A stretch of 64,000 nt of DNA, taken from contig VRMN01000004.1 in the NCBI GenBank assembly GCA_008690995.1, forward strand, positions 1,426,001-1,490,000, read 5' to 3'. This DNA is from Porphyridium purpureum. Taxonomy: Eukaryota; Rhodophyta; Bangiophyceae; Porphyridiales; Porphyridiaceae. Of this stretch, positions 1 through 64,000 are shown piece after piece. Under the pieces are notes generated by a model. The model searched no databases, was not told where the DNA came from, and saw only the letters and a program-made list of their open reading frames with translations. Both the position numbers and the translations under genes were made by a program. How positions within the stretch are numbered: position 1 is the stretch's first letter; each line of letters opens with the position of its first letter.

Positions 1-348
1 TGATAAACGTACCATAAGACCAGACCGCTTCGCATTGACTTTGAGCTTCTCGCGCTCGTCCGCATCCACAATATCGATCGAGTACTCGCGCAGCAAGGTG
101 CGATACTCGCTCATCGCGCTCTGCATTCGAACATACTCTTGCAGCGCGCGCTCAGGAGACGAACTCTCCACGTTCCGCGCGAGAAACTCGAACGACATGT
201 GCGAATGCGCCGAAACCTGCTGCTGCAAGACCTGCTGCGTAAGCTCGACACAGCTTTGCGCGCTCCTTTGACTGGCGGCGCGATCTTGCGACTGGCGCAA
301 TGCGCGGCTGGTGCGCAGCGCCGCTCTCAACACCTTCCTCATCGACAT
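1..348 (-). CDS. FMC1-like mitochondrial assembly protein, partial (C-terminus beyond window)
   Basis: The reading frame runs from an ATG at 348 to the window edge without a stop, giving 116 residues; an in-frame stop lies upstream of this ATG, so the start is probably right. The N-terminus is basic (MSMRKVLRAALRTSRALR), which fits a mitochondrial presequence. The final part, EYRTLLREYSIDIVDADERE followed by KLKVNAKRSGL, resembles the C-terminal signature of the FMC1 family (complex V assembly), where a Y..LL..Y segment is followed by a basic 'A.R.GL' motif. This family match is from memory and weak; the protein could be another short helical mitochondrial factor. The gene lies downstream of and in the same direction as MSH6. 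Confidence 0.4.
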   Translation of the reverse strand, partial: MSMRKVLRAALRTSRALRQSQDRAASQRSAQSCVELTQQVLQQQVSAHSHMSFEFLARNVESSSPERALQEYVRMQSAMSEYRTLLREYSIDIVDADEREKLKVNAKRSGLMVRLS

Positions 349-654
349 GTTGGTCTCAACCCTGGATAGGCGCTTCTCAGCCTCCTGAAGAACTACGCTT
401 ATTGTACTGCGCGTGCATCAGTGGCGTTCAGTGGCGCGTGAGACTGTGGCCGTCCCGGGAAAAAGTACGAGCAAAGAAATCAAGCAAATGTGCTCGCGTG
501 CCGTGAATCTCGGCACAACCAGAAAGGGAGGGCAGACAAGCGACAAAAGGAGACATTTACATCACCATTTCACAAACTCGACACACAAGGATCGACCCGA
601 TTTCGAACAAAGTCGGAGCAAGATAGCAATCTCTGATTCTCCGCGTAGAAAGCC
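349..654. other. Intergenic spacer between MSH6 3' end and FMC1-like start
   Basis: No convincing gene is seen. Short open frames here lack ATG starts or protein similarity. The stretch must hold the MSH6 3' UTR and the promoter of the next minus-strand gene. Confidence 0.5.
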
Positions 655-3600
655 TCAAGTAAACGCTCTCTCCAATAAAGAAGCAATGGCACCGGTCATC
701 TTCTTGCGTTCCATGTCGGCTTCCAGGCGCAGCGCGTGTTGTTCCGCCGCCTCAGTCACCACGTTCGGAATACCGGCGATCTTTGCGCAATAAATACCCC
801 GCGAATAAGGCGCAGAGCCCTTGATGAGTTTGTACAGGAATGTGATCCTCTGCTCGGCTTCATCGACCTCGGCCGCCATTTGATACTGCGAGACGTGCTT
901 TGCCATTTCCGATGGTAGCGTCTCGCACAGACCGTGATAATGTGTGCTGAAGAGCGCTCGACACTGAAGTCGCTGGATCACGTCTTCGAGCACAGCCCCA
1001 GCTATCGATACCCCATCAAATGTGGATGTACCGCGACCCAATTCGTCCAGAATTAGAAGCGAATGAGGCGAGGCATATTTAAGCATTGCCGCGGTCTCCT
1101 CCATCTCGACCATAAAGGTTGATTGGCCCCTGGTAATTCTGTCAACCGCGCCCAAACGGGTGAAAATGCGGTCGACTGGCGTCAGAGCAAAAGATGAAGC
1201 CGGAACATAGCAGCCAACCTGTGCCATGATTACCGCGAGCGCAATCTGACGCAAGAGCGTGCTTTTGCCGCCCATGTTTGGTCCTGACAAGATCATGACT
1301 CGTGCTTGATGCCCGGTTCCACACCCGCCGACTTTTTCGTCGCAGACACCAAGCGCGACATTATTTGTCACAAATCCGTGCTGCATGCGCAACGCAAGGA
1401 CACAGTGATACAAACCTTCAGCGCGGAGAAACGGACCCTGCGGCTCGAGCTGGCCCAGAGACTTTCCTGAATTTGGATTGACCATGGTGGGCCGACACAT
1501 GTTCTGGTCCAAACTCACCACTGCTAGTGCAAGCAAGGCGTCCATTTCTGCAATGCATGAAGCGACCGACTTCCACAATTCGCCACGCTCCATAAATTTG
1601 GTGATGATTCGGCGGTACGTCTGCTTTTGCACAGCGGCGAGCGTCTCTGACGCTTCCTGCCAGTCCCGTACTAATGCGCGAATATCTGCCGTCCAATAGC
1701 GCGTATCCCCAGATTTTTTGCTTCCTTGCGACATTAGCTGGAAACCATTCAGCTTGTTGCTGTGCTGATGACGCGCAAGCCAACGACCAGGCACTTCGAG
1801 CTGGTATGGCTCCTTTCCGCGGTGGTACCATTTCAGTAGAGGCTCGCCCCACTGCTTTTTCAAGGTATTGAGAATCTGATCGAGGTGAGCTTCCACTTTT
1901 TTCAGTCGATCTGTGGCGGCGTCAAGCTCGACGTCCACGCCTGTCCTCGGAATCAACTCTGGATTCGCTTGTGTGGCCAATGCCCAGTCAAATGCATTTC
2001 CATGCAAATACTCCTCCAGGCTCTGCTGCGCGGTCGCCGGAATGGCGAACCCAGGCCAAAGCAACCATTCGAGCCGCAGCGAACGCCGCCCAGCATCTGC
2101 GCCTGGATTTGGAGTTAAATTATTGGAAGGATGAGTGACGGCAGCATCGGGCCTTGGCGCAGTTGATGGAGGTCCGTCACCGAAAAGATCATCGCGCATA
2201 TCGCGAATGAGCGCAAGCGCGCGGTCCAGTCCTTCCAGCGTTCGCACAAAGTCGCGGACCTTCCTTTCTTGTGAATTGTCAAACATGACAGCGCGGTCCA
2301 CAGTGACTGCTGCCGCCTGCAGTTTAGCAAGACCTCGTTCTAGGTCTGGCAGCTGCTTAAACCGAGCCCGAGTGTTTCGAAACCATACACCGCTCGAGTC
2401 CGCATCGCGACAGAGTATCATGTCGACAGCGTTGAGGCGGTCTGCAACACCCCGCACATCAGCCAGCGGCTGCGCCACCCACTGACGTAGCATACGCCGC
2501 CCGGCGCTGTACACTCCGCGATCGAGGTACTGAATGAGCGAGCCCACCTCACTTCCGTCTTCTCCATTCGAAAGCACCTCGAGATGTGCCAGACACTCCG
2601 CGTCCAGAGTTACACGAGGCGCGTAAATCTGTTTGATGCATTCCTCCAAGGCTGTAGCGGCTTCTTTGTCTCCTGCGCTAGTACCTGCGGCTGCCTCATC
2701 CTGAGCATCATACGACGCGGTGAGCGATTCCTGGGCGCACAATGGGCCAATGTCGGCTCGAGACACAGAGCAAGCAGAATTTGAAAGCGAGGGCTCCAAC
2801 AGGGCAAAAATATTTCCGCCGCTGAAGACTCCTTCCGCAATTTTCAACTCTGAGAGATACGAAAACATCATGCTGAGCGCTTTGGCTGCGGCCGAGCTGA
2901 CCCCGGCCTGTGCGCACGTCCCCGCCATACTTGCGAACGCGGCACTCACGCGCGGGCGAGCCTGCTCGGCAACGCAGGCCGAAACGCGAGATGCTAGTTT
3001 CTTCATCCCTAGGAAAGGCGCTGATGCTTGAATGATTTCAAAGCCACCGCCTCGCGCTCCGAGGCTCAGTTTGGACCGCCGCATGAGGCCATGCACCAGT
3101 GGCGAACGGACATTACTTGTGTCTGGCTCGAGTTGATTGTCTGACGCAACAACGATCTCCAATGGCGATAGGAGCGCCAGTAATCGCTCCAGCTGACTAC
3201 GACGCTTGTCCTCTGGCCACCCCCCGACCAAAATACGTCCTGTCGCAACATCGACGTAGCAAACACCCGTCACTCGATCGTGCAGCACTGGCTGCAGCGA
3301 CAAACTGCCTTCAATGGTCACATGGCTAGGAACCATACCATGTGGTCCATCTGCCTCTTGCTCGGTCACTGCCGTTTCTTCTTCAGCAATAGCAAGAATG
3401 TACCTCGTCTCATGGTCTGAAAGCATTGAAGCTTCGAGAACTGATCCGCGTGTCAGAATTTTCACCAGTGAGCGCTCGCACACGTTCTTGCTCCCAGATT
3501 TTTTGCTAGATTCCAACGCTGACTCTGTCTGCTCGACTCGACCCACCGCGTACCCGTGTTTCAACAGTTCAGCCGCGTGACGATCGAAAGCGGTCTCCGG

Positions 3601-4926
3601 TACGCCGACACAGCGCATATCCACGCGCCCGCCGCCCGTATAGTTCAGACCCAGCAGACTGTGACAAAGATCGGCATCCACATCGTACATCTCGTAAAAC
3701 TTGCCCTTCTTGAAGAAGATAACCACATTGTAGTGCTTCGATTTGACGTCCCAGAACTGCTTCTGATACGGAGTCAGCTTCTCGTAATCTTTCTTTGGTA
3801 TCGATAAAGTTGTCGGATCATACGATGGTTCCGAGGGCCGACGACCTTGCGCGTCACGAACATCCTTGGCCCAGCTGTGATCATGCGACCATTTGGCTTC
3901 GCCGCCTAGAGCCTCAGCACCCAGTGCAGCATCATCACCGTTGCCGAACTTCCCACCCGGAGCCAGCAAAGCGCACTTCTTCTTCCTCTCTTCCGCTGGC
4001 AGAAATTCGGGCTCGACTGAAAATGGATCTGCGAAAGCGCTCTCTGCAAGCGCCGCGCTGTTTCCTAGACCAGGACGTGACCGCATCTCTTCATCACTCT
4101 GCTCTTCATCTGTGCCGTCGTCGAGATCCCGAGCAATGCTAGGTTTTGGGACTGCAGAAACGACCGCACGCCGCGGTCTTTTCACTTGGATTTCTTCGTC
4201 AGAACTGTCGTCCTTCAAATCCTCGTTCTCAGCAAAGTCGGGTTGGTCGACGTGCGGATCGTACGCTTCCGTGTCATCGTCCTCCGACTTGTCTGCATCT
4301 TCCTCTTCATCAGAAGACTGTTCAAAGAGCGGAATTTTGATCGAGGCGGCGCGCCGCTGCTGCCTGTTGGAGAGTTGCGACTCGCCAGTGACAGCCCGGG
4401 ACAGGTGTACGCCCGCCGTTTCATGCCGACGCTCCTCCGGCCTTTTTCCAGTGACCTGGGTCGCCGGAGATGCTGTCTTTTTGCGAGTCACTGCCACGGC
4501 TTCAAGCCTGTCTACCTCTGCAAAAACTTCATCGCATTCCATCTCGTCCGCGCCAAAGTCTGCATCGCTGAAAACAATGGTACGACTGGCTTGGACACGC
4601 GGCTTCTGTTGTTGTGAGTGATAGATTGCACTGCCTCGGCTGGGCTCCGAGGAATTCTGTATCGCCGTGCGCGATGACGAGTCATGAAGAGATCCCGAAT
4701 CCTGCGGGGATATGGGAGTCGTGGTCAGTCCCTGACTTCGGCCGTGTCCAAAAGTAAGAGGGTTTCTGGCCGGTGTCAGGACCGAGCTTACCTTTTGAGG
4801 TGTCGAATTGCCCGTCACGCCCTCCACCCCCTTTGGCTTGCTGAAGAATGAGTGCAGCGTTCCCTGTCGCAAGCCGCCCATACCCATCTCTCCGGGTTTG
4901 GGCGCCACCTGGCGCGACTTGCCCAT
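655..4926 (-). CDS. MSH6: DNA mismatch repair protein MSH6
   Basis: This 1,423-residue protein is the MSH6 partner of the MSH2-MSH6 (MutS-alpha) heterodimer that recognises base mismatches and small loops in nuclear DNA. Near the N-terminus is a PCNA-binding PIP box, QGTLHSFF (about residues 20-27), followed by a long acidic, disordered linker. The mismatch-binding MutS I domain carries the Phe-x-Glu reader in GKFYEMYDVD. The C-terminal ATPase has Walker A GPNMGGKST (about residue 1215), Walker B LLILDELGRGTS and a downstream STHYH histidine loop. The ATG at 4926 was chosen because it places the PIP box close to the N-terminus as in other MSH6 proteins; the open frame extends further upstream only through a non-ATG codon. 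The promoter faces RPS18 across an 861-bp divergent spacer. Confidence 0.97.
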   Translation of the reverse strand: MGKSRQVAPKPGEMGMGGLRQGTLHSFFSKPKGVEGVTGNSTPQKVSSVLTPARNPLTFGHGRSQGLTTTPISPQDSGSLHDSSSRTAIQNSSEPSRGSAIYHSQQQKPRVQASRTIVFSDADFGADEMECDEVFAEVDRLEAVAVTRKKTASPATQVTGKRPEERRHETAGVHLSRAVTGESQLSNRQQRRAASIKIPLFEQSSDEEEDADKSEDDDTEAYDPHVDQPDFAENEDLKDDSSDEEIQVKRPRRAVVSAVPKPSIARDLDDGTDEEQSDEEMRSRPGLGNSAALAESAFADPFSVEPEFLPAEERKKKCALLAPGGKFGNGDDAALGAEALGGEAKWSHDHSWAKDVRDAQGRRPSEPSYDPTTLSIPKKDYEKLTPYQKQFWDVKSKHYNVVIFFKKGKFYEMYDVDADLCHSLLGLNYTGGGRVDMRCVGVPETAFDRHAAELLKHGYAVGRVEQTESALESSKKSGSKNVCERSLVKILTRGSVLEASMLSDHETRYILAIAEEETAVTEQEADGPHGMVPSHVTIEGSLSLQPVLHDRVTGVCYVDVATGRILVGGWPEDKRRSQLERLLALLSPLEIVVASDNQLEPDTSNVRSPLVHGLMRRSKLSLGARGGGFEIIQASAPFLGMKKLASRVSACVAEQARPRVSAAFASMAGTCAQAGVSSAAAKALSMMFSYLSELKIAEGVFSGGNIFALLEPSLSNSACSVSRADIGPLCAQESLTASYDAQDEAAAGTSAGDKEAATALEECIKQIYAPRVTLDAECLAHLEVLSNGEDGSEVGSLIQYLDRGVYSAGRRMLRQWVAQPLADVRGVADRLNAVDMILCRDADSSGVWFRNTRARFKQLPDLERGLAKLQAAAVTVDRAVMFDNSQERKVRDFVRTLEGLDRALALIRDMRDDLFGDGPPSTAPRPDAAVTHPSNNLTPNPGADAGRRSLRLEWLLWPGFAIPATAQQSLEEYLHGNAFDWALATQANPELIPRTGVDVELDAATDRLKKVEAHLDQILNTLKKQWGEPLLKWYHRGKEPYQLEVPGRWLARHQHSNKLNGFQLMSQGSKKSGDTRYWTADIRALVRDWQEASETLAAVQKQTYRRIITKFMERGELWKSVASCIAEMDALLALAVVSLDQNMCRPTMVNPNSGKSLGQLEPQGPFLRAEGLYHCVLALRMQHGFVTNNVALGVCDEKVGGCGTGHQARVMILSGPNMGGKSTLLRQIALAVIMAQVGCYVPASSFALTPVDRIFTRLGAVDRITRGQSTFMVEMEETAAMLKYASPHSLLILDELGRGTSTFDGVSIAGAVLEDVIQRLQCRALFSTHYHGLCETLPSEMAKHVSQYQMAAEVDEAEQRITFLYKLIKGSAPYSRGIYCAKIAGIPNVVTEAAEQHALRLEADMERKKMTGAIASLLERAFT

Positions 4927-5339
4927 CGCGAATAGGGCACGACAAGCGATGCACTTCTGCTGGCGCCCAGGGCGTTCAGCGCGGTGCAAATATTATGTAT
5001 GCGTCGAGCAGCTAGGCTCCGAAATACAACCGGCCACTCGCTTCCTCTGCTGACTTGCGCGCTGTCCCGGGCTCGACCCGGATGCAAAACCCACTTTCCT
5101 TGCAGCCGCTCCGCCGCGCGCTGCGTCAAGCCCGGCGCAGAGACACAAGCACACAATGCACCGACGCGCTCGCAGACCCGCATCCACTGCATACAAGCTC
5201 ACTCGATGCCGCGCGCGCCACGTCGGGCCCACCGCAGCGCGCGTTTATGCATGCATTGCGCGCTTGCGCTTTGTGCTTCCCGCACATCGACTGCCGCGCC
5301 AACTTTCTATTCCGGCTGCACTGAACACAAGTTAAAACC

Positions 5340-5347
5340 ACTGTACC
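5340..5347 (-). promoter_or_regulatory. GGTACAGT promoter motif
   Basis: A minus-strand copy of the recurrent (T/G)GTACAGT word in the MSH6/RPS18 divergent spacer, about 410 bp upstream of the MSH6 ATG. Function is unknown. Confidence 0.35.
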
Positions 5348-5497
5348 ATTTTAAATCTTTCGGTTTTGTTAGGGACGATTTTCGCGCTCTTTTTTTTTTC
5401 CTCCCTGGTGAAGTGCCGGAAACGGAAGGCCGCAGGGGCGCGAGCTTTGGCGCCGTTTTCAGTGGAATGCATTGCATTGCAATGAGGCATTCAATGC

Positions 5498-5505
5498 ACT
5501 GTACA
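5498..5505 (-). promoter_or_regulatory. TGTACAGT promoter motif
   Basis: A minus-strand exact copy of the recurrent TGTACAGT word, 283 bp upstream of the RPS18 ATG. A further TGTACA follows 28 bp later. Function is unknown; the assignment rests on recurrence in intergenic DNA across the window. Confidence 0.4.
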
Positions 5506-5787
5506 CGGCCCTAGTGGTGGATGGAGCGGAGCTGTACACCGCCCAGGGGCGCTGTGACCGCCGCGCGGCGACGGTGCGCGAGCATATGCCAAAGCGGGCG
5601 GCAGCGCACAAACCAAACTGAGCGCTAAACGACCGTGTTTTCCTATGAGATGCAGGCAATGGTAGAGAAGAAACATAAAGGCTTGTGCAAAGGGGACGGT
5701 AGAGTCGGCGAGGAGGAAGGGCACAGTTCGCGGCAGCAGGAGAGTAGGTGGACGAAGCAGCGGGGGAGAAACGTCTTACTTGGCATC

Positions 5788-6246
5788 ATGGCCGTTCTCA
5801 TGGATTCGGGAGAGTTCCAACACATCTTGCGAGTGTTGAACACGAATATTCGCGGTGCCGACAAGGTGACGATTGCGCTCACCGCCGTCAAGGGAGTGGG
5901 ACGTCGCTTCTCGAACCTCGTGCTCAAGAAGGCGGATATCGACCTGAACAAGCGCGCAGGAGAACTGTCGAACGAGGAAATTGATCGCATCGTGACCATC
6001 ATCCAGGACCCGGCCGCGTTCAAGATTCCCAACTGGTTCCTCAACAGGCAAAAGAACTTCAAAGACGGAAAGTACTTACAGCTCATCTCCAACAATCTCG
6101 ACGGACAGCTGCGTGAGGATCTGGACAGGCTGCGAAAGATCCGTGCTCATCGTGGTATCCGACACTACATGGGCATTCGCGTCAGAGGTCAGCACACAAA
6201 GACCACGGGCCGACGTGGCAGAACCGTGGGTGTGGTGCGCAAGTAG
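5788..6246 (+). CDS. RPS18: Cytosolic 40S ribosomal protein S18 (uS13)
   Basis: This 152-residue protein is the eukaryotic uS13, which sits in the head of the small ribosomal subunit and contacts the P-site tRNA and the large subunit. It aligns end to end with human RPS18: [12 protein letters not shown] near the start, the helix-two-turn-helix KGVGRR, the block [14 protein letters not shown], the segment [17 protein letters not shown], and the basic tail [20 protein letters not shown]. The open frame extends upstream, but the ATG at 5788 gives the family's normal length. The gene is uninterrupted, whereas many eukaryotes have introns here. A candidate AATAAA poly(A) signal is at 6463-6468. 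Confidence 0.98.
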
Positions 6247-6595
6247 ACTGGCGCGCGCCAAAATACTTCCTATCATGCTCGTGGCTACGTTCTAAGCTCG
6301 AGGGCTTTCTCCTCTGTGAACGTGTGAGAGTGAATCGTGCCCTTGGTCTGATGCTTCGACTTGCGCTCATTCCAGATTGGCACGGTGGCTCGTGTATGTA
6401 AAGGAAGAGCGGCCTGTGGGCTTTTGCATGGCGATTGGCAATGTTTGGACATTGAAAGGTACAATAAAAGAAATGACTCTGCGTCTTGCAATGCATACGT
6501 GTATTCCCTTTCACGCTCAAAATCATATCTGGCCTGCGCTGGTTGGTGAAACTCGCTCTGCGCAAACGGCAGAATCATGATCTCCGCCGGCAGTT
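6247..6595. other. Convergent 3' spacer
   Basis: This is the tail-to-tail spacer between RPS18 and the minus-strand gene ending at 6596. It holds an AATAAA at 6463-6468 that could end the RPS18 transcript. Nothing else is recognised. Confidence 0.5.
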
Positions 6596-7360
6596 CTATG
6601 CAGAACCCGTCGACTGGCGATGTTCCTTCTTTTCCCTTTTCATCTTCTTCTTGAGCTTGCGCAGCTCCGAGTCAGTCGCTCCAAGTGCGTCCGAATGTCT
6701 GCGTTTCTTTTCAGCTTTTTGTTTGTGACGCACGACAGGCGATCCCTGTCCATGGGTTTGTCCATCGTGGAGCTCTTCTGAACCCGGACCTTCTTCCGAG
6801 AACGCGCCGTGCGATCGCCCTGAACAGAAAGCATGTTCCACCATACGCACCGGCGCATCGTGACTCAGGAGAGTCTTGTGTCGAACATCCAAACGCGCCT
6901 GTTGTGTTGGATACTGCGGCGTGGTCTGGGCGTGCACATCACCTTGCGGTTTCATGAAAGTGTAGCTCGCCGCGGCAAGTGGGTCCTCTGAGTTGACCAG
7001 TCGAAGCACGTGCTCAATGCGCGGCCCGGCTACCCACGCCTCGCCGTCGAATGCGTACACGCGTGCATGTTTCGTATCAAGAGCAGAAACGCGCGCGTTC
7101 AGAGACAATGAATCAGCACCGGACGCGTGCCCGGCATCTGTTGTGTCAGCACAAGAAGGATGCGCCACGCACAATATCCGCCCGTCAAGGCTTTTGAGAG
7201 CAGAGGCCCCGCTACGCGTTCGGTTGTACTGGATGAGCGCGAATTGCTTGTGCGGGCCGTCCGGCTGCAGCGCCCTGAGCAATGCTTTGCTGCAGCTCGA
7301 TGCGCCCGACTTGGCTGCTACGGAGGAGGCGACGTGTGCGCGCCGCGGCTCCGAGGCCAT
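6596..7360 (-). CDS. Unknown protein with lysine-rich C-terminal tail
   Basis: The protein has 254 residues from the ATG at 7360; the frame opens further upstream only by a GTG. I do not recognise the family. The middle part contains hydrophobic segments compatible with a small fold (FALIQYNRT, GRILCVAHPS, ARVYAFDGEAWVAGPRIEHV). The C-terminal 50 residues are strongly basic, with KQKAEKKRR and RKLKKKMKREKKEHR, which look like nuclear or nucleolar localisation signals. Proteins with this layout include small RNA polymerase I and ribosome-biogenesis factors, but I cannot assign it. It ends tail to tail with RPS18 and has a GGGTGTACAGT motif about 90 bp upstream of its ATG. Confidence 0.6.
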   Translation of the reverse strand: MASEPRRAHVASSVAAKSGASSCSKALLRALQPDGPHKQFALIQYNRTRSGASALKSLDGRILCVAHPSCADTTDAGHASGADSLSLNARVSALDTKHARVYAFDGEAWVAGPRIEHVLRLVNSEDPLAAASYTFMKPQGDVHAQTTPQYPTQQARLDVRHKTLLSHDAPVRMVEHAFCSGRSHGAFSEEGPGSEELHDGQTHGQGSPVVRHKQKAEKKRRHSDALGATDSELRKLKKKMKREKKEHRQSTGSA

Positions 7361-7677
7361 GACCAAAGCTGGTCGATTGACCGCGGGGCTCCCGGCGGCG
7401 GAAATGCTTCCGCTGATCGATGGATAAACCACAACACAAGAGATGGGTGTACAGTTTAGATGTACATAACTTTATTAGGTCGATTGCCAAAGTGCTTATG
7501 CGCCAGGCCACTTCGGAACCGCACGAGTACAAGAGGTCAAAATACAATACAAGAAAACACGCGCGAGGTGCGACGACACGCAGCTCTGCATCCCACACAC
7601 GCACGCAAAAATGCGTGAGAATATCTAATCCCAAGAGTACAAACTGGTAAATGCACCATCATTCACAAAGGCGATAT
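7361..7677. other. Spacer with GGGTGTACAGT motif
   Basis: These 317 bp separate the 3' end of the Pumilio gene from the start of the preceding minus-strand gene. The recurrent motif lies at 7445-7455 and a further TGTACA at 7461-7466. No gene is seen. Confidence 0.55.
7445..7455 (+). promoter_or_regulatory. GGGTGTACAGT motif
   Basis: An exact copy of the 11-base form of the recurrent motif, 85 bp upstream of the ATG at 7360 and in the orientation opposite to that gene. TGTACA recurs 6 bp downstream. Confidence 0.45.
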
Positions 7678-7880
7678 TCAGCTCTGTTGCTCCTTTGAAT
7701 AACGCATCGATGATGTCTGTCCGGTGACGCCAACGTCCACAGCAGGCACACGCCCGTGCCCTGAGTGCTCCCCGAAACTCTCCGATGAAGCACGAAAATC
7801 CATCCAGCCATCGATCGAGAACTCAAGGTCTGCCGCCGCAGCAAAACGAGCTTCATTTTCCACCGCGCTGCCCGCAAACG

Positions 7881-7912
<32 letters not shown>

Positions 7913-10900
7913 TGCTGTTGCTGCTGTTGCTGGTGCTGGTGCTGGAAAAACGGATTCCCAGTGGCATGCTCAAGGAGCCTGCTGGTCTGACTTGCATGCC
8001 TATGATGTGGATGCTGTCGTTGCTGTTGAAATTGATTACGATGATCATGGGGCTGTTGCTGGACGGAAACATTCTGCATGCCATACGCCAGTGCAGACTG
8101 AGAATTCACCATCCCCACATCCCCACATCCCATCTGAGACGTATGAGGTGCTCCTGAGCCGCTCTGGTGCATCACAAGCGCTTGCGATGCCAAATTACCA
8201 GGAGCTTGGTAAATATTTTTCGGCATCCGTTTCATTATTTTGGTCTGGATGCGCTTACCATACGGCGAGGAACGAAGCGCCGGCAAGTGCGGATAGATGG
8301 CTTCACACAGGACCTCAAGTTGTGGAGAGGCCGCCACTGACAATGCCCTTTGTACCACGTAGTTCCCATATGCGTCAAAAAGAAGGCGTCCAATCACATC
8401 CTGAGAAACAATCAGCTCCGATATCAAATGATCACGGATATCGGGGGGTGCTTGCTCGAGACATTTCTCGATAACATTGGAAGAGAACTTCTGCATGGAC
8501 AACTCCGCAAGATTTCCTTGCAGCTGGTGGATGATCGGGATGGTGTACACCGGTTGTGCCAAGTCGAGTACATACTGCACAACATAATTCCCAAACGCAT
8601 TTTGGACCAGTGGGAGCGAGTTCAACGTGACTTCCTGCACAATCTGATCTCGCTGGTACGGCGTCGCATAGTCCATGCATCGCTGCATGACGCAACATCC
8701 ATGCCTGTGCGTGGCCAGTTCAAAGCAATTTCGTGCCACGGCATCGTACACAAACTGGTTGTTTTGGCTACTCATACGCTGCAGACAGCGCTGAACAACG
8801 TGGTTCCCGTTCACATCTTTCATCAGAAAAACAGTGCTCGGCGCAAGTGCGCGAATAACCGCTGAAACCTGCTCCGGGGCGGAGAGGCATTCCACCATCC
8901 GCTGCACAGCTCGCGTGCCATGCATATTGGCACTGACGCGCGCAAGGGCGGGTCCACATTTGCGCACAAGCGCAAGGCGCTGCGTATCCGAGCAAAACTC
9001 AAACAGCTTCTGACACAAGTAGTTGCCGAATGGATCCGTCATCAAATCAACGACACTGTCAAAAATTTCGTCAAACACTGAATCCACTATGTACGCCGAA
9101 CCTTCCTCCAGCTTGGTCTGCAGAAAACGGCAACCGTGTTGATCCCTTGCCAGCTCTACGACTCGACCAATCACTTCTGAAAAGCTGGTCAGTTTCGGCG
9201 CAATGCCAACCCCGCTCCCACCTACATGCTGCATGAGATTCGGATGCTGCGACTGGAACTGGAATTCCATCCCTGGTAGGGGGTGCACGCCCGCTGTTGA
9301 AGCATGCGACGAGTAATGCTGCGCCATGACCCCGGCTTGATGATGCTGATGAGGGTGGTGCACTTTGGACGCACCGTAGCCATTCACATGTTGCATTGAG
9401 TACCTTGGCTGGTGCTGCTGCTGCTGTTGGTGTTCCTGTTGATGGTGCTGCTGGTGATGATGATGATGATGATGCTGAGAATACGGGCGCATTCCACCTC
9501 CACCGCTAGAGCTTCCTCTTCTCGCGTACCCACCAGACATATTCGACGGGCCCGTGCGCGAATGGTGGTGGTGCTGCTGGTACTGATGCACCTGCTGCTC
9601 ATGATGCGTATGGTGACGATGTGCTACCGATCGTTCTGAGCCCATCTGGTTGTACATGGAGTACGTCTCCGCTTCATGGGGTGGATATTCCAACTCCTTG
9701 CTTGTGGCCGCTGAAGACCCGGGCATGAACCCTAACCCAAGTCCAGGGGCTTTTCCGTAGTTCGGAGGGTCAAGCTGGTCCACCAAAAACGGCGCATGTG
9801 AGGGCGACAGACTGGGGCCTCCTCCAAGTCCCCACTGCGCATTCCCAAAGGGCCCAATGAAATCAATCGCCGTCGAACCACCGCTAAGAGACGCAAACGC
9901 CGACGAAATACTTTCGTGTTGTAGTTGCCCAGCACTATTACCACTGACACCATGGCTACCAACAAGCCCGTGATGTGGCAGCTTGTTGGAGTGCGGGTCC
10001 AATTCGAGAGATGAAACGGCCAGGTTTGCAGAGGGTGCGTTCGCAAGCTTCAGTTGCTCCACGTCATTCCATAACATTTTCACTCGGTCCGCAGAAGGCT
10101 GCTGCGTGTTACTGTGGCTGGTAGGACCTTCATCCGCATGAGAGACGGAGCCTCCCTGACGTGCATGCCGATACGCATGGTCGCCAGCTAAACGCGAAGT
10201 CACCACATTTCCATGTGACGTGAGCGTCGACTTTTGGAGTACCGAGTCGCGCCTCTTTGCGCGCAGCTCGTGTGTCCGTGGAGTCGCGACTTCATCCCCT
10301 TCATCCTCACTGGCGAGATGCTCACGATACATCGTGAGAGAGTCAAGAAGCAGCTGGCTACTGCGCGAGTCTTCTCGAAAGTCCAGACCAAAGTCGTCCT
10401 TTGACAAATTGGAGTAGCTGGATACCGGCCGCATCTTTCTGGATTCCCGAAAAATGAGGTCTTCGACAGAGGCGTCCGAGTCTATGCGGCGCAGGACTGA
10501 ATCATCCAGCACCGCAGAGAGCAGCGGGTTCGATGGGACCTTTTTCCCGAACACGGCCTCTCCGTTAAACTGGCCTGCAAATGCCTTCCGCAGCGCTTCG
10601 GAACCCCCGTGTTCATCTGGCGCCACGTGATTGGAGCTCGAAGTGGAAGAGGCTCCCATTCGCCACGCAAACATGTCTGGCGTCGTCGCAGGAGGTACTG
10701 ATCGACCAGGCGTGCTGTCCAGGTCACGACCACCTTGAGTCGTCTGGTTGACGTTTTCCGCAGTGGCCAGGTCGAGCAGGTTTGCAAGCCGGTTCTGATC
10801 CAGGTGATCATGTGCATCAGCCAGGGCACCCGCGCGTCCATCCGCTGGCCTCGGCTTCGAATCCACTTTCGAGGCGTACGAGGGTCTGTCTCCAGGAGTG

Positions 10901-11142
10901 TCTACGTCTGAAACCGGTACGTCCTGGTGGTTGGTCGTCGCCAATGCCGGCTTGCCCACATGCGACTCTGCCCTCGCGCCCGACGCGGTACCGATCAATT
11001 CTGGGGCTGCATCGAGGGCTTCATGGCTTGATGACGAGCGCTCAACCGTGTGCGTTCCCTCACTGCTGGACAATGGGGCCTTTTTCGGAGCAGCAATGTC
11101 TGCCCATGTTTTTGTTACAGTCATGTTCCCAGGATCACTCAT
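7678..11142 (-). CDS. Pumilio/PUF-family RNA-binding translational regulator
   Basis: This 1,154-residue protein has a long disordered N-terminal two thirds and a C-terminal PUF domain of eight helical repeats (about residues 650-980), which binds 3' UTRs of mRNAs to repress translation or promote decay. The base-reading residues can be read off: repeat 1 CRFLQ, 2 NYLCQ, 3 TRAVQ, 4 NHVVQ, 5 CCVMQ, 6 NYVVQ, 7 SNVIE, 8 NYVVQ. By the PUF code this predicts the classic target UGUANAUA, with repeat 7 (SN..E) reading G and repeats 8 and 6 reading U. Repeat 5 has C-C..Q rather than C-R..Q. Flanking regions are rich in His and Gln, with an uninterrupted polyQ run near the C-terminus. Confidence 0.96.
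7881..7945 (+). repeat. CTG/CAG triplet tract encoding polyglutamine
   Basis: An almost pure run of CTG (CAG on the coding strand) with a few TTG and GTG interruptions encodes about 20 glutamines and alternating His-Gln in the C-terminal tail of the Pumilio protein. Such tracts vary in length by replication slippage. Confidence 0.9.
9404..9490 (-). repeat. His/Gln-coding low-complexity tract
   Basis: Runs of CAC/CAT and CAG codons encode a histidine septet and mixed His-Gln sequence in the disordered N-terminal part of the Pumilio protein. It is low-complexity coding sequence rather than a mobile repeat. Confidence 0.75.
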
Positions 11143-12508
11143 CTTTGACGTCTATAGCAGAGCGACAGCGTGTTCTCTGTTCTCCGCGGGAGCTCAAGGC
11201 CACGACCCCGTAAACGCCGCTCAAGCAAATAAATATATACAGTGGAGCACGTACACAGGCGCTCCGGACAGTATTCTTACAGTTCGAGTACACCAGGATT
11301 ACAATACAACAGGAAAAACAGAGCGGCAACGGAAACAATCTGTGTGCTACGGCACGGGCGCAGGCATGGCGGAATGATCTCCCGTCGCCTCACGACCACG
11401 ACCACGACCACGGCCTCGCGGGGCCACGACGCATGCACAGCTTACACCCACGTGTGCCACTGCAAGTGCGCGCAAGCCCTCAGTCGGCGCTCGCGAATGG
11501 AGACCGCTCAAGCCGCCGATGCGCACCTTTCGCTCCGCTCGCTCGCCGCATGCACACCTGCATGCGCGTGCTCGATACCCCGCGTCTCGCCGTGCACCGG
11601 CGGTGCATGCAGTGCTCTGCGCACCCCCCGCCCTTTCCCACTGAGCCCCTCGCCTCTCCCCGCCCCCCTTACGCGTGCGCCTTATCCAGCACTCTTTCTC
11701 TCTCCCACCCCCGCTGCAAAACCCACGTCCCCACCCCCGCTGCAAACCCACGTCCCCGTCTTCGAACAACCACGCAGGCACACTGTTTAGCGACTGCGCG
11801 CGACAAATCTCTCTATCGAATCCCGACACCAATGTGGCGGTGCTAGTTGCTGCTATTGTTCGTATTGTTTTCCAGCCTCGCGCAAAAAGACCGACTGGCA
11901 TGCCCCCCGCGCGCGCGTTCCTAATAAAGCAGTGGCGACCTGCTAGGAACAGCTACCGCAGCAAGCCGCACGCAGCACGCAGCGCGCAGCGGCACGCCAT
12001 TGTGGGACACCTATCAAATCTCTCTGGAAAATGGGCACGTGCGCGCTTGTCTTCGCGCGTGCGTCTCGCTCCGTCTTTCGCCCAAAACGCGCGCTCGGTC
12101 GTGGCGCTCCTATGAAAACATGCCCGAAAACGCACGCGTCTGTGTTTACCCTCAGCTTCTCTCTCCACTCGGTTCAAAGCGACAGCCTTTCACTCACGCG
12201 CTCCGTCCGTGGCTCAGCTGGAATGAGCGATCCGCTGTACCTCCGTGTCTGTGGCCGTGTCTGTGGCCCTCAACCTAACTGCAGGCTCCAGTCACTTCCA
12301 GGGTCGGTCCAACCGGCGAGCTGGGGATGCCCATGTCATGCGTGCTCGGTCGCTCACCGCAGTGCCGCGCCGTGCGGCGCGTGCCGAGCTGTACTGAACG
12401 CGCGTGCATGTTTGACTCGGACAGGTTGCGAGTGCGGGGAGGTGGGGGGGGTGAAGGGACAGAGGGGATTGTGTGCGGTTGCGTTTCGGAACTCTCGCCT
12501 CGGCAAAC
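11143..12508. other. Long divergent spacer between Pumilio and RPLP1
   Basis: These 1,366 bp carry no convincing gene; open frames on both strands are GC-rich, Arg/Pro/Ala-biased and lack similarity. The spacer holds an AT-rich patch near 11227-11240, a (CACGAC)n run near 11390-11412, a 27-bp tandem duplication near 11704-11757 and a 12-bp duplication near 12243-12267. It presumably contains both promoters and long 5' UTRs. Confidence 0.6.
11704..11757 (+). repeat. Two-copy tandem repeat, unit about 27 bp
   Basis: The unit CCACCCCCGCTGCAAA followed by CCCACGTCC occurs twice in direct tandem, differing by one A. It lies in the non-coding spacer upstream of RPLP1. Confidence 0.7.
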
Positions 12509-12832
12509 ATGAGCTCGAGCGAACTGGCGTGTGCGTACGCCACGGTGATCCTGCAGGATGACGGGCTGACGGTGTCGGCGGACAATATTCAGAAGCTTAT
12601 CGCCGCGGCGGGCGTCTCGGTCGAGGCCTTCTACCCGGGCCTCTTCGCAAAGTACCCCGTCGAGCTGAGCTCCCTCGTGGGCATGACGATTGGTTCCGGC
12701 GGAGGAGCGGCCGCCGGAGGCGCTGCAGCGGCTGCTGGACCGGCAGACGCCCCCGCGGCGGCGGTCGAGGCGCCCCCGGCGGCTGTGGAAGAAGAAGAGG
12801 AGGAAGCAGCGGACTTTGATCTGTTTGATTAG
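12509..12832 (+). CDS. RPLP1: 60S acidic ribosomal protein P1
   Basis: This 107-residue protein is the stalk protein P1, which dimerises with P2 on P0 and recruits elongation factors. The N-terminal helical dimerisation domain starts SSSELACAYATVILQDDGLTV and contains the VEAFYPGLFAK segment; an Ala/Gly-rich hinge follows, then an acidic tail ending ADFDLFD. The last residues depart from the usual GFGLFD but keep the hydrophobic LFD hook that binds elongation factors and ribosome-inactivating proteins. The ATG at 12509 gives the family's normal start. An AATAAA at 12914-12919, about 80 nt after the stop, is a plausible poly(A) signal. Confidence 0.96.
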   Translation: MSSSELACAYATVILQDDGLTVSADNIQKLIAAAGVSVEAFYPGLFAKYPVELSSLVGMTIGSGGGAAAGGAAAAAGPADAPAAAVEAPPAAVEEEEEEAADFDLFD

Positions 12833-12913
12833 AATCGTAGGAAGCAGCGGACTATGTGCAAGCCTGCGAAACTCACTGAAGGGGGCGAAGTTCAGCCTCT
12901 TTTGTACAAATGG

Positions 12914-12919
12914 AATAAA
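12914..12919 (+). terminator. Candidate poly(A) signal of RPLP1
   Basis: A canonical AATAAA hexamer lies 82 nt after the RPLP1 stop codon. A run of about 16 T follows at 12993-13008. Confidence 0.45.
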
Positions 12920-13114
12920 GCAAACGGCAGAAGTTTTGACCAGCCATAGCCACACTGGTGTTTCTCAGCAAACGAGTCTGTTTTAGGTGTGCTTTTTTTT
13001 TTTTTTTTGTTTTATTTTGTGAATGTAGCTACCTGAGCGGAACTTGCACGCCCCAGAAGACGCGGGATGAAAAGCATGTAGCCTCCACGCGCTGCTCTGC
13101 CACGCCAAATCACG

Positions 13115-13909
13115 TCACACTCGCTCACTCACAAAAATGGCAGCATGGCAGCCCTGTTTGATGATGTTTGATATGAAATCATACGCTGGCGCCTTCTGAG
13201 CATCATGCTCTATTCCTATATCATGATGATCCATTTCGTCGTCGCGGAACTTGCGAAGTTTCTCGCGAAGCGGCTGCTCGTGCTCCCACCCTGGCTGCAG
13301 CAGTTCGCGAACCTGATCATTGTAGTGCTTGCTTATGACATCTTCAACTGCGACTGTGCAAGCCATTGCAGCTTCCTTGCCCATGAGAGCCGAACCAAAG
13401 CCCAGGGCAAAGCCAGCAATGTTCCACAGCGGAAGCATGACGGTTGGTCTCACGCGGCGCTCCACAACCAGTTTCTCAAACTCTTGCAGGTGCTCGAGTT
13501 CATGCTGGGCCATTTCCCGGATCATGCCTCCCACAGAGCTGTTCCCGAGGACGGCCAACTGTCCAGCATATATTTGCCTGGCACCCAGCTCCCCGGCATG
13601 ATTCACTCTCAGCATCCGTTCAATGACCTTGCGCTGCTCTTCCTTGGCAAGTTGCTCAGATGAGGCCGCGCGCGGGGATGCGCCGCTGCCCTGCTTTACG
13701 TCTTGCATGCTATCCGGGTCTTCGTCAGTCCCATTTGCGCTCCTCGAACGCTCAGATTCTTCTTCCTGCTCAATGCCACGGTGAACCATTCTCACCGTGT
13801 TTCCTGCAGTCTGAGACCCACAAGAGAATACTCCCATGTGCGATGGCAGAGGCCCCCGCATCCTCGCGGCGGAGACCGCAAGGAGCCGTCGTCGCGCGTA
13901 ACCAAGCAT
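13115..13909 (-). CDS. COQ7: Ubiquinone biosynthesis hydroxylase COQ7 (CLK-1)
   Basis: This 264-residue protein is the di-iron 5-demethoxyubiquinone hydroxylase, which carries out the penultimate step of ubiquinone synthesis on the matrix face of the inner mitochondrial membrane. The iron-binding carboxylate/histidine set is visible: RVNHAGELGARQIYAGQ, then MAQHELEHL, then VAVEDVISKHYNDQ and finally RDDEMDHHDIGIEHDA. The first 85 residues form an Arg-rich presequence and a disordered Ser/Glu linker before the catalytic core, which has about 175 residues as in the family. Start is an ATG at 13909. It ends near the RPLP1 3' end in convergent orientation. Confidence 0.97.
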   Translation of the reverse strand: MLGYARRRLLAVSAARMRGPLPSHMGVFSCGSQTAGNTVRMVHRGIEQEEESERSRSANGTDEDPDSMQDVKQGSGASPRAASSEQLAKEEQRKVIERMLRVNHAGELGARQIYAGQLAVLGNSSVGGMIREMAQHELEHLQEFEKLVVERRVRPTVMLPLWNIAGFALGFGSALMGKEAAMACTVAVEDVISKHYNDQVRELLQPGWEHEQPLREKLRKFRDDEMDHHDIGIEHDAQKAPAYDFISNIIKQGCHAAIFVSERV

Positions 13910-14126
13910 TGCGCATCACCAGAGTCACTTGAACGGGTAATTTCAAACACGTTCACGTCCACTCAAACGTTCACGTGCGTCCCAACCCAGTCATGTTCCA
14001 CCCCGCCCGACATTTGCGGGCTTGGGTGAAATTTGTTCGCAGTGGCATCGCCGCGCTCGTGCCCGACTTTAGTAAGGGATTCGTCGCCAGCGAGGGAAGT
14101 GGCGAGTGGCGGATGCATTGGTAAGT

Positions 14127-14708
14127 ATGTCGACAGCAAAAGATACTTCGTTGCGGCACCTTTTCTCGTTTGCACGCCCTGCATCCGCGCTTGGATCTGA
14201 CGAGCCGACGCCACTCTTTCCACTATTATCATCGACTCAGGAGCCAAACGAAAAGGCGGACTTCAGCCTACAGCTAGTGGCCGCAGAAAAGCAAGACGAA
14301 AACCGACAGCAGACTCAAGCTACAGAACGCGCCGCCGATCCACAGCCACCCAAGCCCGAAACAGAAGATGCACGCGCTCAAGTGCGTTCAACTCGCGCGG
14401 ATGAAAGAAAGCGGAAGCGAGGTAAGAAAGCGGCTGCAGGTCGCTCAGACACCTATGGTGATGCAGTCCCTGAGAATTCTGTGCTGCCACATAGCACGAG
14501 TCATGTTCTTCCAAAACGGAGAATAGTGGATGAAGCGCTGGTCTATGCGCAGGCTCACTCCTTTGTGGCATCCAACGATGTGCAATGGGATTTGGAGGGC
14601 GAGCATGCGTGGGACGAATGGCGAGCGACATGGAAGCGCGATCTCAAGCAGCGACGCAAAGAAAAACTGCGCGGACGCAGAATTGGTGATGCGGTCAAGT
14701 CCAAATGA
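14127..14708 (+). CDS. Unknown basic, probably nuclear protein
   Basis: The protein has 193 residues from the ATG at 14127. I do not recognise the family. The N-terminal half is acidic and glutamine-rich, the centre has a clear nuclear localisation cluster (ADERKRKRGKKAAAGR), and the C-terminus has a conserved-looking, tryptophan-rich stretch (VQWDLEGEHAWDEW) followed by a highly basic tail, KRDLKQRRKEKLRGRR. This layout is common in small ribosome-biogenesis factors. The stop codon lies only 11 bp from the end of the convergent DBP9 helicase gene. Codon usage matches its neighbours, supporting a real gene. Confidence 0.6.
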   Translation: MSTAKDTSLRHLFSFARPASALGSDEPTPLFPLLSSTQEPNEKADFSLQLVAAEKQDENRQQTQATERAADPQPPKPETEDARAQVRSTRADERKRKRGKKAAAGRSDTYGDAVPENSVLPHSTSHVLPKRRIVDEALVYAQAHSFVASNDVQWDLEGEHAWDEWRATWKRDLKQRRKEKLRGRRIGDAVKSK

Positions 14709-14719
14709 TTTTACAGATG

Positions 14720-16789
14720 TCACAACGCAAAGCTTTTCAAAGGATCTCTGTCGCCACGACGGCCGCCGGCTCGGGACTCACCGCGCCCACGCGCCCTACC
14801 CTGAACACTCTTTTCAACACCTCCTGTTGGGTTTGCACCATTTCCCCTGCGGCGTTTAGCATCGCGCATGACGCGGCTTCGGTGCTTCGATGCATTGCGA
14901 TTCCGGCTCATCCCGGATACGCGCGTGGCCACGTCCGCACGAAGAGCAGGCGGCAAGAGGTAATTCGGGACATGCGCGAGGTGGGCAGGTCGGTTCACTT
15001 CTAGCGCACGATCATGTCTCAGAGCTGCGAGGTCATCTGGATTCTCCTCAAAGTAAGCCTTGAGCTTCACCGAATTCAGCAGCTCACGCTTGACTTCTTG
15101 CAACCGCGCATCACGGATTTTTTGCTTCGTCACACTGCGCAAGCAGTCTTCGACGCGGTATCGAAACGCTTCAATTTGCGCGCTCTGCAGAAGTAGTGAG
15201 TTGATGTGCACTTTGGCCTCTGCTGCAAGCTCAGTGATTCGGTCTTGTTCGTCATGGTTCGCGGCGAGCGAGAGAACTGTCCCGGAACGACCTGCGCGCG
15301 CAGTTCGACCGGCACGGTGTGTGTAGGCTTTCCCGTCGCGCGGCAAGTCAAAATTTAGCACGTAACTGACATTTCGAAAATCCAAGCCGCGTACGGCGCC
15401 AAAGTCAGCGTCTCGTGCAGCGTTCGCTTTCTTGCTCTTCGACTTCCCCCTTTTGTCCTTTCTTTCTCCGACGCTCTCGGCAGATGCTCCCTCTGCGATC
15501 TCATCCGCGATCAAGAGGATATCGAAAACGCTGGCATTGAAACCTTCGATGCAGTGTAGTCTGGAGTTCGCCGGTAGTTCTGAGTTGAGCACGGCTGAGC
15601 TGATTGAAAATCGATCCAGGAACAGTTTGAGCTTGAACGCTGCGTCAATGCCGTTCACAAACACCAGGATCTTCCCCGTCAGGACGCCGAGTCGGAGCAT
15701 CGCGTAGGTGACCAGAAACTTGTCATCTACTCTTTGCAATCCTACAAAGTAGTGCAAGCAGGAAGCAGCGAGGGCGCTTTGTTGCTGGGCTTCTGAGTCA
15801 GCAGCCGAGCCCGACCCCGTTTCTGCTTCGATGCGAACGGCCAGTGGTCGCCGTAGCACAATAGTTCGCAGAGCCTCGACGTCTTCATCCAGCGTCGCGC
15901 TCACGAGCATGGCTTGCGCTGATGTGGGTACCATGCTCAGCGCAGCGGTCGTGTCCTGCCCGAAACCATAACTTAGCACCAGGTCGGCTTCGTCAACGAC
16001 AACAAACTCGACACCAGAAAAAAGTGAGCCTCCGTTCTGCACCGAGCTTGCAAGTGCAAGAATTGCAGCGGGCGTGCCTACCAGAATATCTGCAACGCGC
16101 ACGCCTTCTTCTACAGCCTCCGTCCCATTAATTTCTGCACTGGCGACGCGTCGTAAACTTCGCTTCTTGCTCTTGGACGACTTATTATCGGCCGCCTTCA
16201 CGTTTGAAACAGTCAGCCCACCCACACTCCTGGTCAGCGCTTTTAGTACGCGCGTGACCTGCGCGGCCAAGTCGCGCGTCGGGACAAGCACGAGTGCGTG
16301 CACGGCAGCAGCGGTTCCTCGACCCGCATCGCTTTTCTCGTCTGCATTCTTCAGCAAAATGTCCACAAGCGGGATGGCGTACGCAGCCGTTTTCCCAGAG
16401 CCAGTCGGAGCCGCGACCAGCACATCGCGTCCTGCGAGAGCGGCGGGTATGGCGTGCGCCTGCACATCTGTGGGAGTCTCGAATCCAAGCACACGAATGC
16501 CGCGCTGCACGCGCGCGTCCAGAAGCATGGCATTGAACTGGTGCACGGCCTCTGGCGCCGCTGCTACTGCTGCTGCTGGCGCTGCCGCCACCGCCGCCGC
16601 CGTCTGTGCCATCGTCATCGATGTGCGCCGTGGCGTGCTTTCTTGCTGCGTGGCCACGCCGTCGTTGTCCAAAAAAGCGCATGCGGCCGGAAGAAACCCT
16701 AACGACTCCTTTATTGCGCTTTGCGGCTGGACCGCTTTACGAGCTGCGAACAAATGCGCGCTCTGGTGCCATAGGTGTCGAGGCAACAT
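14720..16789 (-). CDS. DBP9: DEAD-box RNA helicase, DBP9/DDX56 type
   Basis: This 689-residue ATP-dependent RNA helicase belongs to the nucleolar DBP9/DDX56 group that acts in 60S subunit assembly. Helicase motifs are in order: Q region FETPTDVQAHAIPAAL, motif I APTGSGKT, Ia VPTRDLAAQ, Ib VGTPAAI, II VVDEAD, III VSATL, then the RecA2 domain with GLDFRNVSYVLNFDLP and motif VI YTHRAGRTARAG. The C-terminal 'EAFRYRVEDCLRSVTK' region and the basic tail are typical of this subfamily. A second domain insert (lysine-rich, about residues 425-445) is also a feature of DBP9. The start at 16789 is the first ATG; an ATG at 16618 or 16612, nearer the conserved core, is a credible alternative. Confidence 0.93.
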   Translation of the reverse strand: MLPRHLWHQSAHLFAARKAVQPQSAIKESLGFLPAACAFLDNDGVATQQESTPRRTSMTMAQTAAAVAAAPAAAVAAAPEAVHQFNAMLLDARVQRGIRVLGFETPTDVQAHAIPAALAGRDVLVAAPTGSGKTAAYAIPLVDILLKNADEKSDAGRGTAAAVHALVLVPTRDLAAQVTRVLKALTRSVGGLTVSNVKAADNKSSKSKKRSLRRVASAEINGTEAVEEGVRVADILVGTPAAILALASSVQNGGSLFSGVEFVVVDEADLVLSYGFGQDTTAALSMVPTSAQAMLVSATLDEDVEALRTIVLRRPLAVRIEAETGSGSAADSEAQQQSALAASCLHYFVGLQRVDDKFLVTYAMLRLGVLTGKILVFVNGIDAAFKLKLFLDRFSISSAVLNSELPANSRLHCIEGFNASVFDILLIADEIAEGASAESVGERKDKRGKSKSKKANAARDADFGAVRGLDFRNVSYVLNFDLPRDGKAYTHRAGRTARAGRSGTVLSLAANHDEQDRITELAAEAKVHINSLLLQSAQIEAFRYRVEDCLRSVTKQKIRDARLQEVKRELLNSVKLKAYFEENPDDLAALRHDRALEVNRPAHLAHVPNYLLPPALRADVATRVSGMSRNRNASKHRSRVMRDAKRRRGNGANPTGGVEKSVQGRARGRGESRAGGRRGDRDPLKSFAL

Positions 16790-16864
16790 CTTCTGGTTCT
16801 TGGCCCTCGACGGCGCGTTCTTCGGTTTCGACGCACAGCGCCTCGCGGCATTTTAATGAATTGA

Positions 16865-17803
16865 TCAGCCCTGGCCGGCTGCCTTGAGCTGGCGCTTGTA
16901 GTCACGAATGAGATTACCCAATCGCAGGCTCATGTCGGACGCGCTCACATTCTTGCCGTAGAACTCTAGAAATTCGCCCGTCGGGTCGACTATGTAGGAT
17001 ATGATACTGTGGTCAACCAGGTAGTCGTCGCCTAGAGTCTGATCCTTCGAAAAATAGACGCGGAATTTCTTCGCAACAGCAGTGCACTCTTCCAGACTGC
17101 CGGTCAGACCAACGAACTTGGGGTGGAAGTCTTTCAAGTATTCCTTGATGCGTTCGGGCGTGTCCCTCTCTGGATCGATCGAAATGAATACCGGCTGCAC
17201 AAACTCCTTCAGAGAGCCCAGGCACTCGATTGCCGCGGAGATTTTGTCTAGCTCGTCAGGGCAGATGTCCGGGCAAAAAGTGAAGCCAAAATAAATCAGC
17301 ATAAACTTGTTCCGGAAATCAGTGTCAGACACCTTGTTCCCGTCCGTGTCGACAAGAGTGAACGGGCCGCCGATCTTGGCTTTTCCGGATACCGTCTTTG
17401 TCTGCGACTCGCGGAGTTGTTCCAGCTTGCGCTGCTTTTGATACGAGTAGTAACCCAGCACGCCGCACCCCAGCGCCGAGATGACTCCCAGCGTTTTCCA
17501 GTCCACCATCCCTGCGCGGAATCGGTTCCACAGCGTGGGCGCTGTGGTCCCGGCATCACGCTTGGATGGCGTTCGTGGAGGCGGAGATGCAGAATTCGGC
17601 GGCGGGTTCTGCTGTTGCTGCTGGCTCGTGCAAAATGATCGCCGCCGCAATGACCGACGCTGATCCGCGCTGAGTGGTGGCTTGGTCCCTGCCAGGCGCC
17701 GTATCGAGGCCGTGACTTTTCGCAAGCGCTCCATTGTAGATGTTTCACCGCAAACCTTCCTCCTCGCAACGTCGTCTCCTCTCCTGCGAAGAACATACAA
17801 CAT
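16865..17803 (-). CDS. SCO1: Mitochondrial copper chaperone SCO1
   Basis: This 312-residue protein delivers copper to the CuA site of cytochrome c oxidase subunit 2. An Arg-rich presequence is followed by one transmembrane segment (LGVISALGCGVLGYYSY) and a thioredoxin-fold domain in the intermembrane space. Copper ligands are the two cysteines in FGFTFCPDICPDEL and the histidine in DDYLVDHSIISY. The fold also shows FISIDPERDTPERIKEYLKD and GLTGS, as in the family. The ATG at 17803 was taken; an ATG at 17734 (MERLRKVTASIRRLAG) would give an equally good presequence. The frame upstream opens with TTG only. Confidence 0.96.
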   Translation of the reverse strand: MLYVLRRRGDDVARRKVCGETSTMERLRKVTASIRRLAGTKPPLSADQRRSLRRRSFCTSQQQQQNPPPNSASPPPRTPSKRDAGTTAPTLWNRFRAGMVDWKTLGVISALGCGVLGYYSYQKQRKLEQLRESQTKTVSGKAKIGGPFTLVDTDGNKVSDTDFRNKFMLIYFGFTFCPDICPDELDKISAAIECLGSLKEFVQPVFISIDPERDTPERIKEYLKDFHPKFVGLTGSLEECTAVAKKFRVYFSKDQTLGDDYLVDHSIISYIVDPTGEFLEFYGKNVSASDMSLRLGNLIRDYKRQLKAAGQG

Positions 17804-18043
17804 GGAAGCCAAACACCGGGAATAGAGGGTAAATCGCGGCGGAACACCGTGCTCCTCGTTGGTGACACAAGATAGGCAGTTAATTGGTGACAATGCGATG
17901 ACGTGTTGTTGAGCTCTTATTTACTTCGAACTTGGCTCTCTCTCTCTCTCTTTTTCGCACGGGACACTTCATGTTGCATTCAACGAAAAGAAACAAAAAA
18001 GAGAACGCGGACAGGTTTTCTAGACTTCGACACTCTTCCAAAG

Positions 18044-19852
18044 CTACGCACGCACAGTCCGAGCGGACGCACGCTGGTCCTCAATGGCACGCAGCGCTCT
18101 GGCGCGCAGCACAGCTTTCATTACGATGCTGCGGATGCCTTGAACTGGTAACTCGTCCAACACATTCTTCACAACGCCTTTAGCGCCTTGCGTGTTGTAC
18201 AGTATGCTGAGAGTGCTCCCGATGCGGCGCAGTGCATTAGTCTCCTCCGGGCGGTGCACAATGGGATCCGCGTTCCACGGATCAAACTCAACGATAAAGT
18301 CCGAATAGTGCGCGCGGAAGAATCGCGCCCCTGGCTGACGATTGAGCATGCACGCGGTGAACGAGAACGAACTGTTGCTGATGGCCAGCACGTCACACTG
18401 GGACAAAATGTACCAGTCTGGGAAAAACCCAGCTCCGAGAGATGCGCGCGACTCTGGAAGTTTTGCGTTGAGCATTTCTGACGTTATCGGGTTGTACGCC
18501 GCAAAGTCACGCAGAACGGTGTCGACTTCGTCAGATGCCACAAACAGGACCGGGTTCTCGAGCGTGGGCCAAATTTCCGCGAGCCATTCAAGGTACCAAC
18601 TTGTCGGGGCACAGTATCCGAACGAACTGGCAGAAATATTCTTATAATCACCAAGGCGCAAGTGAAGCCCCACGAGGGTGGTTTTGCCGCTCTTCGCCGT
18701 TCGCAGACCGGACGAAATAATCTGATCAAAGTGCTCGCGAACATCTGCCGCTGGTGTGAAGGTGTCCATGATCAGCTGCTTGTGCGGCGCGTACACGCTG
18801 CTGTGCCACTGGAACCAACCCCACACATCAACATTCGCGAGCTGGACGTCGGGCTTCGACGTGTCAAGCACGTCGTCGAAAACCTCTTCCACGTTCTGTC
18901 CGGCGTTACTTGCCTGGATGTACTCCATAAACTCATCGGTGAAGGTAGAGTTGGCCTTGCGCGTGCGGTCCTCAATCACAGAAGGTAAGCGCCTCACCAC
19001 GCGCGAGTTGTCGAGCTCGAACAAGTCAGTTCCGACCCAGTACGGCACCTGAATCTGCGCACCTGACTTTTCGGCGGCACAGCGAAGGAACGCGTACTGC
19101 AAGATCTGGTTTCCCCAGCGGCCGAGCTCTCCAAACCCGGTCATCGTAAGCACATTTGGCCCGTCGTACGGAGCGTACGGCTCGATGTCCGGCTGCTCAA
19201 CGTCGGCAACTGAACCCAGCTGGAAAATGCGGCTCAGTGCGATTTCCGTCTCCGCTTTGTACTTCTTCGATGCTCCCTTGGCCTCAGCAGAAGGGGGCCT
19301 CGGTGGTAGCACCGCCACCTCGGAAGACTCTGCAGAGCTCAGAACGGGTACTACCGCGGCTTGCGAGAGGCGGGCGCTCACACGGCGCGTCTGCTTGGAG
19401 CTCTTCTTCCCCACCTTGAATGAGGCGAGCGTGCCAGGAACCATAAACTCGTTCATGGCAGCATCGCCACTGCTGCTGCTGTCCTCGCTGTCCGGCACGC
19501 ACGCCGCCTCCGATTCGCTGCTTGACAGCTCCATCTTGGAGGTCGCCGTGAGCGCGCTGTGGCTCAGCGGCTGCTTCTTACCCGAGGCAGTCGCCAGCTC
19601 GTAAAACATGAGCACGGTGCGCAGGCCCGCCTCACCAAGCCTCTGCTCGACTTCAAAGTCCGTGGCTCCGTCCTCGAGCCCGGCATTCTCAAACACCATG
19701 TCGATCATGCGAAGATAGTCTTCTTGTGCCGGCATGGCCGGCGCGCCGGGCTTCCCCGGCGCCTTCCCTGCTGCCTTCTGCCTCTTCGCGGCAGGACCGC
19801 TTGTCGAGCTAAACTGCTCGCAGAAGGCTACGCCACTCATCACGCGCTTCAT
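18044..19852 (-). CDS. GT11-like fucosyltransferase domain with nuclear-type N-terminus
   Basis: The protein has 602 residues from the ATG at 19852. The C-terminal 370 residues carry the signatures of the alpha-1,2-fucosyltransferase (GT11) family: GELGRWGNQILQYAFLR, the nucleotide-sugar motif HLRLGDY, and the late motif ISNSSFSFTACML. The N-terminal 220 residues contain no signal peptide or membrane anchor; instead they show a bipartite-like basic stretch (PAAKRQKAAGKAPGK), a helical segment near YLRMIDMVFENAGLED, a serine/acidic region and KKSSKQTRRVSARLS. Family members normally are Golgi type II membrane proteins or bacterial enzymes, so this one looks cytosolic or nuclear. The exact donor and acceptor are not determined by sequence. 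Confidence 0.8.
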   Translation of the reverse strand: MKRVMSGVAFCEQFSSTSGPAAKRQKAAGKAPGKPGAPAMPAQEDYLRMIDMVFENAGLEDGATDFEVEQRLGEAGLRTVLMFYELATASGKKQPLSHSALTATSKMELSSSESEAACVPDSEDSSSSGDAAMNEFMVPGTLASFKVGKKSSKQTRRVSARLSQAAVVPVLSSAESSEVAVLPPRPPSAEAKGASKKYKAETEIALSRIFQLGSVADVEQPDIEPYAPYDGPNVLTMTGFGELGRWGNQILQYAFLRCAAEKSGAQIQVPYWVGTDLFELDNSRVVRRLPSVIEDRTRKANSTFTDEFMEYIQASNAGQNVEEVFDDVLDTSKPDVQLANVDVWGWFQWHSSVYAPHKQLIMDTFTPAADVREHFDQIISSGLRTAKSGKTTLVGLHLRLGDYKNISASSFGYCAPTSWYLEWLAEIWPTLENPVLFVASDEVDTVLRDFAAYNPITSEMLNAKLPESRASLGAGFFPDWYILSQCDVLAISNSSFSFTACMLNRQPGARFFRAHYSDFIVEFDPWNADPIVHRPEETNALRRIGSTLSILYNTQGAKGVVKNVLDELPVQGIRSIVMKAVLRARALRAIEDQRASARTVRA

Positions 19853-20892
19853 GATGGCAATTTCCGTTCTCCGGGGGGTACTGCACTCTCTCGTCGCCTC
19901 CCGCTGGTCACGTACGCGTCGCTCCTTTCGAATTCTTCTCTTTGCTTGCCTGTCTCTTAGAAAGACAACCACGACCCGTGCCTGCGTTCAGCAGTGCGTA
20001 CCTCCGTGAACTTCGCTTTGTCTGAAACTAATCATTCTCGGCTCCTTGCCTCACACTTGATCCCTGCCCTCTTCTTATCGAGCACGCCTTGCCCGACCTC
20101 TATCTTTCCTGGCACACCACTACGTCGCTCGCACTTGCTTTATACCCGTCTGTTCACTTCTTCCACTCTCGTCTCAACCGTCACAGCGCGCACACAGTTA
20201 TACTGCTCCACCACCTTGTGTGTCCTCAACTTGGTAACACCATTGTCGGAACAAACCATTCATCATCCACCAAGCGTCAAGCGCCCCTCCCAAAGCATGT
20301 GCTGGCGATACACACGCGCGCAACTCGCATGCCGCAAAGCGCATCGCCATTTCTCCTTCTGCGCTGCTCACTTTCCATGTGGGAGAGAGAAAAAGAAAAA
20401 CCGAAGCAACGAGAAGAACGAAAAAGGCGGAGCGAGCGAACGAGCGCACGAGCAAACCACGCGCGCCATCATAAAACCGGGGCGTTTGTGTAGACAGCGC
20501 GACGCGCCCAATCAAAAAATCGCACCAAGCGCACCACAAGCGGTGCACTCCAAAAAGCCGGCCGCGCAATATCAGAAAAACCGGGTGTTTGTGTGGGGAG
20601 CCGGCGGCTGCGGATGCGCATCGAATCCGTCCGAATATGCGATGACCACCACACAATCGAGCGAGCCGAGCCAGCCAGCACCACAAGTTGCGCACGGTCC
20701 ATCGGTTGCGAGTCGAAGCGGCGTAGTAAAATGATAGGCGCGTGCGTTGCCGCGTGCATGCACAGCAAGTGGAGAATGCACGCGAGCGGGCGGAGTGGAA
20801 CGTGGGACGGCACGCGCGCAAGCGAGCGAGCGGGTTGCGTGTGTCGTGCTGGAACGGCGCGGGCGCTCGGGTTTGGTGTCGCACCCACGCGC

Positions 20893-20903
20893 GGGTGTAC
20901 AGT
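20893..20903 (+). promoter_or_regulatory. GGGTGTACAGT motif upstream of TUTase
   Basis: An exact copy of the 11-base motif, 194 bp upstream of the ATG at 21098 and oriented with the gene. Confidence 0.45.
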
Positions 20904-20960
20904 GAAAGATTGCGGCGCAGGGGAAGTACAGCGTTGACCAGGTAGTGGACTGTACGTTTG

Positions 20961-20968
20961 GGTACAGT
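20961..20968 (+). promoter_or_regulatory. GGTACAGT motif upstream of TUTase
   Basis: A second, shorter copy of the recurrent motif 58 bp after the first, 129 bp upstream of the ATG and in the same orientation. Confidence 0.4.
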
Positions 20969-21097
20969 GGGTGAGGGGGGTGTGAGGGGTTTGGTGTGCG
21001 CGGATGGTGGTGGCGGTGGTGGTGGTGGCTGCGCGCGGAGGCAGGGAGTCAGCCCGAGCGAGCGGGAGGGCGCGGGGCGAGAGAGAAGGGGGCATAC

Positions 21098-23449
21098 ATG
21101 GCAGGCGACGAGTGGTCTGCGGCGGGTGCTGCAGGCGGCGCGCCGTCTGCGTCACCGGCCGCCGCGGCTCGTGCCCCAAATGGGCAAAATGGGCAAAATG
21201 CGCAGAATATCATTTCGCCGCTGCAACAAATGTTTGACGCACGGATGATGCCGCCGCCGCCGCAGCAGCACCATCACCCACACCACCATTATCTTCAGCA
21301 GCATCAGTTCCCACAGCAGCAAGAACCGCCGCGCGCACGAAGCGGCTGGGACGTGCCGCAGAGCGGCGAGAGCGCGCGGGATCAGCACTCTGTGTCTGCG
21401 ACGGCGCATTCACCGTGGGGGCCCCCTGTGCCTATGGATCCGGCAGGTGCGTATTGGGGCGCGGCCCGCTCTTCACCATGGCAAGACGGCGCTGGCAACG
21501 CAGCGCCGCGTGTGCCAGACCATCAAGCACAGGCGTGGGCTCCCAAATCGGACGCGGTCCATAATGGCGTGAGCGAGACGTGGGCGCCACAGCGCCCACC
21601 GCTGTCGCAGGCCGGACAAGTGGCGCCTGGTTTCGATGGTATCGAGCTCATGCGACTGGCTGCTGAGTACGAGCAACAGCAGCAGCTCGGGCAGCAGCGG
21701 TTGCGGCCCTATCACGGTCCTCATCAAGCTCCATCCCACTCCCCCGCGGCCGGCCCGTCATACCATCGGCCGCCCGTGACTTCCGCTTTGTCCGTGGCAG
21801 AAGTTGAGAACATGATCGCGCAGGCACGGCAGTTGCAGCTAGATTCACAACCAGAACGCGGCGATGGCGGTGCGGCACGTAAGATGATACCGAACCCGAA
21901 TGAAATTGCCCGGAACACCGAGCAAGCAGGTGCTGCGTCGGCCAATTCGGTAAACGATCGAACCGCAGACGTAGAGGATTCTATTGAGTATGTACTGCCC
22001 GCGAGGGCTCAGCCTCGCCGAGCATACCCGGGTGGCGCAGTGTATGTGCAGCGCGACCGACCGGAATCCACACTGGTACACGATTTCGTCCGTGCCCTTC
22101 AGATCTCGCTCAGGAATGTCATTCACGACATCATGCCGCCAGAGGCGGACGAGAAGCGCAAGGCACGCCTAGTGCGGCACCTGAACAAAATCTGTCGTTC
22201 CGAGTGGTCGCATTCTGAAATTGTCATGTTTGGATCGTCAGGGAACATGCTTTGCCTCCGCGGAGGCGATGTGGACACCGTGCTTATTGTGCCAGCTCAG
22301 GACACGATTTATACACCAAAGCCGCACGGTGATGAAGAGCAACCCACGCCGCGGCCCATGACAAACAAGCAAATCATCCGGCGCATGGGCCGTTGTCTGC
22401 GCCGAGCGAGAATGCAAGATGTGCAGGAGCTGCTCCGCGCGCGCGTTCCAATCATCAAAATGTTTGATCCAGTGAGCGAGTTTCGCGTCGACTTGTGTGT
22501 GAACAATATTCTCGGCTGCCACAATACAAATTTGCTGCGCACATACATGCAAATGGATGAGCGCGTGCGACAATTGGCGTTGCTGATCAAGTACTGGGCG
22601 AAGCGGCGCGCCCTCAACGAGCCGTACCGAGGCACGCTCAGCTCTTATGCCTACGTGCTGCTGGTCATTTTTTACTTCCAGCACGTATTGCGTCTGCTTC
22701 CGTCTCTGCAGATGCTCGACCGCAACGGCAAACCGTGTCGATCGGAGAGTGATGTACCGCGTAGGATTCGGGACGGTTGGAACGTCTACTTTTACGGAGA
22801 TGGCATGGAGATCCCGCCGCGAATTCTTGCTGGCCGGAGCGCTGTGAACGCCTCGCTCACAATGGCCCAAATTGTGATGGGGTTTTTCGAATTTTATGCG
22901 TACGTGTTTGATTTTTCAAATCAGGTGGTTTCTATCCGCCTGGGTCGACCCATTCCGAGTCATGAGCACACATGGAACAAGCAACCATGTGGGCCTGGAG
23001 ATGAATTCGAGCAAGCAGCCGAACCCAGTGACCACGCGTTGCGGGACCACAACTTGAAATCAGCCGAGACGAGTGAGGACGCTCCGAAACGTACGGACAG
23101 ATTAAGTAAGCACTACTTCCAAATAGAAGATCCCTTTGATCTAAGCCATGATCTTGGGCGAGTCATTGATGATGTACAGCTGGGAGTCATCAGGGAAGAA
23201 TTCACGCGTGCATTTGAAACATTGGTAGCGACCGCAGACTTTGCACACGTGTGTGAAGCCTTTGAGGAGCCGCTCATGCCTGTTCAGCGTGCGCATGTGG
23301 TCCAAGGCATTCGAGAGGAGCCAGCTCCGGATTGGCCAGAACTGGAGAAAAGCACGGATCATGATGAAAGGTCGGCGACAGCGTCAATGGGTGGGGCACG
23401 TGAAGTTACGAGTCTGGAGGATGACGGCTCTCGGCAAGGCGGTCCTTAA
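21098..23449 (+). CDS. Non-canonical nucleotidyltransferase (TUTase / poly(A) polymerase type)
   Basis: This 783-residue protein belongs to the Pol-beta-like family that adds uridines or adenosines to RNA 3' ends. The first 270 residues are disordered and rich in Pro, Gln and His. The catalytic part has the GS motif (VMFGSSGNMLCLRGGDVD, about residue 380) with the first two metal-binding aspartates in GDVD and the third in FRVDLCVNN. The central domain follows with the family's RQLALLIKYWAKRRALN and GTLSSYAYVLLVIFYFQ, and a PAP-associated segment near residue 600 (MGFFEFYAYVFDF). Start is an ATG at 21098; the frame upstream is low-complexity tryptophan-rich sequence without ATG. Whether it prefers U or A cannot be told. 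Its last 44 bases overlap the end of the opposite gene. Confidence 0.93.
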   Translation: MAGDEWSAAGAAGGAPSASPAAAARAPNGQNGQNAQNIISPLQQMFDARMMPPPPQQHHHPHHHYLQQHQFPQQQEPPRARSGWDVPQSGESARDQHSVSATAHSPWGPPVPMDPAGAYWGAARSSPWQDGAGNAAPRVPDHQAQAWAPKSDAVHNGVSETWAPQRPPLSQAGQVAPGFDGIELMRLAAEYEQQQQLGQQRLRPYHGPHQAPSHSPAAGPSYHRPPVTSALSVAEVENMIAQARQLQLDSQPERGDGGAARKMIPNPNEIARNTEQAGAASANSVNDRTADVEDSIEYVLPARAQPRRAYPGGAVYVQRDRPESTLVHDFVRALQISLRNVIHDIMPPEADEKRKARLVRHLNKICRSEWSHSEIVMFGSSGNMLCLRGGDVDTVLIVPAQDTIYTPKPHGDEEQPTPRPMTNKQIIRRMGRCLRRARMQDVQELLRARVPIIKMFDPVSEFRVDLCVNNILGCHNTNLLRTYMQMDERVRQLALLIKYWAKRRALNEPYRGTLSSYAYVLLVIFYFQHVLRLLPSLQMLDRNGKPCRSESDVPRRIRDGWNVYFYGDGMEIPPRILAGRSAVNASLTMAQIVMGFFEFYAYVFDFSNQVVSIRLGRPIPSHEHTWNKQPCGPGDEFEQAAEPSDHALRDHNLKSAETSEDAPKRTDRLSKHYFQIEDPFDLSHDLGRVIDDVQLGVIREEFTRAFETLVATADFAHVCEAFEEPLMPVQRAHVVQGIREEPAPDWPELEKSTDHDERSATASMGGAREVTSLEDDGSRQGGP

Positions 23450-24203
23450 AAGACTTTCGACGCCGCCGTACGTACGCGTCCTCCTCTTCTTCTGAAACCG
23501 TCCGTGGCCGGTCTTCTTGTGAATCTTGGGTTGCAGTCACAGAGTGCTGTTGCAAAACCGTTCTGTCCGAAAAGGGAGCGGACCCGTCGCCACCAGCTCT
23601 GGTTCCAGATACAGGTAAAAGAGCGCTAGAGAAGCTGGTGTCTGGAACACTGCTGCTTTTCCGCGGTACGCTTGTCAACTTGACGCCCTTCCAGAAATAA
23701 ATAAAGTTGGTAAGGGAGGCCCAGACGCCCTTTGGTTTGAGGTACTGCCGGGCAGCGTACTTGTTGACTCGCGTCTGTTTCGTCATTGAATCCAGGACCA
23801 CAAGGTCGTACACGTTCGCCAAGCCCAAAGGATTCACAAAGATAGTGGCTCGCGCACCCTCCGAGCTCCGGAGATAACGTACGTCGACGTCCTCACGTGG
23901 GAAAAACACCTTCCCGTCATAAATTTCGTACCTCGCGGATTTCGCAAGTTGAATGCCTCCCCAAGAGGCCACAGCACATCGGCGGCGCCCCGAGCCATCG
24001 GCGCCGCCTGCGCGCTTTTCTCGCTGCATGACGAAATTGCGTTCCTTGCGACTGCCACCGTCCTTTTTCTCCTTGAGCAGTTCGCGCTCCCAATTCACGC
24101 GCCGCCGCCGCTCGGCTTCCTGCTGCGCTTGCGATGGCTGTTGCTCCAGCATCTTTCTCCTTTTCGTCGCCGAAGGCGGCCGCTGCAACTCTGACATATC
24201 CAT
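23406..24203 (-). CDS. DUF427-like protein with basic N-terminus
   Basis: The protein has 265 residues from the ATG at 24203. Its centre (GGIQLAKSARYEIYDGKVFF then PREDVDVRYLRSSEG, a middle strand block, and NKYAARQYLKPKGVW leading to NFIYFWKGVKL) resembles the small DUF427 fold, in which a 'YFPREDV' motif and a C-terminal 'aYYP...gyvaFyp..V' motif are conserved. The match is by eye. The N-terminal 85 residues are helical and very basic (SATKRRKMLEQQ, AERRRRVNWERELLKEKK), suggesting a nuclear or RNA-binding role not typical of DUF427 proteins. An ATG at 24335 would lengthen the N-terminus but would lie 11 bp from the neighbouring gene's first ATG. The C-terminus overlaps the TUTase coding end by 44 bp. 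Confidence 0.6.
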   Translation of the reverse strand: MDMSELQRPPSATKRRKMLEQQPSQAQQEAERRRRVNWERELLKEKKDGGSRKERNFVMQREKRAGGADGSGRRRCAVASWGGIQLAKSARYEIYDGKVFFPREDVDVRYLRSSEGARATIFVNPLGLANVYDLVVLDSMTKQTRVNKYAARQYLKPKGVWASLTNFIYFWKGVKLTSVPRKSSSVPDTSFSSALLPVSGTRAGGDGSAPFSDRTVLQQHSVTATQDSQEDRPRTVSEEEEDAYVRRRRKSFKDRLAESRHPPDS

Positions 24204-24346
24204 CACAAGGTTGTTTGAACGGTAGCAGCGCCTCTGTTTCGTCCCGTGCCATCCTAGTGGCCACGACGCCGCATCAGGCCGCGTCGAGCTGGCCGCGGAG
24301 ACAAATGCAAACTGCACGTGCCCGGCACCCAACATGACACTCAAAA

Positions 24347-25327
24347 ATGATCATCGACGCCCACGTGGCCGCGGTTCTTGTCTCTCACATTTGTTGTGCA
24401 CGCAGCCTGGCATCTGGGGATGGACGGATTAAGACCAAGTTGGGGGCTTCGGAGTATTCCATGGGAAAATATGGCGCGCTGATCGTCGATGCCGCCGACG
24501 CAACCGTCGAGCAAGATTCGGAAGCGGCCGAAGCGATTGTGCCTGTTGCATCCCCATCTCTTTTCGTGCGGGCGGGCGTGTTGTCAGAAGCATCCGGAAG
24601 TGCGTATGTGGAGCTTGGAAACACCCAAGTGTTTTGCGCGGTTCATGGTCCGCGTGCGGCCGGGTCTGGCGGGTCAGGACAAGGCTTCGGATCGGGTTCG
24701 ATGTCTGGACAGCCTTCCTCGCAGCGCGGGATCGTGACCTGTGATGTGCGCTCGCTCGGTGAGGGTATGGTCGACAATGCAGGGGCGCTTGCGGTAGTGG
24801 TTAGCTCCATTCTGAGCGCAGTGGTGCGTCTGGAGCAGTATCCGAAGAGCAGGATCGACGTGTATGTTTTGATGGTCAATGATAGCGGTTCGGCGTTCGC
24901 CGCAACCGTCAATGCGGCTTGTTTGGCGCTGTGCGATGCGGGCGTGGCCATGAGGGACCTGGTGTCGGCTTGCTCGATGGGAGTGACGCGTGTACGACCA
25001 GATCCGGCGAGCGAGAGCGCAATGGAAGTCGACAAATGCGATGATCAAGATGATCATGACGGCGTCCTTGCTGTGGTGGCAAATCCGCAGAATTCCAGGC
25101 CCGGATCACGAAAAACGCAAAGGATGACGCTGATGGACTTTGCAATCATGCCAAACCTAGGCAGAGTTGTGTATGCGCATTTGCGTGGGCAGGTGGAATT
25201 CAACCATGTTGAAAAAGCCTCTGAAAAGGCCATGGCTCAGGCACGATTGGTTGCTGCGATCCTATCGTCCTACATGCGTGAGCGCGAGAAATCTGCTCTC
25301 GACGCGATGTCTGCCGGCACGGCATGA
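24347..25327 (+). CDS. MTR3: RNA exosome core subunit MTR3 (EXOSC6)
   Basis: This 326-residue RNase PH-like protein is one of the six ring subunits of the RNA exosome, which degrades and trims RNA in nucleus and cytosol. It matches EXOSC6 along its length: FVRAGVLSEASGSAYVELGN then TQVFCAVHGPR, the helix AVRLEQYPKSRIDVYVLMV, and the block SAFAATVNAACLALCDAGVA followed by MRDLVSACSMG. The phosphate-binding and catalytic residues of active RNase PH enzymes are not evident, as expected for a eukaryotic ring subunit. An acidic insert (EVDKCDDQDDHDG) is present. A shorter start at 24461 (MGKYGALIV) is equally plausible and would leave more promoter room to the divergent gene. Confidence 0.92.
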   Translation: MIIDAHVAAVLVSHICCARSLASGDGRIKTKLGASEYSMGKYGALIVDAADATVEQDSEAAEAIVPVASPSLFVRAGVLSEASGSAYVELGNTQVFCAVHGPRAAGSGGSGQGFGSGSMSGQPSSQRGIVTCDVRSLGEGMVDNAGALAVVVSSILSAVVRLEQYPKSRIDVYVLMVNDSGSAFAATVNAACLALCDAGVAMRDLVSACSMGVTRVRPDPASESAMEVDKCDDQDDHDGVLAVVANPQNSRPGSRKTQRMTLMDFAIMPNLGRVVYAHLRGQVEFNHVEKASEKAMAQARLVAAILSSYMREREKSALDAMSAGTA

Positions 25328-25360
25328 CCAACTGGGCGACGCCCTTTTTCCCAACTTGAT

Positions 25361-25368
25361 TGTAGATA
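25361..25368 (+). promoter_or_regulatory. UGUAGAUA, candidate Pumilio response element in MTR3 3' UTR
   Basis: TGTAGATA matches the UGUANAUA target predicted for the Pumilio protein in this window and lies 34 nt after the MTR3 stop codon. A single 8-mer is weak evidence. Confidence 0.25.
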
Positions 25369-25387
25369 GAGACGGATGTGCAAACAT

Positions 25388-26146
25388 CTACTTAATGTAG
25401 CTTTCCAAAGCAATGATGAGACGACCGAACGCTGGCTTCACCCATAGATCCCACTCTGTTTCATCGAAGCCACGCTCCTTGGCCATTTCGGCACTGACGT
25501 CGCGAAGGGAGCAAACGCCAAAGACCATGGCATCCAGAGGAACTTCGAATTCCTCGTAAAGCTTTTCCATAATGGAAAGACCCACTGGATCTAGAAAGTC
25601 ATCTTCGAGGCCCAGCGCCACGCTGTACGTCACAACACGCACAAACTCGACAAAGTCGCGCCAGCATGCCTTTGCACGAAACGCCGGGAAGAGGCCGCCT
25701 CCGGGCTGGTCGATGCCAGGGAAGGTTTCGAGCATGCGCTCGCGCGCAGCTTGGACAATCGCATCCACGCGTTCTTCCAAGAATGCAGCCATTTCCGCAT
25801 TGCCAGGCGGGTTCTTATTCCGTACCTGTGCCAGCTCGGACAGTGAAAGGAAGCGCTTTTCCTTCTCCGCCTGCTCGGCAAACGCCCCGCACGCTTCCGT
25901 GTTGTAGATTGGCTGCGCAATCTGCTGTTTGATCAATTCCATGATCCGCGGACTCAAGGCAGACGCCGTCCCTGCTGTCACTGCGTCGGCTCGCGCAGCC
26001 GATCCGTCTGGCGACGTCGCGCCTCCTGTGGCCGAGGAAGACGCGCCCTGCGCCTGCGCACACATGCACAGGCTACGGGATGACTGTGTGCGAAGTGCAG
26101 GCCGTGCTGCATGCCCCGAAGGTGCCGTGAACACGAAATGAAGCAT
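25388..26146 (-). CDS. Nuclear-encoded phycobiliprotein-superfamily protein, plastid-targeted
   Basis: The protein has 252 residues. The first 65 are Ala/Ser/Arg-rich, a likely plastid transit peptide. The remaining core aligns by eye with phycobilisome alpha/beta subunits: an N-terminal helix pair, then the phycobiliprotein signature 'QPGG..y...R..AC.RD' (here IDQPGGGLFPAFRAKACWRD), the following helix with 'RVVTYSVALG', and 'GLSIMEKLYEEFEVPLDAM' corresponding to the 'gLketY.aLgVP' region. The cysteine that bears the bilin (Cys-84 equivalent) and the Arg-Asp after it are kept. In red algae the classical subunits are plastid-encoded, so this is a divergent, nuclear-coded relative. It could bind a bilin, act in phycobilisome assembly or be a sensor; the sequence does not decide. 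Confidence 0.8.
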   Translation of the reverse strand: MLHFVFTAPSGHAARPALRTQSSRSLCMCAQAQGASSSATGGATSPDGSAARADAVTAGTASALSPRIMELIKQQIAQPIYNTEACGAFAEQAEKEKRFLSLSELAQVRNKNPPGNAEMAAFLEERVDAIVQAARERMLETFPGIDQPGGGLFPAFRAKACWRDFVEFVRVVTYSVALGLEDDFLDPVGLSIMEKLYEEFEVPLDAMVFGVCSLRDVSAEMAKERGFDETEWDLWVKPAFGRLIIALESYIK

Positions 26147-26275
26147 TTTCCGTGATTGCGTCTGATCTAGCTCCCCCTTCTCTTCGCAGCTTCATGTCTG
26201 GACTGTAGTTCGCTTGACATCGGACGCAAACGTGTGTTGGGCCAGTTATGTTTGCTCGGCATCACCGTAATCGTG

Positions 26276-27166
26276 ATGCCTGTTGAACACGAGAGCGCTA
26301 CACAGGCGCACACGCCGCGTCGTTTCGTGGACAAGGTGGTTCTTGTGACTGGCTCAACAGCGGGCATCGGCTTTGCTGCAGCCGAGCAGTTTGTGCGCGA
26401 GGGCGCGCAAGCTGTGTTTGTGGTGAGTCGGAAGCAAGCAAATGTTGACGCCGCGGTCGCAGCACTTGAACGTGTGGCCGCTGCTGCTTCAGAGTCGTAC
26501 GCGCGGTCCAGAATCGTCGGAAAGGCATGCAATGTCGGAGACCGTCATGCCATGCAGCAGCTCTTGGAGCAAGTGGAGCGCGAATACGCGCGACTTGACG
26601 TTCTGATTCTGAACGTAGCTGCCAATCCGTTATTCGGACCGCTGCTCGATGCTGCGAATGAAAGTGGGCCATCGGAAAAAGCATGGGATAAACTGTTTGA
26701 AGTGAACGTCAAGAGCACGTTTTATCTAGCGCACGATGCCGCGAAATTGTTGAGAAACGCTCGTGCCGGCAGTGTCGTCGTAGTGGGGTCCATTGCCGGT
26801 TATGACGCGCTACCTGCACTGGGTGCGTACTCGATCACAAAGACAGCCCTGCTGTCGCTCACGAGAACGCTCGCCGTCGAGCTGGCACCTCGCGTGCGTG
26901 TCAACTGTTGTGCACCCGGGATTGTGATGACGAGATTTTCCGAGGCTCTCTGGAGAACCAATGAGAACCACGCGTCTGGAGCGGTTGCCCACTCTGGATC
27001 TGATGAACGTCATGAATCTTCACCCGCTGCGAATTCGATCCCACTTAACCGGTATGCAGAGCCGAGCGAAATTGCAAAAGCAATCGCATTTCTCGCGTCC
27101 TCAGACGCGAGCTACATCACGGGCGAAACATTGGTGGTGGCGGGCGGAATGCGCTCCCGACTTTAA
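26276..27166 (+). CDS. DHRS4-like short-chain dehydrogenase/reductase with peroxisomal signal
   Basis: This 296-residue protein is a classical SDR that reduces carbonyls or retinal-like substrates with NADPH. The cofactor motif is VLVTGSTAGIGFAAA with a following SRK that favours NADP(H). Catalytic Ser, Tyr and Lys are in GSIAGYDALPALGAYSITKT, and the family's LDVLILNVAANP and RVNCCAPGIVMTRFS segments are present. The C-terminus DASYITGETLVVAGGMRSRL matches DHRS4 closely and ends in Ser-Arg-Leu, a type 1 peroxisomal targeting signal. The ATG at 26276 gives the expected short N-terminus. A glycine-poor insert (about residues 225-245) is specific to this copy. Confidence 0.92.
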   Translation: MPVEHESATQAHTPRRFVDKVVLVTGSTAGIGFAAAEQFVREGAQAVFVVSRKQANVDAAVAALERVAAAASESYARSRIVGKACNVGDRHAMQQLLEQVEREYARLDVLILNVAANPLFGPLLDAANESGPSEKAWDKLFEVNVKSTFYLAHDAAKLLRNARAGSVVVVGSIAGYDALPALGAYSITKTALLSLTRTLAVELAPRVRVNCCAPGIVMTRFSEALWRTNENHASGAVAHSGSDERHESSPAANSIPLNRYAEPSEIAKAIAFLASSDASYITGETLVVAGGMRSRL

Positions 27167-27246
27167 GTTTCTCGCCTTGTCCGTTGAGGCGCTCTGTTCC
27201 ACTTCTTCTGGTTGTGCGACACTTCTACCATTCCTTTATCTGATAG

Positions 27247-29397
27247 CTATGCCTTTTTCAAAGAACTGAACAGTGTATCGCTGCCCTGCTTCCGATGCCC
27301 GTGCTTCTCAGGATTCGTCACGCGATTAAAGTCTAAGCTCTGATTGGACTGCGCGCGAGATTTTGGTTCTGAACCGTGATAATGGCCACCATTCGATCCA
27401 CCTTTGCCTGCACCAGCCTGGTTCGAGCTTTCTTCTGATGCAATCCCAAAAAATTCCAGAATCGAAAACTTGTTGTTCCCTTCCATTTGACGACGCTTCT
27501 CTCGAATACTGTTCATGTAATAGATGTTATCGCCGTCAAAATCAAGGCGCTGCGTGATCATTTCAGAGTTTCGCTTCCGGCGCACCGCGGACTTAACCTT
27601 GGTAAACGCACTATTGTTCCGATTGTCCCGCTCAGCCTGGATGTCTGCGAGCAACCGGCGTCCAAGATCATCTTGCAAGATCTTGACCTCATCCCGCTCA
27701 TCTAAGAAAAGAAGAATATCACAGACACTTCCAAACGACGAATGCCGCTCATTGTGTGGCAGAGCCAGCGAGCTCGCCGCAAACGCTGCCATGCGAGGAA
27801 TCATTTGTACTTCGTCCGCTAAGAATCCGGCTAGGGCTACATTTCTGGCGGGTGACGGTTTACCACGCCCGCCTTCCACAATGACTTCAAAGATCGTTTC
27901 GAGAACGCGATCGTACATTGAAACTCTTTCATGGTTGAAAAAGAAATCCACCATGACCTTGGGAACTTGTTGCGTCACCAACGCCTCCACAAGATCCAGG
28001 TCCGAATACTTGAAGAAGAAGCTGAAGCATGTGAGAATCGCAAGCGGCGCACGACCAAAACGAGTCTTTTCGTCAACGTTCCGCTTAACAATGTCAACGA
28101 CGCGTGGGAGGCGCCGAATGATCTCCTCATTAAAGGCTGAGCAATCTGTATGCGTCACATTCTCCTCTTCATCCGGGTCGAGCGACTGAAGCTCTTCGTA
28201 AACACCGAAGACGCCCGAAATGGCTTCGAACACGCAAGCAATCAAGATACCGTCATGGTACTGCTCCTCAATTTCTAGCACGCGGTCCAGAATATCAATC
28301 AGACACTGAGGATATCTGAACAGGTTTAGACGGACAAGCGCATCTGCGTAATCAGCGAGCGCGGTCCCAGGAGTCGTGGACTTGGGCGGTGACGTAATCA
28401 GCACGCGCAACCAAATATCTCGCATCGCAACTAAACTGTTCTCAACGTATTGCACCTTGATTTCCGGTCGAACGTCCTTGTCTTCGACACGCGCCGTTCC
28501 GTCTCTTGGGTAAAGATGGTCAGCATATCGCAGCACCTGGTCACGCATTTTTTCGTACACATTGCAGAGGTGCAAGTGCAGCACTCCTTTCTTGGATACC
28601 TTGTAAAATGCGTAATTGTTTGTTCTTCGCGCGTCCGCGACGCGCACCAGGGAAGGCAAAAGTCGCGCCACGTAAAAGTTTGATAGAAAGCGGACCAGGA
28701 AACCAGCAAATGTAGCCTGTGTGCGGGAAGAGCACAACGTGTCAATGAGCTTCACTTGGTGCTCTTTGGCGACAGCACACAATGAGCGAGTTACGCAGTT
28801 CAGAATCATGGGGTCCACCCGGGAAGCGTGTGCTTCGTGCTTTGCATAATAGTCCAAGAACAGCCCGATGCTCTTTGGGCTGCTCGCAATCTGAGTGCGA
28901 AACAGCGGGTCACCATCCTTAATTAATATCGAAGCGACCCAATTAACGCGGTAGAACTCTCGGACCGACGGGCTGCGCGAATTGTGCGAACCACTCGGAT
29001 TTGTTCCACCGCCCGAGGAGGTCGCTCCAGCAGAAGAAAGCAGAAGACCAGACGCGCTCGACTCCAACTCTGGGCGGGCCTCGCGTGGCGTGTTCATCAT
29101 CAGAACGATCATGTTGTCGATTTGGTGGGTTATGATACCGTACACGCTGCGCACCGTATCTTCCGGGAGGGGCTCGTACAGCTCAAAGAGGTGAGTGAGC
29201 AGGCCCTCAAGAGAAAGCCGGCCCAGATTAAACTTGACGATGTCGCGCTTGATGGTTGAGACATGCACGGCCTCCATCTTTGCCGCCGCGACGCCCGTCG
29301 GCATGGCGGCGGGCACCAACGCCGCCGCGACATCCGTCGACATGCGGCTCGAGCCACTGCCGGTCTTTCCCTGCAGCAAGTTCCTGAGCGCCGCCAT
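27247..29397 (-). CDS. Unknown large alpha-helical protein
   Basis: The protein has 716 residues from the ATG at 29397. I do not recognise the family. Composition and periodicity suggest an all-helical solenoid of the ARM or HEAT kind from about residue 50 to 600, for instance GLLTHLFELYEPLPEDTV, SIGLFLDYYAKHEAH and VPKVMVDFFFNHERVSMYDR. A general similarity to SAPS-type phosphatase regulatory subunits is possible but not supported by a clear motif. The C-terminal part is basic (KSAVRRKRNSEMITQRLDFD) and then low-complexity. No signal peptide or membrane segment is seen. Its promoter is the 367-bp divergent spacer shared with eIF2A. Confidence 0.85.
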   Translation of the reverse strand: MAALRNLLQGKTGSGSSRMSTDVAAALVPAAMPTGVAAAKMEAVHVSTIKRDIVKFNLGRLSLEGLLTHLFELYEPLPEDTVRSVYGIITHQIDNMIVLMMNTPREARPELESSASGLLLSSAGATSSGGGTNPSGSHNSRSPSVREFYRVNWVASILIKDGDPLFRTQIASSPKSIGLFLDYYAKHEAHASRVDPMILNCVTRSLCAVAKEHQVKLIDTLCSSRTQATFAGFLVRFLSNFYVARLLPSLVRVADARRTNNYAFYKVSKKGVLHLHLCNVYEKMRDQVLRYADHLYPRDGTARVEDKDVRPEIKVQYVENSLVAMRDIWLRVLITSPPKSTTPGTALADYADALVRLNLFRYPQCLIDILDRVLEIEEQYHDGILIACVFEAISGVFGVYEELQSLDPDEEENVTHTDCSAFNEEIIRRLPRVVDIVKRNVDEKTRFGRAPLAILTCFSFFFKYSDLDLVEALVTQQVPKVMVDFFFNHERVSMYDRVLETIFEVIVEGGRGKPSPARNVALAGFLADEVQMIPRMAAFAASSLALPHNERHSSFGSVCDILLFLDERDEVKILQDDLGRRLLADIQAERDNRNNSAFTKVKSAVRRKRNSEMITQRLDFDGDNIYYMNSIREKRRQMEGNNKFSILEFFGIASEESSNQAGAGKGGSNGGHYHGSEPKSRAQSNQSLDFNRVTNPEKHGHRKQGSDTLFSSLKKA

Positions 29398-29764
29398 CTC
29401 GACCCGTTGCCGTTGCCTCCGATCTACCTCCAATCTCCGGAAACATGAAATGACCACAGCCCTCTTGCCTTCACTCTCCACAACCCGATTCCGTTCGCCT
29501 GCTGCGATACGCGCCTCGAATTTCTCCCCCTCACCCTCAACGTCTACTGAACACTACACGCGTCTTTGCTGTACACACGCGCTTTGGGGAGTGGAAGCGC
29601 AGGGATGTACAGTGACATGTTCCGTGTGAATTGTGGGTGTACAGTGACACGTTCAGTGTGCATGAAGGGTGTACAGTCCATGTGGCTGCGTCGACACGCG
29701 CGGTGCGCGGTGGTGCGGTGGTGCGCGCGGCTGCGTGTGGGTGAGTGGTGTGGATGGGTGAGAG
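29398..29764. other. Divergent promoter region with 32-bp repeats
   Basis: The spacer between the unknown helical protein and eIF2A contains a three-fold array of TGTACAGT at exactly 32-bp spacing and a preceding TGTACACAC. No gene is seen. Confidence 0.6.
29603..29677 (+). repeat. 32-bp tandem repeat carrying TGTACAGT
   Basis: TGTACAGT begins at 29606, 29638 and 29670, exactly 32 bp apart. The first two units are alike through TGTACAGTGACA, then GTTC and GTGTG with a few changes; the third is cut off after the motif. The second and third motifs have the full GGGTGTACAGT form. The array ends 88 bp before the eIF2A ATG and looks like a locally duplicated cis-element. Confidence 0.75.
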
Positions 29765-31762
29765 ATGGGAGAGGCTGAAAGGGTAGAGTCAGAGTCTGCG
29801 CCGGTGCCCTCGGCGCCTCCAGTGAGGGTGCTGATCAGGACGTCCAACGAAGGGCATGTCGGTGAGCTGCACGTGCCGCCGCGCGGCGAGCCGCAGGATG
29901 CTCAGCACGGCCAGCTGGCACGACGAAATGCGCTGCCCACGCAGTACTTGCAGGTGCAGTTTGCTGCAGATGGCTCCCGGATGGTCTGTGTCGAGGAAGA
30001 GCCCGTGGCATACGTCATCGTTCGCGACGCCGCGACGGGCGCAGAGCTGTCCCGCTTTGCGCCCGCGACGCCGGGCGATCCGCTCACCCGCGCCTCTCAA
30101 GTCGCACTAAGTCCGCGTGGCTCGTATGTATTGGTGTGGGCGAAAACGTCCACGGATCCCCGCGGAAATCTGGCGGTGTTTGACGCCACAACTGGACAGA
30201 AGATCGCGGCCTTTGCGCAGAAAAGTCTTACCGCCGACTTGTGGCCGTGCATCCAGTGGAGTGATGACGAAAGCGTCGCTGTGCGAGCATCGGCAAACAC
30301 AGTATTTCTATACGAAGAGAACAAGTTCGCGGAGACACCGGCAAAGAAATACAATGTGCCCGGAGTCGAGCGAGTCGCTTTATCTCCCGGCTCTGTCCCG
30401 TATCGTCTTGGTGCTTTTGTGCCTGCCATAAGGGACCAGCCTTCGAAGCTGATGCTCATCGATTGCGACAGCGGCGAGACGCTTGTAACGCGGAGCACGT
30501 TTCGCGCCGAGTCCACTGCCTTTTTGTGGGCGCCGTCTGGTAAAGCACTGCTTGCGATCATCTCAACCAATGTAGATACTTCGGGGAAGTCATACTACGG
30601 CGAATCTGCTCTGTTTTACATGGATGTTGCCAAGCGCACGGATACGCGAGTGCAGCTACCGAAAGACGGTCCCATCCATGATATTGCATGGGCGCCAGAC
30701 GGCAGAGGATTCATTGCAGTGTATGGGTACATGCCAGCGCGCACCACTCTCTTTAACGCCCTGTGCGAGCCCATTTTTGATTTTGGATCCGGTTCGCGCA
30801 ATACAGTGAGCTTCTCGCCTCACGGTCGGATCGTGGCGCTGTGCGGATTTGGAAATCTGCCCGGTCATGTGGAATTTTGGGACAAGAAGGCGCGCGCTCT
30901 GATCGGGGAAGCGGATATGCACTGCACGACAGAGTACTCGTGGTCGCCATGCAGTCGATACTTTTTGGCAGCAACCACGTTCCCGCGTCTGCGCGTCGAT
31001 AACTGCGTCTCTGTGTTCAAAAGCAATGGAGAGCTGGTATACAAGGAGAAAATGGATAGCGGCAAGTACGTGCACCAGGCGCGCTTCGTTCCCGCTCCGA
31101 CTCATCTGTTCCCAGACTTGCCGGCATCTCCGCGCTCTGGCGCGGCAGTCCGCATCGTGGACGGAAAGAAAGTGGTGGATTTGAGCAAAGTGACGTCGGC
31201 GACACCGGTAGCTGAGAGAAAAGTGTATCGGCCGCCGGGCGCGAGAGGACAGGCGGCCTCTTTCAGCTTGCACGAAAAGGAAGAAGCACGGGTCATCGTG
31301 GGCGGAAAGTTCGGCCCGTCTTCCGGTTCCGACGCTCGCGCCAATCGTGGTCCATCACGCGTCGTTCCGGGTGCAGAGGGTTTTTTTGATGACGACTCTT
31401 CGGCAGCGGGCGGCGGTCAGAAGAAGAAGAGGAGCAAGAGTCGGAACAAAAAGACGACACCGGCCGAAACAGGTTCCACCGCACCGGCTTCTTCCGCAAG
31501 CGCAAACCGTACTGGAAACGACGCGAAGAAGGCTGAACCAGAGAGTGGAGAGGCTGACGCGAGTGTACACCCGGAGCCGGCTAGCGCCGCGGATGAGCCC
31601 GAGGAGGTTAGCAAGGAGAAACGGATCAAGGCGTTGAAGAAGAAGCTCCGTCAAATTGAGACGTTGGAGCTGGTCACGGACAAATCTTCTTTAAACGAAG
31701 AACAGGTGGCGAAGCTGCAATCCAAGCTGGCACTGCTGGAGGAGCTGCGAGCGTTAGAATAA
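29765..31762 (+). CDS. EIF2A: Translation initiation factor eIF2A
   Basis: This 665-residue protein is the monomeric factor eIF2A, which can deliver Met-tRNA to the 40S subunit and supports non-canonical initiation. A nine-bladed WD-like beta-propeller spans about residues 40-470, with typical family words such as GPIHDIAWAPDGRGFIAVYG, PARTTLFNALCEPIFDFG, NTVSFSPHGRIVALCGFGNL and TEYSWSPCSRYFLAATTFPR. A linker with 'YRPPGARG' follows, then a Lys/Glu-rich C-terminal coiled coil (KEKRIKALKKKLRQIE, LNEEQVAKLQSKLALLEEL), as in other eIF2A proteins. Start is the ATG at 29765. It is not eIF2-alpha. Confidence 0.95.
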   Translation: MGEAERVESESAPVPSAPPVRVLIRTSNEGHVGELHVPPRGEPQDAQHGQLARRNALPTQYLQVQFAADGSRMVCVEEEPVAYVIVRDAATGAELSRFAPATPGDPLTRASQVALSPRGSYVLVWAKTSTDPRGNLAVFDATTGQKIAAFAQKSLTADLWPCIQWSDDESVAVRASANTVFLYEENKFAETPAKKYNVPGVERVALSPGSVPYRLGAFVPAIRDQPSKLMLIDCDSGETLVTRSTFRAESTAFLWAPSGKALLAIISTNVDTSGKSYYGESALFYMDVAKRTDTRVQLPKDGPIHDIAWAPDGRGFIAVYGYMPARTTLFNALCEPIFDFGSGSRNTVSFSPHGRIVALCGFGNLPGHVEFWDKKARALIGEADMHCTTEYSWSPCSRYFLAATTFPRLRVDNCVSVFKSNGELVYKEKMDSGKYVHQARFVPAPTHLFPDLPASPRSGAAVRIVDGKKVVDLSKVTSATPVAERKVYRPPGARGQAASFSLHEKEEARVIVGGKFGPSSGSDARANRGPSRVVPGAEGFFDDDSSAAGGGQKKKRSKSRNKKTTPAETGSTAPASSASANRTGNDAKKAEPESGEADASVHPEPASAADEPEEVSKEKRIKALKKKLRQIETLELVTDKSSLNEEQVAKLQSKLALLEELRALE

Positions 31763-32255
31763 CGGCCATGCGGACTCTGACCCCCACCACCATAATGAGA
31801 CGTCACCGCATCCGCATCGCTGCCCAAACCCCTCTGCTGCCCTACACCGCGTCCAGTAAACGAACCGAATTTGGAAGAAACGGCTCTGTGCGTATTAGAA
31901 CACCGCGGCGCATGATTGCAATGAAATGGCACGGGTCCTCCCGGAACCACCCGTTTGAGCGGAGCGTGTTCAGTGATTCGGTACAGTGGGGTCGTCCCGG
32001 CGCGCCTGGTGGCTGCGCTCTTTTGCTTCGTGGACCGCTGCCTGCGCGCATGCTTCGGCCGGTTGTGCGCGCACGCAAGACTCGCGCATGCTTGGCCCCA
32101 TCTGACATCGACCCGGCGCGATCGAAGCGCCCGCGGACTGGGTTTCGCCTCCCCGCGTCTTTGCTCACGGCCCGTTTCTCGGGCTGGTTGGAGGCCCGCG
32201 TGGCGGCCATTCCCGGCGCGCGGCCGAGCTCCCGCGGTGAATTGCTCGGTTGAAT
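31763..32255. other. Spacer upstream of the MYB-type factor
   Basis: These 493 bp hold no convincing gene. One GGTACAGT copy lies at 31980-31987. Open frames on the minus strand cross into both neighbouring genes and have shadow composition. Confidence 0.55.
31980..31987 (+). promoter_or_regulatory. GGTACAGT motif upstream of MYB factor
   Basis: A copy of the recurrent word oriented with the downstream gene, 269 bp before its ATG. Confidence 0.35.
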
Positions 32256-34280
32256 ATGTCATCTGACGACGCGGTGCGACACCCGGCGACGCAGCGGCCG
32301 AGCGTGTATCAGCGGAAAGGGCTTTCGCAACGTGAGCGCGGACAGCACTCGGAGTTTGCCGCCGCGACTGCCGACGCAGATCCTCCATCGGCATCGGAAT
32401 GGCAGTCTTCCTCTGCGCAGCAACCGGTTGCGGGAAGGCAGGCCGCAGGGCGTGGTCGCGAAGGCGACGACGGCGATGGTGGCAGTAACAGCAGACGGCC
32501 TGCGGAAACCGGTGAGCTGGACGCCCGGAGACAAGAGGGCGGCGAGGATGACGATGTCGTGCATACAAAGCGTCAACGCGTTGAAACTGCAGAACAGGCT
32601 GAATACGCTCAGGAGCATCAGCTCCCGCAGAGGCTTGAACCGTCCCTCATGCCGAGTACGGCGGAAGCCCAAACCGAAGATGGGCTTGACTTTCTGGTGT
32701 CTGACGAAAACCCCCTTCCAGTCGACCCGTGGGTTCATGACGATCCGTTCTACTCAAGAAATGACTTTTACGACACACAGTACGTGCAGCTCGCAACAGA
32801 TTCTACGGCTGCTGCAATGCCTTACGGTGCCCCAGACGACGGATTGTACAACGAGTACGCGATCGATTTGGCGCCAGCGCTCCCAGACATGATCCCGGAA
32901 GACCACGCCGAGGGCTACGATGCATCCAGACATGACACCAGCCCAGCAGCGGTTCAGGAGACGACCACTGCTGAGGCTGTTTCGGTAGTTGCCGGTGAGG
33001 CGTCCGCCACTACAGTGCCTGGTCATGCTCGGAACCCAACAACACATCACACGGACGAGGATACTGGAGAGTATCATGCGCGTGCCGAGTCAAGCGCGGA
33101 CATTTCTATTTGGGGACCCACATACCCTTCGGGCGAGCTCGGCGTGGCGGATTCTGACGGGGGCCAGCAGGCGCGTCGGGTCTACGGGACAAACTCGGAG
33201 GGATCAAGTTTGCAGGGCAGGGCGGGCGTGAAGTCGCGAGTGAAGGAACTTCTGAACGTTCCGAGGCAGCCTCGCGCACGCTTGGAGCCGAGACCTGTGC
33301 TTGACAGAACGAGTACCGTATGGAAGCGGGAGGTGACGAAGGCCAATAATCAATCGATCAGCACGGGCGTCGCTGTAGGAACGGGCCACTCAAATCAAGC
33401 AGGGACATCTTCGAGGGCCGGAACAGACGATGGCACTGATTCTGACATGCGGACCCGGCTGGTGTGGACTCCAGAATTGCACGATCGCTTTGTGCAAGCG
33501 GTAAGGGTACTAGGTCTGGGCAATGCAATGCCGAGGACGATTTTGCAAGTCATGAACGTGGACGGGCTCACTACGGAGCACATTAAGAGCCATTTGCAGA
33601 AGTACCGGCAGAGCCTGAAGAAGCAGACGGCTTCGGCAAAGGAGGAGGCGGCGTCGCAAAGCCGTTCCATGAAAATGGTGATGCGTGCTGTCTTCGATCC
33701 AGAGCTTCCTAGCGGATCGGCAGAGCCATTTTCGCCCGAAACGGCACCAGGCACGCTCCTTGAGGACCAGAGTATTGCCGGTGGTCCTGCACGTATGACT
33801 TCCTCTGGGAAACCACCGGCAAAAGCAGAAGTCGCGCCTGCTGCGTCAGAGTCTGCGCAAGCGCATACGCACGACAGGACTGCTGGCGGTTCGGCACAAG
33901 GTGCAAGTTTTGGAGGTAGTGAGAGCGCGCGGGGGCGCCTCTCGATCAAGGAGCAAATAGAACGCCAGCTCGAAATGCAAGAACGCACCATGCAGCTTCA
34001 GCTGGAGATGCAGATGATTGCACATCGGACCGTGAGCCTGCAACGCAAACTTCAGTTTACGCTAGAACGACAGAGTGAAGTTTTGCAGGCGTGCGAGCGC
34101 AATCCAGGTGCGAGTGAAGTCGTCAAGGAGCATTCGCGGCTTCTTGCCGAGCAGCGCCAAATGCAAGAAGACTTGCGGAGACAGCAAGTTCTGTTGAAAA
34201 GCGAGATGGAAGAGCAGGAACGGTTGCGCCGCGAACTTCTTCATGAAAGTACCATGGAAGACTCGTCAAACGCAGAATAG
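32256..34280 (+). CDS. GARP/MYB-CC-like transcription factor (SHLQKYR class)
   Basis: This 674-residue protein has one plant-type MYB-like repeat at about residues 400-457: RLVWTPELHDRFVQAVRVLG, then MPRTILQVMNVDGLTTEHIK and SHLQKYR, the hallmark of GARP/PHR1 factors. A predicted coiled coil (IKEQIERQLEMQERTMQLQL and onward to about residue 670) sits at the C-terminus. In plants and green algae a MYB domain plus a Gln/Leu-rich coiled coil defines PHR1/PSR1, regulators of phosphate starvation; here the coiled coil is far downstream and lacks the exact LHEQLE word, so the link is suggestive only. The first 400 residues are disordered and acidic, probably activating. ATG at 32256 follows a TTG-opened frame. 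Confidence 0.88.
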   Translation: MSSDDAVRHPATQRPSVYQRKGLSQRERGQHSEFAAATADADPPSASEWQSSSAQQPVAGRQAAGRGREGDDGDGGSNSRRPAETGELDARRQEGGEDDDVVHTKRQRVETAEQAEYAQEHQLPQRLEPSLMPSTAEAQTEDGLDFLVSDENPLPVDPWVHDDPFYSRNDFYDTQYVQLATDSTAAAMPYGAPDDGLYNEYAIDLAPALPDMIPEDHAEGYDASRHDTSPAAVQETTTAEAVSVVAGEASATTVPGHARNPTTHHTDEDTGEYHARAESSADISIWGPTYPSGELGVADSDGGQQARRVYGTNSEGSSLQGRAGVKSRVKELLNVPRQPRARLEPRPVLDRTSTVWKREVTKANNQSISTGVAVGTGHSNQAGTSSRAGTDDGTDSDMRTRLVWTPELHDRFVQAVRVLGLGNAMPRTILQVMNVDGLTTEHIKSHLQKYRQSLKKQTASAKEEAASQSRSMKMVMRAVFDPELPSGSAEPFSPETAPGTLLEDQSIAGGPARMTSSGKPPAKAEVAPAASESAQAHTHDRTAGGSAQGASFGGSESARGRLSIKEQIERQLEMQERTMQLQLEMQMIAHRTVSLQRKLQFTLERQSEVLQACERNPGASEVVKEHSRLLAEQRQMQEDLRRQQVLLKSEMEEQERLRRELLHESTMEDSSNAE

Positions 34281-34576
34281 TGCATAGTATGGCGAAGCGA
34301 GCAAGGAGGCCCCAAGTTATCGCATGTACTTTTGTCTCCTCGCCTTCCTTCATTGGAGCAAGCGTCTCTTCGCCCAAAGTCATCTGGTGTCGCAGCACTG
34401 GATCGTTCTCGTACAAGTTGCAGGACGGCATGAGTGTGCGCATGAACGCGTCTTTCTCTGTAGCATCCTGCCAAACGGCCTCTGCCAAGTACGCAAAGCG
34501 CCCGGCCACACTAAACATGAACAGCGTTTTCCTCCAATTTACTCAAACAAACGTCTACATAGTTGTTTGCACTGAT

Positions 34577-36139
34577 CTAGGCATCCACGGGCTCTTCCGG
34601 TGCATTCGCGCTCACGATCTCAACTTCAAAAATCAACAGTGCATTTGGCGGGAGCATTTCCCCAAACATGTCCGTCATTCCTTCACACGCTGACGGATGC
34701 ACATAGAGGATCTTCTCCTCTCCCTCCCGCATCCCTACAATACCCGTTTTCAACGCAGCCGGCGCGGAATCAAGTGGAAGCGTCAGAACCTGCACCATGT
34801 TGCTGTCATTCTCTGCAGCGGGGCACGTGAAAAACACGCGCTTATCTAAAAGACGTCCCTGAAGGATCAGCAACACCGTTGCCGTTTCAAGCACCACGGG
34901 CGCGTTTTCATCCAGTTCGTCACTGGGGAAGGATTCGGCGAGCACCTTGCCGGGTTCGAGCACGGTCAAACTGCTCGACTTGGTCTTGAAGAACTCATCG
35001 GCGTCCGCAAGGTCTTGCTCGGCAACCAGTTCTGCAGCGATTTGATGCAGCCCCACCATCTGCTTCTCATATTCAGGATAAGACATGGGGAAGTCCTCGC
35101 CAGCCGCTGCACTTTTCAATCCCTTGACCACAAGGCCCACATCCAAGCCCAGACCCGAGCTCAGCAAGGACTGGCCGAGTGCGTGGCCATATGCCTCTGC
35201 AATCTTGCCCATGTCCGTGCCGGCGGGCGCCACGTCCGCGGCCGTCTTTCGCTTCGTTCCCAGACCTGAGGCTGCGCGCGTGCTTGCTCCTCCTGCTCTT
35301 CTCGCGCCTGCCGATGATACATTCGCACCGCTCTGTTCAAACATGGCCTTTGCCGCCTCCATCGACTCGTGCCACTTGCTCGGGTCGTTTACCACCTTGG
35401 CAAATTCCGGATCTGACTGCAGCCACTGGCTCAGCATGGGATTCTGGCGAATTGCTTCGCGCGACGCCTCCTGCTTTTCCGGATCATTTAGGTATTCTTG
35501 CATCGCTTCGCTGTTCCACAACCCGCTCATCATGTTCGGGAGCTGTGCCATGATGTCGGCAGCGCCGCCAGCGCCGCCAGCGCCTCCATCGGCCTGGTTT
35601 CCGCCGCCCAAGCCGCCGAGCATCTGCATCATCGCGTTCAAATCCATACCTCCCCCAGCCGCTGCTGGATTCGCGCCGGCAGCGCCAGCGGCTCCTGCGC
35701 CACCCATCATCTGCTGCATGAGCGCATTCAAGTCGGGCGCACCCTGCTCGGCACCGCCGCCAAGACCCATCGCATTCAGCTGGGCCATCATATCCGCGAC
35801 GTCTGAGTCGGCGGTCGCGGTGGCCCCTGCGGTCGCGGTGACCGCGCCTCCTGCCGCGGTCGTTGCCGCAGCGGGTGCGGCATCCTTCGCCGCGGCGGTC
35901 GCATTCGCGCCCATTCTGCGCATCACATTAATCGTGGAGCCGTCGGCGACGCCATACTTCTCGAGCGTCTGCGCAGGCTCAAGCTTCTGGCCCTTGAACA
36001 AGAGCATCTGCCGCTCCGCTCCAATCCCGCTCAGCGACGCAATCTGGCCCATGAAGTTCTCCACGGTGTCGCCACCGGACACTCGCAGCTCGTAGCTCTT
36101 CCCATTGAAACACTTCACCTTGACGAAAAAGGGCGCCAT
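34577..36139 (-). CDS. UBL / STI1-like / FKBP fusion protein
   Basis: This 520-residue protein has an unusual domain order. Residues 1-78 form a ubiquitin-like domain (FFVKVKCFNGKSYELRVSGG, then LLFKGQKLEPAQTLEKYGVA). A long Ala/Gly/Met-rich region follows with a ubiquilin-like STI1 segment (EASREAIRQNPMLSQWLQSD). Next is a Mip/FkpA-type dimerisation helix pair (YGHALGQSLLSSGLGLDVGL), and the C-terminus is an FKBP-type fold ending GEMLPPNALLIFEVEIVSAN. Several FKBP active-site residues (the Phe-Asp pair and the binding-pocket Trp) seem to be replaced, so prolyl-isomerase activity is doubtful. It may be a proteasome shuttle or chaperone adaptor. The ATG at 36139 starts the ubiquitin-like domain; upstream frame is low-complexity. 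Confidence 0.88.
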   Translation of the reverse strand: MAPFFVKVKCFNGKSYELRVSGGDTVENFMGQIASLSGIGAERQMLLFKGQKLEPAQTLEKYGVADGSTINVMRRMGANATAAAKDAAPAAATTAAGGAVTATAGATATADSDVADMMAQLNAMGLGGGAEQGAPDLNALMQQMMGGAGAAGAAGANPAAAGGGMDLNAMMQMLGGLGGGNQADGGAGGAGGAADIMAQLPNMMSGLWNSEAMQEYLNDPEKQEASREAIRQNPMLSQWLQSDPEFAKVVNDPSKWHESMEAAKAMFEQSGANVSSAGARRAGGASTRAASGLGTKRKTAADVAPAGTDMGKIAEAYGHALGQSLLSSGLGLDVGLVVKGLKSAAAGEDFPMSYPEYEKQMVGLHQIAAELVAEQDLADADEFFKTKSSSLTVLEPGKVLAESFPSDELDENAPVVLETATVLLILQGRLLDKRVFFTCPAAENDSNMVQVLTLPLDSAPAALKTGIVGMREGEEKILYVHPSACEGMTDMFGEMLPPNALLIFEVEIVSANAPEEPVDA

Positions 36140-36394
36140 CCTGCACCTACCAGCCGACGCACGCACTCGCTCTCCACGCCCCTCGTCTCTCTCCCACCCA
36201 ACGCCACCACACCTTGCTCTCTCGTCTCTTCCCCCGTCTATCTCTTGCCCCCTTCTTCCCCGTCTTAACCCATCCTTCCAGATCTCGCCCGTCCTACTAA
36301 ATTCACTCCCGTTCCTAGACTCCGACCCACAACCAGCCTGCGCACGGCCGCGCACATCGTCGCACCTTTCGCCCACATTAACTATAGAAATAGA

Positions 36395-36409
36395 TATATA
36401 TATTTTAAA
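36395..36409 (+). promoter_or_regulatory. TATA-like AT tract upstream of tRNA-Leu
   Basis: TATATATATTTTAAA is a pure AT stretch in otherwise GC-rich DNA, about 30 bp upstream of the leader helix of the permuted tRNA gene. It could position RNA polymerase III, which cannot rely on the normal A-then-B box order here. Confidence 0.45.
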
Positions 36410-36427
36410 TTCTCGTTCCATTGTCCC

Positions 36428-36435
36428 AATCCAGC
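36428..36435 (+). other. Leader strand of the pre-tRNA splice-site helix
   Basis: AATCCAGC is the exact reverse complement of GCTGGATT at 36550-36557, which follows the 5' half. Pairing of the two would bracket the split anticodon loop as a bulge-helix-bulge-like substrate for tRNA splicing endonuclease. Confidence 0.75.
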
Positions 36436-36441
36436 GAAATG

Positions 36442-36548
36442 CCGCAGTGGGAAACCGCGCGAGTTCGAATCTCGTCACAATCATGCTTGGGACTTCCTCG
36501 AAGACCTTTCGATTGTGTGGCCGAGTGGTCTAAGGCGCTGTGTTAAGG
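36442..36548 (+). tRNA. Circularly permuted tRNA-Leu(AAG) gene
   Basis: The 3' half (36442-36483) lies upstream of the 5' half (36511-36548), separated by 27 nt. The 5' half begins GATTGTG (36511-36517), followed by the D-arm GCC/GGC with loop GAGTGGTCTAA, then anticodon stem CTGTG and loop TTAAGG with anticodon AAG at 36545-36547. The 3' half begins with C38, then CGCAG pairing with CTGTG (one G-U), a long variable arm TGGGAAACCGC with a GG/CC stem, T-arm GCGAG-TTCGAAT-CTCGT, acceptor strand CACAATC and discriminator A at 36483. GATTGTG and CACAATC pair perfectly only in this permuted order. Leader and trailer form an 8-bp helix, and T6 follows at 36559-36564. The three-base-pair D stem, long variable arm and A73 are leucine features. 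CCA is not encoded. The precise join (37/38, or one base either way) is ambiguous because G is present on both sides. Confidence 0.93.
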
Positions 36549-36558
36549 AGCTGGATTC

Positions 36559-36564
36559 TTTTTT
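36559..36564 (+). terminator. RNA polymerase III terminator (T6)
   Basis: Six consecutive T follow the trailer helix strand by one base, 11 nt after the 5' half ends. This is the standard eukaryotic Pol III stop signal. Confidence 0.8.
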
Positions 36565-37353
36565 GCCGAGGGCACACTCCCGTTGTCTTTTTTCGTTCTT
36601 GGGCTGAGTTCTGTGTTGAGGAGTCTTCCTCTGCGTTGGTCTTCGTCTCTGGCTGCTACCGCATCACTCTGACCTTCATAGCACTCACCTTTTTCAATTT
36701 CACCGCTCTCGTGCTCTCCGCAAGGTGGGCGACGAACGCTGCCGATCCTCTGCTGCCGTTTCACCAACATGTCCGGGATGCTGTGCGGTCGGCCACGTCG
36801 CACTATGGCTCCAGGGTATGAAAAGTGACGTCGGGCACCGTCATACGGTGAGAGTGCAGTAGCCTTCTGAGCGCTGAGAGCTTCAGCAAGCCCAGCTGCC
36901 GAGCCCGCCTTTAATTTTCATCTTTGAGCTGTGAAGGGAAGCACCTTTCTGGTCTTTTGCTCGTCTCGTCTTCCACTGCGCACCGCAACAGTTTTTTTTT
37001 CCTGCGCACAGGCCACCTCATTTCGCAAGACAACGCGAGCAAACTAGACCACGGAATCAGAACCTGTGCCAGTTACTGCGCCGGCTAGACCACATCCTTC
37101 GTTTACTCTCAGATACTGTGGACATTGGACCATTTTTTTCTTCGACGACGAACGGAAGCGGAGGTTGCGAACGGAAGCTGACAACGGTGGCGGAAAGCTG
37201 CCGGACACGAGATAAGCACGCCGCAGAGGCTAGGAAACGGACGGACAACGGACTCTGCGAAGCACGGCGCCTGTTGTGAGCGTTCAAAGAGGCGCCGGTT
37301 CCGCGCTGTGAGGAGTTCTCGCGCGTGCAGGCCACTGGCAAGGTTTGGGCCAC

Positions 37354-37638
37354 ATGAGCGACGGCGGAGAGCGCCGCCCGCCAAGCAAAGGCGCCGGCGA
37401 GAGCAGTGGCAGTGTGCCGCCGGGTAAGGCTGCGTTTTTTGAGGAGCAGAATGGTGATTCAGAAAACGCACATGAAGGCCGCGACCTGCATGATAACGTG
37501 GGCGGCGCGGTGCAACGAAACGGCGGCAGGACGATGAGTTTATTTGGGGAGGGACAAGACGTGCAGGTGCTCGTGGGCCTGGCGGTACTCGCTATGATAT
37601 TGGAGTACATCTACTCGCGCTTTCGGTGCGGTTGTTGA
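37354..37638 (+). CDS. Small tail-anchored membrane protein
   Basis: The protein has 94 residues from the ATG at 37354. The first two thirds are hydrophilic and rich in Gly, Ser and acidic residues; the C-terminus carries a single hydrophobic helix (VQVLVGLAVLAMILEYIYS) followed by a short basic-cysteine tail, RFRCGC. Size and topology resemble Sec61-beta, but the family's PGLKV motif before the helix is missing, so I do not assign it. The tail cysteines could be lipid-modified. Its reading frame is short and this raises some doubt that it is real. Confidence 0.55.
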   Translation: MSDGGERRPPSKGAGESSGSVPPGKAAFFEEQNGDSENAHEGRDLHDNVGGAVQRNGGRTMSLFGEGQDVQVLVGLAVLAMILEYIYSRFRCGC

Positions 37639-37813
37639 GGCATGTTAGCCTGCAAGTTTGGCACTTGCGTCGCGTTGCTTCGCGTTGTGGTTTGTCGCCG
37701 CTTGCTGAGGTCCAGTGTGCCCTCATGTCGAGTGTCAGTCATAATGTGGGTCACAAGACCTCTACAAAATGCTAGTTATACTGTTTGGAGAAGGTCTTTC
37801 TTGCTACTCCGTG

Positions 37814-39742
37814 CTATAATTCAATAATGTCATTCAGATTCACTTTGGCTCGCTTTGTCCGTGGCGGCCCCTCAGTCTCTTGCCCATCTGCATCCAAAGC
37901 ATGCTTTCTCGACTCCACGGTAGGTCCGCTCCACATTTCAAGACCAGCGTCGTCCTCCGATTTGCGCGCCGAGCTGCCCATATCCAACGTATTCGCCTCG
38001 ACGTGGGCGACGTTTTCCTTCATGCCTCCATCCAAAAGAAAGCCATCCGGAAATGCCCTGGCCTCCTTTTGGCTCACATCAGTAATGCACACCAGGCAGG
38101 AGCGGTTCAAAACCAAATCACTCACTTCCAAGATGCACCCGTTCGAAAAACCAAGTTCAACAAGTCCTTTTTTCAGGTTCGCATCGTACATCTCTTTTTC
38201 AACGTCATCCGCGCCATCGTCCGAGTCAAACAACAAGTCGTTCTTCAGAACCAAGGCGACCGTTTTAGCACAAAGCGCATTCTGTACGACGCGAGTCAGA
38301 AATTCACCGAGTGTGTAATCTGCCAACGGAATCTTCAGAGCCGCATAACCTCGCGAGCAGGTCACGCAAGTAAGATTCGGGGGCTTCGACACCTCATTAT
38401 TGATCAAAAATTGCCTGCCCACCGCCCCCGTCAAGTGACTCGTGACAAATGCCGCTCGGTGACTTTGGCCATACGCAATAGGGTCGCTCAGGATACGCAA
38501 GACTTGCAAGACGACCAAACCGGCCACAATGGCGTTCGTCGTGGCAACGGCATGAACTATATTTCCAGCAATGCCCTTTGCCTTGAATGGACTCACCAGC
38601 TCGACTCCGTACGCGGCCGCGCGCAAGTTGGCTGCCGCTGCAACAAACGCCATCGCCACGGCGTCATCCTTGTCAAAGGATAGTGTTCCGATTTTGTCCG
38701 CGCGATATCTCTTAATAAAGGCAATCACGTCAAGGAACACTCGCGCAGAGTACGCCGTAGACCAGCAATCCTGAACGCTCAAGTCTACACGTCTCGACAC
38801 GCTCTCCCTGGGTGCACTGGCATTGCTCCCACCAAACGAGACCTCTTCTTCTTTAGCAGCTAAACCTTTCACATCAAGTGCGGTTGGAGGTGCTCGCCTG
38901 GTCCATAGATCTTCCATAGAGATCTGAGTTTCAATATCTCTTTGAAACACAGACGCCGCAACGTGTAATGCATACGCCTGGGGTGATTCGTGGCGTGCGT
39001 GATTTCCTTCGTCGGAGCAGGATTCGTGGATCCCTTGGATGTCTGTCAAGACGTTTGATTCGTCCCGTGGTCCAAACAGTAAGCTGTACAGGTATTTGGC
39101 CCATACGATACAGTGCTCTGGTTTGTCTGGTGTCGACCGGATCGTGCACACGGCAAATGTTTTCGGTGGGACCTTTGGTTTGCAATCATAGCACTCTGTC
39201 TTGCCCGGAATGACGACATCGACCTGTCCCTTGTACCCAGTAGAGCCCGACTCCACAAGCGGCACGCCTGCAGCGACGCACATCCTATTCACGTGGCGTC
39301 TGGCGTCCGCATTGTCCAGCGCATTGCATACTACGGTGAATGAGCGATAGAATGACACGTCAAAGCGCGGATCAGTGACATTGGACACGACGCCTTTCAC
39401 TTGGCACGTGCCTGGGCGCATGCTTTGCACCTGCTCCGCAGCCACAATGGACTTGGGCTGTCCGACATGTCGCCGTCGAAAAAGAAACTGTCGGTTGAGA
39501 TTCGACACATCAATCCCGTCCATGTCGACCACCTCCACGCACGTAAAGCCTGTCTGCACCAGATCTTTGAGCAGCTCACACCCGACTCCGCCAGCCCCGA
39601 CCACAAGCAGGCGCGCTGCTTGAACGCGGGGCACCATCTCGGCTCCATAAATGACTGCGAGCGATTTATAACTCTCGGCCAGGGCGCGGGCGCTCGCGCG
39701 ATGCGCACTTGCGAGCGCATCGCGTGCCTGATCTTCTGCCAT
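37814..39742 (-). CDS. UBA2: SUMO-activating enzyme E1 subunit 2 (UBA2/SAE2)
   Basis: This 642-residue protein is the catalytic subunit of the SUMO E1, which with SAE1 adenylates SUMO and carries it as a thioester. The adenylation domain begins ARLLVVGAGGVGCELLKDLV and continues with DMDGIDVSNLNRQFLFRR. The zinc-binding cysteines are in CYDCKPK and CVTCSRG, and the catalytic cysteine is in KTFAVCTIRSTPDKPEHC. A ubiquitin-fold domain for E2 recruitment follows, and the C-terminus is a nuclear localisation signal (PPRTKRAKVNLNDI). Length and order match the family. Start is the ATG at 39742. It shares a 158-bp divergent spacer with the phosphatase gene. Confidence 0.97.
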   Translation of the reverse strand: MAEDQARDALASAHRASARALAESYKSLAVIYGAEMVPRVQAARLLVVGAGGVGCELLKDLVQTGFTCVEVVDMDGIDVSNLNRQFLFRRRHVGQPKSIVAAEQVQSMRPGTCQVKGVVSNVTDPRFDVSFYRSFTVVCNALDNADARRHVNRMCVAAGVPLVESGSTGYKGQVDVVIPGKTECYDCKPKVPPKTFAVCTIRSTPDKPEHCIVWAKYLYSLLFGPRDESNVLTDIQGIHESCSDEGNHARHESPQAYALHVAASVFQRDIETQISMEDLWTRRAPPTALDVKGLAAKEEEVSFGGSNASAPRESVSRRVDLSVQDCWSTAYSARVFLDVIAFIKRYRADKIGTLSFDKDDAVAMAFVAAAANLRAAAYGVELVSPFKAKGIAGNIVHAVATTNAIVAGLVVLQVLRILSDPIAYGQSHRAAFVTSHLTGAVGRQFLINNEVSKPPNLTCVTCSRGYAALKIPLADYTLGEFLTRVVQNALCAKTVALVLKNDLLFDSDDGADDVEKEMYDANLKKGLVELGFSNGCILEVSDLVLNRSCLVCITDVSQKEARAFPDGFLLDGGMKENVAHVEANTLDMGSSARKSEDDAGLEMWSGPTVESRKHALDADGQETEGPPRTKRAKVNLNDIIEL

Positions 39743-39900
39743 CTGAGTTGCTCGAAGAGGACAGAGTCCCGAACACTTTTATCGCGCTCTCAGTGGATCT
39801 GCCAAGGGGCCGGTAGAACAAAAGCCTAGCGCCAAGAATTTCCAGAGGTGAGGTCTAGTGAGGAACGGTGATGCGGTGGATAAAGAGGATTTTGTAGGCA

Positions 39901-40422
39901 ATGGACGCGACAGGGAATGAGCAAGGCGGGCTGCTGATCCCGCCAATCAACTTTGGGATGGTCGAGGAAAACCTGTACCGCAGCGGGATGCCGAACGAGC
40001 TCAACTTTCCGTTCCTCGAGCGCCTGAATCTACGCAAAATCATATACCTTGCGCCGGAAGATTTGACGCAGCAGTTTCTCAACTTTGTCGACGACCAAGG
40101 CATCGAGCTGTTGCCCTTGTCGTGGGAGGGCAACAAGTCACCATGGAAGCCTGTCTCTGAAGAGGTCGTACTCACTGCGTTGGACTACATTCTCGACGCG
40201 AATAGCAACTATCCACTTTACATCATGTGCAATCTTGGACGACACCGCACGGGCACCATCGTGGGTTGCTTGAGAAAGCTGCAGCGATGGAACTTGACTG
40301 CCGTGTTCGAGGAGTATCGTCGCTTCGCCGGTCCGAAGGTGCGGCTGCTGAATGAGCAGTTCATTGAATTGTTTGACACCGACCTTGTGCGCGTTCCGCA
40401 AAATCCTCCTGAGTGGTTATGA
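39901..40422 (+). CDS. Atypical dual-specificity phosphatase, PFA-DSP/SIW14 type
   Basis: This 173-residue protein matches the plant and fungal atypical phosphatase family, several members of which hydrolyse inositol pyrophosphates. Family hallmarks are the opening PPINFGMVEENLYRSGMPNE, the helix FPFLERLNLRKIIYLAPED, and the P-loop CNLGRHRTG with catalytic Cys and Arg five residues apart. The residue before the Cys is Met rather than the usual His, as in some Oca-type members, so activity is likely but not certain. The C-terminal EYRRFAGPKVRLLNEQFIEL is typical. It is small, soluble and cytosolic. Confidence 0.92.
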   Translation: MDATGNEQGGLLIPPINFGMVEENLYRSGMPNELNFPFLERLNLRKIIYLAPEDLTQQFLNFVDDQGIELLPLSWEGNKSPWKPVSEEVVLTALDYILDANSNYPLYIMCNLGRHRTGTIVGCLRKLQRWNLTAVFEEYRRFAGPKVRLLNEQFIELFDTDLVRVPQNPPEWL

Positions 40423-40468
40423 AGAAGCAAGCGTTCTCATGGCAGAGATCCGGCAGCTTTGGCTATGC

Positions 40469-42199
40469 TTACTTCTTCAGAAGCAGGCAGCGTGGATGGT
40501 CCGCGACATAGGTCGCCACGTCCGATGGAGCAGAGCCAAGCAATACAGATATTTCGTCGAGATGCAGTCTACCCGTCAACAAGGATGTGTCAATGCTTGC
40601 ACCTTGCAAGGGCAGTGCCGAGCTGGACGAGTTCGTGCTTATTCGACCGACTTCCTTGTCGTCGCCTGACGCATCGGTCGAATACCCGCCGATCGAGCTT
40701 GCTGGTCCACCTGCCATGTCCTGCGGGACGGCGTTGAATCCCGGAAAGGGAAGGCCCCGCAGGCCCTCGTCACGATCCGTTACCCCCATTACCGTAGCAG
40801 GTGGAGTGGCGGTCATCGTTGCAGCCGCCGTGCGTGCACCATTCGGACTGTGTGAGATGTGCAGTCGGTACGGGCTTTCTACAGATGAATTTCGTTTTCT
40901 ATGCGGAATTGATTTTGCGTAGGAATCGAACCCGTCCGGGCAGACATACAAAGGGTAGTCGTGTATTCTGCGGATCAGCTTGAGCGTAATCCCGAAAGCA
41001 ATCCATCTCCTGGGATCGAATGCAGTCGGAAGTGAATCTCTCACTTTCGGGCTCGACAGCAAATCTGCCACACTCTTGCCGTTTTCCAGCAAGGTGTATA
41101 GTAAAAGCAAACTCAGCTGGTCGGTGTTGGCATATTCGGCAGAGTGAGCTTGGGCCGCGCTGATCTCAGGATCCGAAAGCAGATACGGCGTGGTACCGGT
41201 AGAGAACCGAAAACACCGGTCGCGCAGATCCGAATCTGTCAAAGTGCGCACAAGCATCTCGGTAGGCACGTATTCGTTCTTATACTGGAACAAATCGATG
41301 AGCACGACGACCCCGTCCAACATGCACAGCTCGTGAATTGCCCGCTGGACGATTTGGACGTCCACGTTGGCAACTTCCGCGAGACGCTCAATGTGTCGAA
41401 TTCCATCGATCAGTGGCAGAATCACGCTCAGAGCAAGGTCCGGTTCATGCCATACATTCGGCGTCACGAAATCTAGAAGGCTCCGAAGTGGTAAGGGCAC
41501 CGCGGACCGTGGCACGTCCTGCCAACGCGGGCGCGCTTTGCGGTTGGGCGCGGTTCTGCTTAGCGGCGCTTGCCCGATGTTCGTCGCAGTGGCCTGGTGC
41601 GCGAGCTCCTCGAACACATTATTTTGTGTGTGGCTCTGATTCTCGGCGCCTCGCTGGACGAAAGACGCTAGGAATGGCTGCTGGAACCCATAGCGTTGAC
41701 CTTCAATGCTCAGGAAAAGTTGGTTCGCGGCATCAAGCCGCACAATACACATGTTGTCGGCCTGGATGCCGCTCAAGACATTTGTGCAGAGATTTTGTAG
41801 CTGCTGCTTTCTGGCCGTATCTGAAACGAAGCGGCATTCGATCTCCATTTTCCTGAGCACAAACGACATTTTGCGGACGGCGCTCTGAAAGGCGACGAGG
41901 TGGTTCGAATGGACGGAAAGAGCTTGTGAGTACCCAGACAGCACAAAGCAGGTATTAAATATGAGTCGATTGCGGCGGTATATTTTATCGTCGACGCACG
42001 CGGCCACGCTGAGAAAGACGCGCGCAAATGCGTCGACCGAGAGCACTGTGCCAAACAGCTCTGGCGCGGGCACAAGCAGCGGAGACAGCGCGCCCACTGT
42101 GGCCGCGTCCACCGCGCCTCTCGGCGCCTGACAAGAAATCACGAGCCCGGCGTCATTGTCGAACTCCGAGATCAACACCGCCTCCAATGCCACTGCCAT
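40469..42199 (-). CDS. NPRL2: GATOR1 subunit NPRL2 (nitrogen permease regulator 2)
   Basis: This 576-residue protein is the GTPase-activating subunit of GATOR1, which turns off TORC1 when amino acids are scarce by acting on Rag GTPases. The longin-like N-terminal domain is followed by YRRNRLIFNTCFVLSGYSQA, in which Arg-76 aligns with the catalytic arginine finger of human NPRL2 (Arg-78 in YSRNALLFN). Further matches are LDAANQLFLSI, the DLALSVILPLIDGIRHIERL segment, and IHELCMLDGVVVLIDLFQYK. A Ser/Thr-rich insert of about 90 residues near the C-terminus is extra compared with human. Start is the ATG at 42199; a TTG precedes it. Confidence 0.92.
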   Translation of the reverse strand: MAVALEAVLISEFDNDAGLVISCQAPRGAVDAATVGALSPLLVPAPELFGTVLSVDAFARVFLSVAACVDDKIYRRNRLIFNTCFVLSGYSQALSVHSNHLVAFQSAVRKMSFVLRKMEIECRFVSDTARKQQLQNLCTNVLSGIQADNMCIVRLDAANQLFLSIEGQRYGFQQPFLASFVQRGAENQSHTQNNVFEELAHQATATNIGQAPLSRTAPNRKARPRWQDVPRSAVPLPLRSLLDFVTPNVWHEPDLALSVILPLIDGIRHIERLAEVANVDVQIVQRAIHELCMLDGVVVLIDLFQYKNEYVPTEMLVRTLTDSDLRDRCFRFSTGTTPYLLSDPEISAAQAHSAEYANTDQLSLLLLYTLLENGKSVADLLSSPKVRDSLPTAFDPRRWIAFGITLKLIRRIHDYPLYVCPDGFDSYAKSIPHRKRNSSVESPYRLHISHSPNGARTAAATMTATPPATVMGVTDRDEGLRGLPFPGFNAVPQDMAGGPASSIGGYSTDASGDDKEVGRISTNSSSSALPLQGASIDTSLLTGRLHLDEISVLLGSAPSDVATYVADHPRCLLLKK

Positions 42200-42651
42200 C
42201 AATCACACCCAATCCACCCTGGTTCCTCCTCTTCCCCCCTAGTTCCGCCTCCCACTCCACAAGCGATCGCGCCTTGACCTGTGTCCAGTCGCGGTACAGT
42301 CCATTCCATGAATAGTGTACAGTTGCATGTACAGCGCGGGAGAAAAGAAAATCGGCAGGAGGTTCAGTGCTGGAGACATGAGGAGCCAGAGCGGGGTGTG
42401 GCGGCATGGCGGTGGATGGAACGCTCGTGGCTGTGAGGGAGGCGCGATCAGACGGGTATAAGTCACAGCACAGCTCGCGCGAATTGGTGGCGGCCCGGCG
42501 CGATCTGGTGGCTGCGGAGAAGAACGTGTCTGAGTGAGTGGTAGATAAGTCAGATCGGACGATCGGGGGGTCAGAGGTTCTGGACACACCGATAAGGAAA
42601 GCAGCTTGCGGTGACTTGTGACTGGACAGCAAGAGCTGCAAAACAGGGAAA
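42200..42651. other. Divergent promoter region NPRL2 / GST
   Basis: No gene is seen in these 452 bp. Two motif copies (42293-42300 and 42316-42323) and a TGTACA (42328-42333) cluster within 41 bp, near the NPRL2 side. Confidence 0.6.
42293..42323 (+). promoter_or_regulatory. Paired GGTACAGT and TGTACAGT motifs
   Basis: GGTACAGT at 42293-42300 and TGTACAGT at 42316-42323 are 23 bp apart, followed by TGTACA at 42328. They lie 94-124 bp upstream of the NPRL2 ATG and 330-360 bp upstream of GST. Confidence 0.4.
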
Positions 42652-43275
42652 ATGGCGCCCAGGACGTACAAGCTGTCATACTTGCCCTTCAAGGGACGCG
42701 CTGAGTCCGTGAGGATCGCGTTTTTCGTCGCTGGTATCGAGTTTGAAGACGAGCGCATCCCGCTCACTGAGTTTGGGGAGCGCAAGAAGGATCTGCCCTT
42801 GGGGCAGTTGCCAGTATTGACGATTGATGGGTCGATCGTGATCACGCAGCAGGTCGCTATACTCGAGTATGTTGGAGCACAGGGCGGGCTCGTGCCGACG
42901 GATCACCTCATCAAGGCCTACAACGACGAGATCATCAACTTGCTTGAAGACCTGACGTACAGGACTTCGGCGACCATCCAGATGCCCGAGGAAAAGAAGA
43001 AGGAAGCGCGTGCGATCCTCAACAACCACACCATTCCAAAGTATGCAAAGGCATTGGACGGAATACTCGCCACGCACGACAAAAAGCATGCGGTGCGCGC
43101 CCAGTTGTCGACGTCTGACATTTTGATCAACCGCGTGGTCGAGCAGTTGGAGTCTGGCATGCTCGACGGAATCTCCAAGGATATTCTCAAGCCGTACGCG
43201 CATATTCAGCGCGTTCAGAAGGCCTTCCTGGAGAATGAGAAGATCAAGCAGTATTTTGCAAAGGTCGCGAAATAA
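42652..43275 (+). CDS. Glutathione S-transferase, sigma-like class
   Basis: This 207-residue cytosolic protein has the two-domain GST layout. The N-terminal thioredoxin fold begins YKLSYLPFKGRAESVRIAFF, with the active-site tyrosine in the first strand, and has the glutathione-binding GQLPVLTIDGSIVITQQVAI. The all-helical C-terminal domain follows from residue 90. Sigma-class enzymes include prostaglandin D synthases and general detoxifying GSTs; substrate cannot be told. The stop codon overlaps an AATAAA, a possible poly(A) signal, and the next gene starts 60 bp later. Confidence 0.93.
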   Translation: MAPRTYKLSYLPFKGRAESVRIAFFVAGIEFEDERIPLTEFGERKKDLPLGQLPVLTIDGSIVITQQVAILEYVGAQGGLVPTDHLIKAYNDEIINLLEDLTYRTSATIQMPEEKKKEARAILNNHTIPKYAKALDGILATHDKKHAVRAQLSTSDILINRVVEQLESGMLDGISKDILKPYAHIQRVQKAFLENEKIKQYFAKVAK

Positions 43276-43334
43276 ATATCAGTCTGTATTAGTCGTTTCG
43301 TAAAGTCAGTGTTCTAGTTGTCGCCTCTTTCGCA

Positions 43335-43820
43335 ATGGCCTTTGCGGTCGGCATTCATGCAGGACTTTGCACCCAGCCGGTCTTGGGGCGCGCACCCGCT
43401 GCGTGCGCGGTGCACGCGCTCCGACAGAGAAACGCTCGAGCAAGTCGCGTAGCAGGGAGGGCAACGAAGCGGCCGCAGGATGGCGAGTCGCCGTCGATTG
43501 AAGACACTTTGGCCGAAGATTTGGCACGGCTGAAAGCAAAACGTGCACGGGAGAAGCAGCAGCAAGGCGCAGCATCAGACCAGGACGAATCAGAGTCAGC
43601 CAGGGCGAGAGCGGCGTCGTTTGTGCAAACCGTGCTGGTTGCAGACTTTTTCGTTGTGCTCGGCTTTTTGGCATGGCTTGCTGTGGCTGTCGTGAAAAAC
43701 GACGACGATCTCTACTCACAGTGGTACGCCCTTTGGACGCCACTGATTCAGCCCGCTCTGGGCGTACTGATGCTCGGTACCATCGTGTCAGGTGTGCTTG
43801 GCATGGGCAAGAAAGCTTAG
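43335..43820 (+). CDS. Plastid-type membrane protein, unknown
   Basis: This 161-residue protein starts with MAFAVGIHAG, and its first 45 residues are rich in Ala and Arg, like a red-algal plastid transit peptide with an early Phe. A short charged helix follows (LAEDLARLKAKRAREKQQQ), then two hydrophobic segments, TVLVADFFVVLGFLAWLAVA and PLIQPALGVLMLGTIVSGVL, separated by a loop with acidic and aromatic residues. It probably sits in the thylakoid or envelope membrane. I do not recognise a named family. It lies close downstream of the GST gene on the same strand and convergent with the P450 gene. Confidence 0.75.
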   Translation: MAFAVGIHAGLCTQPVLGRAPAACAVHALRQRNARASRVAGRATKRPQDGESPSIEDTLAEDLARLKAKRAREKQQQGAASDQDESESARARAASFVQTVLVADFFVVLGFLAWLAVAVVKNDDDLYSQWYALWTPLIQPALGVLMLGTIVSGVLGMGKKA

Positions 43821-43943
43821 ATATGGAGTACGGTCGACGGAGTTGAACGAGAGAGAAAAAAGGAGATCCCCGATTTAGTAGCACATCTTCGACCGGATAT
43901 GTAAAAAACACAGCGCTAAGCGTGACAAAACCGCTCCCCGCGC

Positions 43944-45461
43944 TTACGCTTTGCTACTTTTCCTAAACACGCGGACGGGAAGGTAAGTCTGTGCGCCCTT
44001 ATGCTGCTGGAGCTTGGACTGACGCCGAAGTCGAGGTCGCATGGTCAAGGAGTGAAACTCCATAATATCTTCCGGCGGACACGCCAGCTTGAAGTCGTAC
44101 CTCGCGAAAAGCACGGCCAGCACGACCAACGCCTCATGCGTGGCAAAGATCTGCCCAATGCAGTTCCGTGGACCGCTAGAAAACGCCTGCAGTGCATACG
44201 GGTGGCGACCGAGCGAATTTTCTCGCGTCCATCTCAAAGGGTCGAATGCCTCTGGCTTGTACCAATACCTCTCATTCTGATGGATCAAGTACGGCGGAAT
44301 TAGCACTTCAGTGCCCTTCCTCAGCTTTGTTTTGGTGCCTGGTAGCTCGACATCGTCAGTGATCACCCGGTATGTTCCTGTCGCTGTGACTGGCCGCTTA
44401 CGCAAGGTCTCCTTCCATACCATGTTAAGGTAGTCCAGCTGGCGAACCTGGTCAAAGCTCGGCCACGGAAAGCCGTTTTCGCCCTCCTTCAGAACGACTG
44501 TTTCGCACACTTCCTTTTGAATCTGATGCATGATGTCTTGTCGTTGCACAACCTCGTACATGAGCCAGGCCAGCGTATGCGATGTGGTGTCGTGCCCAGC
44601 AAAGAGGAATGTCGAAACCTCGCTCGCGACGTAGTTGTTGTCCATGCCTGGGACCGATAGAAAGATGTCCAGCAAATCGACGGGACGCTCATCACGCGCA
44701 AGCTCACTTTCACTCCTGCGCGCGCGAATCATGTCTAGCACAAACTCGTGTACTTTGTGTGCGGTCTCAAAAAGCGCCGGAGCGGCAAGCTTGCCAAGCC
44801 ACCACGTGTAGCGCGCGTGCACCAAATACTTTGCCGAATGGCGCAGCGCCGCGTCGACAAGACTAGGCAACTCATCCTCACGATTCAAAAAGTCCGTGTT
44901 ACTGCCAAAGGCGCTGCGGCAAATCACGTTGAGCGTAAACTTTGTGATCTCAGCGTCAAAGTCAAGCACAGATCCTTCATCCGCGGCCCTGTCCAAGATC
45001 TGCACAAAGGAGGCCATGGTAGCCTCAATGTGCAGATGCAAGTCCTTCATAAAATCCTGATTAAATCGCGCAGCAATCGCGCGCCTTTGTGCCTTGTGTC
45101 GATTGTTGTCAATTAGCAGCAACCCGTCACCCAGAAATGGCGACAAGCCAGATACAAAGCCGTCGGACTTGGGGAAGTTCATCTCTGCGGTCACAAAGCG
45201 CACGTCGTCTGCGTTGCTCAGCACAATCACTCGCGTTTGCAGCAACCAGACCTGAAAAACCTCTCCATACTCACGCTGCCGCGCAAGCAGCCAAGCCGGA
45301 AAGCCTCCCTTTGGAACATACTTCACATTTCCGTACAAGTAAGAGTCTGGCGCCGGGCCGGGAAAGTTGCGGAACACAATTTTCGGCAGCACAAACACCA
45401 ATAATACCAGCATGCCGACGACCAATGCCGCCAGTCCCAAGATCTCTGTGTACACATTCAT
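43944..45461 (-). CDS. Cytochrome P450 monooxygenase
   Basis: This 505-residue protein is a microsomal-type P450. An N-terminal membrane anchor (LGLAALVVGMLVLLVFVLP) is followed by the proline hinge FPGPAP. The I-helix oxygen-binding motif is AGHDTTSH, the K-helix ExxR is in WKETLRKRP, the PERF-like region is FDPLRW, and the heme-cysteine motif is FSSGPRNCIGQ. The overall pattern resembles the CYP4/CYP86-related clan that hydroxylates fatty acids and lipids, but this is a loose comparison and the substrate is unknown. Start is the ATG at 45461. It diverges from the HECT ligase gene. Confidence 0.95.
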   Translation of the reverse strand: MNVYTEILGLAALVVGMLVLLVFVLPKIVFRNFPGPAPDSYLYGNVKYVPKGGFPAWLLARQREYGEVFQVWLLQTRVIVLSNADDVRFVTAEMNFPKSDGFVSGLSPFLGDGLLLIDNNRHKAQRRAIAARFNQDFMKDLHLHIEATMASFVQILDRAADEGSVLDFDAEITKFTLNVICRSAFGSNTDFLNREDELPSLVDAALRHSAKYLVHARYTWWLGKLAAPALFETAHKVHEFVLDMIRARRSESELARDERPVDLLDIFLSVPGMDNNYVASEVSTFLFAGHDTTSHTLAWLMYEVVQRQDIMHQIQKEVCETVVLKEGENGFPWPSFDQVRQLDYLNMVWKETLRKRPVTATGTYRVITDDVELPGTKTKLRKGTEVLIPPYLIHQNERYWYKPEAFDPLRWTRENSLGRHPYALQAFSSGPRNCIGQIFATHEALVVLAVLFARYDFKLACPPEDIMEFHSLTMRPRLRRQSKLQQHKGAQTYLPVRVFRKSSKA

Positions 45462-46002
45462 GGCGGCTCGTCTGATTCTTCCACAATCTGCGTCTCACGT
45501 CAGTTCTCTGTTGTCTGTCGTCTGTCGTCTCCCGCAGCGTGGCTGCGTCTCGCTTTCCAGTCACAAGCACAGCGGTCGTTCTCACGCCAAGTTATCAATC
45601 GGTTTCAAAACTTTCGCCGATAACAACAGTCTCTGAGTAAATGGGGTTGTTCTTACAGGAATGAAAAGATGAACCGAATGAACCGAGAAGCGCGGTCGAT
45701 GGGAAGCGGCTACACGAGGAGTCGAGAGGGCGAGAGTGCGACTGAGGGAACGGGGGGGAAACGGGGAGAGCGAGGAAGCGTGGTGGTGGCAAGTGTATGG
45801 GAGCGTGGTTGGTGGCGGCTGCACAGACTCTTGGCTTCTCCGTGTGCACGTGCTTGCGCGTGCGTAAGCTTGGGTTCGGACTCTGAGCGAGGACACCGCA
45901 GGTTCTGGGGAGCCTTTGTTTTTGGGCTTCGTCGTGCTCGTTTGTTTGGCCTGGACTGGAGACTGGGCCTGTTTGTCGGGGTTTCTGCGTGGCAGGGAAG
46001 AT
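45462..46002. other. Divergent spacer P450 / HECT ligase
   Basis: These 541 bp carry no supported gene. The frame that leads into the HECT gene is open upstream of its ATG but starts with a TTG and has no similarity. No GTACAGT motif is seen here. Confidence 0.5.
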
Positions 46003-49000
46003 ATGGCGTCTGGGAATGATGAGGAGGCGTACGAAGAAGATATGATGGAGAGTGAGGATGACTTGCAGGATCGCATCCTGGCCGGCATGGACGAAGAGAG
46101 TACTGAGAGTTACAGTGACAGTGAGGGCGACAGTGAGAGTGAAGGTATTTTCGGAGATGGACATCTGGACAGGGAAGTAGAGCTCGAGCATCATTATCAC
46201 CATCATCACGAGAGCGACGAAGAGGATGGAGAGTCAGAAGACGAACAAGACGACCCTGACGACGAGGAAGATGAAGATGAAGATGATGAGGACGATGCCG
46301 AGTCCGATGAAATGCACCACTCGGGTGTGGACGACTCGGACGAAGATGATGACGAATTCAATGAAAGTTTTCGATTAGTTTTCGATCTGGATCGCATGGA
46401 CCGCGACGAGCTTTTAGACATGGACATGGACGCGTCTGACGGCGGCGAGGATTTCCGTGGCCTCATATCGCGCAGATTCGCGCTGAGAGAAAATGTCGGC
46501 GGGTATGGCGACACGGATCTCATGGATGCTCATGCGCATGATGCTCGACCTCGCGCCCGCTACGGTGCCAGTGTGTCAGAGCGCACAGAGCTGGAGGACG
46601 ACTCTGCGTATGAAGTCACTCTGGACGCTCGCCGTGGCTTCTTGTTGAATTCGGCTACCAGCTCGTCGCATGCGAACGCACGAGCGGCGACAGCACTGCT
46701 GAATATCCCGCAGCAGGCATGGATGTCTCTTGCAATTGGAATCTTCCAGTCGCTCGGCGATTCACCCGGCATACCTACACCCTTTGGCGTCGATCCTATG
46801 CAACGTGCATTTCGTTTTGACTTCACACCCGATACGTTGACAGGTCACAAAACCGGGCTCTGCCAGCAACTGCATCAGCAAGATCAGAATCAAAACACCG
46901 CAGATCATGAGGGCGCTGGGTCATCACAATCATCTGCTGGCGCGCACGCGGTACCCGCAGCAGCAGTACCTGAATTATCAGCAACGTCAGCGGTACAAAG
47001 CAAAACAAACACTGCAACAACGATAACGGCGGTACCTGCACCAATCGTGTATGTGACAAAACCGAGCGAAGCAATTGAGCTTTTGTTTCGATCGGGTGCC
47101 ATGGACGATCTTTCTGTCTCTGGAAAGGCGCCTTTGAAACTGGGGGCATCCGCTTCTGCGAACGATGGTCACATGCACACAAAAGCGAGTACAAGCAATC
47201 GTCGTGGTCGGGGCACGGCCGGCACAGCCTGCTCGATAGCGAATGAGACGCGCCATGCATCGAAGGCCTCATTTCAAACGGCAGGAGCGGACAGCGCGGC
47301 TGCTGCCCGCACGTCATCTCTGCTGGCGAATGCCTTGGTTCTTGAATCGCTCGGGTTCAATGCGCAAGACTGTGCTTACGTGAAAAGCCTTCTTGACGTG
47401 TGCCCGAAAGAAAAGGACGAGCACCGATCCGTGGAGAGCGATAAGCGTCATGCCTCGACCAACGATAAAGAAAAAGACAAGGATCGGGACGCTTCGCAGT
47501 CAGGAAACGCGTATTTTGGAAAGTGCGTTGCCGAGCTGGATCGGTGGGGAAGCCTGAGTATGATGCGCGTTTTCCCTGCCCAGCGGGCAGGTGAGCGGAG
47601 TAGTTCGGGTATCACTTCGGCTTTCAAGACCATTCCGGGCTGGAGCGCACGCGAGCTGAGACTTTCTTTTCACCATCTCGCTAACAATTCCCTCCGCGGC
47701 GTGACAAGGGAAGAAATAGACGCCTGGCTGATGCCTTTCGAAAACCATCATGCTCTGGACGAAATAACAACCAGTGGCTTCGCTGGCGCAGGATCTAGCG
47801 CTCGACGAGGAGCCGGACGGTTCAGGAGCTACGCCGTCAATCCATCCACTACGTATACGTCTGCCGCGGCGTCGCAGAATATTCGCAAGGGAGTGCGGCC
47901 TCCTGTGCTCCACCCGTTGCTCTCGCCGCCCTTCCCTTCCAGTGTCTGTAGGGATGCTGCCGGGACCGAAGCAAGAGCGTCCGAGTGCGGTGCAGGGTCG
48001 GCCCTGTCAAAGCCAGACAAACTTCGCATGGCATTGGACGCACTCGAAAAGAAAGTTATGGATGCACGATTCGAAGCGCTTCGCAGTCTACAGCGCATCA
48101 TCGCGAGTCATGGAGCGACAAACCCGACGTCTGATGTCAAAGGCAAGCAGCGCCAGTCTCAGGCTCCGCCGCACATGAAGCACACGGGGGAACAGTCGTG
48201 GATGCCTGGAATGCGGAAAGATGTACACGCCTTTGCGAATACGTTCCTTAGCATGCCTCAAAGTTCACAGGAAAAGCTGATAGGCGGCAGCGAGGGAGTC
48301 CGCGTAGGTTTCGGTTTTCCTCATGGTGCAAACGCATTCACTCATACAATTTCCCCTGCGGCGTTCGCAGGGTCGTACTCAAGTCGTTTCTTGTTAAGGG
48401 AGCGGGAGAAGGATGTTCCGGTAGGAGTCCATGATCGTTGGAGCATGGATCCGCAGGGCCAGGGAGGCGACGAGTTACTTGCGCTGCGTAGTCATGCGCT
48501 AGATGCTGCGGCAGGTTTGGCCGAGACGGGGATGGATTTACGCCATCGCCTGGCAAATGCAAGTGGTACGGATTTGAACATGAGGGACCGCTTGTGTCTG
48601 CGCGCGTGCGGGCGCGCTCAAGGGTTTCCGTCTGGAAGTAGTTTAGCATTGCCGGGCGCACCTCATTTGATCGGACTCGGGGCGGGCACGGCGCCTGTGG
48701 CTCCCGCTGCGCCAACCACAATTCCAAACGCTGGGCTTTCTTCCCCTCAGGAAGCGCTGCTCGTGGCCATTTCTGTCCTCTTGGAAGGTGTGAATGCGGC
48801 GGAGCAGCAGATATTTGACAGTGAATCCACAAGGGCTGCAGATTCAGCCGTGGCTGAAGTGAAAGGTATCGCCGAGGGCTCCGAGAGTCCGGGCACATTG
48901 GCGGAGGTAGGCAAAACCGAGAACTTGAGCGAGATGATGAGTGATGGCTCTCCAGCTCAAACTGTCCTTGACGATCGGCGTACCGAGCAGCTGGCGGAAG

Positions 49001-52000
49001 TCGGCACATCTAGCAGGCATGCAGCCCGTGTGGCACCTTCGACGGTTGCCGCTGACGCCACAGAGATTCCGCCGTCTGAACCTGCTTCGACTGAAATGCA
49101 CATTTCGATGGACACAAGTGGTGGCGGGGACAATACATCACGAACCGAAGCCCAAGCAGACAGCGAGGATTTGGTCGTCTCCACGGCCCATCCAGCGGCT
49201 CTGCATCATGAATCAGACAATAATGTGGGCGCGGCGGTTCTACGACGAGCGAATGAGTTGGGGGTTTCGCTGGACGCGCCCGCGGTCGAAGATCCAACCG
49301 TTGTGCAAGACGTTACGCGAGAGACAGGCATCGATCCGACGTTTTTGGCCGCATTGCCCGAAGATGTTCGCCGAGAAGTGATTGGCGCTCATTTTGACCG
49401 GCTCATTTCGACCTCTTCGCTCAGAGGCAGCGATGGAGTAATGGCCAATCCCAATTTGAGCACGGAATTGAATATCTCCAGTGCGTCCTCCGCAATGAAT
49501 GAGGCTCTGACAGGAAACTCGGTATCTTTGGGCAGAGACTTTTTGCACGCATTACCGCCTGATATTCGAACCGAAATTCTCGAAGCCGAAGTGCGCATCC
49601 TGTCTGTGCACAATAACCAGGTACCATCGAATGCAGATGCAAGTGGTGGTGGGAATGCGTCCGCCGTAGTAATTGACAGGGGAGACGGATCGGCACAAGC
49701 ACCTGCCACAGGAACCAATCGCACAAGTGAAGTCGCTTCGCCGGTTGCAGATGCCAACGCAGTTTTCTTCTCTTCCTTGCCAGACGACTTGAGGCGCGAG
49801 ATTCTTGCGACCTCAGACGACAGCTTTATTTCGTCTCTGCCTCCCGCGCTTGCGGAGGAAGCTCGGCATTTACAGGGACAGCGAAACGCTGGTATGAGAG
49901 GATCACTCCTTGGCATTGCGGCATCGCTGGGGAACGGAACAGCATCGGGCACCACCGAATTAGGCCTGCCCGCTCTGGTAGGTTCGGCCCCTAATCGGGT
50001 GCACCGACGACTGGGCAGCACTGATTTTGGCGCATTGTATGGAATCATGGACAACGCGGACGACCTCAGCGCGCTCCTTCGCGGCCGACCTCAAGGTCGT
50101 AACCATGGCGATGAGAGCGGAGGGAATGGCAATGATCGCCATCGTGATCCAAGCTCGGTTACAACGGTATACAGACTTCGCGCACGGAGCAGCGGATTGA
50201 CAGGGTCTTTTAGATCTGCTCTGGCTATGAATGGGGGCCGAGGGGGAGGTTACGGTCGACGCACGGCTGGTCTGCTGGGCGCGAGTAATGTGACGGATGC
50301 GTATGATCCAATGCTTGCTGACTATGGCAGACCTGGCAGTTCTAGTGCGCAGTTTCGCACTTCGACTTCAGGTATGACCGATCGCAACATGTACAACCAT
50401 TGGCTCACATCCTTGGAGCAGCACCAGCGCTACCCATTTCCGCTTGCAATACAACCTGACAGCGAGCGAGCGCCGCGAATTGGTGACCTGGTCACGCGCA
50501 TTTTTAATGGGGATTCGGCTGGATTACGTGTGAATGCTGGATCTGGCCATGTGAACGGTATTGAGCACGCTCATCGCAGTCCGGGTCGTCGCGCACCGGC
50601 AATCTCTGGATCCAATGTTAAACGGCACGGGGAGGCAGGCGATGATGCTCCCACACAGCGCGTGAAAGAGTTTATGAGCGAAGAGGCCGTGGTCTGCATG
50701 TTGAGTTTGCTTTTCCAACCGGGTTCTTTTTCCAGAGCCTCCAGCTCTGGCAGATCAAACTCTTTTTCGATGATTTCTGTTAATCGCGTTCTTCTCTTCG
50801 TGTCTGAGAATGAGCGCTTATGTAGGTTTGTCCTTGTGGTACTGATGGAGCTAGTAGAAGTTCTGTTGGGGATTCCGCAGGAAGAAATGGTCGAAGGCGC
50901 TCTACCGTTCCTTTTGCATGAAAAGATCCGTCTAAGCACCGCCGCGGGTTTGAATGCGCATGTGGTATCAGAGCGTGCGGTAGTTGCGCAACGTGCACTC
51001 GATCTGATACACCATTTAATAATGTACAACGAGAGTGCAGTGCGTCAACTTTTTTCTGAGGACATTAGTTCGGAGAAAGGCGACAGAATGGCCTCGAACA
51101 CCATGTTCGTGCGTCTTTTGCGCTTGCTCGAACCCCGCTTTTCCGGCGGTGGTCCAAGCGCCTCGGGCTTCTGGTCGAGCTTGGACACTCTAATTTCAAT
51201 CATTTCGCACGCAAGCTCATGTCCGGCCTTGACGATATCTCCGGAGAAGGTTCAGAAGTCGACGCAATCAGATGCGGGGCCCGCAGAAGCTACAAGTTCC
51301 AAAGCATCATCCGGCGGGCGTGTCACGTCACAGGATGGAAACGCTCCCCCGCAATTTTCGATAGCTGTGCCCATGCTTAATGCACAGGAGGTGCGGAACC
51401 TTGTCAGTGTATTGGGGTGGACGGCGTGTTCAGAAAAAACGCTCCATCGCGTGGAAAAAGTCTTGAAGCGGCTGTGCTGCATTTGTGATGGCGATCCACC
51501 AAATCTGAATCCGAACGGCGTGGTCGCTGCTAGAGTGTTGAAGCGTGAATTATGTGCTTTGGCAGACCGAATTGGCATCGAGTACGATCGTTTCCGTACG
51601 CGCTTCTGCAACGCTAGTGGTAGCAGTTCCTCGGGGAGTGAGGACGCGAACACCTTTGCAGTGCGACATGAGCTCATTCGAGGGTTCGCGTCAGATGCGC
51701 ATGAACACGAGGTGCAATTCTTGCGTTTTGCAAAGACGTTTGCCTCCTTAGACGAGCACGCAGCGTTTGCCAAGCTCGTGGCCGCTCATGATGATGATGA
51801 CAACGACGCAAAGGATGATTTCCTTCTTGACTCTCTGTGGGAAAAGCTGGGTCAGGTTTTGGAAATCCTAGAGTCGTCCGGAATCGATCCGTACAAGTCG
51901 CTTGCATCCTTTGATGTGTCAGACGGGGAAGGGGATGGCGAAGGCGATGACAATCGGGATAAGAAGGGTAAGAAGAGCGACGCGGTTCCAGCGCTTAGTC

Positions 52001-53433
52001 GAGTAAGTCCCGTCATGGAAGCATTCTTCGTGATGCAGGAGCACCGGTTGCGGCGGTCCTCTTTCGATAACGCTCCCGACTCCGGTTCTGGTACTTTGTT
52101 GAACCCAGTGGAAGGGCAAGATGAGAAGGCGCAGAGGAAGAGTGCGGATGATTCAAAGTTTGATGCCTTTGTTGACACCCACCGCGCCGCGATCAATGCC
52201 CTTCTGCGCTTGCGGCCAGGGCTATTGGAGGGAAGCATGAAATGTGTACTTGAGCATCCTCAACACCTGGACTTTGAAAACAAGCGCGCATACTTTCGAT
52301 CGCAAATTCGGCGCCAGCGTGCGAGCGCGCCGCCGGTTTCTTCACTGCGCATTCACGTGCGGCGCGAGCAAGTCTTTGAAGACAGCTACCACCAGCTGCG
52401 GCTGAAGAGTGCCGCTGAGATGAAGGGGCATTTGCACGTTGAATTTGTCGGCGAGGAAGGGATCGACGTGGGCGGGGTCACCCGTGAGTGGTATGCAATC
52501 CTCGCGCGGCGTATTTTCGACCCAAACCATGCACTGTTTGTTCGCTCGGCGGCAAAGACCGCAACGTACCAGCCGAATACGCTTTCGTATGTTAATGAAG
52601 ACCATCTGGCGTTCTTCCGCTTTGTTGGGCGCATTTTTGCAAAGGCGATTTACGACGGCGCTCTTCTGGACGCGTATTTCACGCGTTCTTTCTACAAGCA
52701 TATTCTTGGCGTGAAGCCGTCTCTGCATGACCTCGAACCGGTGGATCCAGACTACTACAAGAGCATGGTTTGGATTTTGGAGAACGATATTACGGATGTG
52801 TTTGGAGAAGGTGATTTGACCATGAGTGCCGAATACGACGAATTTGGCGCCAATCGTGTTGTAGACCTCATACCGAACGGCCGTCATGTCGCTGTGACCA
52901 ACGAGAACAAGCGCGCGTACGTGCAGCATGTGACGGACCTTCGACTCACCAAGGCTATTGAGAAGCAAATCGAGCATTTTTTGGCCGGGTTTTACGACAT
53001 TGTGCCGCGCGAGCAGATCGCTCTGTTCAACGAGTGCGAGCTGGAGCTGCTAATGAGCGGCACGCCGGAAATTGACGTGGCGGACCTGAAGGCCAACGTT
53101 GAGTACAGCGCTGGCTACTCAGCGTCTCGCGCCCAGATTGTATGGTTCTGGCGCTCCGTCGCGCTCATGGACAAGGATGATCTGGCTCGACTGATCATGT
53201 TTGTAACAGGTACGAGCAAGGTGCCCCTCGAGGGCTTTGCGGCGTTGCCGGGCATGAATGGCGGCGTGCAAAAGTTCCAGATCCACCGCGTCGCCGGTGA
53301 CTCCGATCGGCTTCCCAGCGCACATACCTGCTTCAATCAGCTCGACCTGCCAGAATACTCTTCGTTCGAAAAATTGCATGACCGTCTTCTGATCGCCATC
53401 CGCGAGGGGGCGGAGGGCTTTGGGTACGCTTGA
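46003..53433 (+). CDS. Giant HECT E3 ubiquitin ligase, HUWE1/UPL1/TOM1 type, lacking N-terminal ARM half
   Basis: This 2,476-residue ligase is an uninterrupted 7.4-kb frame. It opens with an extreme acidic region (residues 5-150, runs of Asp and Glu) like that in the middle of HUWE1. Three copies of a ubiquitin-binding motif follow around residues 1105-1290: DPTFLAALPEDVRREV, DFLHALPPDIRTEIL and FFSSLPDDLRREIL. The C-terminal 380 residues are the HECT domain, starting VFEDSYHQLRLKSAAEMKG, with catalytic Cys-2443 in PSAHTCFNQLDLPEY. Canonical UPL1 and HUWE1 are 3,700-4,400 residues and begin with DUF908/DUF913 armadillo repeats; these are absent, and the upstream DNA belongs to another gene. 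The start at 46003 is the first ATG in frame. Confidence 0.95.
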   Translation: MASGNDEEAYEEDMMESEDDLQDRILAGMDEESTESYSDSEGDSESEGIFGDGHLDREVELEHHYHHHHESDEEDGESEDEQDDPDDEEDEDEDDEDDAESDEMHHSGVDDSDEDDDEFNESFRLVFDLDRMDRDELLDMDMDASDGGEDFRGLISRRFALRENVGGYGDTDLMDAHAHDARPRARYGASVSERTELEDDSAYEVTLDARRGFLLNSATSSSHANARAATALLNIPQQAWMSLAIGIFQSLGDSPGIPTPFGVDPMQRAFRFDFTPDTLTGHKTGLCQQLHQQDQNQNTADHEGAGSSQSSAGAHAVPAAAVPELSATSAVQSKTNTATTITAVPAPIVYVTKPSEAIELLFRSGAMDDLSVSGKAPLKLGASASANDGHMHTKASTSNRRGRGTAGTACSIANETRHASKASFQTAGADSAAAARTSSLLANALVLESLGFNAQDCAYVKSLLDVCPKEKDEHRSVESDKRHASTNDKEKDKDRDASQSGNAYFGKCVAELDRWGSLSMMRVFPAQRAGERSSSGITSAFKTIPGWSARELRLSFHHLANNSLRGVTREEIDAWLMPFENHHALDEITTSGFAGAGSSARRGAGRFRSYAVNPSTTYTSAAASQNIRKGVRPPVLHPLLSPPFPSSVCRDAAGTEARASECGAGSALSKPDKLRMALDALEKKVMDARFEALRSLQRIIASHGATNPTSDVKGKQRQSQAPPHMKHTGEQSWMPGMRKDVHAFANTFLSMPQSSQEKLIGGSEGVRVGFGFPHGANAFTHTISPAAFAGSYSSRFLLREREKDVPVGVHDRWSMDPQGQGGDELLALRSHALDAAAGLAETGMDLRHRLANASGTDLNMRDRLCLRACGRAQGFPSGSSLALPGAPHLIGLGAGTAPVAPAAPTTIPNAGLSSPQEALLVAISVLLEGVNAAEQQIFDSESTRAADSAVAEVKGIAEGSESPGTLAEVGKTENLSEMMSDGSPAQTVLDDRRTEQLAEVGTSSRHAARVAPSTVAADATEIPPSEPASTEMHISMDTSGGGDNTSRTEAQADSEDLVVSTAHPAALHHESDNNVGAAVLRRANELGVSLDAPAVEDPTVVQDVTRETGIDPTFLAALPEDVRREVIGAHFDRLISTSSLRGSDGVMANPNLSTELNISSASSAMNEALTGNSVSLGRDFLHALPPDIRTEILEAEVRILSVHNNQVPSNADASGGGNASAVVIDRGDGSAQAPATGTNRTSEVASPVADANAVFFSSLPDDLRREILATSDDSFISSLPPALAEEARHLQGQRNAGMRGSLLGIAASLGNGTASGTTELGLPALVGSAPNRVHRRLGSTDFGALYGIMDNADDLSALLRGRPQGRNHGDESGGNGNDRHRDPSSVTTVYRLRARSSGLTGSFRSALAMNGGRGGGYGRRTAGLLGASNVTDAYDPMLADYGRPGSSSAQFRTSTSGMTDRNMYNHWLTSLEQHQRYPFPLAIQPDSERAPRIGDLVTRIFNGDSAGLRVNAGSGHVNGIEHAHRSPGRRAPAISGSNVKRHGEAGDDAPTQRVKEFMSEEAVVCMLSLLFQPGSFSRASSSGRSNSFSMISVNRVLLFVSENERLCRFVLVVLMELVEVLLGIPQEEMVEGALPFLLHEKIRLSTAAGLNAHVVSERAVVAQRALDLIHHLIMYNESAVRQLFSEDISSEKGDRMASNTMFVRLLRLLEPRFSGGGPSASGFWSSLDTLISIISHASSCPALTISPEKVQKSTQSDAGPAEATSSKASSGGRVTSQDGNAPPQFSIAVPMLNAQEVRNLVSVLGWTACSEKTLHRVEKVLKRLCCICDGDPPNLNPNGVVAARVLKRELCALADRIGIEYDRFRTRFCNASGSSSSGSEDANTFAVRHELIRGFASDAHEHEVQFLRFAKTFASLDEHAAFAKLVAAHDDDDNDAKDDFLLDSLWEKLGQVLEILESSGIDPYKSLASFDVSDGEGDGEGDDNRDKKGKKSDAVPALSRVSPVMEAFFVMQEHRLRRSSFDNAPDSGSGTLLNPVEGQDEKAQRKSADDSKFDAFVDTHRAAINALLRLRPGLLEGSMKCVLEHPQHLDFENKRAYFRSQIRRQRASAPPVSSLRIHVRREQVFEDSYHQLRLKSAAEMKGHLHVEFVGEEGIDVGGVTREWYAILARRIFDPNHALFVRSAAKTATYQPNTLSYVNEDHLAFFRFVGRIFAKAIYDGALLDAYFTRSFYKHILGVKPSLHDLEPVDPDYYKSMVWILENDITDVFGEGDLTMSAEYDEFGANRVVDLIPNGRHVAVTNENKRAYVQHVTDLRLTKAIEKQIEHFLAGFYDIVPREQIALFNECELELLMSGTPEIDVADLKANVEYSAGYSASRAQIVWFWRSVALMDKDDLARLIMFVTGTSKVPLEGFAALPGMNGGVQKFQIHRVAGDSDRLPSAHTCFNQLDLPEYSSFEKLHDRLLIAIREGAEGFGYA

Positions 53434-53553
53434 TCTGCTCTCTTACATGTAAACTGCATGTCCCAGGAGGCCCGTGACCGCCCGTTCTCCTAAACGTGTA
53501 CATCTGAGTTTGTTTGTCTAGTCTTGTAGAATGAGTTTCTGTTCATTGATTTG

Positions 53554-54066
53554 TTATTGTGTCATCTCTGCGAACGGATTGGCGTGGATGGTGACCGACT
53601 CTATGGCTATAGGCGCCACTGGCCGATCTACTTCTGGGTCTGTGTCACTACTCTCGATTCTCTGTAGCGTTTCCCACCCGTCAATCACGCGACCAAAGAC
53701 TGTTCCGACACCAGCCGTACCCGGCAGCGCGCCCAGCGTGATGAGAAACTGGCTGCCATTCTGGTCGGGCGCGGCAGACGCCGTCGCCAGTACTCCGCGA
53801 TGAGCTAAGCGCACAAGCAGTTCACCTCCACTCGGCGGCGCTTCGTCTTCAAAAGGTGCCCCATAAATCGACTTGTTCACCGTGCCTACGCCGTGCGGAT
53901 CCGAACCGCCCTGGACAAGCAAGCGCGGAATTACGCGGTGAAACACGACGCCGTTGTAGAAGCCGCTCGCACAGAGCGCCAGGAAGTTCTTGCTCGCAAT
54001 CGGACACTGCTCACACTCGAGCTCGAGTTTGAGCGGGCCGCGCGTGGTGTGGAGAGTCACTGCCAT
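53554..54066 (-). CDS. Cyclophilin, PPIL3-like peptidyl-prolyl isomerase
   Basis: This 170-residue single-domain cyclophilin matches PPIL3, a spliceosome-associated isomerase, in its compact opening VTLHTTRGPLKLELECEQCP. Catalytic residues are seen in NGVVFHRVIPRLLVQGG (the Arg and Gln), QNGSQFLIT and FGRVIDGWETLQRIE. A short insert (PSGGELLVRLAHRG) replaces the usual loop. It has no targeting signal. Its ATG lies only 18 bp from the ATG of the divergent ATP23 gene, so the two must share promoter and probably overlap in 5' UTR. Confidence 0.94.
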   Translation of the reverse strand: MAVTLHTTRGPLKLELECEQCPIASKNFLALCASGFYNGVVFHRVIPRLLVQGGSDPHGVGTVNKSIYGAPFEDEAPPSGGELLVRLAHRGVLATASAAPDQNGSQFLITLGALPGTAGVGTVFGRVIDGWETLQRIESSDTDPEVDRPVAPIAIESVTIHANPFAEMTQ

Positions 54067-54084
54067 TGTAACGCACTCGTTGCG

Positions 54085-54648
54085 ATGGCGGGCGATGGGA
54101 CCGACTCGCTAAATCAGCGCGAGACACGCGAAATGCAGCGCTGCGAAAAACTTCGTGCTGGCGCACTCAGTGATCCGACGGTCAAGTTTATGTTGGAGCA
54201 CTTACAAAAGGCCGGCTGCGTAATGCCCGAGGAGGCGATTCGATGCATGCGTTGTGATGAGCGCGTGTTCGGCGGCTATCAAGGCGACGGCTCGATCGTG
54301 ATGGCGGCCAACCACATAGCGACCCAGGGCATCGCGAACGCGACGCTAGTACATGAGATGGTGCATGCGTTTGACGAGTGCCGGGCTTACATGGACTGGA
54401 ACAGCTGCAAGCAGCACGCGTGCAGCGAGGTGCGCGCGGCCGCTCTCTCGGGTGACTGCAACTGGGGAAAAGAGATACAGAGGGGGAATTTCAACTTTGC
54501 CAACCAGTTTCCGAGATGCATACGCAGACGCGCAGAGCTGTCCGTCGCGATGAACCCAAATTGTGGACCTGTGCTCGCGAAGGAGGCGGTTGCTGATGTG
54601 TTTGAGGTGTGCTATAATGACACCATGCCTTTCGACCGCATTCCTTGA
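54085..54648 (+). CDS. ATP23: Mitochondrial metallopeptidase ATP23
   Basis: This 187-residue zinc protease processes the Atp6 precursor and helps assemble the F1Fo ATP synthase in the intermembrane space. The zinc motif HEMVHAFDECRAYMDWNSC (HExxH) is followed by the family's CKQHACSEVRAAALSGDC, in which many cysteines form disulfides. The C-terminal AKEAVADVFEVCYNDTMPFD is also typical. The ATG at 54085 gives the family's length; a second ATG at 54133 is possible and would leave more promoter space to PPIL3. No obvious presequence is present, as in other ATP23 proteins that use the Mia40 route. Confidence 0.95.
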   Translation: MAGDGTDSLNQRETREMQRCEKLRAGALSDPTVKFMLEHLQKAGCVMPEEAIRCMRCDERVFGGYQGDGSIVMAANHIATQGIANATLVHEMVHAFDECRAYMDWNSCKQHACSEVRAAALSGDCNWGKEIQRGNFNFANQFPRCIRRRAELSVAMNPNCGPVLAKEAVADVFEVCYNDTMPFDRIP

Positions 54649-55259
54649 CAAAGGTGTCCTAGAAGCGCTTGCGGCCTTGTTGCGCAAAACACCCGCATGA
54701 TCTGTGTGATACCTCATACGCGATGAATTTTCATTTCTTGGCCCGCTTCTATTAATGAGAGTAAAGAACGCTACCAGGCATCCTTGAACATGGGTCACCA
54801 CACACATTTTCTTCAGAGTGGCGAAGCGCGAGAAGAAACGACATGGAGAATTCTGCAATCCAATCTCACGATCAGGGTGTTCACAACAAGCTTTTATCGT
54901 ATGCCTCGCCATCGTTCCAATACCTGACGCTGGCGCAAAGGGTGGGCGAGTTGGATGAAGGCCTGACAACGCGTTTCTCGGAGAAAAGCAATTGACGCAT
55001 TTCTGACCGAATTTTCTTGTTTCCTTCTGTGATGGAGGCGTCACGAAGCGTCTCGTGACTGCTCGTGTGTCCGAGTGCTCAACCTTTCTCGCCGAATGGA
55101 TATCACGAGCGCTCGGCATGCGGTCAATGCAATTAACAGCCTCTTTCAAGAGAGACAAGACTGCTGGTGGCTCTCCGAGGACGAAGGAGAACAGTGTGAG
55201 CGGTCGCGGGAAGAGGGAAGAAAGAAGAGTGCGGAAGCCATAGGACAAAGACGCTTGCG
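54649..55259. other. Spacer downstream of ATP23
   Basis: These 611 bp hold no confident gene. A 55096-55359 frame beginning MDITSARHAVNAINSLFQER could be a real first exon or a small gene but has no match. A long minus-strand frame over 54346-55248 crosses ATP23 and is judged a shadow. Confidence 0.45.
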
Positions 55260-55865
55260 ATGGTGCTCAGAGTTCCCGTGTATCGGATATCTGAACCCCA
55301 CCATAGGAGGACATGTCCATTGCCAACATCCCCACGGACAGCCGCCTACGCGTGGTTGAGCCTCCCAATGTGTTTCACAGAGCTGTGCTCGATTGTGGAA
55401 GATGTTGGCAAAAGCGAAAATGAAGGTATTGCGTTCTTGGAGCTTGAATGTGACGCTGTTCCAGGTATTCGAGACTTGCTACTTCAAGAGTTACGAGAAA
55501 GAATACCCAGCGTAGAGAACGCGTTGTCGAGCCGCACTCTAGAAATTTTGCTGGAGCTTAACGATATCGCGAAGACAATCCAGGACCTTGCGATCCAGGT
55601 TGACTTTTGGGAGTATGCATTCCAGTTTTTGGTGGAAGTCAAACACAGAAGCCTCCGCAACGCGCTTGAGCGTATGCCAGATGTGATACTATTTTGCGGG
55701 TCAAGGAGTGAATTTGCTCAGGAACTCATTAATTCAAATCATACGGTCCCGTATATTTTGCAGAGCTACATTGACTGGGACAGAATGGGTTATGACATGG
55801 AAGCAAATGGTGAAATTTTCCTCGTGGCGCCCGAGCTGTATATTGTTAACCCCCATGACTTGTAA
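55260..55865 (+). CDS. Unknown protein, helical
   Basis: The frame gives 201 residues from the ATG at 55260, or 165 from the ATG at 55368, which may be the true start because the first 36 residues (PHHRRTCPLPTSPRTAAYAW) look like non-coding sequence. I do not recognise the family. The rest is leucine-rich and helical (GIRDLLLQELRERIPSVENA, TLEILLELNDIAKTIQDLAI) with a C-terminal aromatic part (YILQSYIDWDRMGYDMEANG). Base composition is more AT-rich than in the neighbours. It could be the last exon of a spliced gene or a laterally acquired or decaying gene. Confidence 0.5.
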   Translation: MVLRVPVYRISEPHHRRTCPLPTSPRTAAYAWLSLPMCFTELCSIVEDVGKSENEGIAFLELECDAVPGIRDLLLQELRERIPSVENALSSRTLEILLELNDIAKTIQDLAIQVDFWEYAFQFLVEVKHRSLRNALERMPDVILFCGSRSEFAQELINSNHTVPYILQSYIDWDRMGYDMEANGEIFLVAPELYIVNPHDL

Positions 55866-55931
55866 GCACTAGTACGGACGGTATGCTTCCATGCTAGCAC
55901 GCAAGAGACCTAATATCTCGTGGCAGAAATA

Positions 55932-56534
55932 CTAAAAGGCCTCTTCGCACTCAGAAAGCGTGACCAGCGCGCGTGCCCATTTGATATATTTCCAATTTCC
56001 AAGCTTTCCAATCGTGTCGAGCTTGTACGCCTGCAGCGCCTCATCTGCCTTCGATGTGATGCCCTGTAGCGCGGACGGCGGCAACGCAATGATTTCCGAA
56101 AGCGATTTTGTTTCGTGCTCTTTGTCCACCGCCTTATTTATGTTCATCATGGATCCAGCTGGACGCTTCCCTTCGCGCTCCAGCTCCTGCAACACTGCAA
56201 TTGCGGTTGCCCACTTGCCAAATTTCCACTCGGCAAGATCCTTGATTGTCTTCACATTCAGGGTCGCAAACATTTCGTCTGCGCGGGTTGTGATGCCCTG
56301 CAGCTGGTGCACGGGGCCGTTGACAATCTCGCGAAGAGTTTTACCCTCGGCAGCCTTCACCACGCATTCGGAGAGGTTCATTGAGTGCGACTCTAGACCC
56401 ATCGTAATCCAGCGTTTCTTCTGCGCCAGCATCACCCGTGGCGCCGATTTCGCGACGCACGCCACGCGCCACGGGCGTGCACGTGCGCCAATCCCAATCC
56501 CAATCCCATTATTCACAAATGCAACCATCTTCAT
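55932..56534 (-). CDS. Plastid-type protein with two tandem helix-hairpin-helix-like repeats
   Basis: The protein has 200 residues. The first 45 (MKMVAFVNNGIGIGIGARAR and on) look like a red-algal plastid transit peptide, with Phe near the start. Two copies of a 50-residue unit follow: first LREIVNGPVHQLQGITTRAD, then VKTIKDLAEWKFGKWATAIA; second LSEIIALPPSALQGITSKAD, then LDTIGKLGNWKYIKWARALV. The repeat consensus 'LQGIT..AD...... .TI..L..WK...WA.A' resembles helix-hairpin-helix units, with a conserved Trp-Lys and an invariant Gln-Gly-Ile-Thr. I cannot name the family. It could bind DNA, RNA or a photosynthetic partner. The two units probably arose by tandem duplication. Confidence 0.75.
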   Translation of the reverse strand: MKMVAFVNNGIGIGIGARARPWRVACVAKSAPRVMLAQKKRWITMGLESHSMNLSECVVKAAEGKTLREIVNGPVHQLQGITTRADEMFATLNVKTIKDLAEWKFGKWATAIAVLQELEREGKRPAGSMMNINKAVDKEHETKSLSEIIALPPSALQGITSKADEALQAYKLDTIGKLGNWKYIKWARALVTLSECEEAF

Positions 56535-57216
56535 CGCACGATAGTTCCCTACAAATGCCCTTCAGCCCGTCGCGCCGCTCGCCGATCGCCAAAAAGTATC
56601 CTAACACCTGCCGGGGATCACACTAAATGACAGTCCGCAGCAGCCGCGTGCGGGAACTGGCCACGTGCCCGATGTTGCCTGAATCGACAGCTTGTGGCAC
56701 GGCGTATCCTGCTCGGATCGCGGCGCTTAGCCAGGTTCCAAAAATTTGTGCTGCGTCCACCGGCAGACTCCCCCGTGAAGCAATAAACAGATATGAACTC
56801 GCGCTTCCGCCTCGTCGCAGATCCAACTTGGCCAATCGCTCGCGGACGTCAAACCTGCAGTGCACCCTTTCCTCCCTCGCGCGTCGCGTGGCTTTCGTCG
56901 CGGACCTTGCTTGTTGAGGATACTGAGTCGCACGCACGCTTGCAGATTCGGCTTGCGCAGGTCTCGTTCGCACCGACACACCCTCGTAGGACGAGTCGTT
57001 GTGCAATCGAGCCGGCACCAGCTGACAGCACCGGCGTTATCGGTTCGTCAATTAATGATACCGATGCCTCTTAAACGGTTTCGGGAGGGAGGAGTGGGGG
57101 GATCGCAGGAGAAATGCCCGACGTGTGAGGGATTGTATTCGTGAGAGCTCTGACAGGCTGGCTCGTGCCCTTGAGATTGTGTTGCTCGCAGAGCGACGCA
57201 CAACAGCACGCGAAAT
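56535..57216. other. Divergent spacer upstream of VPS25
   Basis: These 682 bp carry no supported gene. A 93-residue plus-strand frame (56793-57074) starts with ATG but has no recognisable features, and a 131-residue minus-strand frame contains no ATG at all. No GTACAGT motif is seen. Confidence 0.5.
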
Positions 57217-57762
57217 ATGGCGACTAGCGCGTTCCACTTCCCGGCGTTCCATGCCTTTCCGCCTTCGTACACGCGGCAGCCCGTGCGCGCGACGCGGGAA
57301 AAGCAAGTGAGCCTGTGGTGCGATCTGATGCTTGCGTTCTGCAAGCACCGCGGCGATTTCTGGGTGGACATGGCGGAGATTACGCAGTCAGAGCTCTTTG
57401 TGAACGCGGCCATCAATCGGCGTATGAAAGGAGAGGACGTCGTGTTCCTGTTCGACGAGCTCGTGAATCGCGGTGATGCTCAGTGGGACGTGCAAGGTGC
57501 CGGGAAGACCAGGTGCCTGGTCTTCTGGCGAAGCCCGGCAGAGTGGGGTGACTTGGTTTACACGTATATTGACCGCACGGGACAGAACAATAGCGTCATG
57601 ACCTTGTATGAGCTGCGGTGCTCGGACATGACAAAAGGAGAGCCATTCCATAATCTCGACCTCGACTTGATGCTCCTTGCGCTTCAGAGCCTGGAACTTG
57701 CCAACAAGGCGGCCATCTTTGAAGGCGCTAAATCAGACCAGTTGGGTGTCAAGTTCTTATAA
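57217..57762 (+). CDS. VPS25: ESCRT-II subunit VPS25
   Basis: This 181-residue protein is the ESCRT-II arm that contacts ESCRT-III during sorting of ubiquitinated cargo into multivesicular bodies. It consists of two winged-helix domains. The N-terminal HFPAFHAFPPSYTRQPVRAT holds the PPxY-like proline stretch that binds VPS22 and VPS36, and REKQVSLWCDLMLAFCKHRG and LFVNAAINRRMKGEDVVFLF follow as in the family. Length is normal. The stop codon is 31 bp from the end of the convergent SNM1A gene. Confidence 0.95.
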   Translation: MATSAFHFPAFHAFPPSYTRQPVRATREKQVSLWCDLMLAFCKHRGDFWVDMAEITQSELFVNAAINRRMKGEDVVFLFDELVNRGDAQWDVQGAGKTRCLVFWRSPAEWGDLVYTYIDRTGQNNSVMTLYELRCSDMTKGEPFHNLDLDLMLLALQSLELANKAAIFEGAKSDQLGVKFL

Positions 57763-57793
57763 ACAAGTTTATACAGTACATTTCCAAGTCGAA

Positions 57794-59722
57794 TCATGGC
57801 TGTTGTAGGCGTTCGAAAAGCTGCCCCGCACTACCTTCGCGGCCGACTGTCGGGATGATACGGAGAGGGCGAAGCCAACGGCAGAACTCCACGAGCTCAT
57901 CGAAAGAGCTGTGCTCCGAGTACGGCGCTTCGTACAAAACGCAGTTCTTGCTCTGCATCCGATGCAGCGTAAGCTGCCCACCTTTAACGCTGTCTTTCGT
58001 CCGCCACGTCCATCCCGTCGGCCGAAAGCCTACCGCGTACTTGAATCGACTAGCGTTACGAGCCAGGAACTCGCGGAAATGGTTCATGTTAAGCTGTCCC
58101 ATCGGTACTATGAAAATATGTGGACGAGTGCTAGCAGATGTGTCCACCACATTCGAGATCCGCTCCCAGTCAGACAAAGGCAAATCAAGGCACTTCAGCA
58201 CGGCCTGTTTCCGTTTTGATACTACAAGCCGTGCGTCGAGCGCCTCTGCAAGCTCGAGATACACGCGCTCCTTACCAATGGTGTACGATCCGACAAAGTA
58301 CGCTACGTCGCGCCCACTAAATTGCTCACATCGTGCGGCTCGAAGAACAGCGTCGATGACTTGCCGCTGCGGAGGGAACGTGTACTGCTTGTTCGAATAG
58401 GTGGTGTCCAGGTACAAAACGTCAAGCCGGGTGTCATCCGTCGCATTTGTAGACAAAAGGCGCAGCGGTTCTTGAAGCTCGAAAATGGAGCGCTCGAAGC
58501 GACAGTCTCCACAATGGAGAATTCGCTTCCCTGTCGTCCAGACCAAAAAGAGAAACATGACCGAGCCAGGGCAGTGGTTTGCGTCCAGCGCAATGCACGT
58601 TGCTCCTCGTAATATGATGCCTTTTGCTGCGTCGTGACCTTGCTCCCTCTTGATTGCCTCGCGCGTCGCCAGCGATACGCCCTCATCATGAATTTCAACG
58701 GGCTTCATGAGGGGCAGCACGACAAACTGGCTGTCGCTGAGATTGAATTCGAGCTGCACAAGCCTCGCTGTGATCGAAGAACAAAAAATCTTCCACGGAA
58801 ACTTCCGCGAAAGCCCGCCATAATGATCTGAGTGGAAGTGACTGAGGAAAAAATTTCGACAGTGGCCAGGGTCAGCCCTGAATGAATCCACGGTGAACGT
58901 TGTCCCAGGTACACGCTTGTTAGGCGCATGCTGGTACTTTCGCTTGGTTGAATCAGTTCCCTCCGGTCCGACGTCACAAATTGCGTGCTCCGAAGCAAGC
59001 GCACTCTGCTCTCCTGTGGCATGCTCGCTCTTGATTCCGCGCCCGCGCTTGGCTTCAGGCTCTTTCCACTTGACCGGCCAACGCATGCTAGATGCCTTCT
59101 TTCGCATTTCCGCAGGTTTGTAGCTACCTCCACGTTGTCCACCAACTGAACCATCAAGCCCGACGGAGACGCCTTCATCTTTAGCGGAGAGCCCCTCGGC
59201 CGGCTTTTCTGTGGATGATAGAGCCAGATAAGCGCAGGCGCCCCTCGGCGCTTCGTGTTCTGTGAATTTTCCGGCACGGCAGGTTTCTGTCTGCTTTTTC
59301 CCTGCAGCCGACCGAAACGGCCACGCAGCCAGTGACTTTGATGTTGAAGATCCCTTGGATGTACTTTCAGGCCGTGCCTTCTGCGACACGAGCTCGACGA
59401 CGTCATCTGCATCTACGTCAATGACATAATCCACCATTGCCGGATTTTCGACATGTGTTTGGGTGCCCTCCTGTTCACTCTTTGTTTCCGCAAGTGCCTT
59501 GCCAAGATCCTGTTCATTTTGCAGTTCCAGACACGCTCCAAGTACCGGTTGCTCAGGCCCTCCGGTCCTAACATTTTCTGAGGCTGACGCTGCGGCGTTC
59601 GTGCCGCCGGGGAGCCTTCTGCGCTTCAGACTGTGACTGTCACAGAAATCCGAGTCATCGCTGAGCGGCATATCCCAGCCTGAGTGCTCGCCATTGGCGC
59701 GCACGTCTACTGCGCGCTTCAT
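57794..59722 (-). CDS. DNA cross-link repair 5'-exonuclease SNM1A/PSO2
   Basis: This 642-residue protein belongs to the SNM1/PSO2 family of metallo-beta-lactamase/beta-CASP nucleases that resect DNA at interstrand cross-links. The zinc-binding motif is LSHFHSDHYGGL, followed by ALDANHCPGSVMF and LHCGDCRFE. The beta-CASP part shows YLDTTYSNKQYTFPPQ, FVGSYTIGKERVYLEL and the late motif EAPYSEHSSFDELVEF. The first 280 residues are disordered, with a nuclear localisation sequence near residue 40 (SLKRRRLP); no N-terminal zinc finger is apparent. Start is the ATG at 59722; a TTG opens the frame upstream. It shares a 192-bp divergent spacer with the lipase gene. Confidence 0.94.
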   Translation of the reverse strand: MKRAVDVRANGEHSGWDMPLSDDSDFCDSHSLKRRRLPGGTNAAASASENVRTGGPEQPVLGACLELQNEQDLGKALAETKSEQEGTQTHVENPAMVDYVIDVDADDVVELVSQKARPESTSKGSSTSKSLAAWPFRSAAGKKQTETCRAGKFTEHEAPRGACAYLALSSTEKPAEGLSAKDEGVSVGLDGSVGGQRGGSYKPAEMRKKASSMRWPVKWKEPEAKRGRGIKSEHATGEQSALASEHAICDVGPEGTDSTKRKYQHAPNKRVPGTTFTVDSFRADPGHCRNFFLSHFHSDHYGGLSRKFPWKIFCSSITARLVQLEFNLSDSQFVVLPLMKPVEIHDEGVSLATREAIKREQGHDAAKGIILRGATCIALDANHCPGSVMFLFLVWTTGKRILHCGDCRFERSIFELQEPLRLLSTNATDDTRLDVLYLDTTYSNKQYTFPPQRQVIDAVLRAARCEQFSGRDVAYFVGSYTIGKERVYLELAEALDARLVVSKRKQAVLKCLDLPLSDWERISNVVDTSASTRPHIFIVPMGQLNMNHFREFLARNASRFKYAVGFRPTGWTWRTKDSVKGGQLTLHRMQSKNCVLYEAPYSEHSSFDELVEFCRWLRPLRIIPTVGREGSAGQLFERLQQP

Positions 59723-59914
59723 CACGCCACTCAAGCCCGACGAAACCGAGCAAGACGCGGTCAAGCTCTTGCCACACAATAATCACAACAGAACGCGCAA
59801 ACTCTCTCTGCCTCGTTGCCAGCTCGACACGAGCGAGAGATGCCGGTGGAGGTTGAAGGGCGTTGCCGGATATCACACTGGCCGGCACAGGCTGGGAGAG
59901 AAGATTGACGAAGC

Positions 59915-62506
59915 ATGACGCTGGCTTGGACGCGCGCGCGGGATTGTCCAAATCGAGGCTGCATGGAGCCTGGATTTCAGTGTATGTCGGTGCCTGGACT
60001 GGAACAGACGCGTCGTGTGGCCAGACGAGATGGGACCTGTCGACCTGTGCGCACGTCCGCCCGTGCTCCGATGAGAGCCTTTGTGCCAAAGAAGGTGGTT
60101 GCAAGGTCTTTGTTTGTGCCGTACGAAAGGGTAGGCTCGAACAAGATGTGTTCGCCACGCACGGATCTTATTGTGGCATGTGCGTCCCCGGAAGATGATT
60201 CGTCTGTGACTGAACGACTTAAGTACGCCTTCAGCGATGTATTTCGGCGTTTTGGTCGCGGGCAGAGCAAGACAATGTCGCGCATCGAAGGCAAGGTTGG
60301 AACCGATGCAGAAACAGACAGCCGTGCGGAAGACTCGTCTGAGGATGACGATCCTTGGTATTCGGCGCTTCAGAGCTCGAGCATCGGTCAGTTGATAAAT
60401 TTCAGCAAGCTTGAGAAGTCGCTTCCATCTTTAGACTCGGCGAAAGGTCAGCTCGAAGCGCTCCAATTCTTAGAGGAAGTCCAAAAGGCGCTCAGCGGCA
60501 GCGATGAGGATCAAAGTGGTGAAGAAGGAAAAAGTGGAGGTGAGAGTGACACAGAAGGCACTGCGGGGCAGAACTGGGACTTGCTCGGACAGGTCAAAGC
60601 GCTTCTTTCTTTCGCACGAGGATCTGATGGAGAGCCTGCTGAGGAGGGGGAGAATAGTACCGCTCGCTTGTCAGCGGGTGCGAGAGCTTTTCTTAGCGAA
60701 AAGCTTGGCATTCCGGACTTAGCTTCACAGGAAAAAAGCGTGGAGGAGATGAAAATGGAACTGTCGTCTCTGTTAAAGTCCGAATCCAAGACAGAAAAGT
60801 CAGATTTTTCGTCCATGATCCAGGCGAGTATTTCTGAGGTGCAATCGCTCCTGGACGATGGTCTGCGAGCCACGTTCGCAATGGACGCGTCTAAATCATC
60901 CGAAGAGAAGGAAGAATTTCTGGAAATCGCGTATCAGCAGTATCTGAGATCCATAGGATGGGCAGATGAACAGATTCAAGTGAAACCGCCAAGCACGGAT
61001 GAGACCTTTGAGCCAATGCATCTGCCGATCTGGGCAGCATATGCATTTGATGCCTACCTGGACCCAGTCGGCGGGTTCTGGCAAAGGCTGGTCACAGGCT
61101 CGCGCGTAAACTTTACTTCATCGTCGCTGGTGTCTAAGACATTCGAGGCTCTGTTGCACATAGATGTGGACGGCATCAAACTGGGCACGGGGAAGAAGAT
61201 TTCGAGCCCTTCAAATATGAAGATTGTTATGCAGCAAGGCGAAATGCTGCAGACCGACATCACTTTGACTGATAAGGGTGCGACCATGCGTCCCATTTTT
61301 CTTTACGTGCAGAGCGTACGCGAACCCCTTGTCATTGAGATCTTTCGCGAAGCAAGCATGATGGACGGGCGAAAGCTGTACGGATCTGCGCGATTGGACG
61401 TTTCCCAACTTGTCGACAAACACTCTGCAGGTGATAACACTTGGCACGAGATGAAGTGCATCGTGAAAGATGCCGAAAATCCGGATAAAGACGAAATCAC
61501 CTTGGACGTCAGGATCACAGGCTTTTGTCTGAAAAGCGCTCAGGGTGCAGAGGAGCACATTCAAGAAAAGAGCGACAACGAGCAGATGAGCAAGCAGGAG
61601 GCACAACTGCTGATTGATTCGCTGAGCGCGGCCGAACTTTTGGATTTGGAGGATGTCAGCTGGGACGCTCTTGCAGATCTCGTGGGCATGCATCATTTTG
61701 CGCCACGACGGGCCGAGCGCTTGCTATTCTTAGATAATGAGGAATACGATACTCAACTACGCATCTGGGCTGTGCGTGATCAGAAGTTTCTCATTGTCGC
61801 CTTCCGAGGAACGGAGCAAAACCAATGGAAGGACTTTGTCACGGACTCACTCGTCGGACTGCAACCGTTCGTGAGCGGACAAGAAGACGTCAATCTTGAC
61901 TTTAACTTTGATGATTACCAGAACCGAGTGGCTGAGCAGAGCTGCGTGCACTATGGTTTTCTGCGCGCATACGCAAGCGTACGCCAGGAGCTGCGTGCCT
62001 GCGTGGCATCATACTTTAAAGTCACAGGTGAAGATATGTCGAGGTGGACCATCTGTTCACTCGGGCACTCCCTTGGCGGTGCTTTGGCCACGCTGTTTGC
62101 AGGCGACGCAGCGTGCTGGTTCTCGGAACCAGGAGCGCGTGTCATCATGCGAAATTTCGGCTCGCCCAAGGTTGGAAACCTAAAGTACGTGATTGATTAT
62201 AACGAGCGGGTGCCTTCTTCGTTCCGCGTCGTGAACGAGACCGACGTTATTGCCCGGATGCCCCGTGGCAAGTTTCATCATGTTGGGTACACTTGCTTGG
62301 TGAGCAAGGATGGGAATGTTTGGGTCGATGACTTTAAGGGGGAGGACCCAACCATGAGCAGATTCAGCAAGTCCTTTGCAGAGATGATCGAGTCGGAGCG
62401 CAACATGATGCAATCCCTGCTGCAGGGAAAGTCGCTCAATGACCACTTCGAAGTTGCATACTTTCAGACCGCGATGAACCTTGTGCCTCGAAGCGCAGTG
62501 GCATGA
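59915..62506 (+). CDS. Class 3 lipase with C2-like domain, probably plastidial
   Basis: This 863-residue protein ends in an alpha/beta-hydrolase of the fungal-type lipase (class 3) family. The nucleophile elbow is SLGHSLGGALATLF (Ser near residue 720), the oxyanion strand is IVAFRGTEQNQWKDFVTD, the acid is in VVNETDVIARMP and the histidine is probably in SLNDHFEVAYF. A C2-like beta-sandwich (residues about 440-545) precedes it, with KLYGSARLDVSQLVDKH typical of membrane-binding C2 folds. The first 100 residues are Arg/Ser-rich like a transit peptide, then an acidic helical region. Such proteins act on plastid galactolipids or triacylglycerols; the substrate is not fixed by sequence. Confidence 0.92.
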   Translation: MTLAWTRARDCPNRGCMEPGFQCMSVPGLEQTRRVARRDGTCRPVRTSARAPMRAFVPKKVVARSLFVPYERVGSNKMCSPRTDLIVACASPEDDSSVTERLKYAFSDVFRRFGRGQSKTMSRIEGKVGTDAETDSRAEDSSEDDDPWYSALQSSSIGQLINFSKLEKSLPSLDSAKGQLEALQFLEEVQKALSGSDEDQSGEEGKSGGESDTEGTAGQNWDLLGQVKALLSFARGSDGEPAEEGENSTARLSAGARAFLSEKLGIPDLASQEKSVEEMKMELSSLLKSESKTEKSDFSSMIQASISEVQSLLDDGLRATFAMDASKSSEEKEEFLEIAYQQYLRSIGWADEQIQVKPPSTDETFEPMHLPIWAAYAFDAYLDPVGGFWQRLVTGSRVNFTSSSLVSKTFEALLHIDVDGIKLGTGKKISSPSNMKIVMQQGEMLQTDITLTDKGATMRPIFLYVQSVREPLVIEIFREASMMDGRKLYGSARLDVSQLVDKHSAGDNTWHEMKCIVKDAENPDKDEITLDVRITGFCLKSAQGAEEHIQEKSDNEQMSKQEAQLLIDSLSAAELLDLEDVSWDALADLVGMHHFAPRRAERLLFLDNEEYDTQLRIWAVRDQKFLIVAFRGTEQNQWKDFVTDSLVGLQPFVSGQEDVNLDFNFDDYQNRVAEQSCVHYGFLRAYASVRQELRACVASYFKVTGEDMSRWTICSLGHSLGGALATLFAGDAACWFSEPGARVIMRNFGSPKVGNLKYVIDYNERVPSSFRVVNETDVIARMPRGKFHHVGYTCLVSKDGNVWVDDFKGEDPTMSRFSKSFAEMIESERNMMQSLLQGKSLNDHFEVAYFQTAMNLVPRSAVA

Positions 62507-62612
62507 CGCGAAGTTTGATGCGGAGCGAAAAGACGTGGCTACAAGTAGCCTTGCCTGCTCAGAAAGCTTGGGATTTTCTTCGCAATCCTTTTCTTTTTGT
62601 CTCCCACTTGCT

Positions 62613-63182
62613 CTATACGTCATAGAAACGATTTGCAAGCGCTTCGTCTGAAGCCAAATCTTCCATGCTTCCGCATGTGTAGCAAATGGTGCCATCACAA
62701 CTGTCACGCAAGCTTTCAAGAGAAGCGTTCAGACTACCTGGAATTCCCATCAATGTCCGACAGACACGGCATTCACGCTCCAGCATTGCAATGAAAACGC
62801 GCAAGCCATCAGACGCTCCACAGATGAACGTGGGTCTTCCTGATGGCAATGATGACGGCAGTCCCAGTTCAGCCAACCGCGTCTCATGCTTGCACTTTTC
62901 GACAAGCCAAGGGAGTATCTGCATTGGATTTGCCACTCTTGGCCAGCGCGTCGCGATAAACGTGCGCCACTCGCCATCCATCCTTTCACTCACCAGTGCG
63001 TCCCACTTCCGACACACGCTGCGCAAGCGAAGCAACTCTTTCCAGCCCCCGCAAGCGCGCAGTATGACCAGCTCAACTTCATCTGGCAAGTCCATCTCTG
63101 TCCGTGACAGCCTTCCACGGTTATCGCCGCACCTTCGCTCACATGCTCTCTCCGCCACTGCAACACCCAGGCACGACTCCAT
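62613..63182 (-). CDS. F-box protein with cysteine-rich C-terminus
   Basis: This 189-residue protein starts with an ATG at 63182; an ATG at 63095 (MDLPDEVELVILRACGG) lies right at the F-box and may be the true start. The F-box-like segment is LPDEVELVILRACGGWKELL followed by RLRSVCRKWDALVSE, which would bind SKP1 in an SCF ubiquitin ligase. Behind it are tryptophans and leucines of unknown fold (TRWPRVANPMQILPWLVEKC), and two Cys pairs, ECRVCRT and CDGTICYTCG, that could hold a zinc ion. It is convergent with the lipase gene. Two GTACAGT motifs lie 230-250 bp upstream of the ATG. Confidence 0.72.
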   Translation of the reverse strand: MESCLGVAVAERACERRCGDNRGRLSRTEMDLPDEVELVILRACGGWKELLRLRSVCRKWDALVSERMDGEWRTFIATRWPRVANPMQILPWLVEKCKHETRLAELGLPSSLPSGRPTFICGASDGLRVFIAMLERECRVCRTLMGIPGSLNASLESLRDSCDGTICYTCGSMEDLASDEALANRFYDV

Positions 63183-64000
63183 CCGAGAACACGCGCAGGC
63201 AGAGCGACAGAGAATGCAAGCGAGTGAAAGCACGAAGGAGAGACCTCAAGCACGCGTGGCTGTGTTGATCAGTGATCCATCCATGGATCCATCCATCATT
63301 ACATCCGCCTTGCTGCTGCGTCACGTCCAGCTCGGACCCTTGACTCCAATCCGGCGCACTTTCTCGTCTAACGACTAAACAGTTTCTCGGTCCGAACCAC
63401 TTCCACGCCACGGTACAGTACGTTATGTACAGTGCCTCACGCTAGGGTTGCCTGCTTACACGATCCGATCTGCCAAACACCGTGCGTGCGTTTGCAGCGC
63501 GCGAATCGACGTCCCGGCACAGGCGAGACATTGCATTTGTGTGAGAGGCGATAGTGGAGAGGAGAATGGCAGGGGGTGCATGAGGTTCCAAGCGCACTGC
63601 CTTGTGCAACCACCAGTCAAAAACAGCACACGGTAGCAAGGGTTGCCGACGCGTGGAGTAAAGCAACTTGCTTCCGTGACACATGCGCAGCAATATCTAC
63701 GTCAGAAAGCCGGAGAACGATGTTGCGCGGAACTGCGTGTGCAGCTCACGCTCCAGTGCCAGAAGTCAAGGCTCGGACCTCTGCTGATATCCAGGTTGCG
63801 GACGCCGGCGGCGTGCGATAAGAGGCATGTGTTAAAATGCCGCGGCGATGGTCCGCGACATGCACATGCAGACGTATACTTGAAATCGGACGATGCTCGC
63901 GCCATGCGCCTTTGCTATGTGCTCCTGCCTTTTCGGTTTCGCGAAAGTATCGCCAGACATGATTGTATTCACTAATTAAACAAAATCTACCCTGCGTGGG
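63183..64000. other. Terminal spacer
   Basis: No gene is recognised up to the window edge. It carries two motif copies (63412-63419 and 63426-63433). Short frames on both strands have no supported start or similarity. Confidence 0.5.
63412..63433 (+). promoter_or_regulatory. Paired GGTACAGT and TGTACAGT motifs
   Basis: Two motif copies begin 14 bp apart upstream of the F-box gene, in the orientation opposite to it. Confidence 0.4.

Follow-up and report, generated by a model that had tools for sequence, protein, structure and literature searches.

A circularly permuted, probably working tRNA-Leu(AAG) gene in the nuclear genome of the red alga Porphyridium purpureum

A 64,000-nucleotide stretch of Porphyridium purpureum DNA (the window, whose positions are used throughout unless a contig or segment is named) carries what we take, with a probability of roughly 0.92, to be a nuclear gene for tRNA-Leu(AAG) that works in circularly permuted form. 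It is one of at least five such genes split at position 37/38, to which a probable one split at 59/60 can be added. Since the halves lie in swapped order, the RNA must presumably be cut, circularized and re-opened to function. The reading draws on the anatomy of the locus, its pairing and covariation, its promoter-like and terminator-like signals, the enzyme genes of the host and partial genome searches in which no conventional copy was found.

All parts of the locus lie on the plus strand. An 18-nt tract made up entirely of A and T, a probable RNA polymerase III (Pol III) promoter element, occupies 36394-36411, that is, 31-48 nt upstream of the 3' half and so within about 50 bp of it. In the leader, AATCCAGC at 36428-36435 pairs perfectly over 8 bp with GCTGGATT of the trailer at 36550-36557. 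The leader ends in GAAATG (36436-36441), which forms part of a 7 x 7 internal loop in the minimum free energy (MFE) fold, and 3' cleavage is expected after 36441. The 3' half, N38 to A73, follows at 36442-36483, then a linker of 27 nt that joins the tRNA ends and contains no T4 run (36484-36510), then the 5' half, N1 to N37, at 36511-36548 with its anticodon AAG at 36545-36547, and, beyond the trailer strand, a T6 run that is a probable Pol III terminator (36559-36564). A73 is followed by TGC, so that CCA is not encoded, as in eukaryotic permuted genes. When the halves are joined, ARAGORN calls a complete 80-nt tRNA-Leu(aag) with a long variable arm and A73, and two covariance models (R1 and R2, below) likewise support both halves. 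The earlier note on this DNA had placed the 3' half before the 5' half and had described a perfect acceptor stem (GATTGTG with CACAATC), a long variable arm with A73, an 8-bp leader/trailer helix, a T6 stop and a TATA-like tract. The order and positions of the halves were correct, the stem is confirmed from the sequence, the variable arm and A73 are borne out by the ARAGORN call, the helix appears in the MFE fold as well, and both signals are where the runs of T and of A/T just described lie. Its overall reading, a permuted tRNA-Leu(AAG) gene, is upheld by the joined halves, by the covariance models and by further genes of like layout.

The locus overlaps an open reading frame of 635 amino acids on the minus strand (34577-36484), which encodes a ubiquitin-like/FKBP-like protein and whose mechanical start at 36484 falls inside the tRNA locus. 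The true start is most likely Met116 (about 36139), just before the ubiquitin domain. Since this start lies outside the locus, we take the tRNA locus to be intergenic.

Run on the unaltered window, neither ARAGORN nor Rfam (at gathering scores) reports a tRNA, as one would expect of a permuted gene. Covariance scoring, which the earlier note had suggested as a check, does find it. Model R2 was built from eight conventional tRNAs of the P. purpureum genome rearranged in silico, with no permuted gene in its training set, and scores the locus at 34.0 bits (E 8.6e-8 over 90 sources and 243 kb, both strands; the E-values of both models are rough). The locus is its sole match in the window up to E 10. 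Its top four matches are four permuted loci, and its best false match, a real tRNA half next to chance sequence, reaches 27.3 bits; the permuted Ser gene, at just 24.3 bits, falls under that false match. Model R1 was trained on ten tRNAs that include three permuted ones, the window locus among them, and it gives this locus, as a member of its own training set, 56.4 bits, with the next match in the window at 12.9. The five permuted 37/38 loci score 64.2, 58.3, 56.4, 52.3 and 46.3 bits with R1, the Cys and Ser genes being outside its training set, against at most 24.9 for all other sequences given to it.

The genome searched comprises 22,164,627 bases in 46 contigs. Ten matches to phycobilisome (PBS) linker proteins mark it as that of a phycobilisome-bearing alga, and over 342 residues one of these proteins shows no difference from chain LR3 of PDB 6kgx, which we take to be the Porphyridium purpureum phycobilisome. 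A UBA2 protein encoded in the window has its nearest named relatives in plants and red algae. A smut fungus, which the GC content of 56% and the scarcity of introns had first suggested, was discarded in view of this protein and of the LR3 identity. BLAST with the Leu(AAG) locus brought up a permuted Leu(CAG) gene (segment L002 1500-1623, contig C45). A permuted Thr(TGT) gene (L017 1443-1536, C14) came from a search with the Rfam tRNA family, and permuted Cys(GCA) and Ser(AGA) genes (L079 140-215, C11; L072 139-260, C1) came from searches with T-arm patterns; all four have their junction at 37/38. The linkers measure 27 nt in Leu(AAG), 44 in Leu(CAG), 22 in Thr, 4 in Cys and 29 in Ser. Ser(AGA) has extra D-loop bases, probably an intron, and its joined form is miscalled as Pro by ARAGORN. 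The Rfam family search, with 63 of 475 candidates scored, gave at least 17 matches; among its results we found by eye a Lys(TTT) gene on the minus strand of segment L014 (contig C2) that is probably permuted at 59/60. Its T-stem is perfect, its acceptor stem is paired over 7 positions with three wobbles, and ARAGORN calls the joined form Lys.

The number of permuted genes, five at 37/38 and the probable Lys, is a lower bound. Six tRNA-arm patterns gave 6, 7, 31, 102, 39 and 30 matches against 8, 23, 38, 69, 60 and 27 in a reversed control. Since patterns alone show little or no enrichment, a match was accepted as a tRNA solely on its surroundings. Eight of the 31 matches of one pattern (control 38) read as tRNA genes, one of them (L042) without an assigned type; for the two patterns with 39 and 30 matches, the 29 of 69 that have a fitting 51-63 pair and were not already known were examined. 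Judged by eye, introns in the D-loop or D-arm are apparent in Leu(TAA) (L069), Ser(AGA) (L072), Ser(GCT) (L074), His(GTG) (L080), Pro(CGG) (L086), Ser(TGA) (L091) and perhaps Val(TAC) (L016), and T-loop introns near 59/60 are apparent in Met(CAT) and Arg(TCG) genes in segments L012 and L015.

The five 37/38 genes can be compared pair by pair. In their alignment 95.2% of the cells are paired, and changes on both sides are seen in 16 of 21 pairs; none of 500 shuffles comes up to the real alignment on any of the five measures used. The two stems that join the halves have changes on both sides in 5/5 and 5/7 of their pairs, and pairing falls to 26-48% when partners are slid by 1-3 columns. Because the alignment follows a fit to the model and the five genes encode different types of tRNA, this covariation speaks for tRNA structure in each gene and not for the descent of one gene. 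Between the exons of Leu(AAG) and Leu(CAG), 69 of 80 bases are identical, and nine of the 11 differences are found in the acceptor stem, which forms across the swap and stays paired despite them: four pairs are altered on both sides and one changes from G-C to G-U. The other two differences are in the anticodon and at N38. From their sequences, these two permuted genes look like paralogues.

The junction between the halves resembles that of an ordinary intron of this alga. The MFE fold of the linear Leu(AAG) precursor contains the 8-bp leader/trailer helix, the 7 x 7 internal loop and an acceptor hairpin over the linker; the D-arm is absent from it, and no strict bulge-helix-bulge is seen at the junction. 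In a register test on this gene, a Watson-Crick helix of 8 bp starting at most 3 nt from the junction arose in 0.04% of 5000 shuffles. Shuffles scored by leader/trailer duplex energy were weak (P 0.0095-0.85, below 0.05 only for Thr among the five genes, 0.086 for Leu(AAG)). When leaders and trailers of 25 nt each are reassigned among the five genes, own pairs have the best total energy, rank 1 of 120 assignments. In 4/5 permuted 37/38 genes the longest Watson-Crick helix begins 1 nt past N37 and ends 5-7 nt before N38, a register picked after the genes had been inspected. The Cys gene is the exception, with no leader/trailer helix in this register, and its leader may pair with the anticodon loop instead.

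Six conventional 37/38 introns, with borders set by eye, were compared with these junctions. The helix lies 1 nt after N37 and 6 nt before N38 in Ala(AGC) and Ser(CGA), and at 0 and 5 in Arg(TCT) and Ser(GCT), which is the same frame shifted by one pair; in Ser(TGA) it is off the common register, at 2 and 9, and the 15-nt intron of Leu(TAA) has no clear junction helix. Over all 11 genes the score for the fixed register, picked after inspection, is 116 as against 39.4 (SD 11.7) with swapped partners, and none of 20,000 swaps scored as high. In the A-I pair, a pyrimidine at N32 pairs with a purine at -3 before N38. N32 is a pyrimidine in 11/11 genes and the base at -3 a purine in 9/11 (4/5 of the permuted ones); in Leu(AAG), the A at -3 in the leader could pair with U32 by this rule. 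A-I pairs are named in PMC3978253. The earlier note had supposed that the 7 x 7 loop might define a special, relaxed substrate. This was not borne out: 2/6 cis introns at 37/38 have the same helix register and another 2/6 a register shifted by one pair, so that the loop is much like an ordinary intron junction of P. purpureum. Such a geometry would be expected for a eukaryotic Sen complex rather than for the strict bulge-helix-bulge of archaea.

The earlier note had asked whether a normal tRNA-Leu(AAG) gene exists elsewhere. Partial genome searches with the joined query and with D-arm and T-arm patterns found none. The joined 80-nt query, run against the genome DNA up to E 10, returned solely the two permuted Leu loci; this search is blind to diverged copies, and Leu(CAA) was missed by it. 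When up to 3 mismatches are allowed, the Leu D-arm has one match on the window's contig and six in the genome, and the only exact ones are at the two permuted Leu loci. Of the remaining four, which carry 2-3 mismatches, none looks like a Leu(AAG) or Leu(CAG) gene, the one in L029 being less clear. There, at about position 1500 on the minus strand (C45:291797-291815), the A-box-like stretch TGGCCGAGAGGTTTAAGGC stands without a clear surrounding tRNA and is perhaps a relic. A T-arm pattern of 17 bases, allowed up to 3 mismatches, gave 102 matches (control 69), and of the 100 listed, 14 keep the stem and the loop core. Seven of these 14 listed matches belong to tRNA genes, namely both permuted Leu genes, Ser(AGA), Ser(GCT), Ser(CGA), SeC and Pro; the other seven have no tRNA features, nor do two more with a changed loop. 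The check covered these 14 and two matches; 21 with the stem only and 63 others were set aside. On the eight stretches examined last, R1 gave at most 14.6 bits. A conventional AAG gene whose D-arm and T-arm are very different or split by introns may have escaped this partial census. Since these partial searches turned up no conventional Leu(AAG) or Leu(CAG) gene, the permuted locus is probably the alga's sole supply of an essential tRNA. Eight open reading frames of the window use CTT and CTC together 33 times per 1000 codons, which implies that an AAG tRNA is needed; CTG stands at 27 per 1000.

Three other accounts of the locus have been weighed. A tandem duplicate of an intron-bearing tRNA-Leu might have lost its outer halves and lie unused, with a conventional gene elsewhere supplying the tRNA. 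One origin proposed for permuted genes is indeed a tandem duplication whose outer exons are then lost (PMC3978253), and the census of the genome is incomplete. A dead remnant would nevertheless have had to keep its acceptor, anticodon and T stems intact, an acceptor stem that covaries with that of the Leu(CAG) paralogue, and promoter-like and terminator-like signals in place; moreover, the arrangement is common to five genes and the partial searches found no conventional copy. We therefore consider this account very unlikely.

It is still harder to believe that each half joins a partner made elsewhere, as in the split, trans-spliced tRNAs known in archaea (PMC3218864). The acceptor stem formed by the two adjacent halves is perfect, and so is their leader/trailer helix of 8 bp; Leu(CAG), the one other locus that the joined query brought up, has a different acceptor stem; and the unit is framed by one promoter-like tract and one T run. 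An artefact of assembly or rearrangement, by which a normal gene came to have its halves exchanged, is barely credible: long-read hybrid assemblies can contain errors, yet the same layout recurs at five 37/38 loci on four contigs with differing linkers, leaders and trailers, and a swapped normal gene would not gain a TATA-like tract, a matching leader/trailer helix and a T6 run. Nor does the locus have the order of a conventional intron-containing gene, in which the 5' exon lies upstream of the 3' exon.

With a permuted gene as the preferred reading, its signals and the enzymes of the host outline how it may be expressed. A tract with at least 13 A/T in 14 positions lies within 75 nt upstream of 6/6 permuted tRNA genes and of 13/18 conventional-order ones that were compared, whereas among the 75-nt stretches of the window 0.6% contain one; the comparison leaves out Ser(GCT) and Ser(TGA), which have too little upstream DNA, as well as Val, L019 and L083, and the tract of Arg(TCT) is unusually far up (-73). 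The position of the tract upstream of the 3' half in permuted genes suggests that the whole is transcribed as a single unit, 3' half first, and the Leu(AAG) locus has the form of one, with the A/T tract at its 5' side, T6 at its 3' side and a linker free of T4. The genome encodes splicing endonuclease subunits and a ligase: two PF01974 matches have Sen2 and Sen34 as their best structural matches, and RtcB has two matches (C3:263918-265243 and C1:1357653-1358798). These ligase matches are separate from each other, and one may be organellar or acquired.

By analogy with Cyanidioschyzon, we infer a circle pathway of the kind described in PMC3978253, and the transcription of the locus, each processing step and its essential role are to be read in this conditional sense. 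RNA polymerase III would start downstream of the TATA tract and stop at T6, giving an RNA with leader, 3' half, linker, 5' half and trailer in that order. Leader and trailer would pair and give the join a form close to that of an ordinary intron junction at 37/38, where the Sen2/Sen34 endonuclease could cut after N37 and before N38. A ligase, for which RtcB is present, would then join N37 to N38 into a circle, and RNase P and tRNase Z would take the linker off the acceptor end, after which CCA would be added.

Permuted tRNA genes are known from several lineages. PMC3978253 tabulates 34 from six algae and one archaeon, with no Leu(AAG) among them. Cyanidioschyzon merolae has a permuted Leu(CAG) of type II (37/38) and a permuted Lys(TTT) of type IV (59/60) (Soma et al. 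2007, 2013, via PMC3978253). Its type II genes share with the present locus the order of the halves, the 37/38 junction, an upstream TATA-like tract, a downstream T run, a linker without signals and the lack of an encoded CCA, and the 27-nt linker of Porphyridium is within the published range of 1-74 (PMC3978253). Both algae have a permuted Leu(CAG) at 37/38 and, probably in the case of Porphyridium, a permuted Lys(TTT) at 59/60. Unlike C. merolae, Porphyridium is a mesophilic red alga of another class, with a permuted Leu(AAG) gene, an anticodon absent from the PMC3978253 table, and a junction helix in a register common to several of its ordinary introns.

Prasinophyte green algae and the Bigelowiella nucleomorph (Maruyama et al. 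2010, via PMC3978253) also have mostly 37/38 junctions, with Cys(GCA) and Ser isoacceptors among their permuted genes as Cys(GCA) and Ser(AGA) are in Porphyridium; they differ in belonging to the green lineage and in having almost no atypical introns, whereas Porphyridium appears to have D-loop and T-loop introns (PMC3978253). In Auxenochlorella, a green alga reported later than PMC3978253, permuted genes were found after tRNAscan-SE had given an incomplete set (PMC12633428). The archaeon Thermofilum pendens has the same order of halves and differs in its 59/60 junction and encoded CCA (PMC3218864, PMC3978253). Searches for permuted tRNA in Porphyridium, Galdieria and Rhodophyta gave no report for mesophilic red algae in those parts of the literature that were covered, although an absence in print is not proven by this. 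The statement in the earlier note that no report was known for this lineage thus holds for the literature so covered, with the qualification that Porphyridium belongs to the same phylum, Rhodophyta, as Cyanidioschyzon, and only the class differs: the kind of gene is known, the host is new.

The literature searched had connected permuted tRNA genes with one extremophile red alga, with green algae, with a nucleomorph and with a single archaeon. The Porphyridium genes also show that genes of this kind can escape standard tRNA finders. At least five of them in a cultured and sequenced red alga make the question of ancestral or convergent origin testable within the red algae, and they provide natural substrates for studying how Sen2/Sen34 deals with a split junction as compared with an intron junction whose geometry is nearly equal. 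Tentatively, and against what we consider the better odds, permuted tRNA genes may be ancestral in red algae, the Leu(CAG) at 37/38 of Cyanidioschyzon and Porphyridium, and the Lys(TTT) at 59/60 of Cyanidioschyzon with its probable counterpart in Porphyridium, having come down from genes that were already permuted in their common ancestor. If this is true, essential sense codons would have been read ever since by tRNAs made through circles.
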